A DNA stretch of 36,153 nt, taken from assembly GCA_030698765.1 (NCBI GenBank), contig JAUYMF010000174.1:1-36153 (forward strand), given 5' to 3'. Below, piece after piece: positions 1-36,153 of the stretch. The stretch comes from Dehalococcoidales bacterium (GTDB lineage Bacteria; Chloroflexota; Dehalococcoidia; Dehalococcoidales; UBA2162). The first letter of the stretch is position 1. Each line of letters opens with the position of its first letter. The position numbers were made by a program, and so were the translations under genes. The notes below the pieces were generated by a model, which searched no databases, was not told the DNA's origin, and saw only the letters and a list, made by a program, of their open reading frames with translations.

Positions 1-72
1 GACCAGGCTCAGGTCAAGCCCGTAATTAAACTGGGGGTCTCACAGGGCGAGCGACAGTTGAAGACTAAGTAA
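1..72 (+). CDS. C-terminal end of an unidentified protein (partial)
   Basis: The first 23 codons of the window are open and end with TAA at 70-72, giving a basic, polar tail (VKPVIKLGVSQGERQLKTK). The gene starts outside the window, so its family cannot be told. Its stop lies 20 bases before the next small gene, so the two may be co-transcribed. The reading frame is inferred only from lack of stops and its position ahead of a well-placed ribosome site. Confidence 0.4.
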   Translation, partial: DQAQVKPVIKLGVSQGERQLKTK

Positions 73-92
73 TAGGGGAGGGAGATAATCAA

Positions 93-218
93 ATGAGTGT
101 TCATGAAAAATCGATCCAATATTCCGACAAAGTTAAAATAAAGCAGTGGTACTGGTATCCGCTGATTTTAGGCTCAGTGATGGTCGTTAGTGGCATTATC
201 GGTCTAATCGTATTATAG
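93..218 (+). CDS. 41-aa single-pass membrane protein, unknown function
   Basis: This short gene has a good ribosome site (GGGGAGGGAG) about 8 bases before its ATG. The product has a polar, charged N-terminus of about 18 residues, an aromatic belt (QWYWYP) and one hydrophobic segment at about residues 24-41 that runs to the C-terminus. It therefore looks like a small tail-anchored inner-membrane protein. It sits just ahead of another tiny membrane protein gene (254-415), as in stress-induced envelope gene sets. I do not recognise a named family. Confidence 0.55.
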   Translation: MSVHEKSIQYSDKVKIKQWYWYPLILGSVMVVSGIIGLIVL

Positions 219-253
219 AAAGCGGGATGCCAATAAATAAATAGGAGGTCAAT

Positions 254-415
254 ATGCTCAATTTGCTCGTTCTCATTGCTATTATCCTGTTGATTTTGTG
301 GCTGCTTGGTTTTTTTCTCCACTTCATTACGGGGCCGCTCCTCTATATCTTACTCATTGTTGGCATTATCTTCTTGATTATCTGGCTGGTGCCGCGAGTA
401 AGATCTAGGCGTTAG
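254..415 (+). CDS. Lmo0937/DUF5670-like small membrane protein
   Basis: A 53-aa protein with ATG at 254 and ribosome site AGGAGG 6 bases upstream. It consists of two hydrophobic segments (about residues 3-23 and 27-46) separated by a short GP-containing turn, and ends in a basic tail (PRVRSRR). The start MLNLL followed by leucine/isoleucine-rich helices and a terminal arginine cluster resembles the Lmo0937/DUF5670 family of very small, widespread bacterial membrane proteins of unknown role. The family match is from memory of its pattern. It probably shares a transcript with its neighbours. Confidence 0.65.
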   Translation: MLNLLVLIAIILLILWLLGFFLHFITGPLLYILLIVGIIFLIIWLVPRVRSRR

Positions 416-502
416 CCCATACCTCAATATAACGAGATTAGAGTCCAAAGTGTTGGAGCAGAACCAATACCAATAATAGAAACTAAAAGGAGGGTTGGAA
501 AC

Positions 503-649
503 ATGCAACGAAAGGTAAGAGGTGACAAAAGGGTTGGTAAAATAGAAGAAGATCTGGGTCTATCCACCGGTGCCATCAGGAACAAGGATGGAAGGGATAC
601 CCGGTCTGACAAGAAACTGGGGACCATAAGAAAAGAGCAAGGCAAGTAG
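503..649 (+). CDS. 48-aa basic hypothetical protein
   Basis: Forty-eight codons follow a strong ribosome site (AAAAGGAGGG, ending 8 bases before ATG). The product is highly charged (many Lys, Arg and Asp), has no hydrophobic segment and no cysteine, and contains the short stretch EEDLGLSTGAIRNKDGRD. It should be a soluble cytoplasmic peptide. I cannot assign a family. The main support is the strong ribosome site and its place in a same-strand row of small genes. Confidence 0.5.
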   Translation: MQRKVRGDKRVGKIEEDLGLSTGAIRNKDGRDTRSDKKLGTIRKEQGK

Positions 650-753
650 AAGGTGAGATGTCCCCGGCCTTTCATCTTCAAACGGCTCGGCGGCTAAGTC
701 CACTGGCGGTCATGTCAGCCAGCCGCCAAAAAAGGATTTAAAAGGAGGAAGCA

Positions 754-1353
754 ATGGGTAGCAAATCGGCAAGGTTCGTACCAAGCGTCAGGTTAGCGCA
801 GTACGATGTCGTCAATAAACAGGGCGACGACATGGGTCAGGTGCAGACTTTCGTGGTGGATATGCGCGAAGGTCTGATCGCATTCGCATTGGTCGCCTTT
901 GGTGGCATGTTGGGCATCGGCGACAAGTGGTTTGCCATACCCTGGGCCGCTTTAAAGTGGCACCCGGAGACAATGAAGTTCGTGCTGGATATGCCGGAAA
1001 AAGTCCTCAAGAACGCTCCGGGTATGGACAAGAATAAGTGGCTGGAAGAGATTGACAGGTGGCAGGAAGAGACAGACCTTCAGTTGCTTGACCATTATTA
1101 CACCAGCCATGGTTTCCAGTCTTACGCGGGAATAGTGCAAAGAAGGATAACCAATATAGGCAGCCGCAAGCCTGATGCCAAGTTTGAGATTGACAAGGAC
1201 GTGGCGGGGGAATTCAGATTTAAGATGGTTGCTACCAACGGACGGACCATCGCGGTGTCTGAGGGTTATACCACCAAAGATAATGCGCTGAATGGCATTG
1301 AATCCGTAAGGCAGAACGCGGCTGCGGCTGTGATAGAAGACAAGACAGTTTAG
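754..1353 (+). CDS. PRC-barrel protein with C-terminal DUF1508/YegP-like domain
   Basis: A 199-aa cytoplasmic protein; ATG at 754 follows AAAAGGAGG. Residues about 8-90 look like a PRC-barrel: short beta strands, a GDDMGQVQTFVVD turn and the FAIPWAALK stretch typical of these small beta-barrels. A charged linker follows (about 91-125). Residues about 143-195 (KFEIDKDVAGEFRFKMVATNG, then GYTTKDNALNGIESVR) match the DUF1508/YegP fold, a small module found in stress-linked proteins. The combination suggests a stress-response protein, but no catalytic residues are visible and function is unknown. It is followed by a 12-bp perfect inverted repeat at 1394-1433. Confidence 0.75.
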   Translation: MGSKSARFVPSVRLAQYDVVNKQGDDMGQVQTFVVDMREGLIAFALVAFGGMLGIGDKWFAIPWAALKWHPETMKFVLDMPEKVLKNAPGMDKNKWLEEIDRWQEETDLQLLDHYYTSHGFQSYAGIVQRRITNIGSRKPDAKFEIDKDVAGEFRFKMVATNGRTIAVSEGYTTKDNALNGIESVRQNAAAAVIEDKTV

Positions 1354-1393
1354 CCTTGATAAGTCAAACAGCTTGACCAAAGAATTGAAATAT

Positions 1394-1433
1394 CCTGGTG
1401 AGTCGCCGGTGATGTTTTAGCCGACTCACCAGG
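1394..1433. repeat. 12-bp perfect inverted repeat downstream of the PRC-barrel gene
   Basis: CCTGGTGAGTCG at 1394-1405 pairs exactly with CGACTCACCAGG at 1422-1433, with a 16-base loop. It begins 40 bases after the stop codon at 1353. A transcript would form a strong hairpin, so it may act as a terminator or 3'-end stabiliser, but there is no run of T after the stem as a standard intrinsic terminator needs. Confidence 0.6.
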
Positions 1434-1550
1434 TAGGCCTCATACCGGCGCGCAACGCTGAGGGGAAGAGCATTGGCACAGGATGGGCCGGGGGCGGCGG
1501 TTAAATTTAATGGCCGACGTACTATGAATATTAACAAGTAGGAAGTCGAA

Positions 1551-1727
1551 ATGGCAGTTGAGAAAGTTGGCGAGAACTATAAATGTAATATTTGTGGTAA
1601 TCAAGTTATCGTGACTAAGGCAGGCGGTGGGGTTCTCGTATGCTGTGGGGAGGACATGTTGAGAATAGATGAACACTATCAATCAAAGATAGCCTTGCCC
1701 GAAAACATGCCTGATTCTGGTGTGTAA
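1551..1727 (+). CDS. Desulforedoxin-like iron-binding protein
   Basis: A 58-aa protein starting at ATG 1551. The N-terminal 35 residues carry the desulforedoxin pattern: [10 protein letters not shown], then about 15 residues, then a paired Cys (VCCGEDM). Those four cysteines would bind one iron in a rubredoxin-like Fe(Cys)4 centre. In the family this module stands alone as desulforedoxin or at the N-terminus of desulfoferrodoxin (superoxide reductase). Here the catalytic superoxide-reductase domain with its His ligands is absent, so this is the short electron-transfer form. It fits a redox-stress role in an anaerobe. The ribosome site is modest (AGGAAG). Confidence 0.75.
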
Positions 1728-1777
1728 GCGGCCCCACTATATCATAATGTTACTGTATTTTGACCAGGGAGGTGACA

Positions 1778-2047
1778 ATGGGTATTGAATGGTTCCGTGA
1801 CTTGAGTATAGCCATCCTGGGATTTGTAACCACGGCTGTACTCATCTTTATCACGGTTTTAATCTACCATCTGTATCGCAAGGCAAATTCTGCACTCCTG
1901 CTGGCTAAGTCGGCGTCGAAAATCGCCTATGATACCGTTGCCCTGGTGCAAGCGGGTATCAAGCCACTGCTTCCGATACTGACATTGATTCAAGGTATCC
2001 GCGGTGGATACAAGGGCATCAGTAAAATATTCAAAAAAGGAAAGTAA
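1778..2047 (+). CDS. Small single-pass membrane protein, DUF948-like context
   Basis: I place the start at ATG 1778 because GGGAGGTGAC lies 5-12 bases upstream; an in-frame TTG at 1760 lies before this site. The 89-aa product has one transmembrane helix near residues 8-30 (IAILGFVTTAVLIFITVLIY), a cytoplasmic helical region and a basic end (KISKIFKKGK). The topology resembles DUF948-type proteins that often sit beside YtxH genes, and the YtxH gene indeed follows 15 bases downstream. Family assignment is by context and shape only. Confidence 0.6.
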   Translation: MGIEWFRDLSIAILGFVTTAVLIFITVLIYHLYRKANSALLLAKSASKIAYDTVALVQAGIKPLLPILTLIQGIRGGYKGISKIFKKGK

Positions 2048-2062
2048 TGAAGGAGAAGTGAA

Positions 2063-2374
2063 ATGGGAAGTAAAACATTGGCAGGTTTTGGTATCGGCTT
2101 ACTTGCCGGAGCAGTCATTGGTGGAGTTATGGCTTTGCTCTATGCGCCGCAGTCGGGCAAGAAGACCAAAAAGATCATTAAGGACAAGGTCACTGAATTC
2201 GTGGACGAAGTCGTGGACGCAGTCAAAGAAGAGACCGGTGAAGTTATAGACAAGATCACTAAAGTCGTGGACGCAGTCAAAGAAGAGACCGCCGATGTTG
2301 TCGATACGGTTGAGGAAGCAGTATCCGACGCAGGACGGAAGAGCAAGGCGGCGGTCAAGGCACTCAAGAGCTAG
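2063..2374 (+). CDS. YtxH domain-containing protein
   Basis: A 103-aa protein with a glycine-rich hydrophobic N-terminus (GFGIGLLAGAVIGGVMALLY) followed by APQSGKKTKK. That is the YtxH signature: one membrane helix, then APxSGxxxR/K. The remainder is a charged amphipathic helix, likely coiled coil, built partly from an 18-residue tandem repeat (VVDAVKEET...) encoded by a 30-bp direct repeat. YtxH proteins are general-stress membrane proteins of unknown mechanism. The ribosome site GGAGAAG precedes ATG 2063. The gene probably forms a pair with the one upstream. Confidence 0.8.
   Translation: MGSKTLAGFGIGLLAGAVIGGVMALLYAPQSGKKTKKIIKDKVTEFVDEVVDAVKEETGEVIDKITKVVDAVKEETADVVDTVEEAVSDAGRKSKAAVKALKS
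2208..2291 (+). repeat. Two-copy 30-bp direct repeat inside the YtxH gene
   Basis: The same 30 bases occur at 2208-2237 and 2262-2291, 54 bases (18 codons) apart and in frame. They encode a repeated helical segment with the core VVDAVKEET. The spacing preserves the frame, so the repeat lengthens the predicted coiled coil by one 18-residue unit. Confidence 0.85.
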
Positions 2375-2387
2375 ATAAACCGTATCT

Positions 2388-2531
2388 ATGGCAAACACCA
2401 TTGGCTCTAGTTTGAATAATGTGGTGCCCCGTGCAGCGGGGCAGGAATTGGTAGACGAATTGCAGCGCAAAGGTCTACCTATCGTCGTTGCCAGGGACTA
2501 TACTGTCTCACTGCCAGGTGAACTGCAGTAG
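2388..2531 (+). CDS. Possible 47-aa hypothetical protein
   Basis: An open frame of 47 codons (MANTIGSSLNN... ending SLPGELQ) fills the gap between the YtxH and transporter genes. It has a plausible mixed composition and no membrane segment. No convincing ribosome site precedes ATG 2388, and no family is recognised, so it may be non-coding. It ends 9 bases before the transporter start. Confidence 0.3.
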   Translation: MANTIGSSLNNVVPRAAGQELVDELQRKGLPIVVARDYTVSLPGELQ

Positions 2532-2540
2532 TGGCCAGAT

Positions 2541-3635
2541 ATGAATTCAGTCGGCGAGCTAATAAAAAGGCACTGGCAGCTCATAGTTTTTATACTGGGG
2601 CTGGTCTTCCTTTTCTGGTTAATCTGGGTGTTACGAATCGTCCTTCTACCTTTTATTGTTGGCCTCATTCTCGCCTCCCTGATGTTGCCGACTATCCGGT
2701 GGGTTGAGAAACGCCTCCCTGGCGCAGGTAAGAAGCCAAAGCTAAAACAGCTGAAACGGATTTCCATCATAGTGATAGTATATCTTCTGTCTCTGGCTAT
2801 CATCGGACTGTTAATATTCTATACCGTTACCCTCGTAGGTAAAGCCATCAGTACCCTAGCGCAGGATGCTTCCCAGATCCTCCCGAATGGACTGGATATA
2901 ATAAAACAATGGCTAAAATCTATCCCATTGCTATCTAATCCATGGGTTCAGGAGAATATCGACGTCTATATGACGAAAGCCGGAGAAGCACTGCCTGGTG
3001 TACTAAATGACTTTTTAACCAGTAGTGTGAAGAATATCCAGACTTCCGCAGGCATGATTTTAGGGTTTGTTGTCATGCCAATTTTCATTTTCTTCATTCT
3101 AAAAGACTGGGATAGCCTGCGCGACACGTTTTATAAGGTACTACCAGTATGGACTCGTAAACACATTAAGGGCATTTTATCTATTCTGCAACGTGTGGTA
3201 GTGCGCTATATTCGCGGGCAACTAGTGTTGGCGCTGGCTGTTGGGCTTTGTGCAGGGTTATTGTTGTTTATTTTGAAAATTGAGTTTGCTCTACCGCTGG
3301 CCGTCTTTGCGGGACTTACGGAAATGGTACCTATGATTGGTCCCTGGCTGGGTGGTGGACTGGCAGTCATTGTTACACTGGCAACGGCTCCGGAAAAGTT
3401 GATCTGGGTAGGACTGGGCTATTTACTCATTCAACTGCTTGAAAACAACCTGCTGGTACCGAAAATACAGGGTTCGCAAATGGAGATTCATCCGGCATTT
3501 ATAATAGTGCTGAGTGTTATCGGGGCGTACTTTGCCGGAATCATCGGGTTTATTATCGCCCCGCCGATTACCATGTTCATCCTGGGTCTATTTAAGTACT
3601 TTCGTGATAGCATACGGAATAGTGGCATTAGCTAG
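2541..3635 (+). CDS. AI-2E family transporter (PerM/UPF0118)
   Basis: A 364-aa polytopic inner-membrane protein, a normal size for the AI-2E/PerM exporter family. Two N-terminal helices (about 14-52), a basic loop with KKPKLKQLKR, another helix (about 75-100), a long soluble region, then a C-terminal bundle. The family features are visible: VVMPIFIFFILKDW near the middle, RYIRGQLVLALAVG, and the conserved EMVPMIGPWLGG region followed by the C-terminal LLENNLLVPKIQG motif. Members export small molecules or function in sodium/proton exchange; the substrate here cannot be told. The start lacks a strong ribosome site. Confidence 0.85.
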   Translation: MNSVGELIKRHWQLIVFILGLVFLFWLIWVLRIVLLPFIVGLILASLMLPTIRWVEKRLPGAGKKPKLKQLKRISIIVIVYLLSLAIIGLLIFYTVTLVGKAISTLAQDASQILPNGLDIIKQWLKSIPLLSNPWVQENIDVYMTKAGEALPGVLNDFLTSSVKNIQTSAGMILGFVVMPIFIFFILKDWDSLRDTFYKVLPVWTRKHIKGILSILQRVVVRYIRGQLVLALAVGLCAGLLLFILKIEFALPLAVFAGLTEMVPMIGPWLGGGLAVIVTLATAPEKLIWVGLGYLLIQLLENNLLVPKIQGSQMEIHPAFIIVLSVIGAYFAGIIGFIIAPPITMFILGLFKYFRDSIRNSGIS

Positions 3636-3729
3636 ATTGGATTGGCTACCAGGCTGCTGAAGAATATTCCTGCGTGACTTCACAGACACGGATTAATATG
3701 ACTGACCGGAGAATAATGAGATAGGGTGG

Positions 3730-4350
3730 ATGGTTAATCAAATAAAGCGCTTGAAAGCCAGGTTACAGAGGGCAAAAGACCGTCTTTTCAAAATACCCGC
3801 GGTACAGTTGATAGCTCGTACCGTAGAAGGAGCAGGTAATCATGATGCTACGCATAGAGCCGCCGGTGTAGCCTATTATGCCTTCCTGTCCATATTCCCA
3901 CTACTGCTGGGACTCATCGCTCTTTTTGGCTTTTTATTGCCTTCAGTAGATCTGCAGGACACACTGTTGAACTTTGTCGGCAAAAATATTCCCGGCGCCA
4001 CCAACATCCTGAAGCAAAATATTGCCGGTATTATCGAGTCACGGGGCACCATGGGTGTATTGAGCATAGTAATCTTCATCTGGGGCGCTAGTGCAATGTT
4101 CGGTGCGATAAGCCTGGCGATTAATCGTGCCTGGGATATTCACCGGTACCGCCGCTCTTTCTTCATTAGAAAAGGCAGCGAACTGGGCATGGTATTTGGT
4201 ATTGGTATTCTCTTTCTTCTCTCCCTGGGAGCCAGTGCCATCATTTCAATTTTACGCGGAGTATTAAACCTGCCCGTAGCAAACCTGATAATAGTAAACG
4301 TGGGCAGCAGGCTGTTCGGAGTGGCTGGTCGCAGGTGGGAATCACGGTAG
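3730..4350 (+). CDS. YihY/BrkB family membrane protein, C-terminally truncated
   Basis: A 206-aa remnant of a YihY-type integral membrane protein (once misnamed ribonuclease BN). The family core is clear: HRAAGVAYYAFLSIFPLLLG, then NILKQNIAGIIESRG and the WGASAMFGAISLAINRAWDI block. The usual length is about 280-300 aa. Homology stops near GSRLFG (about residue 198), and the frame ends after a short unrelated tail (VAGRRWESR). The DNA after that point reads, in another frame, like the end of an M4 peptidase, so the last helices were probably lost in a deletion. Probably non-functional. Confidence 0.75.
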   Translation: MVNQIKRLKARLQRAKDRLFKIPAVQLIARTVEGAGNHDATHRAAGVAYYAFLSIFPLLLGLIALFGFLLPSVDLQDTLLNFVGKNIPGATNILKQNIAGIIESRGTMGVLSIVIFIWGASAMFGAISLAINRAWDIHRYRRSFFIRKGSELGMVFGIGILFLLSLGASAIISILRGVLNLPVANLIIVNVGSRLFGVAGRRWESR

Positions 4351-4388
4351 CGGAGTCGAAGGGTGGAGCAGGCAAGGGTAAAAAATAA
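4302..4388 (+). pseudogene. Remnant of an M4 metallopeptidase C-terminus
   Basis: Read in the frame starting at 4302, which differs from the YihY frame, the DNA encodes QQAVRSGWSQVGITV followed by a Gly/Lys tail and TAA at 4386-4388. The A-V-R-x-x-W-x-x-V-G-I pattern is how thermolysin/protealysin-type (M4) peptidases end. Its stop overlaps the start of the emfourin gene (TAATG), the arrangement expected when the protease and its inhibitor are translated together. The rest of the peptidase, including its HExxH site, is missing. Confidence 0.6.
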
Positions 4389-4717
4389 TGCAGGTTTCCC
4401 TTGAGCGTACCGGCGGATTCTCAGGTATGCGTGTCTCGACCGTGGTCGATACGGACTCGTTGTCCCCGGAAGAAGGCATGAAACTCAGGGACCTGGTGCG
4501 GTCAGCTAATCTGGCCGCGACGGAGTCCGGGGTGAGACCTTCACCAGGACGTCCCGACCAGTATAGTTACAGACTAACCGTCACTGAAGGGGTCCAGACA
4601 CAAACTATTAGTGTCCAGGAACCAGACGTTCCCCCAGAATTGCGGTCGCTTTTGGATTGGCTGGTGGCAAGGGCAAGGAAAACGCAAAGACCCGATTCCT
4701 CGGCCACGCGGGACTAA
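4388..4717 (+). CDS. Emfourin-like M4 peptidase inhibitor
   Basis: A 109-aa cytoplasmic protein. It shows the emfourin pattern: an opening beta strand with ERTGGFSGM, then VDTDSLSPEEGMKLRDLV, a central PDQYSYRLTV strand pair, and a closing PPELRSLLDWLVA helix. Emfourins bind and inhibit protealysin-like M4 peptidases and are normally encoded directly after the peptidase gene. Here the start ATG overlaps the stop of a 29-codon M4 remnant, so the partner is lost at this site and the gene appears orphaned. Expression may have relied on translation coupling with the missing gene. Confidence 0.75.
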   Translation: MQVSLERTGGFSGMRVSTVVDTDSLSPEEGMKLRDLVRSANLAATESGVRPSPGRPDQYSYRLTVTEGVQTQTISVQEPDVPPELRSLLDWLVARARKTQRPDSSATRD

Positions 4718-4782
4718 CAGTATCTTTTTTTTTCGGGTTCGGACGGTTGCGACATAGTATCAGTTGCATCTGAGCCCGCCAA

Positions 4783-5438
4783 CTATCGGGTGGAACCGCC
4801 GGGGATTTTCTCAATTGACGGAGCAGTAGGTACTGGCGGGTGAGGTGCGTTCGCACTCAGTATTGCCGAAATCAGTTGCTTCAATCGAGCGCTTTTTGTC
4901 CCCTCTGTGTCCTGAATCTCCTGCGCAATTGCTCTGGTTTCGCTGGAAGCCGTGAGGTAGGTCCCGGTGCAATAACCAGGCTTCGAGGCGACGAATAGAA
5001 TGGGGAAACCTGTTCCTAACTTATAGCCCCCGTAATATCCCAGTGTAATGGTGAATCGGTCGGCTTCATTCGGTTGGAAGCTGTGAGAAATCTTAATTGA
5101 ATCCGAGTAAGTCTCGCGCTTATATATCTCGAGCGTAACCGAGTAGTTCGCCGAAGGCGGCAGGTAGAATAAAGTGCTACGACCTGTGGGGATTAACCTT
5201 CAGACCCTGGTCATGGAGAAATCTGCCCGTGTTAACACGGCAGTCTGGTCTCCCGTATTACGCACTGTTATATCAAGGATAGGGTATCGCCCGGGCGCAT
5301 CATCAATAAATGCGTCTACTATCTCCAACCGGGGCCCCGGCGGTGGGGGTGGGCTGAACTAGCCACCACCATCTTAATCAAGGTTAGTAGTTGGCAACTA
5401 GAATATTCGGAGAGATAGACACTGACGTCAGGTTTCAT
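4783..5438 (-). pseudogene. Degenerate gene with in-frame TGA, CARDB-like N-terminal segment
   Basis: On the minus strand, the frame from 5358 down to the TAG at 4785-4783 is open except for one TGA at 5202-5200. Before the TGA it encodes a proline run and PRLEIVDAFIDDAPGRYPI plus VRNTGDQTAVLTRADF, resembling a CARDB/beta-sandwich domain. After it come about 138 residues rich in beta-strand patterns (YSVTLEIYKRETYSDSIKI, FTITLGYYGGYKLGTGF). No start codon lies in this frame. An ATG at 5438 opens a different frame that meets it at a C-rich tract near 5340-5355, suggesting an extra frameshift. It lies 30 bases below the 388-aa gene and was probably its operon partner. Confidence 0.55.
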
Positions 5439-5467
5439 GATTGTGTCATGTGTGTCACGTTCCTCCT

Positions 5468-6634
5468 TTACACTCTTCTCAGCTTTAGATACACGTCATA
5501 GATACCATCACTGTCTCCTCCATCAAAATGGAGCGGATCGAATATGATCGGATTTACAGCACTCGTTCTTGCATCCGCGTCTGCTTCGGTGAGGGACAGA
5601 GCAATAGTGTCGTTGATTTGATCATCGGCACCTATCAGGTCAATCAAGTAAGTTACTCCAATGCCCACCACAGCAACACCGGCTACGAGCCATCCAGCTA
5701 AACCTCCGGCTCCTGCCGCAGTAGTCGCAGCAGTAGTTAGAGCTGCTCTCACTGCATCAGTCGTTTCGCTAACGTCACCTAAATCATTCTCAAAGCATGA
5801 GGCAGTTATCAGGACTGAAGAGTCAATGGCACGCGGCCCTGCAAATCCAAAGAGGCGCAGATTTTCATCTCCGCTCTGCGGCCGTGTGTCGCCGTCATCC
5901 ACATCTTCATAAACGGGGGTGTGAGACGCCAGTGCTGGCGTACCAGCCTCTGCCATTTCTTCGGTAATGACCCCGAAAACAACGTAGGGTTCGTCACTGA
6001 TGTTCCCGAAAATTCCCAGATCCTCGGGGTTGCTTTCATCCACGCAGTACAGTTTGGTAAACGTGACTTCGTACTGGTTGGGTGGTGCAGTCGGGGTGGG
6101 ATCAGGTTGTGATGGAGGAGTTCCTTGACAACAACAGCAGCAGCAATCATGTGTTTCCTTGACAGGCAGTCTACCGGTAGTAGCCACTGCTGCGGCAATG
6201 GACCTTACGCTTGTATTTCTAAGCGCTCTTGCTCTTTGTACGATACCGACTATCTCAGGGATGTCAATCCCTTGCGTTATCCCAATATCCAGATACTTAG
6301 GTGAGAATGCTCGCCTCTTTATCGCCCTCGGTATTCCCCGATGTTTTTCGGCTGCTACTTCAAGCACCTTCCTTGCTTCCGGAATCTTATCCAGGGACCG
6401 AGCAAGGCGTTCATCCATGGCATTTTTGGAGTCCTCCGGTAACTGAGTCAGGTAGCGCTCGATGAGGTGCATCATGGCGGGGACGAACTCGTATCCCTCC
6501 CCCCTGACTTCGTATTTTCTCAGTCTATCTTCAAGCGACTTGTGCTGTCTCTTATTTCCATGCGTTCTGTCACATTTCTTTACCATTTTCCTTGAATAAA
6601 GGGATCTTTTCCTTTTCTGCTCTTCTGTAGCCAT
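5468..6634 (-). CDS. Unknown 388-aa protein with six consecutive cysteines
   Basis: The start is placed at 6634 because AAAGGAG lies 6 bases before that ATG; the frame is open further up without a better site. Residues 1-110 are very basic and helical. Residues 164-169 are six cysteines in a row, followed by a Pro/Thr linker (171-186). Residues about 187-285 look like a beta-sandwich (YEVTFTKLYCVDESNPEDLG, DEPYVVFG). Residues about 297-335 form an Ala/Gly-rich hydrophobic stretch (GGLAGWLVAGVAVVGIGVTY) that could cross a membrane. The C-terminus is acidic, then LKLRRV. No signal peptide. I do not recognise a family. The degenerate gene 4783-5438 follows. Confidence 0.7.
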   Translation of the reverse strand: MATEEQKRKRSLYSRKMVKKCDRTHGNKRQHKSLEDRLRKYEVRGEGYEFVPAMMHLIERYLTQLPEDSKNAMDERLARSLDKIPEARKVLEVAAEKHRGIPRAIKRRAFSPKYLDIGITQGIDIPEIVGIVQRARALRNTSVRSIAAAVATTGRLPVKETHDCCCCCCQGTPPSQPDPTPTAPPNQYEVTFTKLYCVDESNPEDLGIFGNISDEPYVVFGVITEEMAEAGTPALASHTPVYEDVDDGDTRPQSGDENLRLFGFAGPRAIDSSVLITASCFENDLGDVSETTDAVRAALTTAATTAAGAGGLAGWLVAGVAVVGIGVTYLIDLIGADDQINDTIALSLTEADADARTSAVNPIIFDPLHFDGGDSDGIYDVYLKLRRV

Positions 6635-7012
6635 GATTGTTTGCTCCTTTTGATGATTGATTAATTGGGTCACGTTTCCCTGGATAAGCTTCCTCACCAG
6701 CCATAGAAGAATCCTACCTTCCCGCTACATCTTGAATCATCTAATAAATACCTCCTTTTCATCTGCCAGACACACTGTAGCCTCACAGGGCAATAGCAGT
6801 TGTGAAGAAGAATATGACCCGAATCGGAATACATTCCCCCTTTTAATCGTACTATCATAGCCAGTCTTTTGAAATAGCTAAAAGGCCATAGAAAGAGTGG
6901 ATATAGTATCAATTTAAGGGCATAATAAGGTCAGTATCGTAAGTAAAGTGAGAATCGTATTATTAAACAAGGTAACAGGCATTTAGCGGGGAATTAATGT
7001 TTCTCTGTCCCT
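6635..7012. other. Intergenic region upstream of the hexacysteine gene
   Basis: This AT-rich stretch contains no long coding frame and presumably holds the promoter and leader of the minus-strand gene that begins at 6634. On the minus strand, a strong ribosome site (GGAGG at 6755-6751) sits 10 bases before an ATG at 6740 that opens an 8-codon frame ending at 6714; this could be a leader peptide. I could not pick a convincing -35/-10 pair or any known riboswitch. Confidence 0.4.
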
Positions 7013-7047
7013 AAAAAACGGAGAGGCCGCGTTCGCGGCCTCTCCGT
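7013..7047 (-). terminator. Intrinsic terminator of the subtilisin gene
   Basis: ACGGAGAGGCCGCG at 7018-7031 is perfectly complementary to CGCGGCCTCTCCGT at 7034-7047, giving a very GC-rich stem. On the minus strand the stem is followed at once by a run of T (the A-run 7013-7018 on the plus strand). It lies 22 bases past the protease stop codon, as expected for a rho-independent terminator. Confidence 0.9.
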
Positions 7048-7069
7048 CACATATCCTATCTGCGACGAC

Positions 7070-9034
7070 CTATTTCGTGAAGCTATTCTCCGGGGTAAAT
7101 CCGTCCCAGCCGGTAGCGTTCACATTTGTAACTGTTGTCGTGTAGGTGCCGGATGGAGCATTCTGAGCTTTGAAAGTAACTTTCCCGTCCGTTCCCGTGG
7201 TCCCTGTCCCCGAGGCATAGAGGCCGCCGTTCCGGTACACAGCAATGGAAATCGAGGTGCCGGCGACCGGGTTGCCCAGGTCATCAACCAGCGTCGCAGC
7301 AATACGCAGGTGCTGGTTCCTGTTCCTGCCACCTTCCGTGTAGTAGGTGATAGAACTGATGCTGACTGCGGTTGCCTCGGTTGTGGGACTGAGAGCAAAG
7401 TTTACGCCTGACGTTGTCCCGCCTTCCTGCACACTCACCGTCTGCGAAGCACCCTGATATCCATCGGCCGATGCGGTGACGGAGTATGAAGCAGGGGGCA
7501 CGTCTGAGATGGTGTAATTGCCATCGCTATCCGTAGTAGCCGTCCGGGTACCGTCAGTCACCGTAGCTCCGGCAATCGGCTGTCCCGTATCACTATCATT
7601 AACGTTACCAGAGATAGCGCCGTTCTGGATTATGGTCAGGACAATATCCACTGTGGTCGTGCCGCCATCGGCAACGGTAGCCTCCTGCCAGGCGCTGTGA
7701 TACCCGCTGGCTGAAGCTGTTACCGTATAAGTTCCGTCAGGAACGTTATTGATGGAGTAGTTGCCATTGGTGTCGGTCGTTGCCGTCCGGGTGCCGTCGG
7801 TTACCGAGGCACCGGAAACAGGGTTCGTACCGTCAGCTACGGTTCCCTGAATGACTCCGGAGACCGGGGGACCGGGCGCCGCGTTGGCCGCATTGACGAG
7901 ACCATAGCCGTAATGAGAGTCCTTGCCTGCAGGGCCGAGGTCATCGGCGGTTTGTTGCAGCCGCAGCCGGACTTCATCATTAATCAGCCCGTTACCGTTT
8001 GTGTCAGCAATACCGGACGCAATAATAAGGGCCGCCGCACCGGCGACATGCGGTGAGGCCATCGACGTTCCATTGTACTCAATATACCCGCCGCCAAGCT
8101 TGGTGGAGTTAATCTTGACACCGGGAGCCGCCAGCTCGAGATCAGGGCCGGTGCTGGAAAAGGAAGCACGTTTATCACTCTGGTCAGTAGCTGCCACGGC
8201 AATAACGCTTGCCCAGCGCGCCGGGTAACCGACGTTATCAGCCTTTCCTCCGGCGTTGCCGTTATTTCCAGCGGCGGCAACATGGAGCACGCCAGCGTTG
8301 TAGGAGTTGTCAAAGGCGGCTTTCACCAGCGTTCCCGGGTTGCCGGAGCTTCCGTAGCTGTTGTTGGTTACCTGTATTCCATTAGCCACAGCCCACTCAA
8401 GGGCGGCAATCACATCATCATAGGAGCCGCTTCCACTTGCACTCAGTACCTTCAGTCCGTAGGTACTAGCCTCAGGTGCGACACCGACAACACCGGTGCT
8501 ATTCTTCAGAGCAGCAACCGTGCCCGCGACGTGCGTACCGTGACCGTAGTCATCCCTGGGGTCATTATCTGAATTAACGAAGTCATAACCGCCGGTATAA
8601 TTGGCGTTGAGGTCGGGGTGAGTATAATCGATACCGCTATCTATGATTGCTACCTTCACTCCCGCCCCTGTGTTACCGCCGTCATGAACGTCACCGGCGC
8701 TGATACGCTTCACACCCCAGGTGTTGTCCAGTTCGGCATCAATAGCGTGAACCTCGATGACCGGCTCAACCACGGTCACCCTCGGGTTCCTTAATAACCC
8801 CTGAATAGCTGTTTCCGGAACTGAGGCGGCAATGGCCGGCACCAGACTATAGGTGTACCTGATGTCACCGCCTGCACCACGTACAACGGCTTCTTCATTT
8901 GGACCCGGCTGGAGGTTAAAGCCGATCAAGACTCTAACCATTTCCGGCGGCTGCGCCATCGCCGCCATCGGTCCCACCAGGCTGGTCACCAGCGCTAAAA
9001 CGGCGGCCATTATAACGAGCAGTTTTTTGTTCAC
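7070..9034 (-). CDS. Secreted subtilisin-like serine protease (S8) with C-terminal beta domains
   Basis: A 654-aa protein with GTG start (AAAGGGGGTG upstream) and a signal peptide: NKK, hydrophobic core 5-22, likely cleavage after AMA-Q28. Residues about 32-100 resemble the I9 propeptide. The S8 catalytic domain spans about 105-385, with Asp132 (VAIIDSGID), His165 (GHGTHVAG), oxyanion Asn257 (AAAGNNG) and Ser324 (NGTSMASPHVAG). Two carboxypeptidase-regulatory-like beta domains follow (about 394-467 and 471-549), sharing VTDGTRTATT. An Ig-like domain closes the protein (about 555-654). No LPXTG or membrane anchor, so it is probably released. It follows the MarR gene by 20 bases and ends at the terminator. 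Confidence 0.93.
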   Translation of the reverse strand: MNKKLLVIMAAVLALVTSLVGPMAAMAQPPEMVRVLIGFNLQPGPNEEAVVRGAGGDIRYTYSLVPAIAASVPETAIQGLLRNPRVTVVEPVIEVHAIDAELDNTWGVKRISAGDVHDGGNTGAGVKVAIIDSGIDYTHPDLNANYTGGYDFVNSDNDPRDDYGHGTHVAGTVAALKNSTGVVGVAPEASTYGLKVLSASGSGSYDDVIAALEWAVANGIQVTNNSYGSSGNPGTLVKAAFDNSYNAGVLHVAAAGNNGNAGGKADNVGYPARWASVIAVAATDQSDKRASFSSTGPDLELAAPGVKINSTKLGGGYIEYNGTSMASPHVAGAAALIIASGIADTNGNGLINDEVRLRLQQTADDLGPAGKDSHYGYGLVNAANAAPGPPVSGVIQGTVADGTNPVSGASVTDGTRTATTDTNGNYSINNVPDGTYTVTASASGYHSAWQEATVADGGTTTVDIVLTIIQNGAISGNVNDSDTGQPIAGATVTDGTRTATTDSDGNYTISDVPPASYSVTASADGYQGASQTVSVQEGGTTSGVNFALSPTTEATAVSISSITYYTEGGRNRNQHLRIAATLVDDLGNPVAGTSISIAVYRNGGLYASGTGTTGTDGKVTFKAQNAPSGTYTTTVTNVNATGWDGFTPENSFTK

Positions 9035-9054
9035 CTTACACCCCCTTTGTACAT

Positions 9055-9606
9055 TTATACCGCAAGGGCAAGCCTCTTAGCATGCCCGTTTCTGTTGGTT
9101 TTTTTAAGATTCCTCAAACCATTTGCGTTAACAACTGTGTCATGACCATTTCCGCGTTCCAGTTCTTGAAGCGTGAGTATCCGGACCTTATCTAACAGCC
9201 TTGATAGCTGTTCCATATCCTCGTGATTGAAGCAGGACATAATGCGGTAAACCAGTTCCCGGCTGGGCAGCCTGACACTTTCAAACACTTCGCTATCTTT
9301 TTCCGTCGCCTCCAACCGTATAGCTCTTCCGTCCGTGGCATCCCTCTCTTTTTTGATCAGTCCGGCATGTTCCATATCGTCAATGACCGTGGTCAGACCC
9401 TTCTTTTTCCGGAAAAGTCTCCGCTCCAGTTCAGTCAGGGACGGAGGTATCTGTGATGATCTTAAAGCAACGAGGACTCTGAACTGGGTCGGCGTTATTC
9501 CGGCTGCGGAGAGTTGCACTTCCGTATATCTGGACACGACATCAGGGGCATTCAGCAGCAGCACATAAGTGTGGATGACAGGGTCTGCAATCTTTAAGTC
9601 AAACAT
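9055..9606 (-). CDS. MarR family transcriptional regulator
   Basis: I choose ATG 9606 (MFDLKIADPVIHTYV), giving 183 aa; an upstream ATG at 9675 would add 23 residues overlapping the likely operator. The centre shows the MarR winged helix: GITPTQFRVLVALRSS, then SLTELERRLFRKKKGLTTVI as recognition helix region, and the wing with KKERDATDGRAIRL. These proteins bind palindromic DNA as dimers and are released by small ligands or oxidation. The gene lies directly upstream of, and probably controls, the secreted protease, and is divergent from a MerR gene with an inverted repeat between them. The tail past residue 150 is basic and family-atypical. Confidence 0.85.
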   Translation of the reverse strand: MFDLKIADPVIHTYVLLLNAPDVVSRYTEVQLSAAGITPTQFRVLVALRSSQIPPSLTELERRLFRKKKGLTTVIDDMEHAGLIKKERDATDGRAIRLEATEKDSEVFESVRLPSRELVYRIMSCFNHEDMEQLSRLLDKVRILTLQELERGNGHDTVVNANGLRNLKKTNRNGHAKRLALAV

Positions 9607-9682
9607 GCGCAACACTTCGGTCTTATAAGTGACTATGATATTATGATAAAGGAAGTGGTCTTTGTCTGTCAACATGTCAGAT

Positions 9683-9711
9683 GTTACGTTATACCTTGAC
9701 AGTAACGTAAC
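9683..9711. promoter_or_regulatory. Inverted repeat between divergent marR and merR genes (candidate operator)
   Basis: GTTACGTT at 9683-9690 and AACGTAAC at 9704-9711 are perfect inverted copies 13 bases apart. They enclose a TTGACA hexamer (9696-9701) facing the MerR gene, with a weak -10 candidate TACTCT at 9719-9724 (17-base spacer). This is the expected place for a MarR or MerR operator. Which protein binds is not visible from sequence. Confidence 0.5.
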
Positions 9712-9759
9712 GTTATGCTACTCTAAAAGTTAGTTATAGTTTTATGCAGGTAGGTTCTG

Positions 9760-10188
9760 GTGTCAGAGACTATCCTTCAAATTGGAGAGCTGGCTAAAAA
9801 GGCTGGCGTCAGTATACGTACGGTAAGGTACTATGAGGAGCTTGGTCTGCTCCTGCCATCAGAAGTGACATCGGGTGGTATGCGACTTTACCGTGAAGCT
9901 GACGTGACCCGGCTGCGTTTTATCCGGCGTTTGAGGGTGCTCCGCCTGAGTTTGGATGAGATAAGAGTAGCCCTGGGGCTGGAACAACCATCGCGGGGCC
10001 GGCAGGAACGGGTAGCACGCACCATGGATATACTACTGATGGAGCAGTCCCGTGCCGAGGAACAAATAGCCGCCCTGGCGGAATTGAAAGAAGAGGTGGA
10101 CCAGGCTCTGACCAATGTCAGGAAGTGCACGAAGTGTACTGTTGAAGAATGCCCGGAGACCTGTCCGCGGTTGGTCTACCTAATTTGA
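9760..10188 (+). CDS. MerR family regulator with four-Cys C-terminal tail
   Basis: A 142-aa protein with GTG start at 9760. Residues 7-75 are a typical MerR winged helix (IGELAKKAGVSIRTVRYYEE, GGMRLYREADV). A long dimerisation helix spans about 83-120. The C-terminus has C123-x2-C126-x4-C131-x3-C135, a possible metal or iron-sulphur site. MerR proteins activate promoters with long spacers by twisting DNA. The spacing is not the CxxCxC pattern of SoxR, so the ligand is open. It lies 58 bases upstream of an ACS-like gene on the same strand, which it may control. It diverges from the marR gene. Confidence 0.88.
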   Translation: MSETILQIGELAKKAGVSIRTVRYYEELGLLLPSEVTSGGMRLYREADVTRLRFIRRLRVLRLSLDEIRVALGLEQPSRGRQERVARTMDILLMEQSRAEEQIAALAELKEEVDQALTNVRKCTKCTVEECPETCPRLVYLI

Positions 10189-10246
10189 AAATTAAACATA
10201 AATGCTCTCAATTGCCCTTCTTTATATAGAGAAAGGAGTTTGTGTT

Positions 10247-11677
10247 ATGAAAGTTGATGATGTATCTCTAGCGCGGGAACTGCTTAAAAAAGTTGGTGAT
10301 GTTTCGCCATTCTCCGGCAGCCAGTATTCTTATCCGCTGAACCAGTCCCTTTTCGGTGAGCTGGACATGGAAAAGCTGCGCCGTCATGCTGAGAGCAGTG
10401 ACGGCTCCCGGCTGAAAGAGGATTTACCTTTCCTCCTGGCCCTGGCTGAAGCTGTTGAGGCGTCACAGCCGGACAAGGGTGAGTTCTTCCTTAATGACCG
10501 GGAACTCAGAGCGCGACTGGTGCGACTCAACAGTACTGACGGCTGGGCTTTAATCTGGGGGCAGGATGATGAGAGGACGGCGGAACTGGCGTCCCGGCTC
10601 CAGCGTGAGAATTTTCAGGTCTATATTATGCTTAGAGGCGATGCTGGTGTTTCTCCGTCCCTGAGGGTGAATAAGCAGTACAAATTCCTCGGCTTTCGCT
10701 CGACCTCGACGGTCTATTTCTATCAGGCGCTGGTGCGCTATGCCCATATCTACGGACGTATACCCCTGGCCGATTCTCACGAGACCGGCGAGTTTATCCA
10801 GGACTACGCGCCGGGGGTGATGTTTCTGTCCGGAGAAGAACTCAGCCCGGTGGAGGAGGCGCTGTTTCTCGGTGGCCTCTACCTCGGCCTGCCGGGCATT
10901 GTCCCCACCTCTGTTTCCCTGCCCTACGGCACAGTGCTCCGGGCGGATGAGCCTCAGCAAATGGTGGAGAAAGCCCTTGACCTGCCCAATCTCCGGCTGC
11001 GCCGCCGACTGCGCTTCCAGGTGAATATCCCCTATAACTTCGATTCCACCTTTACCTCAGAGGAAATAAAGGAAGGTCCGGCCATCGGTGGTACTTCCCT
11101 CAGTTCCTTTGTTGTCAATAATGTCGATAAAGGGGATGGTATTGAGGTGCTGGGAGAGCCGGGGCCCGATGTTGCCATCGAGATTGCCATTGGTGATCCC
11201 GGTGTGGATATTACCATGACCGATTATCTGGAGGAGTTCGCCGCCGGGCTACCCGGTTACGTCCAGGGGGTCTCCGCGGCGGTGAAGGCAGGCGTCCCAT
11301 TTATCCGCTGGCGCAGTGATTTGCCGTTGCAGATGACCGAGCTTGGCCAGGCTTACTATGACGGCCTGAAAGCCCACTTCAAGATTGACCGGCTTAAAGT
11401 CCGCCTTGTTTTTAACGGGTCAATGCTGCCGGATATGAAGGCTGAGGCTGAAGCTTTCCGGCAGAAACGGGAACGGGCGGTGCTGGCTGCCAGCGAGGAA
11501 ACCGAGCCTTTCTTCTATGCCTGCACCCGCTGTCATTCCTTCGCTCTGGAGCATTGCTGTATCATCACCCCTGATCGCCCGCCCCAGTGCGGCTCCCGGA
11601 CGTGGATGGAGGTCAAGGCGCGCGCCGTTCTCTCTGACTTCGATAACCGAGGACTGGGTGCGGCAATCAGGGCCTGA
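10247..11677 (+). CDS. Divergent acetyl-CoA synthase (AcsB/CdhC-like) paralogue, 5' part before frameshift
   Basis: The start is ATG 10247, behind GAAAGGAG. The 476-aa frame resembles AcsB throughout but diverges strongly from the complete AcsB at 28701. The A-cluster region is kept: C426, C429, C438 and C448 (FYACTRCHSFALEHC, PQCGSRTWM) have the same spacing as C512, C515, C524 and C534 of the complete protein. The frame ends at TGA 11675-11677, whereas AcsB homology resumes in the +1 frame. The N-terminus is about 86 residues shorter than in the main AcsB up to this point. Either a frameshifted gene or a sequence error; function of the intact form unknown. Confidence 0.75.
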   Translation: MKVDDVSLARELLKKVGDVSPFSGSQYSYPLNQSLFGELDMEKLRRHAESSDGSRLKEDLPFLLALAEAVEASQPDKGEFFLNDRELRARLVRLNSTDGWALIWGQDDERTAELASRLQRENFQVYIMLRGDAGVSPSLRVNKQYKFLGFRSTSTVYFYQALVRYAHIYGRIPLADSHETGEFIQDYAPGVMFLSGEELSPVEEALFLGGLYLGLPGIVPTSVSLPYGTVLRADEPQQMVEKALDLPNLRLRRRLRFQVNIPYNFDSTFTSEEIKEGPAIGGTSLSSFVVNNVDKGDGIEVLGEPGPDVAIEIAIGDPGVDITMTDYLEEFAAGLPGYVQGVSAAVKAGVPFIRWRSDLPLQMTELGQAYYDGLKAHFKIDRLKVRLVFNGSMLPDMKAEAEAFRQKRERAVLAASEETEPFFYACTRCHSFALEHCCIITPDRPPQCGSRTWMEVKARAVLSDFDNRGLGAAIRA

Positions 11678-12158
11678 TCTCCAGGCGGTGGTCGAGAAGG
11701 GAAGCTCGGTAAGCGCCGAGAGGGGTGAATATGAGGGTGCCAACCGATCTGTGGCGCTGCTCACCGAAGACCGTACCCGCCGTGTTTTCCTGCATAGTAT
11801 TTTTGACCACCCGCATACCGCCTGTAGTTGCTTTCAGGGTGTGGCTTTTTATATCAAAGAGGTGGATGGCATCGGGCTGGTGGACAGGGCATTCAAAGGT
11901 ACTACTCCTGATGGCTATACCTGGGATGATATCGCTAACGCCGCCGCCGGTAAACAGTCGTCAGGGTACGCGGCTTTTGGCGGTGACTATCTGAAGTCGC
12001 GCAAGTTTCTGCAAGCAGACGGAGGCTGGCAGCGCATCGTCTGGATGTCCCGCGCATTGAAGGAAAGGTTCGCCTCAGACAAGGCCTGGATTGCCACCGA
12101 GGATGATGTCAGTGATATTGATGAGCTTGCCGCGTTCCTCAAGGCAAAAAGAGGCTGA
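11658..12158 (+). CDS. AcsB/CdhC-like paralogue, 3' part after +1 frameshift
   Basis: This frame carries the rest of the ACS-like protein: GPDLQAVVEKG, then YEGANRS (compare WKGVNEF in AcsB), and TACSCFQGV, where Cys-Ser-Cys (codons 11823-11831) sits where AcsB has the two distal A-cluster cysteines. Later AAFGGDYLKSRKFLQADGGW aligns with YNITQRKFIAGDGALLRMVW. It ends like AcsB with a helix and an acidic D-D-V-S-D-I-D segment. The GTG at 11658 is only the first possible start; the segment has no ribosome site of its own and was most likely part of one gene with 10247-11677. Confidence 0.7.
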   Translation: MRQSGPDLQAVVEKGSSVSAERGEYEGANRSVALLTEDRTRRVFLHSIFDHPHTACSCFQGVAFYIKEVDGIGLVDRAFKGTTPDGYTWDDIANAAAGKQSSGYAAFGGDYLKSRKFLQADGGWQRIVWMSRALKERFASDKAWIATEDDVSDIDELAAFLKAKRG

Positions 12159-12186
12159 ACCGATAAAGCGCTGACTTTTACCGGTG

Positions 12187-13116
12187 CTAGCCTTCGGTGA
12201 GGAACCTTTCGGCGTAGATGGCGGCGGTAGCCCCGTCACCGGCGGCGGTTATCGCCTGCCTTCCGGAGTTGGCGCGGATATCTCCGGCGGCCAGGATACC
12301 GGGTATTTTCGTCTCCATCTTCTCGTTGGTAATGATATGGCCGATGGCATCCAGTGACAGGAGCCCCTTCAGGTAGTCTGTCTCCGGGCTAAAGCCTATA
12401 GCTATAAAAATACCGTCGACATCCAGCGTTGATTTCTCTCCGTCCGGTAACTTATGAATCCTCAGCTTCTCCACGAAATCCTTGCCCTTAATCTCCTCAA
12501 CGGCGCTATCCCAGAGGAAATTCATTTTGGGTTCGGCGAAGGCCCTCTCCTGGATAATGCGGGTGGCGCGGAGCTCATGGCGGCGGTGTATTACGGTAAC
12601 CTTTGAGGCAAATTTGGCGAGATGCAGGGCTTCAGTGATAGCGGCGTTACCCCCGCCGACGATGGCTACCGGCTTGTCTCTGAAGAAGGCGGCGTCACAG
12701 GTAGCGCAGTAAGACACCCCCCTGCCGGTAAACCTTTCTTCTCCGGGCACATTCAGTTTCTGCCGTTCCGAGCCGCCGGCGATGATTATCGCCCCGGCGG
12801 TAAAGTCGCCGTCAGTGGTACTGACTATTTTCACATTATCGTGAATCTCAATGCCGGTAGCCTCGGCAGTGATCGTTTTTAGCCCGTACTTTTCTGCCTG
12901 GCGGTGCATTACCTGGCCCAGGTCAAAACCGCTGATGCCTTCCGGAAACCCGGGGTAGTTTTCTACCACTTCGGCATTGACTATCTGCCCGCCGACCAGC
13001 GCCTTTTCGATTATCAGGCTATTGAGCCTGGCTCTGGCGGTATAAAGCCCGGCGGTAAGTCCCGCCGGCCCGGCGCCGATGATGACTACATCATAGTCAG
13101 TATGTTTTGTCGTCAT
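12187..13116 (-). CDS. trxB: Thioredoxin reductase
   Basis: A 309-aa cytoplasmic flavoprotein of normal length. FAD is bound through GAGPAGL (14-20) and the C-terminal GDIR (278-281) region; NADPH through GGGNAA (154-159) and the HRRHELRA stretch (178-185) that selects NADPH. The redox-active pair is C137-A-T-C140. It transfers electrons from NADPH to thioredoxin. The gene lies 32 bases below trxA in the same operon, so reductase and substrate are made together. Its 3' end faces that of the ACS paralogue, 28 bases apart. Confidence 0.95.
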   Translation of the reverse strand: MTTKHTDYDVVIIGAGPAGLTAGLYTARARLNSLIIEKALVGGQIVNAEVVENYPGFPEGISGFDLGQVMHRQAEKYGLKTITAEATGIEIHDNVKIVSTTDGDFTAGAIIIAGGSERQKLNVPGEERFTGRGVSYCATCDAAFFRDKPVAIVGGGNAAITEALHLAKFASKVTVIHRRHELRATRIIQERAFAEPKMNFLWDSAVEEIKGKDFVEKLRIHKLPDGEKSTLDVDGIFIAIGFSPETDYLKGLLSLDAIGHIITNEKMETKIPGILAAGDIRANSGRQAITAAGDGATAAIYAERFLTEG

Positions 13117-13148
13117 TATTGCCCATCACCTCCCCGGCAGATTAGTTT

Positions 13149-13475
13149 TTAAGTAAGAACAGCCTTCAGGTTCTGTTTAAGCTCTTCTTTAGGTCTGGCG
13201 CCAACGATGTGCGATACCGGCTCTCCATTCTTAAAGATGAGCAGGGTAGGGATGCTCCTGATGCCGTAACGGCTGGCGGTAGTCGGGTTCTGGTCAACAT
13301 CCACCTTGACAAACTTTATCTTCCCCTCGAATTCATCGGCCAGTTCATCGATTATGGGGGCTACCATCAGGCAGGGTTTGCACCAGGTTGCCCACAAGTC
13401 TACCAGTACCGGTTTGTCAGCCTTCAGTACTGCCTGGTCGAAGTCTGCGTCAGTCACGGATATGGGTTTGCTCAT
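13149..13475 (-). CDS. trxA: Thioredoxin with CKPC active site
   Basis: A 108-aa thioredoxin with the full fold: [31 protein letters not shown] with the cis-proline at SIPT, and a closing [13 protein letters not shown]. The active site is C32-K-P-C35 rather than the usual CGPC. The Lys variant changes the redox potential in known mutants, so specificity may differ. ATG 13475 has an excellent AGGAGG site lying inside the end of plsX, with a 26-base overlap of the two genes. It is reduced by the TrxB encoded next door. Confidence 0.95.
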
Positions 13476-14460
13476 AGTCTTCCTCCTTAATTTTCTGGGT
13501 AATGTCCCGTTCTATGGTCTGTTTCGCCAGGCCAATGGCATTCTTTATGGTTGTGGCCTGGCTGCGTCCGTGAGCGATTATTATGTTTCCCTTTACTCCC
13601 AGCAGACACGCCCCGCCGTATTCCCGGTAGTCCATCCTTTTTGCCAGGGTGCCCAGCCCCACATCGAGGAGCAAGTCGTGTCCCTGCAGGTGATAGGCAC
13701 GGGAGAGCAGACGGCCGACGTGCCTTAGCTTGAGGAAGGTATCACCCAGTCCCTCGAGGGTCTTCAGAACGATGTTGCCGGTGAAGCCATCAGTGACCAC
13801 AACATCGACGGTTCCCTGGGTGATATCGTAGCCTTCGATGTTACCGATAAAATTGAGCGAGGTCTTCTTGAGCAGCTGGTGGCTTTCCTTGGCCAGCCGG
13901 TTCCCCTTGCCTTCTTCCTCTCCATTATTAAGCAGTCCGATACGGGGTGAATCGATACCGAAGATGCCCCTGGCATAGATAGACCCCAGCTGGGCAAACT
14001 GCACCAGGTGGTTTGGCCGGCAGTCAGCATTAGCCCCGGCATCAACCAGCAATACCGGGCCGGTGGTATTGAGGTTAATGATACTGCCGATAGCCGGGCG
14101 GTCAATTCCTTCTACCTTGCCCAGGCTGACCAGGGCTGAGTAGAATACGGCTCCGCTATGTCCCGCAGAGACGAAGGCGGAAGCGATGCCATCCCTTACC
14201 AGGTTAGTACCGACGACGATTGAGGAACATGGCTTGTTTTGTACCGCCTCCACAGGGGATTCATGGAAGCCGATGGTCTCACCGGCATCGACGATGCTCA
14301 ATCCCAGGGTTGTCAGGTGACGGCCGGCCTGCACGTAGAGCATATCCCGCTTCCCTACCAGGATAACCTCGACTTCAAGCTCTCTGGCGGCTTTGATGGC
14401 CCCCTTTACTATTTCGTGAGGTGCGTACTCTCCCCCCGCGGCATCAACGGCTATTTTCAT
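13450..14460 (-). CDS. plsX: Phosphate acyltransferase PlsX
   Basis: A 336-aa protein of normal length for PlsX, which makes acyl-phosphate from acyl-ACP in the first step of phospholipid synthesis. Family blocks visible: [18 protein letters not shown] at the start (most homologues have DAMGGD), [29 protein letters not shown] and [10 protein letters not shown], and later [18 protein letters not shown]. It begins exactly one base after the activase gene ends and overlaps trxA. A housekeeping lipid gene inside an activase operon is unusual in this context. Confidence 0.95.
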
Positions 14461-15435
14461 CTATTTATTCTCCTCAGCCGGGGCTCTTTCCCAGAGGTCA
14501 CAGCGGCCTCCCCAGCGGGCAAGCACCTGCTTATCACTGGAAAGCTGGGCTATTTCACACAGGTTAGGACAGGCTTTGCATTCAAATGATGAGGTGTTGT
14601 ATTCTGCGTCGCTGACATCGAGCCCCTTAAACTGGCTTCTTTTACCGGAACCGGTCATCTCCTCATGTACCAGCAGGGCAGCGCCTATGGCGCCCATGAC
14701 CTCGTGGTGAGGCGGGACGGTGATATCGGTACCGAGTTCATCCTGGAATGCCTTGACTATTGCCTGGTTGAAGGCAACCCCACCCTGAAATACAATCGGT
14801 GTTTTGATTTCTCTCCCCAGTCCCACATTATTAAGGTAGTTGCGTACCAGTGCCTGGCACAGTCCGTAGATAATATCCTCGATTCGGTGTCCCATTTGCT
14901 GCTTATGAATCATATCAGATTCGGCGAAGACGGTACACCGTCCGGCAATGCGTACCGGTGTCCGGCTGTTCATCGCCCGCTGGCTGAATTCCTCGATATT
15001 CATGTTGAGGCGCAGCGCCTGGTGGTCTAGAAAGCTCCCCGTGCCCGCTGCGCATACTGAGTTCATGCCGAAATCAGTTACTACCTCATCCCTGATGATA
15101 ATTATCTTGCTGTCCTGCCCCCCAATCTCGATGATGGTCTGCGCCCTCGGGAAGTAAAACAGGGCGGCGGTGGCATGGCTGGTAATCTCGTTTTTGACCA
15201 GGTCAGCGCCGACAACAACCCCGGCCAGGTAACGGGCGCTCCCGGTAGTGGCTACTCCGCGAACGTCAGCCTCTTCTCCCAGTTGCTCCTTGATTTTCAT
15301 CAGCCCCCGCTGTACCATTGCCACCGGGTTGCCCTCGGTCGGCTGGTAGACGTGAGCTATGAGTTCATCCTCTTTATCCAGCGCTGCCAGCTTGGTGGTT
15401 ACCGAACCAACATCAATTCCCAGATAAACTTCCAT
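14461..15435 (-). CDS. HgdC/BadF-type acyl-CoA dehydratase activase
   Basis: A 324-aa ASKHA-fold ATPase. The phosphate-1 loop is GIDVGSVTTKL (6-16), and the helix-cluster-helix that holds a [4Fe-4S] cluster between two subunits is marked by C128 (SVCAAGTGSF) and C167 (GRCTVFAESDM). Such activators use ATP to push an electron into 2-hydroxyacyl-CoA dehydratases or benzoyl-CoA-type reductases. An extra C-terminal segment has C286-x2-C289-x3-C293 and C312 (GGRCD), as found in long fused activases between the ATPase and DUF2229 parts. Two such parts are encoded separately just upstream (15448-17546), so the system is split here. Substrate unknown. Confidence 0.9.
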   Translation of the reverse strand: MEVYLGIDVGSVTTKLAALDKEDELIAHVYQPTEGNPVAMVQRGLMKIKEQLGEEADVRGVATTGSARYLAGVVVGADLVKNEITSHATAALFYFPRAQTIIEIGGQDSKIIIIRDEVVTDFGMNSVCAAGTGSFLDHQALRLNMNIEEFSQRAMNSRTPVRIAGRCTVFAESDMIHKQQMGHRIEDIIYGLCQALVRNYLNNVGLGREIKTPIVFQGGVAFNQAIVKAFQDELGTDITVPPHHEVMGAIGAALLVHEEMTGSGKRSQFKGLDVSDAEYNTSSFECKACPNLCEIAQLSSDKQVLARWGGRCDLWERAPAEENK

Positions 15436-15447
15436 AAAAAATCTCCC

Positions 15448-16548
15448 TCAGGCGGTCGCTGCCTGCCTGTTTCTGGCGGTATGTCTCTTGCGTTGCAGCA
15501 GGTCAACGAAGGCTTCCAGCCTGGTCAGCATGCCTGTCTTGGTCATTTGCTCATCACAGATGAAGGTCAGTACCGGGATCTTCTCCCTGGTGGATGGCAT
15601 GATATTCTGGGCGACCACTTCCGGCATACAGGTGAAGGGGGCCAGGTGAATTATACCATCATACTCCCCGGAGTGGAGCACCTTTTCCCCGACCGTTTCC
15701 CAGCCTTCTCCACCAACATCTCTCTTGAGATAAGGTAAAGCCGCCTTGTGTATCCTATCCTTCTCGTTTACCCCCAGGGGATTAAGAAAAAGGCTGAATT
15801 TAGTCCATTCGGAGACAAAGGTGGTACGCCTTACCTCCACCCCCAGCTTACCCAGCTCACTCTCTACATCCAGGTTGGAGAACGGGTCCAGAACCACATA
15901 GAATTCCCCGGTAATGCCTATAATCAGTGGTTGGGCTTGCGGGTCTCCGGCGAGGCGGTCAAGCCGGCTAATGCTGTCTGACTGGGCCTTCTTGAGTGTA
16001 GCATAATCTTCAGCATCATCAATAGCCCTGATAGCGTCACTGAATATCTGGTTGGCGGTTCCCTTTACCAGTTCTATGGCGCGTTTTTTCTGCACCGCAC
16101 GCTCTATCCTGTCCAGGGCGTTCAGTTTGGCGAGCCCAAAACGGAAAGCTGATATAATTCTGGGCCAGGAAGCGTTGTTGGCCAGGTGTTTAATTGTTTT
16201 CAGCAAACCGAAAAGCTTGTGCTCGGATATTCCTATCCTGACTATTTGGACATTGTTGTATCCCAGGTCATGGAGAATTTGCTCCTGCGTCCGGGCGTAG
16301 TAGCCCAGGCGGCAGATACCGTAGCCGGCGGGCATAATCATGGTATCGGCCCCCATCTCGGCGGCCTCAATCAGGTTACCCAGTGTCAGTTTGAATGGGA
16401 TGCAAAGACCTTCCGGAGAATGCCTGGTACCCAGTGACAAAGTGCGCTGATTACTGCTCGGCGGTATGATAAAGTCAACATCAAGCCTCTGAAACAGGGC
16501 TTTAAAAGGGATATACATGTTTCCCATATGGGGCAGGCTTACGCGCAT
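15448..16548 (-). CDS. Acyl-CoA dehydratase activase-related protein (HGD-D/CoA-substrate-specific family)
   Basis: A 366-aa soluble protein resembling the C-terminal portion of large CoA-substrate-specific activases and the D-component of 2-hydroxyglutaryl-CoA dehydratase. Visible marks: MRVSLPHMGNMYIPFKALF, PEGLCIPFKLTLGNL, a Cys in GYGICRLGYYARTQEQIL, HLAPFTCMPEVVAQNI and FICDEQMTKTGMLTRLEAF. The scattered conserved cysteines could hold an iron-sulphur cluster. It overlaps the 16539-17546 gene by 10 bases and ends 12 bases before the activase, so the three are probably one functional unit. Whether it is an enzyme subunit or an electron-transfer partner cannot be seen. Confidence 0.8.
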   Translation of the reverse strand: MRVSLPHMGNMYIPFKALFQRLDVDFIIPPSSNQRTLSLGTRHSPEGLCIPFKLTLGNLIEAAEMGADTMIMPAGYGICRLGYYARTQEQILHDLGYNNVQIVRIGISEHKLFGLLKTIKHLANNASWPRIISAFRFGLAKLNALDRIERAVQKKRAIELVKGTANQIFSDAIRAIDDAEDYATLKKAQSDSISRLDRLAGDPQAQPLIIGITGEFYVVLDPFSNLDVESELGKLGVEVRRTTFVSEWTKFSLFLNPLGVNEKDRIHKAALPYLKRDVGGEGWETVGEKVLHSGEYDGIIHLAPFTCMPEVVAQNIMPSTREKIPVLTFICDEQMTKTGMLTRLEAFVDLLQRKRHTARNRQAATA

Positions 16549-17546
16549 TTTTCCGCCTGTTTTCTTTTCTTACGGTATATCATTTCCAGGAAGGCTTCTA
16601 ACCGGGTGATAATGCCGGCATCAGCAGTGTGTTCTTCCAGGGTGAGACTCATGAAGGCAGTATCATTCAGCCGGTTAGCTTCCCGGCGTACCGTGTCAAT
16701 TATTAGCGAATCAGGCCCGCAGCCGAAAGCCATCAGGCCGATAACACCATCGGCTTCACTTTGAAGGTAATGCCCCCCCGCCCCGACGATTTCCTCTTCA
16801 TATGTCCAGTAGGTCTGGCCGGTTAATCTGGTTACCGCAGTGCCCAGTTGCCCGTCACTGAGTATCTCCGGGGTTAACACCCGGACGTCAGCCTGCTCCA
16901 GCCTCCTGATGAGGCGGTGATTGATGTGCTCATCATAGAGCAGATAAGGGTGGCCGATGAGGGCGATAGTGGCTCGCGTTGACGCTGGACTGCCGGAGCC
17001 TGGACTGTACTTTGCCGGTGTCTCCCCGGATATTCCGCCCATTGCCTCAGGCCGCGTCAGTCTGCTATTGGTCATCAGTTCCTTATAGTCCAGGTAGGCT
17101 CGCCAGGCTGCCAGACTGGCATGCCTGAGCTGTAAAGGATTCCGGGTGAAGTGCCGCCCCAGTTTATAGATAGCCTGGTATAGCCGGTTCTTACCCCGGT
17201 TAGTGTCAATGTCTATTTCCAGGATGGGAGGAGCTTCAGGGACAACGGCCCTGGTCATATCCGGTAAGCCGAGGAACTTGGAACAGTTATAAACATTATT
17301 GCCTACGCTGCGGACAGCCGGAATAAAAATCCAGTCGCACTTTTCCGCCAGGGAGATAACATGCCCGATGTAAGCCTTGACCGGCAGGCAGGTATCAGCT
17401 ATTACCCGGGCGGCGCCGCCGGACAGTATTGCCTGAGTAGTCGGCGGTGAGACCACCACTTCTGCCCCCAGTTCTTCAAAGAAGGTCTTCCACATAGGGT
17501 AGTACTGGTAATATAACAGGGCTCTGGGGATTCCTATCCTCTTCAT
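16539..17546 (-). CDS. DUF2229-type activase-related protein
   Basis: A 335-aa protein with a clear DUF2229-like N-terminus: IGIPRALLYYQYYPMWKTFF, LGAEVVVSPPTTQAIL, and ADTCLPVKAYIGHV, followed by VYNCSKFLGLPDM and later MAFGCGPDSL and EEHTADAGIITRLEAF. The C-terminal motif is shared with the neighbouring gene, showing the two are distant paralogues. In other bacteria this domain is fused to a BadF-type ATPase. Here it is a stand-alone gene that overlaps M20 (ATGA, 4 bases) upstream and its paralogue downstream. Confidence 0.8.
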   Translation of the reverse strand: MKRIGIPRALLYYQYYPMWKTFFEELGAEVVVSPPTTQAILSGGAARVIADTCLPVKAYIGHVISLAEKCDWIFIPAVRSVGNNVYNCSKFLGLPDMTRAVVPEAPPILEIDIDTNRGKNRLYQAIYKLGRHFTRNPLQLRHASLAAWRAYLDYKELMTNSRLTRPEAMGGISGETPAKYSPGSGSPASTRATIALIGHPYLLYDEHINHRLIRRLEQADVRVLTPEILSDGQLGTAVTRLTGQTYWTYEEEIVGAGGHYLQSEADGVIGLMAFGCGPDSLIIDTVRREANRLNDTAFMSLTLEEHTADAGIITRLEAFLEMIYRKKRKQAEKCA

Positions 17547-18718
17547 TTTCTTTGCTCAAACTCTTTTCTGGCGCTGATTATCAACTCGGGATTGGCCAGC
17601 AGGTCCACGACGGTCATCGCCATGGCTTTGGCGGCATCAAGCATTCCCTTGATACCACCAGCGGAGGCGGCGGCATCCGCAAACTGCGGAGAATGACCGG
17701 CTATCCTTTTATCGCCGGTGATGGCGACCCTGGGGTGAATGCTGGGTACCAGCTGGCTGACATTGCCCATATCGGTACTGCCGGCACCGTCGCCGGAAGC
17801 GGAAAGCCGGACTTTTCGGCCGAGGGATTCCATATTTTGTTTAAACAGGTTGGCCAGGGACAGGTTATTACGCATTGGTGCGTAACCTCCTTCACCCCAT
17901 TCATATTCCAGCCTGGCACCGCTGGCTGTGGCCGCACCGGTAAAGCAGTTGAGGACTTTTTGCTTTAGTTCAGCCAGGTAGACATCATCTGTAGCGCGGA
18001 CTTTGAACAGGCCAGCGCTATAGGCGGGGACGATATTGGCTGCTTCTCCTCCATTGGTGACAATACCGTGAATACGCGCTGTGCCCTTGATGTGCTGGCG
18101 CAGTGAATTGATGGCGGCAAAAGAGAGGGACATTGCTTCGGCAGCGTTGACGCCTGCCTCCGGTCGGGCGGCGGCATGGGCAGCCCGGCCATAGAATTTG
18201 ACCTCTATAATCTGATTGGCCAGTGACTGGATGGTGGCCGTATCATCCACTCCGGGGTGTGCCATCATGGCGATATCCAGGTTATTGAAGGCTCCCCGTT
18301 CAGCCATTATTGCCTTACCGCCGTATATTTCTTCCGCAGGGGTGCCGATAACCATGATGGTGCCGCCGAAGCGGCCAACAGCTACCTTTGCGGCTATGGC
18401 GGCGCCGACGGCCATGGTACATATCAGGTTGTGACCACAGGCATGACCGAGTCCGGGCAGGGCATCATACTCTGCCATGATGGCGAGAGCTGGCTTGCCA
18501 TTTCCGTAGCTGGCCTTAAAAGCGGTCGGCATCTGGCAGATACTCCGTTCCAGAGAGAAGCCGTTTTCCTCCAGATACCCGGTTAGCCATTCGGCTGCCT
18601 TGAACTCATGGAAACCCAGCTCGGGATTGGCGTGGATTTTCAGAGACAGTCCGTTGAGTTCCTCCCGCCGGGCGTCTATTTCATTAATGACAGCCGCCTT
18701 TAGTTTGTCTGCTTCCAT
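17543..18718 (-). CDS. M20 family amidohydrolase/aminoacylase
   Basis: A 391-aa metallopeptidase-like enzyme. Family marks: HANPELGFHEFKAAEWL near residue 30, the metal-binding AEYDALPGLGHACGHNL, the catalytic Glu pair in GTPAEEIYGGKAIM, MMAHPG, and a dimerisation domain with VKFYGRAAHAAARPEAGVNA. The GHACGH plus PAEE pattern is that of the IAA-amidohydrolase/AbgB branch, which cleaves N-acyl amino acids or p-aminobenzoyl-glutamate. It is the first gene of the minus-strand operon, whose ATG lies 374 bases from the divergent cooC. The natural substrate cannot be inferred from context. Confidence 0.9.
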   Translation of the reverse strand: MEADKLKAAVINEIDARREELNGLSLKIHANPELGFHEFKAAEWLTGYLEENGFSLERSICQMPTAFKASYGNGKPALAIMAEYDALPGLGHACGHNLICTMAVGAAIAAKVAVGRFGGTIMVIGTPAEEIYGGKAIMAERGAFNNLDIAMMAHPGVDDTATIQSLANQIIEVKFYGRAAHAAARPEAGVNAAEAMSLSFAAINSLRQHIKGTARIHGIVTNGGEAANIVPAYSAGLFKVRATDDVYLAELKQKVLNCFTGAATASGARLEYEWGEGGYAPMRNNLSLANLFKQNMESLGRKVRLSASGDGAGSTDMGNVSQLVPSIHPRVAITGDKRIAGHSPQFADAAASAGGIKGMLDAAKAMAMTVVDLLANPELIISARKEFEQRK

Positions 18719-18973
18719 ATTCCCAATGTTCCTCTACTGGCTAGTAGAGTCCTCATTCTGCTGGTGTCATCGGTATCGGATTTACCGCTTAACTCCATTC
18801 CTCTTCTTTAACTGCAATGCTCCCGGCTGACTATGTTCGCATTTCGAGGTAATCTTGCCGGCTTGCCCTGGCCGCCGCCGAACTGACATAACTGACAACC
18901 GGGATGCAATTACTTCTGTCGCAATTAACTTTTCATTATAGCTTAACCCCGCCGGTATTTCTAGGGCGCGTGC
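18719..18973. other. Divergent intergenic region upstream of the amidohydrolase operon
   Basis: No convincing gene is seen here. On the minus strand a TATAAT hexamer lies near 18935-18945 (reverse of ATTATA) and may be the -10 box of the M20-trxB operon, but no good -35 box sits at the right spacing and the leader would be about 215 bases long. The plus-strand promoter of the Wood-Ljungdahl operon adjoins it at 18974. Confidence 0.3.
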
Positions 18974-19002
18974 TTGACTTCTCATCGAACATGGGATATA
19001 CT
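18974..19002 (+). promoter_or_regulatory. Sigma-70-type promoter of the Wood-Ljungdahl operon
   Basis: TTGACT at 18974-18979 and TATACT at 18997-19002 are separated by exactly 17 bases, close to the ideal sigma-70 promoter. Transcription would start near 19009 and give a leader of about 85 bases before the cooC gene at 19093. It is the best promoter-like sequence seen in the window. Confidence 0.75.
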
Positions 19003-19036
19003 AGCCAGGGTAAGCAACAGGTAGCGGGATTATCAG

Positions 19037-19067
19037 GGCTGAGTGCTTTCCCTAGGAAGTCTCAGCC
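19037..19067 (+). promoter_or_regulatory. Hairpin in the leader of the Wood-Ljungdahl operon
   Basis: GGCTGAG at 19037-19043 pairs with CTCAGCC at 19061-19067, with a further partial pairing inside (CTTTCC/GGAAG). It lies between the promoter and cooC and is followed by TTAATTAT, a weak U-tract. It may serve as attenuator or stabiliser; no known riboswitch class is recognised. Confidence 0.35.
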
Positions 19068-19092
19068 TTAATTATGCCAGAATAGATTTTCA

Positions 19093-19872
19093 ATGAAGAT
19101 AGCTATTAGTGGCAAAGGCGGAGTGGGTAAGACCTTATTAGCAACTCTTCTGGCTAAGATATTCGCTGATTCCGGCTATTCCGTACTGGCTATAGATGCT
19201 GACCCTGATTCTAACCTGGCGGCTAACCTCGGTTTCCCTCACAGCGAAGAAATAACTCCCATATCAGAGATGGGGGAGCTTATTGAGGAGAGGACGGGGG
19301 CAAGACCCGGTCAGAGCGCTCCCTACTACAAGTTAAATCCCAGGGTTGATGACCTTCCGGAAAAATACTCGGCAAAGCTTGACGGCATCAGGTTGATGGT
19401 GATGGGGCGTATCAAAAGGGGGGGCACCGGCTGCTATTGTCCGGAAGGTACTCTCCTGCAGGCATTGATGGCTCATCTGCTCATCGCCAGAGACGAAGTG
19501 GTCATTATGGATATGGAAGCTGGAGTTGAGCACCTGGGACGGGCGACAGCCAAGGCGGTGGATAGACTGATTGTGGTGGTGGAGCCGGGCCGGCGGAGCA
19601 TTGAGACGGCTCTTAGAATCGCCGAGTTAGCCAGGGATATCGGCCTGCAAAATATCGGTGCCGTCGGCAATAAAATCCATAGCCCATCAGAGAAAGAGTT
19701 CATAATTTCAAACCTGCCCGGCTTTCAATTCCTCGGGTTTATCCCTTATGACCAGGCACTGGTTGAGGCTGACCTGGCCAATCAATCCCTTTTTAACTCC
19801 AGCCCGGCGATTCTGGCCGCGGTGAAGGATATTTATCAGGCGCTGGTATCGGCTGCCGGACACCATGCCTGA
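19093..19872 (+). CDS. cooC: CooC-type nickel-insertion ATPase (first copy)
   Basis: A 259-aa MinD/CooC-type P-loop ATPase. The deviant Walker A motif is GKGGVGKT (7-14), switch I is IDADPDSNLA (34-43), and C114-Y-C116 forms the CxC metal-binding motif used by CooC/AcsF dimers to bind nickel. Walker B-like VIMDMEAGVEHLGR follows. CooC proteins help load nickel into CODH cluster C or ACS cluster A. It is the first gene after the operon promoter and precedes fhs by 152 bases. A second member is encoded at 23793, with only moderate similarity, suggesting one serves CODH and the other ACS. Confidence 0.88.
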   Translation: MKIAISGKGGVGKTLLATLLAKIFADSGYSVLAIDADPDSNLAANLGFPHSEEITPISEMGELIEERTGARPGQSAPYYKLNPRVDDLPEKYSAKLDGIRLMVMGRIKRGGTGCYCPEGTLLQALMAHLLIARDEVVIMDMEAGVEHLGRATAKAVDRLIVVVEPGRRSIETALRIAELARDIGLQNIGAVGNKIHSPSEKEFIISNLPGFQFLGFIPYDQALVEADLANQSLFNSSPAILAAVKDIYQALVSAAGHHA

Positions 19873-20024
19873 ATTCAGGAAAGAACATAAATGGCTGACC
19901 GGAGGTGGGGAGAGCCGCTCCCCTTCCCAGGTTTATGTGGCGTTGTAGATGCTGAGGTTGCCTGCAGTAACCTCAGCGGTAGATAGCTGGACGGCAAAAT
20001 ATAGACAAAAATATAGGAGGTTTC
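19873..20024 (+). promoter_or_regulatory. Gap between cooC and fhs with two hairpins
   Basis: Two stem-loops lie in the 152-base gap: GGGGAG/CTCCCC at 19907-19923 (5-base loop) and GCTGAGGTT/AACCTCAGC at 19951-19977 (9-bp perfect stem, 9-base loop). Neither has a T-run. They may mark RNA processing or protect the downstream fhs-acs message. The fhs ribosome site is a strong TAGGAGG just before 20025. Confidence 0.45.
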
Positions 20025-21788
20025 ATGGCTTACGATGCGGTAAAGATGAAAGACTGGCAGATTGCCGAGGCGGCAGAGGTGAACATGCCCACGCCTGACG
20101 AGTGGCGGGAAAAACTGAACCTGCAGAAGGATGAGATTCTTCCCTACGGTAGAATAGCCAAGCTTGATTTTCTGAAGATAATGGAGCGTCTCAAGGATAG
20201 ACCGGACGGCAAGTATATTGAAGTGACTGCCATAACCCCCACCCCTCTGGGAGAAGGGAAGAGCACCACTTCCTGCGGTCTGATTGAGGGTCTGGGTAAG
20301 CGGAACCTGAATGTGGGCGGCTGTCTCCGTCAGCCCTCGGGCGGGCCTACCATGAACGTTAAAGGGACGGCAGCCGGTGGCGGTAACGCTTTGCTCATCC
20401 CCATGACCGAATTCTCGATGGGGTTGACCGGTGATATCAATGATATTATGAATGCGCAGAACCTGGCGATGGTGGCTCTTTCCTCGAGGATGCAGCACGA
20501 GCGTAATTATGATGACGATCGCCTGGCTAAACTGACCAAGATGCGCCGGCTGGATGTTGACCCCACCCGGGTAGAGATGGGCTGGATTATAGACTTCTGC
20601 GCCCAGAGCCTGCGTGATATCATCATCGGCATTGGCGGCCGGATGGATGGCTTCCTGATGCGGTCGAAATTCGGTATCGCCGTCAGCTCAGAGCTGATGG
20701 CGATCCTGTCCATTGTCCGGGACCTGGCTGACCTTCGTGAGAGACTGGATAACGTTACCGTGGCTTATGACAGAAAAGGGAATCCGGTGACCACCAGGGA
20801 CCTTGAGGTAGGTGGCGCGATGACTGCCTGGATGCGAAATACCATCAATCCTACCCTGTGTTCTACCGTGGAATATCAGCCTTTGATGGTACACGCCGGA
20901 CCTTTCGCCAATATCGCTGTCGGCCAGTCATCTATCATTGCTGACCGTATCGGCCTGAAGATGTTTGACTATCATGTCACTGAAAGCGGATTTGCCGCTG
21001 ACATCGGCTTTGAGAAATTCTGGAATGTAAAGTGCCGCTACAGCGGTCTAAAGCCACATGTTTCGGTGCTGACGACCACCATCCGCGCCCTGAAAATGCA
21101 TGGGGGCGGGCCTAGAGTGGTGGCCGGTCTACCCCTCTCCGAGGAATACACTAAAGAAAACCTGGGACTTCTGGAGAAGGGCCTGCCTAATATGCTGCAC
21201 CATATTAACACCATCAGGACAGCCGGTATCAATCCGGTGGTTTGCATCAATAGCTTTCATACTGATACCAAAGACGAGGTAGCCATGGTCAGGAAAGCGG
21301 CGGAGGCGGCGGGAGCGCGCTGCGCGGTGAGCACGCACTGGGCTAATGGCGGCGATGGCGCCCTGGAGCTGGCCGATGCGGTTGTGGATGCTTGTAAAGA
21401 TGATAATAAATTTGAGTTCCTCTATCCTAACGAGATGAAGCTGCGTGACCGTGTGGCCAAGATTGCCAGGGTGGTCTACGGGGCGGACGGTGTCTCCTGG
21501 TCGCCTGAAGCTGAAGCCAAGGCTAAGAAATTCGAAGCTGATCCCAAATATGACCAGTATGCCACTATGATGGTGAAGACTCACCTTAGTCTTACTCACG
21601 ACCCGACCATTAAGGGCGTACCCAAGGGGTGGACTCTGCCCATCCGCGATGTGCTGGTTTACTCCGGGGCGAAATTCCTCTGTCCCTGCGCCGGGACCAT
21701 AACCTTGATGCCCGGTACCAGCTCTGACCCGGCCTTTAGAAGGGTCGATGTCGACGTGAATACTGGCAAAGTACAGGGACTCTTTTAG
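20025..21788 (+). CDS. fhs: Formate-tetrahydrofolate ligase
   Basis: A 587-aa cytoplasmic enzyme that makes 10-formyl-THF from formate, THF and ATP, the entry of the methyl branch. The ATP loop is [12 protein letters not shown] (71-82). Other family blocks are [33 protein letters not shown] and the C-terminal [12 protein letters not shown]. It is about 30 residues longer than most bacterial enzymes, largely at the N-terminus. The start has a TAGGAGG site. The next gene (RACo-like) follows after 34 bases. Confidence 0.96.
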
Positions 21789-21822
21789 CACATTGGCGCC
21801 ATATCTGGTAAAATATAGATAG

Positions 21823-23796
21823 ATGGCGAAGGATTTGGCGGATAAAAAGAGAAAGGTTCACTTTGAGCCGGATAATGTTGAGATTGCTGTAGAACCAGGG
21901 ACTAATCTCCTGGAGGCGGCAATTGAAGCGGGGGTGCGTATCTACGCTTCCTGCGGGGGTGCTGGTACCTGTGGTACCTGTAAAGTCCTCATCAAGGAAG
22001 GGGAAGTGGAGACCACCCGTACCAGGAAAGTTTCCGAGAAAGAGTATCAGCAGGGGATAAGACAGGCCTGCCAGAGCCGGGTGCTTACTGACCTGGTGGC
22101 TTATGTTCAGCCTGAGTCCAGGCTGGAGCGGGCTGTCTTGTCCCGCGACGAGAGAAAAGTATCGGAAGCCCTGGCTACCGGCTGGAGGTTCAAACCGCCA
22201 CTCACTAAATTCTTCGTTGAGCTCTCGCCACCTTCCATCGGGGATAATGTCAGTGACCTGTCCCGGCTGCTCAGGGGCTTGAAACGGCAGCATAACCTGA
22301 GCAATATGTGGGTGGACTTTGAGGTGCTGAAGAAGCTGTCCCGAACTTTGCGGGATGGTAAGTGGAAGGTTACGGTCACTACCCTGGTTACTGCCATTAA
22401 GCCCCGGACGGGAGATGCGCGCCGTCCCCGGATAGTCAATATCGAACCGGGAGACACCCGGAAAACAAGTTACGCGCTCGCCTTTGATATTGGCACCACC
22501 ACTGTTTGCGGGCAATTGCTAGACCTGAACCGGGGCCGGGTTATCGCTGAAAGCATGGATTATAACGGGCAGATAAGCTACGGGTCTGATGTTATCACCC
22601 GTATTGCCCGCTGTCAGAAACCGGGTGGTTTGAAAAAACTGCAGCAGGCGGTGGTGACCACGATTAACGGTGTTATTGATGAGTTGCTGGCTCAGAGCAA
22701 GGTCGATATTAAGCACGTTGCGCACATGGTTGTCGCCGGTAATACGACGATGATCCAGATTCTGCTTGGACTTGACCCTAAATATTTAAGATTGGCTCCT
22801 TACACTCCGGTGGCTAATTTTATTCCTCCGCTGGAGGCGAAGTCTTTGGGTATCAAGGTGAAGAAGCAGGTCTATCTCTTCACCTTCCCGTTAGTGGCCA
22901 GCTACGTCGGCGGTGATATTGTGGCCGGAGTCGTGGCTTCCGGGATACACCAGAGGAAACTGTTGACCTTGTTTATAGATATTGGCACCAATGGGGAGCT
23001 GGTAATCGGCAATTCTGACTGGATGGTGACTGCCGCCTGTTCGGCGGGTCCCGCCTTTGAAGGTGGCGGGGTAAAACATGGTATGATGGCTACCAGCGGG
23101 GCAATTGAAAGTTTCACGGTAAACCAATCAACCCTGGAGCCGAAGCTGGGCACTATTGGCGATGAAAAGCCAAAGGGCATCTGCGGTTCCGGGTTGATAA
23201 ATATTACCGCCGGGCTGCTCGAGGCGGGAATTATCGGTCAGAACGGTAAATTCAATAATGACCTGCCTACCGAGCGGATTAGAGAGGGCGAAAGCGGTTA
23301 CGAATATGTTCTCGCCTGGGCACCGGAGACACAGGTCAACAAAGATATCGTTATTACCGAGACGGATATTGACAATCTGATGCGGGCCAAAGCCGCAATT
23401 TACGCCGGCTGTCAAACGCTGGCCGGGAGCGTAGGAGTCAGTTGCTCTGATTTTGAACAGGTAATTATCGCCGGTGCTTTCGGCAGTCACATTAATATTG
23501 AGAAGTCAATCACCATCGGACTTTTCCCTGACCTGCCGCTGGATAGATTTATCTTCATCGGCAACGGTTCTCTGCTGGGAGCGAAGCTGACCTCTTTCTC
23601 TACGGACTTGCTGGATGATGCCCGCAGGGTAGCCCACATGATGACCAACTTTGAACTGAGTGAAAATGTTGATTTTATGAACAATTATATTGCCGCCCTG
23701 TTCCTGCCTCATACCAATGCCGGTGAGTTCACCTCGGTAAAGGAGAAGCTGGACAGGCTGGCGCAGGATAAATCGAAGCGGAGGGCAGTGGTTTGA
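21823..23796 (+). CDS. RACo-like corrinoid activation protein ([2Fe-2S] ferredoxin plus ASKHA domain)
   Basis: A 657-aa protein. The N-terminal ferredoxin (about 12-95) carries C44-x5-C50-x2-C53 and C83, the plant-type [2Fe-2S] pattern. A linker region (about 95-215) leads to the ASKHA ATPase part (DUF4445), opening with LAFDIGTTTVCGQLLDL and including VVAGNTTMIQILLGL, TLFIDIGTNGEL and IAGAFGSHINIEKSITIGLFP. Such proteins (RACo, RamA-related) spend ATP to reduce inactive Co(II) corrinoid to Co(I), here likely on AcsCD. The last bases overlap the next start (TTGA). The start ATG has only a weak ribosome site. Confidence 0.9.
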   Translation: MAKDLADKKRKVHFEPDNVEIAVEPGTNLLEAAIEAGVRIYASCGGAGTCGTCKVLIKEGEVETTRTRKVSEKEYQQGIRQACQSRVLTDLVAYVQPESRLERAVLSRDERKVSEALATGWRFKPPLTKFFVELSPPSIGDNVSDLSRLLRGLKRQHNLSNMWVDFEVLKKLSRTLRDGKWKVTVTTLVTAIKPRTGDARRPRIVNIEPGDTRKTSYALAFDIGTTTVCGQLLDLNRGRVIAESMDYNGQISYGSDVITRIARCQKPGGLKKLQQAVVTTINGVIDELLAQSKVDIKHVAHMVVAGNTTMIQILLGLDPKYLRLAPYTPVANFIPPLEAKSLGIKVKKQVYLFTFPLVASYVGGDIVAGVVASGIHQRKLLTLFIDIGTNGELVIGNSDWMVTAACSAGPAFEGGGVKHGMMATSGAIESFTVNQSTLEPKLGTIGDEKPKGICGSGLINITAGLLEAGIIGQNGKFNNDLPTERIREGESGYEYVLAWAPETQVNKDIVITETDIDNLMRAKAAIYAGCQTLAGSVGVSCSDFEQVIIAGAFGSHINIEKSITIGLFPDLPLDRFIFIGNGSLLGAKLTSFSTDLLDDARRVAHMMTNFELSENVDFMNNYIAALFLPHTNAGEFTSVKEKLDRLAQDKSKRRAVV

Positions 23797-24554
23797 GTTT
23801 CTCTATCGCCGTAGCCGGAAAGGGCGGTACCGGTAAGACATCGATAACGAGCATGATAATCCGTTACCTGGTAAAGAACGGGCTGACGCCGATCCTGGCG
23901 GTTGACGCTGACCCTAATGCTAATCTGGGGGAGAGCCTGGGGCTTGAGGTCAGGCAAACAATCGGCTCGATTATCGCCTCGTTTAATGATGAGAAAATAC
24001 ATATCCCGGCCGGAATGACCAAAGAGGCTTACCTGGAGATTAAGATGAACGGCGCTATGGTGGAGAGTAAGGGGCTGGACCTCTTATCCATGGGCAGAGG
24101 GGAGGGTCCCGCGTGCTACTGCTACCCTAACTCCATGCTCAGAAAATTTATGGATGAATTGATTGGCAACTATGCTTATACGGTGATGGACAATGAAGCC
24201 GGGATGGAGCACCTGAGCCGCCGGACGACTCAGAATATCGATGAGTTGCTTTTTGTTTCTGACCATTCAATAAAGGGTATCCGCACCATAGCCCGCCTCA
24301 TCGAGCTGGTTGCTGAACTCGACCTGAGGGTAAAAAGACAATCAGTGGTAATCAACCGTGTTGCCAACGGTATTGACCCTCTGGTAAATGAGGAATTATC
24401 CCGGCTGGGGATTGAGCCTGCGGCCATAATCCCGGAAGATAAACTGATACAGCTAAGTGACTTTGAGCGTAAACCGCTTCTGGAGCTGCCGGATACCTCT
24501 GTGGCGGCGGCGGCGGTGAGTGATTTTATAGCCAGGTTACTGGATAGAAACTGA
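23793..24554 (+). CDS. CooC/AcsF-type maturation ATPase (second copy)
   Basis: A 253-aa P-loop ATPase starting with TTG 23793, overlapping the RACo-like stop by 4 bases. Walker A is GKGGTGKT (9-16), then DADPNANLGESLG, with metal-binding C108-Y-C110 (GPACYCYPN) and VMDNEAGMEHLSRRTT. It belongs to the same family as the product of 19093 and is more like the AcsF/CooC members encoded beside acs genes. It probably matures AcsB or AcsA by supplying nickel. TTG start plus overlap implies coupled translation. Confidence 0.88.
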   Translation: MSFSIAVAGKGGTGKTSITSMIIRYLVKNGLTPILAVDADPNANLGESLGLEVRQTIGSIIASFNDEKIHIPAGMTKEAYLEIKMNGAMVESKGLDLLSMGRGEGPACYCYPNSMLRKFMDELIGNYAYTVMDNEAGMEHLSRRTTQNIDELLFVSDHSIKGIRTIARLIELVAELDLRVKRQSVVINRVANGIDPLVNEELSRLGIEPAAIIPEDKLIQLSDFERKPLLELPDTSVAAAAVSDFIARLLDRN

Positions 24555-24582
24555 AGTTTTATAATTAATTAAGGAGGGGAAA

Positions 24583-25470
24583 ATGACGGCCCAGATTATC
24601 AGTGGCACTGAGATTGCCAAGCAAATCCGTGAAGAACTGAAACAGGAAATTGCCGAACTAAAAGAGAAGCATAATCTGGTACCGGGGTTAGTTACCGTCC
24701 TGGTGGGGGAAGACCCGGCATCCCAGGTCTATGTCGGCCAGAAAGAGAAGACATCTCAAGCTCTGGGTATTTACTCGGAGAGGCATGACATACCGGCGAA
24801 TACTACTCAGGCAGAACTCCTGGCTCTCATTGATAAGCTGAATAAAGACCCCAGGATTCACGGCATTCTGGTGCAGTTGCCGCTACCTAAACATATTCAT
24901 GAGACCGAAGTCCTTTATGCTATCGACCCCAAAAAGGATGTGGACGGCTTTCATCCGGTGAATGTGGGTAAATTGATGATTGGCGAAGCTGACTATTTGC
25001 CCTGCACTCCGCACGGGATTCAGCAGCTTCTCATCAGGTCCGGTGTGAAAATAGATGGTGCGGAGGTGGTGGTGGTCGGCAGAAGCAATATTGTCGGTAA
25101 GCCTATCGCCAATATCCTTCTCCAGAAAAAGGAAGGGGCTAACGCCACGGTCACGGTTTGTCATACCGGTACCCGGGACATGGCTTTCCATACCAGGAGG
25201 GCGGAGATACTGATTGTGGCCGCTGGCAGGCCCAAGGCCATTACCGCGGACATGGTCAAGGAAGGGGTGGTGGTCATTGATGTCGGCGTTAACCGGATTG
25301 GGATGAGTGAGTCCGGGAAGGCTATCCTGGCCGGTGATGTAGATTTTGACTCGGTCAAGGAAAAGGCGGCAGCTATCACGCCGGTACCCGGGGGTGTGGG
25401 CCCGATGACGATAACCATGCTGATGATGAATACAGTGAAGGCAGCCAAGGTAGCTGCCGGCTTGACTTAG
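24583..25470 (+). CDS. folD: Methylene-THF dehydrogenase/methenyl-THF cyclohydrolase
   Basis: A 295-aa bifunctional enzyme that turns 10-formyl-THF into 5,10-methylene-THF. Visible marks: YVGQKEK (50-56) with the catalytic YxxxK lysine at residue 54, VDGFHPVNVGKL, PCTPHGIQQLL, the NAD(P) site VVVVGRSNIVGKPIANILL, and the C-terminal PVPGGVGPMTI. Ribosome site AAGGAGGGG precedes ATG 24583. The product needs methylene-THF reductase to reach methyl-THF, and that gene is not in this window. Confidence 0.97.
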   Translation: MTAQIISGTEIAKQIREELKQEIAELKEKHNLVPGLVTVLVGEDPASQVYVGQKEKTSQALGIYSERHDIPANTTQAELLALIDKLNKDPRIHGILVQLPLPKHIHETEVLYAIDPKKDVDGFHPVNVGKLMIGEADYLPCTPHGIQQLLIRSGVKIDGAEVVVVGRSNIVGKPIANILLQKKEGANATVTVCHTGTRDMAFHTRRAEILIVAAGRPKAITADMVKEGVVVIDVGVNRIGMSESGKAILAGDVDFDSVKEKAAAITPVPGGVGPMTITMLMMNTVKAAKVAAGLT

Positions 25471-25486
25471 AAAAGGAGGGAGACCA

Positions 25487-25696
25487 ATGGCAGAAAAAAC
25501 CGTAAAAAAGAGTTCCCAAAGCGAGGAAGTGCTGGGGGCGACCTATGAGGAAGGAGTCCCTGAGGGTGAGAACACGGGAAGGTGGCGGCAGAAACTGGCG
25601 AGTCGGGAAGAAAAACTGAAGTACTTGCAGACTGGTGAGCGGTACTGGTTTGCTGAAGAGTGGTACGGCAGTGAGCGAAGGAAGAATCCAGCCTAG
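25487..25696 (+). CDS. 69-aa charged protein embedded in the acs operon, unknown
   Basis: A short gene with a strong AAAAGGAGGG site, 16 bases after folD and 20 before acsD. The product is soluble and highly charged, with an acidic N-terminal half (EEVLGATYEEGVPEGE) and an aromatic, basic C-terminus (YLQTGERYWFAEEWYGSER). It has no cysteine, so it is not a ferredoxin or MetV-type zinc protein. I do not recognise a family. Position and spacing indicate real expression with the Wood-Ljungdahl enzymes, perhaps as a small complex subunit or assembly factor. Confidence 0.7.
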   Translation: MAEKTVKKSSQSEEVLGATYEEGVPEGENTGRWRQKLASREEKLKYLQTGERYWFAEEWYGSERRKNPA

Positions 25697-25716
25697 ATTG
25701 ATTAAGGAAGGTAGAA

Positions 25717-26664
25717 ATGGCGTTTGAAGTTCCGAAAACAAAATACAGCGGTAAGATTAAAGAGATAACTCTGGGCAAGGGAAACAAAGCCGTCATGGTT
25801 GGCGGGGAAGCAGTCTACCCCTTTTACCTTTTTGAAGGGCAGATGCCTAACCTGCCTAAGATTGCCATGGAAGTCTACGACTCGCCCCCTGACGGATGGG
25901 CTGAGGCAGCCCTGGAGCCTTTTGCCGGGGTCACTGATGACCCCGTTGCCTGGGCACAGAAGTGCATCAGTGATTACGGGGCGGAGATGATATGCCTTCA
26001 GTTACTGAGTACTGATCCTAACGGACTTGACCGGGGGGCGGAGGAAGCCGCCAAGGTGGTCAAGAAGGTGGCGGATGCTATTGATGTCCCTCTGATTGTC
26101 TGGGGGACGGCCAACCACGAAAAAGATACCGATGTCTTGAGAGCGGTAGCTGAGCTTTGCCAGGGGAAGAGCCTGGTTCTGGGGCCGGTTGAAGAGGGGG
26201 ACCACAAACGTATCGGGGCGGCGGCTATCGGCTACCAGCACGCGGTGGCGGCATCAACACCGATTGATATTAACCTCGCCAAGCAGCTCAATATACTGCT
26301 GGGTAACCTGGGTGTTCCTGACAAGTCGATGGTAATAGACCCTACTGTCAGCGGCATTGGCTACGGTATTGAGTACTGCTACTCGGTAATGGAGCGCATC
26401 CGGATGGCTGCCCTGACGCAGCAGGATGATAAGCTCCAGTTCCCTATTATCTGTAATATTGCCAAGGAGGTCTGGAAAACTAAAGAAGCGAAAATGACTG
26501 AAGCCGATGACCCTCTGCTGGGAGACCCCAGGAAAAGGGGTATTCTGATGGAGGCAATGTCAGCGGCAGCTTTGCTTGTCGCCGGGGCTGATGTCCTGGT
26601 GATGAGACACCCGGAAGCAATAAAATTGGTCCGGGAGATGATTGCCGAGTTATCGGCTGCGTAA
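25717..26664 (+). CDS. acsD: Corrinoid iron-sulphur protein small subunit
   Basis: A 315-aa TIM-barrel protein, the small (delta) subunit of the corrinoid Fe-S protein. Visible features: GGEAVYPFYLFEGQMPN, MEVYDSPPDGWAEAALEPF, ADAIDVPLIVWGTANHEKD, VIDPTVSGIGYGIEYCYSVM and the C-terminal LLVAGADVLVMRHPEAI. With AcsC it carries the methyl group on a corrinoid from AcsE to AcsB. The gene order acsD-acsA-acsB-acsC is a Chloroflexota-like arrangement rather than the Moorella order. Its end is 31 bases before acsA. Confidence 0.95.
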   Translation: MAFEVPKTKYSGKIKEITLGKGNKAVMVGGEAVYPFYLFEGQMPNLPKIAMEVYDSPPDGWAEAALEPFAGVTDDPVAWAQKCISDYGAEMICLQLLSTDPNGLDRGAEEAAKVVKKVADAIDVPLIVWGTANHEKDTDVLRAVAELCQGKSLVLGPVEEGDHKRIGAAAIGYQHAVAASTPIDINLAKQLNILLGNLGVPDKSMVIDPTVSGIGYGIEYCYSVMERIRMAALTQQDDKLQFPIICNIAKEVWKTKEAKMTEADDPLLGDPRKRGILMEAMSAAALLVAGADVLVMRHPEAIKLVREMIAELSAA

Positions 26665-26695
26665 CATCTTAAGTGATTGGAGGTTAGTGATAAAG

Positions 26696-28663
26696 ATGGC
26701 AGAGAAAGAAGTTAAGAGTATTGACCAGGCTACGGTCGAGATGATCGAAAAAGCGGCTGAAGAAGGGATTAGCACCGCCTTTGAGAGGGCGGCAAAGATG
26801 ACCGCCTGTCCCATCGGGGCTGAGGGGAGTTGTTGCAGCCTTTGTGACATGGGCCCCTGCCGGGTGCCGCTGCCCAGAGGCAAGGAGGAGACCCCGGAGG
26901 ACAAGAAGAAGAGGAGGGGGGTCTGCGGGGCTACCGTGGAGACTATCGCCGCCCGCAATTTTGTGCGCAAGATAGCCGCCGGGACCGCTTCCCACGGCGA
27001 CCACGGCCGTGAGGTGGCCAAGGTCTTCCTGGAGGTGGCTAAAGGCGAAGCCCCCGGTTTTGAAATCAAGGACGAGCAGAAACTGCTCCAGTTAGCTCTG
27101 GACCTGGGCATCGAAATCGGCGACCGCAGCAACAATGAAATCGCCGTTGATATTGGCGAAGCCCTGATGAAGGATTTCGGCAAGCAGGAGGGAGAGCTCC
27201 TCTTCTTGAAGCGGGCGCCCCTGAAGCGCCAGGAACTATGGCGGCAACAGGGAGTTGCTCCCAGGGGCGTGGACAGGGAGGTGGCTGAGGCGATGCACCG
27301 TACCCACATGGGGACTGACCAGGACTACCGTAGCCTGTTGCGCCACGGTGTCCGGACGGCCCTGGCTGACGGCTGGGGAGGCAGCATGATTGCCACCGAG
27401 CTTCAGGATATTCTCTTCGGGACACCGTCACCGGTGCACAGCAAGATAAACCTTGGCGTACTTAAAGATGATGAGGTCAACATTATCATTCACGGCCATG
27501 AACCTTATCTGGCTGAGGTAATCGCCGTTGTGTCTCAGGATCCCGAGCTTGTTGAATACGCTAAATCTAAAGGCGCCAAGGGGATAAACCTGGCGGGTAT
27601 GTGCTGTACCGCCAACGAGATATTGATGCGTCACGGCGTACCGGTTGCCGGAAACTTCCTGCAGCAGGAACTGGCGATTGTTACCGGGGCGGTGGAAGCG
27701 ATGGTGGTTGATGTGCAGTGTATCATGCAGGGGCTGGTCGAGGTTGCCAGTTGTTTCCACACCAAGGTTATTACCACCGACCGCCGTGCCCATATTGAGG
27801 GCGCCACTCATATCGAGTTCGATGAACACACTGCCGTTGAGTCGGCCAAGACCATAATCAGGGCGGCCATTGATAATTTCCCCAACCGGGGCGATAAGGT
27901 CCGTATTCCCAGTTATACAACTGACATGATTGCCGGCTTCAGCCATGAGACCATCAACTACCTGCTCGGCGGTCTCTTCCGCGCTTCCTACCGGCCCCTG
28001 AACGATAACATTATTAACGGGCGTATCCGGGGCGTTGCCGGAGTGGTCGGCTGCAGTAATGTCCGGGTGACCCATGACGATGTCCATGTTACCCTGGTCA
28101 AAGAGCTTATCAAGAATGACGTACTGGTGGTCGAGACCGGCTGTGCGGCTATGGCTTGCGGCAAGGCGGGCTTGCTCACTCCGGAGGCGGCCAGACAATA
28201 CGCCGGTGAAGGGCTGGCTTCCGTCTGCGAAGCGGTCGGTATTCCGCCGGTGTTACATCTCGGCGCCTGTATTGATAACAGCCGTATCCTGATGGCGGCC
28301 ACCGCCATGGTCAAGGATGGTGGTCTGGGTGATGACATCAGCGACCTGCCGGTAGCCGGGGCGGCGCCGGAATGGATGAGCGAAAAAGCGATCGCCATCG
28401 GCCAGTATGTCGTTGGCTCGGGAATATTTACCGTGTTCGGAGCAGGCTGGCCCACCATCGGCAGTAAGACGGTAACTGACTACCTGTTTAAGGACATGGA
28501 AGGGATGTACGGTGCCATGTGGGCCTGGGAACCTGACCCGCTGAAGATGGCGAAGATGATGATCGACCATATCGACAAGAAGCGCAAGGCCCTCGGCATT
28601 GATAAGGCCAGGGAGCGGGTGCTTTACGACATGGCGATGAGAAGGGAGCTTGAGGCGGTCTAG
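26696..28663 (+). CDS. acsA: Carbon monoxide dehydrogenase catalytic subunit
   Basis: ATG 26696 (MAEKEVKS, 655 aa) is chosen since GGAGG lies about 12 bases upstream; the frame is open 54 bases further. D- and B-cluster cysteines are C38, C46, C47, C50, C55 and C77. C-cluster ligands are probably His in IIIHGHEP (266-269), Cys in GMCCTANE (303/304), C342 (DVQCIMQG), C453 (VVGCSNV), C483 (ETGCAAMACGK) and C525 (GACIDNSR). All needed residues are present, so it should reduce CO2 to CO or the reverse. It sits between acsD and acsB, matching a bifunctional CODH/ACS. Confidence 0.96.
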   Translation: MAEKEVKSIDQATVEMIEKAAEEGISTAFERAAKMTACPIGAEGSCCSLCDMGPCRVPLPRGKEETPEDKKKRRGVCGATVETIAARNFVRKIAAGTASHGDHGREVAKVFLEVAKGEAPGFEIKDEQKLLQLALDLGIEIGDRSNNEIAVDIGEALMKDFGKQEGELLFLKRAPLKRQELWRQQGVAPRGVDREVAEAMHRTHMGTDQDYRSLLRHGVRTALADGWGGSMIATELQDILFGTPSPVHSKINLGVLKDDEVNIIIHGHEPYLAEVIAVVSQDPELVEYAKSKGAKGINLAGMCCTANEILMRHGVPVAGNFLQQELAIVTGAVEAMVVDVQCIMQGLVEVASCFHTKVITTDRRAHIEGATHIEFDEHTAVESAKTIIRAAIDNFPNRGDKVRIPSYTTDMIAGFSHETINYLLGGLFRASYRPLNDNIINGRIRGVAGVVGCSNVRVTHDDVHVTLVKELIKNDVLVVETGCAAMACGKAGLLTPEAARQYAGEGLASVCEAVGIPPVLHLGACIDNSRILMAATAMVKDGGLGDDISDLPVAGAAPEWMSEKAIAIGQYVVGSGIFTVFGAGWPTIGSKTVTDYLFKDMEGMYGAMWAWEPDPLKMAKMMIDHIDKKRKALGIDKARERVLYDMAMRRELEAV

Positions 28664-28700
28664 TGACAAGTTTTAAAGATGTAGGGGGTACAGATTAAAG

Positions 28701-30908
28701 ATGTCTAAAATAATTGCGTCAGCAGCAATCAGAGGCGCGCACAAGATTTTCAATCGCGCGGAGGAAAAGTGGCAACAGGCGATGGACAAGTGGGGACCCA
28801 ATGAACCGGTGGGGTTCCCCAATACCGCCTATTACCTGCCGGTGATATATGGAATCCTGGGCGCCAAGGTGGAAAAACTGGGGGACATGGAGCCGATCCT
28901 GAAAAAGTGTAAATCAATCCTGCCCCCCCCGGTTAAGGAGCAGTACGCTCTACCCTATCTGGCGCCGGCCCTTGACGCCGGTATGGTGACCTTCTTCGCC
29001 GAGGAGATTATCGAAGCGATACGCTATCTTGAGCAGCCTGACTTTTATACCAAGCAGGAAGATGTCACCGCGGACAATATCTGGCTGGGTGCGGCTGATG
29101 ATGTTATCCTGAGAAAAAGGGGCGTGGAGTTTGTTGATGGTACTGCCCCCGGCTTTGCCGCCATACTCGGGGCGGCGCCCAGTCCGGAAATAGCCGCCAG
29201 GATTGCTCAGGAACTCCAGAAGAAGAACCTGTACGTCTTTATGGGCGGTGAATATAACGGCAAAAGGTTCTCGGAGCAACTTCTCGAAGCCGGAGTCCAG
29301 ATTGGCTGGGGAACACGCCTGGTCTCATTCGGGCCGGATACCAGCGCCACCGTCTTTGCCATGGGCTTTGCTACCCGGGCGGCGATGTCTTTCGGCGGTA
29401 TCCAGCCGGGCGAGTACCGGAAAATCCTCATCTACAATAAAGACCGCATCTTCGCTTTCGCTCTGCCGCTGGGCTACGTAACTGATGAATGGTATGCCAA
29501 TGCCGCCGGGGCCATTAACTGGGGGTTCCCTACTATCGCCGATACGCCTATCCCCGAGGTCCTGCCCACCGGCCTGACCACATACGAGCACGTTGTTTCC
29601 AATATCCCACACGACCAGCTGGTGGCGAAGGCGATAGAGGTCAGAGGCCTGAAAGTGACGGTGACGGAAGTGCCGATACCGGTGGCTTTTGGCGCTGCCT
29701 TCGAGGGTGAGAGAGTCCGGGGTGAAGATATCTATCTGGAGGCCGGTGGCGGCCGTACCCCGATGGTGGAGTGGGTGAGCAGCAAGCGGATGGATGAGGT
29801 GGAGGACGGCAGGATTGAGGTAATCGGGCCGGAATTGACCGATGTCCCCGCCGGTTCCAGACTGCCCCTGGCGATTACTGTTGAAGTTGCCGGCAGGGAG
29901 ATGCAGGAGGACTACGAGCCGATTCTGGAGAGGCAGATTCACCACCTGATTAACTATGCCCAGGGGGCGATGCATATCGGCCAGAGGGATATTGCCTGGC
30001 TGCGGGTCGGTAAACAGGCGGTGGAAAAGGGTTTTAAACTCTCGCATATCGGGACTATTCTCCACGCCAAACTGCACCAGGACTTCGGGCGGATATTTGA
30101 TAAGATGCAGGTTAAACTCTATACCGAAGAGGATAAAGTCAAAGAAATGGTGGAGAAGGCTAGAGAGGTGTACCAGCATCGGGATGCTCGTATTGAAGGC
30201 ATGACCGATGAAACTACTGATATGTACTATTCCTGCACCCTCTGCCAGTCATTTGCTCCCGGTCACGTCTGTGTTATCAGTCCGGAAAGGACCGGGCTCT
30301 GCGGCTCTTATAACTGGATGGACTGTAAAGCTTCCTTTGAGATTAATCCCACCGGGCCTAACCAGCCGGTGCCGAAAGGGGATGTAATTGATGCCAAGCT
30401 GGGGCAATGGAAAGGTGTCAACGAGTTTGTCTATAAGGCTTCCCGCGGGAAGATAGACCATTACAACTTCTACAGCCTGGTCAATGACCCGATGACCACC
30501 TGCGGTTGCTGTGAGTGTATTGCGGCGGTGTTGCCGATGTCCAATGGTGTCATGACGGTGAACCGGGAGTACACGGGAGAGACCCCCTGCGGGATGAAGT
30601 TCACCACCTTGGCCGGGACTATCGGCGGTGGTATCAGCACCCCCGGCTTCGTGGGTCACGGCAAGTATAATATCACCCAGAGGAAGTTCATCGCCGGTGA
30701 TGGCGCATTGCTAAGAATGGTCTGGATGCCCAAGATGCTGAAGGAAGAGATTGGCGACCGGCTTAAAGCCAGGGCGGCGGAGCTGGGTGTTCCTGACCTG
30801 CTCGATATGATTGCCGATGAGACCGTTGGCGTCACTGAAGAGGATATCCTGCCATTCCTGCAGGAGAAAGGGCATCCTGCCCTGACCATGGACCCGATAC
30901 TGGGCTGA
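28701..30908 (+). CDS. acsB: Acetyl-CoA synthase catalytic subunit (bacterial type)
   Basis: A 735-aa protein with the bacterial N-terminal CODH-binding domain. The A-cluster cysteines are C512, C515, C524, C534, C601 and C603 (YYSCTLCQSF, GLCGSYNWMD, TTCGCCECI); all six sit exactly 6 residues beyond the Moorella numbering (506, 509, 518, 528, 595, 597). It joins CO, the methyl group and CoA to acetyl-CoA. The C-terminal GDGALLRMVWMPKMLK is conserved. The ribosome site is GGGGG, 13 bases ahead. The gene is intact, unlike the paralogue at 10247. Confidence 0.97.
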   Translation: MSKIIASAAIRGAHKIFNRAEEKWQQAMDKWGPNEPVGFPNTAYYLPVIYGILGAKVEKLGDMEPILKKCKSILPPPVKEQYALPYLAPALDAGMVTFFAEEIIEAIRYLEQPDFYTKQEDVTADNIWLGAADDVILRKRGVEFVDGTAPGFAAILGAAPSPEIAARIAQELQKKNLYVFMGGEYNGKRFSEQLLEAGVQIGWGTRLVSFGPDTSATVFAMGFATRAAMSFGGIQPGEYRKILIYNKDRIFAFALPLGYVTDEWYANAAGAINWGFPTIADTPIPEVLPTGLTTYEHVVSNIPHDQLVAKAIEVRGLKVTVTEVPIPVAFGAAFEGERVRGEDIYLEAGGGRTPMVEWVSSKRMDEVEDGRIEVIGPELTDVPAGSRLPLAITVEVAGREMQEDYEPILERQIHHLINYAQGAMHIGQRDIAWLRVGKQAVEKGFKLSHIGTILHAKLHQDFGRIFDKMQVKLYTEEDKVKEMVEKAREVYQHRDARIEGMTDETTDMYYSCTLCQSFAPGHVCVISPERTGLCGSYNWMDCKASFEINPTGPNQPVPKGDVIDAKLGQWKGVNEFVYKASRGKIDHYNFYSLVNDPMTTCGCCECIAAVLPMSNGVMTVNREYTGETPCGMKFTTLAGTIGGGISTPGFVGHGKYNITQRKFIAGDGALLRMVWMPKMLKEEIGDRLKARAAELGVPDLLDMIADETVGVTEEDILPFLQEKGHPALTMDPILG

Positions 30909-30998
30909 GAAAGGGCATTCTGGACCTGGCAGTATGCCCGGTACCAGTTAATATGGCTGTTTTGCTTCAGAGTATGACTGAGAAAGGAGTTTGATAAA

Positions 30999-32345
30999 AT
31001 GCCGCTTACGGGAATAGAGATATTTAAGCTGCTACCCAAGACGAACTGCGGCGAATGCGGGGTACCCACCTGCCTGGCTTTTGCTATGAACCTGGCTGCC
31101 GGAAAGGCGGAGCTGGCGGCCTGTCCTCATGTTTCTGAACAGGCGAAAGCTAACCTGCAGGAAGCCTCAGCCCCGCCCATCAGGCCGGTTACCATTGGCG
31201 TTGGGGACCGTGCCCTGAAGGTCGGTGGTGAGACGGTGCTGTTCCGCCATGAAAAGAGGTTTGAGAACCCTCCTGGGCTGGCGCTCCTTATCAAGGACAC
31301 TATGGACGATGCTGAAATTGATGCCCGGCTGGGCAGGTTCAAGCAACTTCAGTACGAGAGAGTGGGGCTTACCCTCCGTCCGGAACTGGTGGCGCTCAAA
31401 GCCGAATCCGGAGACGCCGCTAAATTTGCGACGCTGGTCAATAAGGTGACACAGAACAGTGATGCCAGTATCATTCTGATGAGTGATAACCCTGATATTC
31501 TGGCAGCCGGTGTCAAGGCTTGCGCCGACCGCAAGCCACTGCTCTATGCGGCGACTAAAGATAATCTGGACCAGGTTGCGGCACTGGCTAAAGAAAACAA
31601 GTGTCCCGTTGCCGCTAAGGCTTCCGGTCTGGAGGAACTGGCTGAGCTGACCACCAAATTAAACGGGGCCGGGGTCAATGATATTGTCATCGATTCCGGG
31701 GCGAGGACGCTCCGCCAGGCATTTGAGGAGCAGATAATTATCCGCAGTGCCGCTCTGACCAAGAAGTTCCGTCCTCTGGGTTTTCCGACAATCGTTTTCC
31801 CCTGTGAAATGACCGATGACCCGATGAAGGAAGCCGTCATCGCCTCGATATTTGTAGCCAAGTATGGCGGCATCATCGTTCTCTCCGATTTCCGGGGTGA
31901 GAGCTTGTTCCCGCTGCTTGTGGAAAGACTGAACATCTATACTGACCCGCAGCGGCCGCTGGCGACCACTCAGGGAATCTACGAGATTGGAAACGTCGAC
32001 GAGAACTCCCCGGTGCTGATTACCACTAACTTTTCTCTCACCTATTTCATCGTTTCCGGTGAGATTGAATCCAGCAAAGTCCCCACCCATCTTCTGGTTA
32101 TGGACACCGAGGGGCTTTCCGTGATGACCGCCTGGGCGGCCGGGAAATTCTCCGCAGACGTTATCGGCCCCTTCGTCAAGAAGAGCGGGATCATGGATAA
32201 AGTGAAGCATCACAAACTGATAATTCCGGGTTACGCGGCCGCGGAGAGCGGAGGTCTGGAAGAGGAATTACCCGGCTGGGAGATTATGGTCGGCCCCCGC
32301 GAAGGGGCCAATATTCCGGCTTATTTGAAATCTTGGAAACCGTAA
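30999..32345 (+). CDS. acsC: Corrinoid iron-sulphur protein large subunit
   Basis: A 448-aa protein. The N-terminal [4Fe-4S] motif is C17-x2-C20-x4-C25-x16-C42 (NCGECGVPTCLAFAM), whose cluster reduces the cobalt. A TIM barrel follows (about 60-320) and the C-terminal corrinoid-binding domain from about 325 (ITTNFSLTYFIVSGE, PTHLLVMDTEGLSVM, KSGIMDKVKHHKLIIPG). It partners AcsD. Ribosome site GAAAGGAG before ATG 30999; the 90-base gap after acsB holds no clear hairpin. It ends 9 bases before acsE. Confidence 0.96.
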   Translation: MPLTGIEIFKLLPKTNCGECGVPTCLAFAMNLAAGKAELAACPHVSEQAKANLQEASAPPIRPVTIGVGDRALKVGGETVLFRHEKRFENPPGLALLIKDTMDDAEIDARLGRFKQLQYERVGLTLRPELVALKAESGDAAKFATLVNKVTQNSDASIILMSDNPDILAAGVKACADRKPLLYAATKDNLDQVAALAKENKCPVAAKASGLEELAELTTKLNGAGVNDIVIDSGARTLRQAFEEQIIIRSAALTKKFRPLGFPTIVFPCEMTDDPMKEAVIASIFVAKYGGIIVLSDFRGESLFPLLVERLNIYTDPQRPLATTQGIYEIGNVDENSPVLITTNFSLTYFIVSGEIESSKVPTHLLVMDTEGLSVMTAWAAGKFSADVIGPFVKKSGIMDKVKHHKLIIPGYAAAESGGLEEELPGWEIMVGPREGANIPAYLKSWKP

Positions 32346-32354
32346 GGAGGAAAA

Positions 32355-33233
32355 ATGATCCTTATTGGGGAAAACATCAATATCATGTCGGCAACCATAG
32401 GCCCGGCATTGAGAGAGAGAAACCCGGTACCCATCCAGGAACTGGCCCGGGCTGAAGCTCAGGCTGGTGTTGACTATCTTGATCTTAATATTGGCCCGGC
32501 CCGCAGGCAGGGTAACGAGTTAATGGAGTGGGTGGTCAAGACGGTGCAGGAGGTCAGTGACCTGCCATTATCCCTGGATACGACCAATATGGTGGCGATG
32601 GAAGCCGGGTTGAAGGTATGCCAGAGCAAAGCGCTAATCAATTCTATTTCTCTGCAACCGGCCCGGTTGGAGCAGGGGTTGCCCCTGGCCAAAAATCATA
32701 ATGCCGATATGATCGGTCTGCTCTGGGGCGTCGAGGGAATGCCCCGGGACGCTAACGAAAGGTGTATGCTGGCCGTTGATTTAATCTATAAGGCCAATGA
32801 GGCTGGCATCCCCAGTGAGAATATCTGGATTGACCCGATTGCCAGTCCGGTATCGGTGGAGATAAATCAGGTAAAGTCCTGTGTCGAGTTTATGAGCATG
32901 TTAAAAGATATCGCTCCCGAGTGTAAATCTACCGTGGGACTTTCCAATATCTCCAACGGCACCCCGCATCACCTCAGGCCTTATCTTAACCGCACTTATC
33001 TCATAATGCTGATGAGATACGGCCTGCACTCCGCGATAGTTGATGCCTTTGATGCGGAACTGGTAAAAGTAGCCAAAGGCGAGATGCCGGAGATCGTTGA
33101 CCTGGTCTACCGGGTCATGGACGGCGAGCAACCTGACCTGGCTTCATTAAGTAGAAAAGAAGTGGAGTATGTGAAAACAGTCAGGGTACTTACCGGCGAA
33201 TCGCTTTATTCCCACTCCTGGCTGGAGATATGA
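32355..33233 (+). CDS. acsE: Methyl-THF:corrinoid Fe-S protein methyltransferase
   Basis: A 292-aa pterin-binding TIM barrel. Marks: MILIGENINIMSATIG, VDYLDLNIGPARRQ (pterin-binding), LPLSLDTTNMVAMEAGL, AKNHNADMIGLLWGVEGMP, ENIWIDPIASPVS and TVGLSNISNGTP. It moves the methyl group from methyl-THF to the Co(I) of AcsCD. It is about 30 residues longer than the Moorella protein, mostly at the C-terminus. AAGGAGG lies 5 bases before ATG. It is the last recognised enzyme gene of the acs row. Confidence 0.94.
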   Translation: MILIGENINIMSATIGPALRERNPVPIQELARAEAQAGVDYLDLNIGPARRQGNELMEWVVKTVQEVSDLPLSLDTTNMVAMEAGLKVCQSKALINSISLQPARLEQGLPLAKNHNADMIGLLWGVEGMPRDANERCMLAVDLIYKANEAGIPSENIWIDPIASPVSVEINQVKSCVEFMSMLKDIAPECKSTVGLSNISNGTPHHLRPYLNRTYLIMLMRYGLHSAIVDAFDAELVKVAKGEMPEIVDLVYRVMDGEQPDLASLSRKEVEYVKTVRVLTGESLYSHSWLEI

Positions 33234-33305
33234 TTCCGGTCAGGTCATCATATCTCGGAAAGAGATAGGAAACCTGAGAATAACCACGGTAAATCTGTTT
33301 ACCTG

Positions 33306-33983
33306 ATGGAAAGCAAACGTTTAACGTTACCCGGCCAGTGGAACTACGAAAAAGCCTACGGGCAGGCTGATAAAATCGCCCGTGAGAGGCTGGCCGGGAT
33401 TGATGATATTGAAGCGCAATGCCGCCGGAGCGGTACCGAGTACCGGGTGGAAGGTGACCAGAAGTCAATCATTGTCCGCTACCTGGACCGGCCCTACCGT
33501 ATCAGCCTGCCCGGTGGTGAGATTGCTCTGGTGGATGGCGCTGCTGAGGTTCCGGTAAGAGACCGGATTCTTATCCTGCACTATTTTCTCAGAGCCAAAG
33601 GTACGCCGCTATCGAATAACCTCATTACCCTGAGAGAGTTACCGGAAGGCAGCGGCTACTTCCCGACATTTTTCAACCGTACCAGTCAGCCGATTTTGAA
33701 CCACTTCGGTAAAAACCCGGCTCTCCTCATTGACGCCAGTAGAGGAATGGGAGGATACCCCGCAGATCTCGGTGATACGGCGGTAACTATCAAGGCTTTT
33801 ACTTATGTGCCGATAACCATCGTCCTCTGGCGGGGTGATGATGAGTTCCCTGCCCAGGGCAGCGTGCTATTCGATGCTACCATTTCTGATTACCTCTCCA
33901 CAGAGGATATTGTGGTGCTCTGTGAGACCATTACCTGGAAACTGATCCGGTACGTCAGGGAGATGGAAAAGCCAGCGTCTTAG
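33306..33983 (+). CDS. DUF3786 domain-containing protein
   Basis: A 225-aa cytoplasmic protein. The DUF3786 pattern is visible: ILHYFLRAKGTPLSNNLITL, RELPEGSGYFPTFFNR, the GGYPADLGD stretch and the YVPITIVLWRGDDEFPAQG strand pair, then VLFDATISDYLSTEDIVVL. These proteins are found beside corrinoid and Wood-Ljungdahl genes in anaerobes, and no activity has been assigned to my knowledge. It follows acsE by 72 bases and is probably the last operon gene. A 6-bp hairpin (TGATAG/CTATCA) 14 bases after the stop is a weak terminator candidate. Confidence 0.85.
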   Translation: MESKRLTLPGQWNYEKAYGQADKIARERLAGIDDIEAQCRRSGTEYRVEGDQKSIIVRYLDRPYRISLPGGEIALVDGAAEVPVRDRILILHYFLRAKGTPLSNNLITLRELPEGSGYFPTFFNRTSQPILNHFGKNPALLIDASRGMGGYPADLGDTAVTIKAFTYVPITIVLWRGDDEFPAQGSVLFDATISDYLSTEDIVVLCETITWKLIRYVREMEKPAS

Positions 33984-34047
33984 CTCACTCTTTTTGATAG
34001 TAGTCTATCATGTCAATTTACGGATTGAGGTCACTAAGTATGAAAAT

Positions 34048-34162
34048 TTCCTCTCCCTTGACGGGGGAGGATTAAGCCTGCCCCATACTGGATACGGGGG
34101 TGAGGGTGAATTCAATCTGGTTCATTCTCCTCATTCTAACTCTCTCCCGTAAGGGGAGAGAG
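34048..34162. mobile_element. Palindromic MITE-like element upstream of mobA
   Basis: Two hairpin-forming ends face each other. Left: CCTCTCCC/GGGGGAGG (34050-34070, one mismatch). Right: CTCTCTCCC/GGGAGAGAG (34140-34162, perfect 9 bp). The right end read in reverse is an imperfect copy of the left end including the flanking GGTGAGGGTGAA-like sequence. A 19-base palindrome (34081-34099) is nested inside the left half. No transposase is present. This matches short palindromic repeats common in anaerobic bacteria. Confidence 0.6.
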
Positions 34163-34213
34163 GACTTATTCTTGTGACTCAGCCCGCGTAACTCTATTTA
34201 AGTGAATAGTAAT

Positions 34214-34828
34214 ATGAAAGCAACATCGATTATCCTGGCCGGCGGCAAGAACCGGCGCTTTGGCAGGAGTAAACCCCTGGAGGTACTGGAAGGTAAAAGC
34301 CTGGTGCAATGCGTCGTGGAGCGACTCCGACCGCTGAGTGACCAGATTCTGGTGGTGACATCAGCGGAACAATGCGCCATTCCAGTGAGCCACGATGTTG
34401 AAATTTTTACTGACCTCTATCCGGGTAAAGGCCCCCTTGGTGGTATCTATACCGGACTGCTGGCTTCACGTCATACGCACAGTATCGTGGTTGCCTGTGA
34501 TATGCCTTTCCTGAATACCGAACTGCTGCGCTATATGGTCGGGCTTTCTAGGGGTTTTGATGCCGTTATCCCTCATCTGGAAGAAGGGATGAGAGATCCC
34601 CTTCATGCTGTCTATTCTAAAAAATGCTTGCCATTTATCAAGAAACAATTGGAGAATAACCATCTGGAAGTTTACGCTCTTCTTGATGTGGTGCGGGTAC
34701 GGTATGTCGAACGCGAAGAATGCCGGAGGATAGACCCCGAGCTGCTGTCCTTCTTTAACATAAATTACCCGGCAGACCTGGATAAAGCTATTGCCCTGGC
34801 TGCTGCTGAGTTGTCAAAAACAAGCTGA
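34214..34828 (+). CDS. mobA: Molybdenum cofactor guanylyltransferase
   Basis: The start is set at ATG 34214 because MKATSIILAGGKNRRFGR is the usual beginning; an in-frame GTG at 34202 adds four residues. No clear ribosome site precedes either. The 204-aa protein shows the GTP loop LAGGKNRRFGRSK, then PGKGPLGGIYTGLLAS, the metal-binding VACDMPFLN and VIPHLEEGMRDPLHAVYSK. It attaches GMP to molybdopterin for enzymes such as formate dehydrogenase. It is a single gene between two MITE-like elements. Confidence 0.9.
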   Translation: MKATSIILAGGKNRRFGRSKPLEVLEGKSLVQCVVERLRPLSDQILVVTSAEQCAIPVSHDVEIFTDLYPGKGPLGGIYTGLLASRHTHSIVVACDMPFLNTELLRYMVGLSRGFDAVIPHLEEGMRDPLHAVYSKKCLPFIKKQLENNHLEVYALLDVVRVRYVEREECRRIDPELLSFFNINYPADLDKAIALAAAELSKTS

Positions 34829-34965
34829 ATGTGACGCTTAGGACTCCCATCGATTGTCAGTCCATGTCCAGGGTCGAATACAATTTGTCATTCTGTGGTC
34901 GACATGGAATCCAGAAAAAAATCGAGCTTAACAAGCGGCGTTGGCATTCCGGTGAGGTTGTCTGA
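34829..34965. other. Intergenic stretch with no recognised feature
   Basis: I see no gene, promoter pair or hairpin of note in these bases between mobA and the 34966-35102 palindromic element. A plus-strand frame beginning at 34895 runs into the element and is not credible as coding sequence. Confidence 0.4.
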
Positions 34966-35102
34966 AAATGTCATTGCGAGACCATCCCGACCCCGTATCA
35001 GTGTACGGGGTAAACTCGTCGGGAGGCGAAGCAATCCAGCTGCGTATGTTTACGACTCCCCTTACGGATTGCTTCGTCACTGCGTTCCTCGCAATGACAT
35101 TT
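34966..35102. mobile_element. 137-bp MITE-like palindromic element
   Basis: The ends are perfect 15-bp inverted repeats: AAATGTCATTGCGAG at 34966-34980 and CTCGCAATGACATTT at 35088-35102. Inside, GCGAAGCAATC (35026-35036) is mirrored by GATTGCTTCG (35067-35076), and CCCGA...TCGGG (34986-35023) encloses the palindrome CCCCGTATCAGTGTACGGGG (34991-35010). The sequence TGTCATTGCGAG...GAAGCAATC is a dispersed repeat found in many bacteria. There is no coding capacity. Confidence 0.8.
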
Positions 35103-35251
35103 ATATGGAAGAGGGGCTTCCGCCCCCTCTCACACTTAACCTAACAAGTCTCTGCCGTCATGAAGGTTAGAAAGAATTCTATAGACAAGCGTATCCATCT
35201 CCCTTTTCCCACCCTTCCCTCAAAATTTTAGAAAAATTTCCCTAAAAAGGC

Positions 35252-35303
35252 TTGACAAGATTAGAATATTAGTGATACATTAGCAACAGTGTTACACTAT
35301 AAT
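35252..35303 (+). promoter_or_regulatory. Promoter region and palindromic operator of the ribbon-helix-helix gene
   Basis: TTGACA at 35252-35257 is followed 16 bases later by the weak hexamer GATACA (35274-35279), and TATAAT occurs at 35298-35303. The palindrome AGTGTTACACT (35288-35298) abuts the TATAAT. This placement is typical of a self-repressing operator for a small DNA-binding protein. Which -10 box is used is uncertain. Confidence 0.5.
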
Positions 35304-35319
35304 ACCAAAGGAGAGAAAT

Positions 35320-35784
35320 ATGACCCCAGTTATACGTATTGACGACCAGGTTATGGATGAACTGAAAAAGAGAGCGGTAGAATTCGGGTTGGTTTTTAAT
35401 ACACCAAATGAGGTATTAAGAGTCCTACTAGGCTTGCATAAACAAGATAATATTATAACTGATAAAAAATATGTAGATATAGAGATTAGAAACCCACACT
35501 CTTCACAAAAGTATCATTTCATTCCTATACCCAAAAGAATAAGACGGTTTTTACCTGGTTATAAGCTACCTTTCTCATTAGAAACGGACATAGGTGAGAT
35601 AAAAACTTATGTTTCATCTGCCCCAAACGGAACACATATGGGCGACCCAGATAAAGGGGCATATATTCAAAGCAGACTTAAGAAGTGGTTCGATACCCAT
35701 CAAATAGAACTAAAAAATGGGGCTACTCTTCGAATCCAAGCCTTAGAAGCAGGAAGACGCTATAAGCTTTCCTTAAATAAATAA
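35320..35784 (+). CDS. AT-rich gene for a ribbon-helix-helix-like protein, unknown
   Basis: A 154-aa protein with AAAGGAGAG before ATG 35320. Residues 1-40 look like a ribbon-helix-helix DNA-binding unit: a short strand (PVIRIDDQVMDELKKRA) and then NTPNEVLRVLLGL, similar in pattern to SeqA/RHH repressors. The rest (about 60-150) is basic and contains KYHFIPIPKRIRRFLPG and IQSRLKKWFDTHQ; I cannot assign it. Base composition is much more AT-rich than the neighbouring genes, with codons such as ATA and TTA, pointing to recent transfer. It might be a restriction-system controller, but no restriction or methylase gene is near. Confidence 0.65.
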   Translation: MTPVIRIDDQVMDELKKRAVEFGLVFNTPNEVLRVLLGLHKQDNIITDKKYVDIEIRNPHSSQKYHFIPIPKRIRRFLPGYKLPFSLETDIGEIKTYVSSAPNGTHMGDPDKGAYIQSRLKKWFDTHQIELKNGATLRIQALEAGRRYKLSLNK

Positions 35785-35883
35785 GCGGGAATTACTAAAA
35801 GCATCATACCCTCTTGTATAAACAATCGCCCCTTCCTTTGTTTAAGGAAGGGGGTCAGGGGGATGGATTTCACATCCGCTAAT
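35785..35883. repeat. Hairpin-bearing intergenic repeat
   Basis: CCCCTTCCTT at 35829-35838 pairs perfectly with AAGGAAGGGG at 35844-35853 over a 5-base loop, followed by GTCAGGGGGAT. No T-run follows on either strand. It could be a hairpin separating two convergent genes or a fragment of a palindromic repeat like that at 34048. Confidence 0.45.
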
Positions 35884-36153
35884 TCACGCCGGAATAATTC
35901 CGTGCTTTTTGGTCGGGGTGCTCTCTGCCTTGTCAATCACCATTTCCAGGGCTTCAATCAGCCTGGGCCTGGTCTCCGCCGGGTCAATGACATCATCAAC
36001 GTGCAGGTGCTCGGCAGCGCGGTAGGGATTGGCGAATTCCTTCCGGTACTCGGCAATCTTTTGCCGCAACAGCTCATCCGGATTTTCGGCTTTCTCCAGC
36101 TCTCTGCGGAATATGATAGGGGCGGCCCCCTCGGCGCCCATCACCGCCAGCTC
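35884..36153 (-). CDS. Acyl-CoA carboxyltransferase subunit, C-terminal part (MmdA/PccB family)
   Basis: The frame is open to the window edge and ends at 35884, so only the last 89 residues are seen. The sequence ELAVMGAEGAAPIIFRRELE, then IAEYRKEFANPYRAAEHLHV, DDVIDPAETRPRLIEALEM and the ending KKHGIIPA is the C-terminal end of the carboxyltransferase fold of methylmalonyl-CoA decarboxylase alpha or propionyl-CoA carboxylase beta subunits. These act on biotin-carried CO2 and short acyl-CoAs. The ending KHGxIP is typical. The specific substrate cannot be told from this fragment. Confidence 0.9.
   Translation of the reverse strand, partial: ELAVMGAEGAAPIIFRRELEKAENPDELLRQKIAEYRKEFANPYRAAEHLHVDDVIDPAETRPRLIEALEMVIDKAESTPTKKHGIIPA

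Follow-up and report, generated by a model that had tools for sequence, protein, structure and literature searches.

The enzyme ACS is among the oldest known and is regarded as working only together with CODH and the corrinoid protein AcsCD. In the open-access literature, we found no description of an orphan ACS or of one linked to a MerR regulator. In Dehalococcoides, which belongs to the same phylum and has no CODH, AcsB was proposed to cleave acetyl-CoA into CO, CoA and a methyl group that is taken by AcsCD (PMC7005905). This acetyl-CoA decarbonylase is an ACS without CODH and offers a precedent for the mode proposed below, although it uses AcsCD for methyl supply and is likened to our protein by its described mode of action. 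A study on the absence of CODH/ACS, for which an HCP is the candidate (PMC7000372), proved unrelated. Here, we analysed a window of 36,153 nucleotides (contig JAUYMF010000174.1) from a Dehalococcoidales bacterium, whose genome (G000; 1.94 Mb in 190 contigs) encodes two ACS: a canonical one within the acs operon and an orphan at 10247-12158. We use "family X" as a working name for the clade of orphan ACS-like proteins to which the latter belongs. The explanation that we favour as a whole, with slightly better than even confidence, is that family X would be a real A-cluster enzyme, free of a dedicated CODH and encoded in an accessory cassette under the control of MerR.

The orphan gene, the MerR gene upstream of it and their promoter/operator lie on the plus strand, as does the canonical AcsB gene mentioned below. 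The gene starts with the ATG at 10247, which is preceded by a GGAG motif and is the same start as in the homologues. Its N-terminal part (10247-11657, first frame) contains domain 1 in reduced form, domain 2 and all four [4Fe-4S] cysteines, which are codons 426, 429, 438 and 448 counted from this ATG (11522-11590). The C-terminal part (11658-12158, second frame) carries the Ni-site motif Cys-Ser-Cys, written as TGT-AGT-TGC at 11823-11831, and thus the cysteine positions given in the earlier note were borne out by the codons. A single frame switch (11650-11677) separates the two parts; beyond it, the first frame meets TGA (11675-11677) after about six codons. In tblastn, the matches of intact homologues lay in frame +2 as far as about 11656 and in frame +3 from about 11676 onwards. 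We placed the switch with the help of a profile derived from the seven intact relatives: the first frame matched its positions 5-464 with 636 bits, and the second frame its positions 444-629 with 270 bits. The first frame ended at 11657-11659 and the second resumed at about 11658, with zero profile positions lost. The two frames therefore cover the whole family profile and nothing is missing from the gene, in line with the earlier note, in which they together cover an AcsB-like protein; the divergent ACS is complete, with one switch, no other stop and no second lesion across about 634 codons. At the position corresponding to 11650-11677, none of the seven intact relatives has a break. PF19436 (ACS_CODH_B_C) scored 46.7 and 108.3 bits on the N- and C-terminal pieces against a cut-off of 25, so the match to ACS is far beyond chance. 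All NCBIfam matches of both pieces were ACS families, far below the equivalog cut-offs. For example, NF040764 gave 100.7 and 125.2 bits on the window pieces and up to 224 bits on intact members (curated cut-off 800), and NF003379 gave 180.7 bits on the C-terminal piece. For comparison only, the canonical bifunctional AcsB of the acs operon (28701-30908), which is outside the orphan system, reached 1100 bits with NF040764. PF18537, the CODH-docking N-terminal domain, was detected in this canonical AcsB and was absent from the orphan pieces. The acs operon starts about 7 kb downstream of the orphan gene and a MerR gene (9760-10188) lies directly upstream, which agrees with the arrangement described before.

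Family X members of about 630-640 aa, mostly unbroken, were found in nine genomes of the same phylum. Genome G004 has two unbroken copies (G004a and G004b, 635-640 aa), and further unbroken genes occur in G002, G212, G166, G178 and G192 (629-638 aa). The C-terminal piece of the window protein was 62-65% identical to G004a, G004b and the G212 protein. Carriers amounted to 3 of 156 genomes of the order. Of 393 genomes sampled from the class, 8 had the gene, and the own genome was the only carrier among 400 sampled from the phylum. A search reaching beyond the phylum returned only the two G004 copies and a Bacillota sequence (L023, 22%), which was rejected as a canonical ACS of 742 aa. The very sparse occurrence and the repeated breakage or truncation of its genes mark the family as dispensable. 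A canonical ACS above the cut-off was also present in all eight other carriers checked. In a tree of domains 2-3, family X formed one clade (100/100) on a long branch, within which the window sequence clustered with G004 and G212, while the canonical ACS of the same class grouped together and apart from it. Placement relative to archaeal ACS was uncertain, with long branches for G002 and for an archaeal-type sequence. The earlier note had offered a decaying duplicate as one origin; identity of 22-28% and the separate 100/100 clade ruled out a recent duplicate of the local AcsB, and what survives of that suggestion is that this particular copy may be freshly inactivated or mis-assembled. The first of its suggestions, a distinct ACS-like enzyme, gained from the deep clade apart from canonical ACS, from the largely unbroken homologues with their cysteines and from purifying selection (see below). 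A second broken family X gene was seen in G242 (L069:2472-4277 and 5256-5405), which is interrupted by a TAG and by two changes of frame and whose 3' piece is duplicated. The same bin has a canonical ACS and also an archaeal-type CdhC-like ACS of 448 aa with CGC (L080, G242:C83), which may be contamination of a bacterial bin. Furthermore, G212 (L071:3705-4442) and G256 (L070:591-1358) have ORFs of 246-256 aa whose counterpart in family X is limited to domain 1, both beside RNase Y and an EamA transporter. They were 63% identical with a dN/dS of 0.19, so that selection may perhaps have preserved domain 1 here as a protein of its own.

The window protein has only seven cysteines in total. Exactly six cysteine columns are invariant in all eight family X members, and these are the six A-cluster ligands; the CxxC-x8-C-x9-C motif and the CxC motif of the Ni site were likewise present in 8/8. 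The middle residue of the distal CxC is Ser in six members and Gly in the other two (G192 and G002), both on long branches. In the Moorella enzyme, the backbone nitrogen of the corresponding Gly596 contacts Ni-d and its carbonyl contacts Arg142 of domain 1 (PMC11474084). By analogy, Ser at this position could play the same backbone role, and the position of R142 is Arg in all eight members. The CO alcove of Moorella consists of G145, I146, V149, F229 and F512 (PMC11321310). In family X, F512 was kept and the position of I146 was mostly aliphatic, F229 was replaced by Tyr (Trp in G002), G145 was replaced by Leu or Val and V149 fell within a gap. Altered CO handling would be expected from this analogy, because variants of F229 change CO affinity strongly in Moorella: F229W showed higher CO binding and F229A abolished autotrophic growth (PMC11321310). 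Short ACS proteins of about 415-440 aa without domain 1 were observed in six related genomes (G135, G136, G140, G155, G126 and G138; L082-L087; L105:8395-9705). They kept the four [4Fe-4S] cysteines and lost the CxC of the Ni site (CEW in four, SDC and CNQ in the others), indicating that retention of the Ni site in family X is not mere inertia. In G140, the short gene lies in an operon fhs-RACE-folD-acsD-acsB(short)-acsC-acsE with no CODH gene, and such proteins are possibly methyl-transfer scaffolds without Ni chemistry.

Compared with bacterial AcsB (Moorella 1OAO, C. hydrogenoformans 7ZKJ; NF040764), family X has the same order of domains A1-A2-A3, the six A-cluster cysteines with equal spacing, F512 and an R142-type Arg in A1, and a modelled overall fold at TM 0.73-0.74. 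It differs in being about 100 residues shorter, although domain 1 is present, in the distal motif, which reads CSC instead of CGC in six of the eight members, in Tyr or Trp at the position of F229, in the loss of G145 and V149, in the lack of detectable PF18537 and PF03598 and in lying outside a CODH operon. Of the canonical invariant residues, its members kept on average 36% in domain 1, 34% in domain 2 and 54% in domain 3; 29 of the 69 invariants of domain 3 were kept in at least seven of the eight members. Archaeal CdhC (M. thermophila 9C0S; NF003379, TIGR00316) gave the best score for the C-terminal half of the window protein, 180.7 bits versus 125 for the bacterial family, and shares the motifs GKQ, DGGW-R-VVW and IATE-DV with it; identity in the fold match to the model was 31%, at TM 0.82 on the target. 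However, archaeal CdhC has no domain 1, whereas family X has one, scores below the curated cut-offs and is in no Cdh operon. An AF2 model of the G004b protein from 20 sequences reached a pLDDT of 87.9 and its best PDB matches were all ACS, with TM 0.74 to the closed monomeric ACS of C. hydrogenoformans (7NYP) and 0.82-0.83, by target, to the Methanosarcina ACS (9C0S and 9C0T). Since this alignment included canonical ACS, the match is support for the fold and not independent proof; an earlier model from eight family sequences alone (pLDDT 75.6, weak around the A-cluster) also found ACS as its best structure matches. A search with PF03598 (CdhC) to E 0.001 left both window pieces unmatched; their sequence is too divergent for it, though the model aligns over that domain. 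To judge from these sequence comparisons, no described family fits family X, because it falls short of the AcsB equivalog and lacks the docking domain and the operon, while it has the cysteines, the fold and the superfamily match.

No CODH or AcsCD gene adjoins X in any of the loci that we examined. Instead, the recurrent neighbours were flavin, thiol and RdhA/QueG-like Fe-S genes. For example, G004a is accompanied by genes for a PNPOx-like protein, an AhpD-like protein, a QueG-like Fe-S protein and an FMN reductase, and G004b by PNPOx and QueG-like genes. The G192 gene has beside it one for a thioredoxin-like protein and one for a PNPOx that shares 64% identity with the G004 PNPOx, while G178 has a QueG-like gene and one for a reductive-dehalogenase-like protein (TIGR02486, above cut-off). 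A reductive-dehalogenase-like protein is encoded next to X in G212, DsbA-like and QueG-like proteins in G242, and a PaaX-type regulator and transketolase in G166. In the window, genes read from the sequence as thioredoxin reductase and thioredoxin follow downstream on the opposite strand. Genes for a corrinoid partner do not recur consistently next to family X. A QueG-like protein as obligatory partner was rejected, as it is present in many genomes without X and no relative of it was found in the own genome.

The MerR-family regulator upstream (PF13411, 73.9 bits) ends in a Cys4 motif (CTKCTVEECPETC) of the form C-x2-C-x4/5-C-x3-C. It was 48-69% identical to the MerR proteins beside the ACS-like genes of G004 and to a G212 orthologue, and scored below every metal-specific NCBIfam cut-off. 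Its promoter/operator (9696-9724) has the layout TTGACA-G-TAACGTAACGTTA-TGC-TACTCT, in which TTGACA occupies 9696-9701, the palindrome 9703-9715 and TACTCT is a weak -10. At both G004 loci, TTGACA-N-TRACG-N3-CGTTA lies between the divergent merR and the X operon. Seven genomes were scanned with up to two mismatches, which gave one site in the own genome, both G004 loci, one exact site in G212 and one two-mismatch site in G002; the reversed pattern, used as control, had no match in the seven genomes. Because the pattern was derived from the other three sites, the G212 site is an independent confirmation; its contig carries the merR orthologue and no X. A MerR gene that does lie near X in G212 (L065:11664-12179) was rejected as the orthologue, which sits on this other contig. 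By the operator search, the merR-X operon seems to be the only target of the regulator in the own genome. A slightly different site was found in G003, a genome lacking X, where it separates merR from an AhpD-like gene. MerR-type activators have a spacer of 19-20 bp between -35 and -10 and act by torsional activation. The window regulator resembles the CadR/PbrR, ZntR and CueR types in its HTH, its dimer helix and the palindromic operator between -35 and -10, but differs in its C-terminal Cys4 and in the spacer, which was 17 bp at all five sites inspected. A palindrome within a spacer of normal length argues for repression rather than torsional activation, and this MerR would probably be a repressor. 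Linkage of homologues to MerR, as raised by the earlier note, held for the window and both G004 loci with their common operator and failed as a universal rule, given the PaaX-type regulator of G166 and no adjacent regulator in G178, G192 and G002. MerR with the operator and without X was observed in G003 (L104:6002-6974), G212 (L095:8078-10857) and G002 (L096:3476-5047, where merR looks damaged), with AhpD-like, DsbA-like, PNPOx, QueG-like and FMN-reductase genes alongside. As the cassette exists without X in G003 and G212, X is an optional member of it. No description of such a MerR-controlled redox cassette was found.

The comparison of synonymous and non-synonymous changes bears on the fate of the window copy. 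Among family X members, dN/dS (Nei-Gojobori) was 0.11-0.26 where dS was defined; the closest pairs gave 0.11-0.19 in either part of the gene. All are rough values with dS near saturation. Between the window and G004a it was 0.17 before and 0.17 after the break, equally rough for the same saturation, with identities of 58% and 64%, respectively. These values indicate purifying selection with about equal constraint on both sides, so the break either arose recently or is an error of assembly. In our estimate, there is an even chance that the gene is intact in the organism and that the switch is an artefact of sequencing or assembly: there is a single switch that costs no profile position, both sides are constrained with the six cysteines all kept, and the relatives are intact. 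However, most other genes of the window look intact and the contig is not generally error-ridden. Somewhat less probable is a freshly inactivated or decaying pseudogene, an accessory gene useful elsewhere and being lost here. The stop soon after the switch and the patchy distribution of the family would fit such a loss, and so would the broken relative in G242 with the lesions described above and the copies in G212 and G256 that end after domain 1. Yet a decaying gene sits poorly with the lack of a second lesion, with the similar identity and dN/dS on both sides and with the intact promoter, operator and MerR, and a one-base error is equally likely in a MAG of 190 contigs. The earlier note had also considered a gene needing frameshifting. 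Both frames are indeed still constrained, but the seven intact relatives use one frame throughout and none needs a shift, GGACTGGGTGCGGCAATCAGGGCCTGA shows neither an evident slippery heptamer nor a site for a stop-assisted shift, and the stop stands about six codons past the switch rather than at it. We therefore dismissed programmed ribosomal frameshifting as very improbable.

In the explanation that we favour, a CODH-free A-cluster enzyme, the six conserved cysteines would most likely hold a Ni-Ni-[4Fe-4S] A-cluster, over which domain 1 of the ACS fold could still close. A thioester of the acetyl-CoA type would most likely be made or cleaved without a dedicated CODH, and CO would enter or leave the enzyme as free gas. 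For the methyl group, the exchange partner would be a corrinoid protein: the organism's own AcsCD in trans or, in genomes with such a gene nearby, an RdhA/QueG-like protein. RdhA-like and QueG-like cobalamin-type Fe-S proteins are candidate alkyl partners in some genomes, while AcsCD in trans is the simpler assumption for the own genome because it has no QueG-like relative. Expression would be controlled by the Cys4 MerR via the palindrome within the 17-bp spacer, and the window copy would differ by one frame switch, recent in the organism or an error of assembly. In the sequences, the replacement of Gly596 by Ser in six of eight members, the loss of two of the five CO-alcove residues, the want of a consistent corrinoid partner and the sparse, dispensable nature of the family count against this explanation. 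The same replacement and the altered alcove would suit a non-catalytic protein, whose A-cluster-like site binds, stores or senses metal, CO or redox state in a stress or metal response controlled by MerR. The partners in the MerR regulon (AhpD-like, PNPOx, FMN reductase and DsbA-like) and the lack of CODH or AcsCD neighbours also point in this direction. However, a sensor or store would have no need of ACS residues far from the metal site, and family X keeps the full three-domain architecture and many such residues (29/69 in domain 3), so we regard this role as unlikely. Still less likely, on the same sequences, would be a CODH-free nickel A-cluster enzyme with a new partner or substrate, in which a methyl or other alkyl group is exchanged with an RdhA/QueG-type cobalamin protein and not with AcsCD, and which a thiol- or metal-sensing MerR induces; if so, A-cluster chemistry would serve a stress or xenobiotic response instead of carbon fixation. 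More generally, an orphan clade with the A-cluster kept, the docking region lost, the alcove changed and MerR in control would show that A-cluster chemistry was reused outside carbon fixation, and family X supplies natural variants (CSC and F229Y) with which the roles of the alcove and the Ni ligands could be probed.

Two further ORFs in the window deserve mention. An ORF of 206 aa at 3730-4350 (plus strand), presumably a YihY/BrkB-like membrane protein, looks C-terminally truncated with no continuation seen in another frame. On the minus strand, an ORF of 409 aa at 5468-6697 contains six consecutive cysteines (HDCCCCCCQG).
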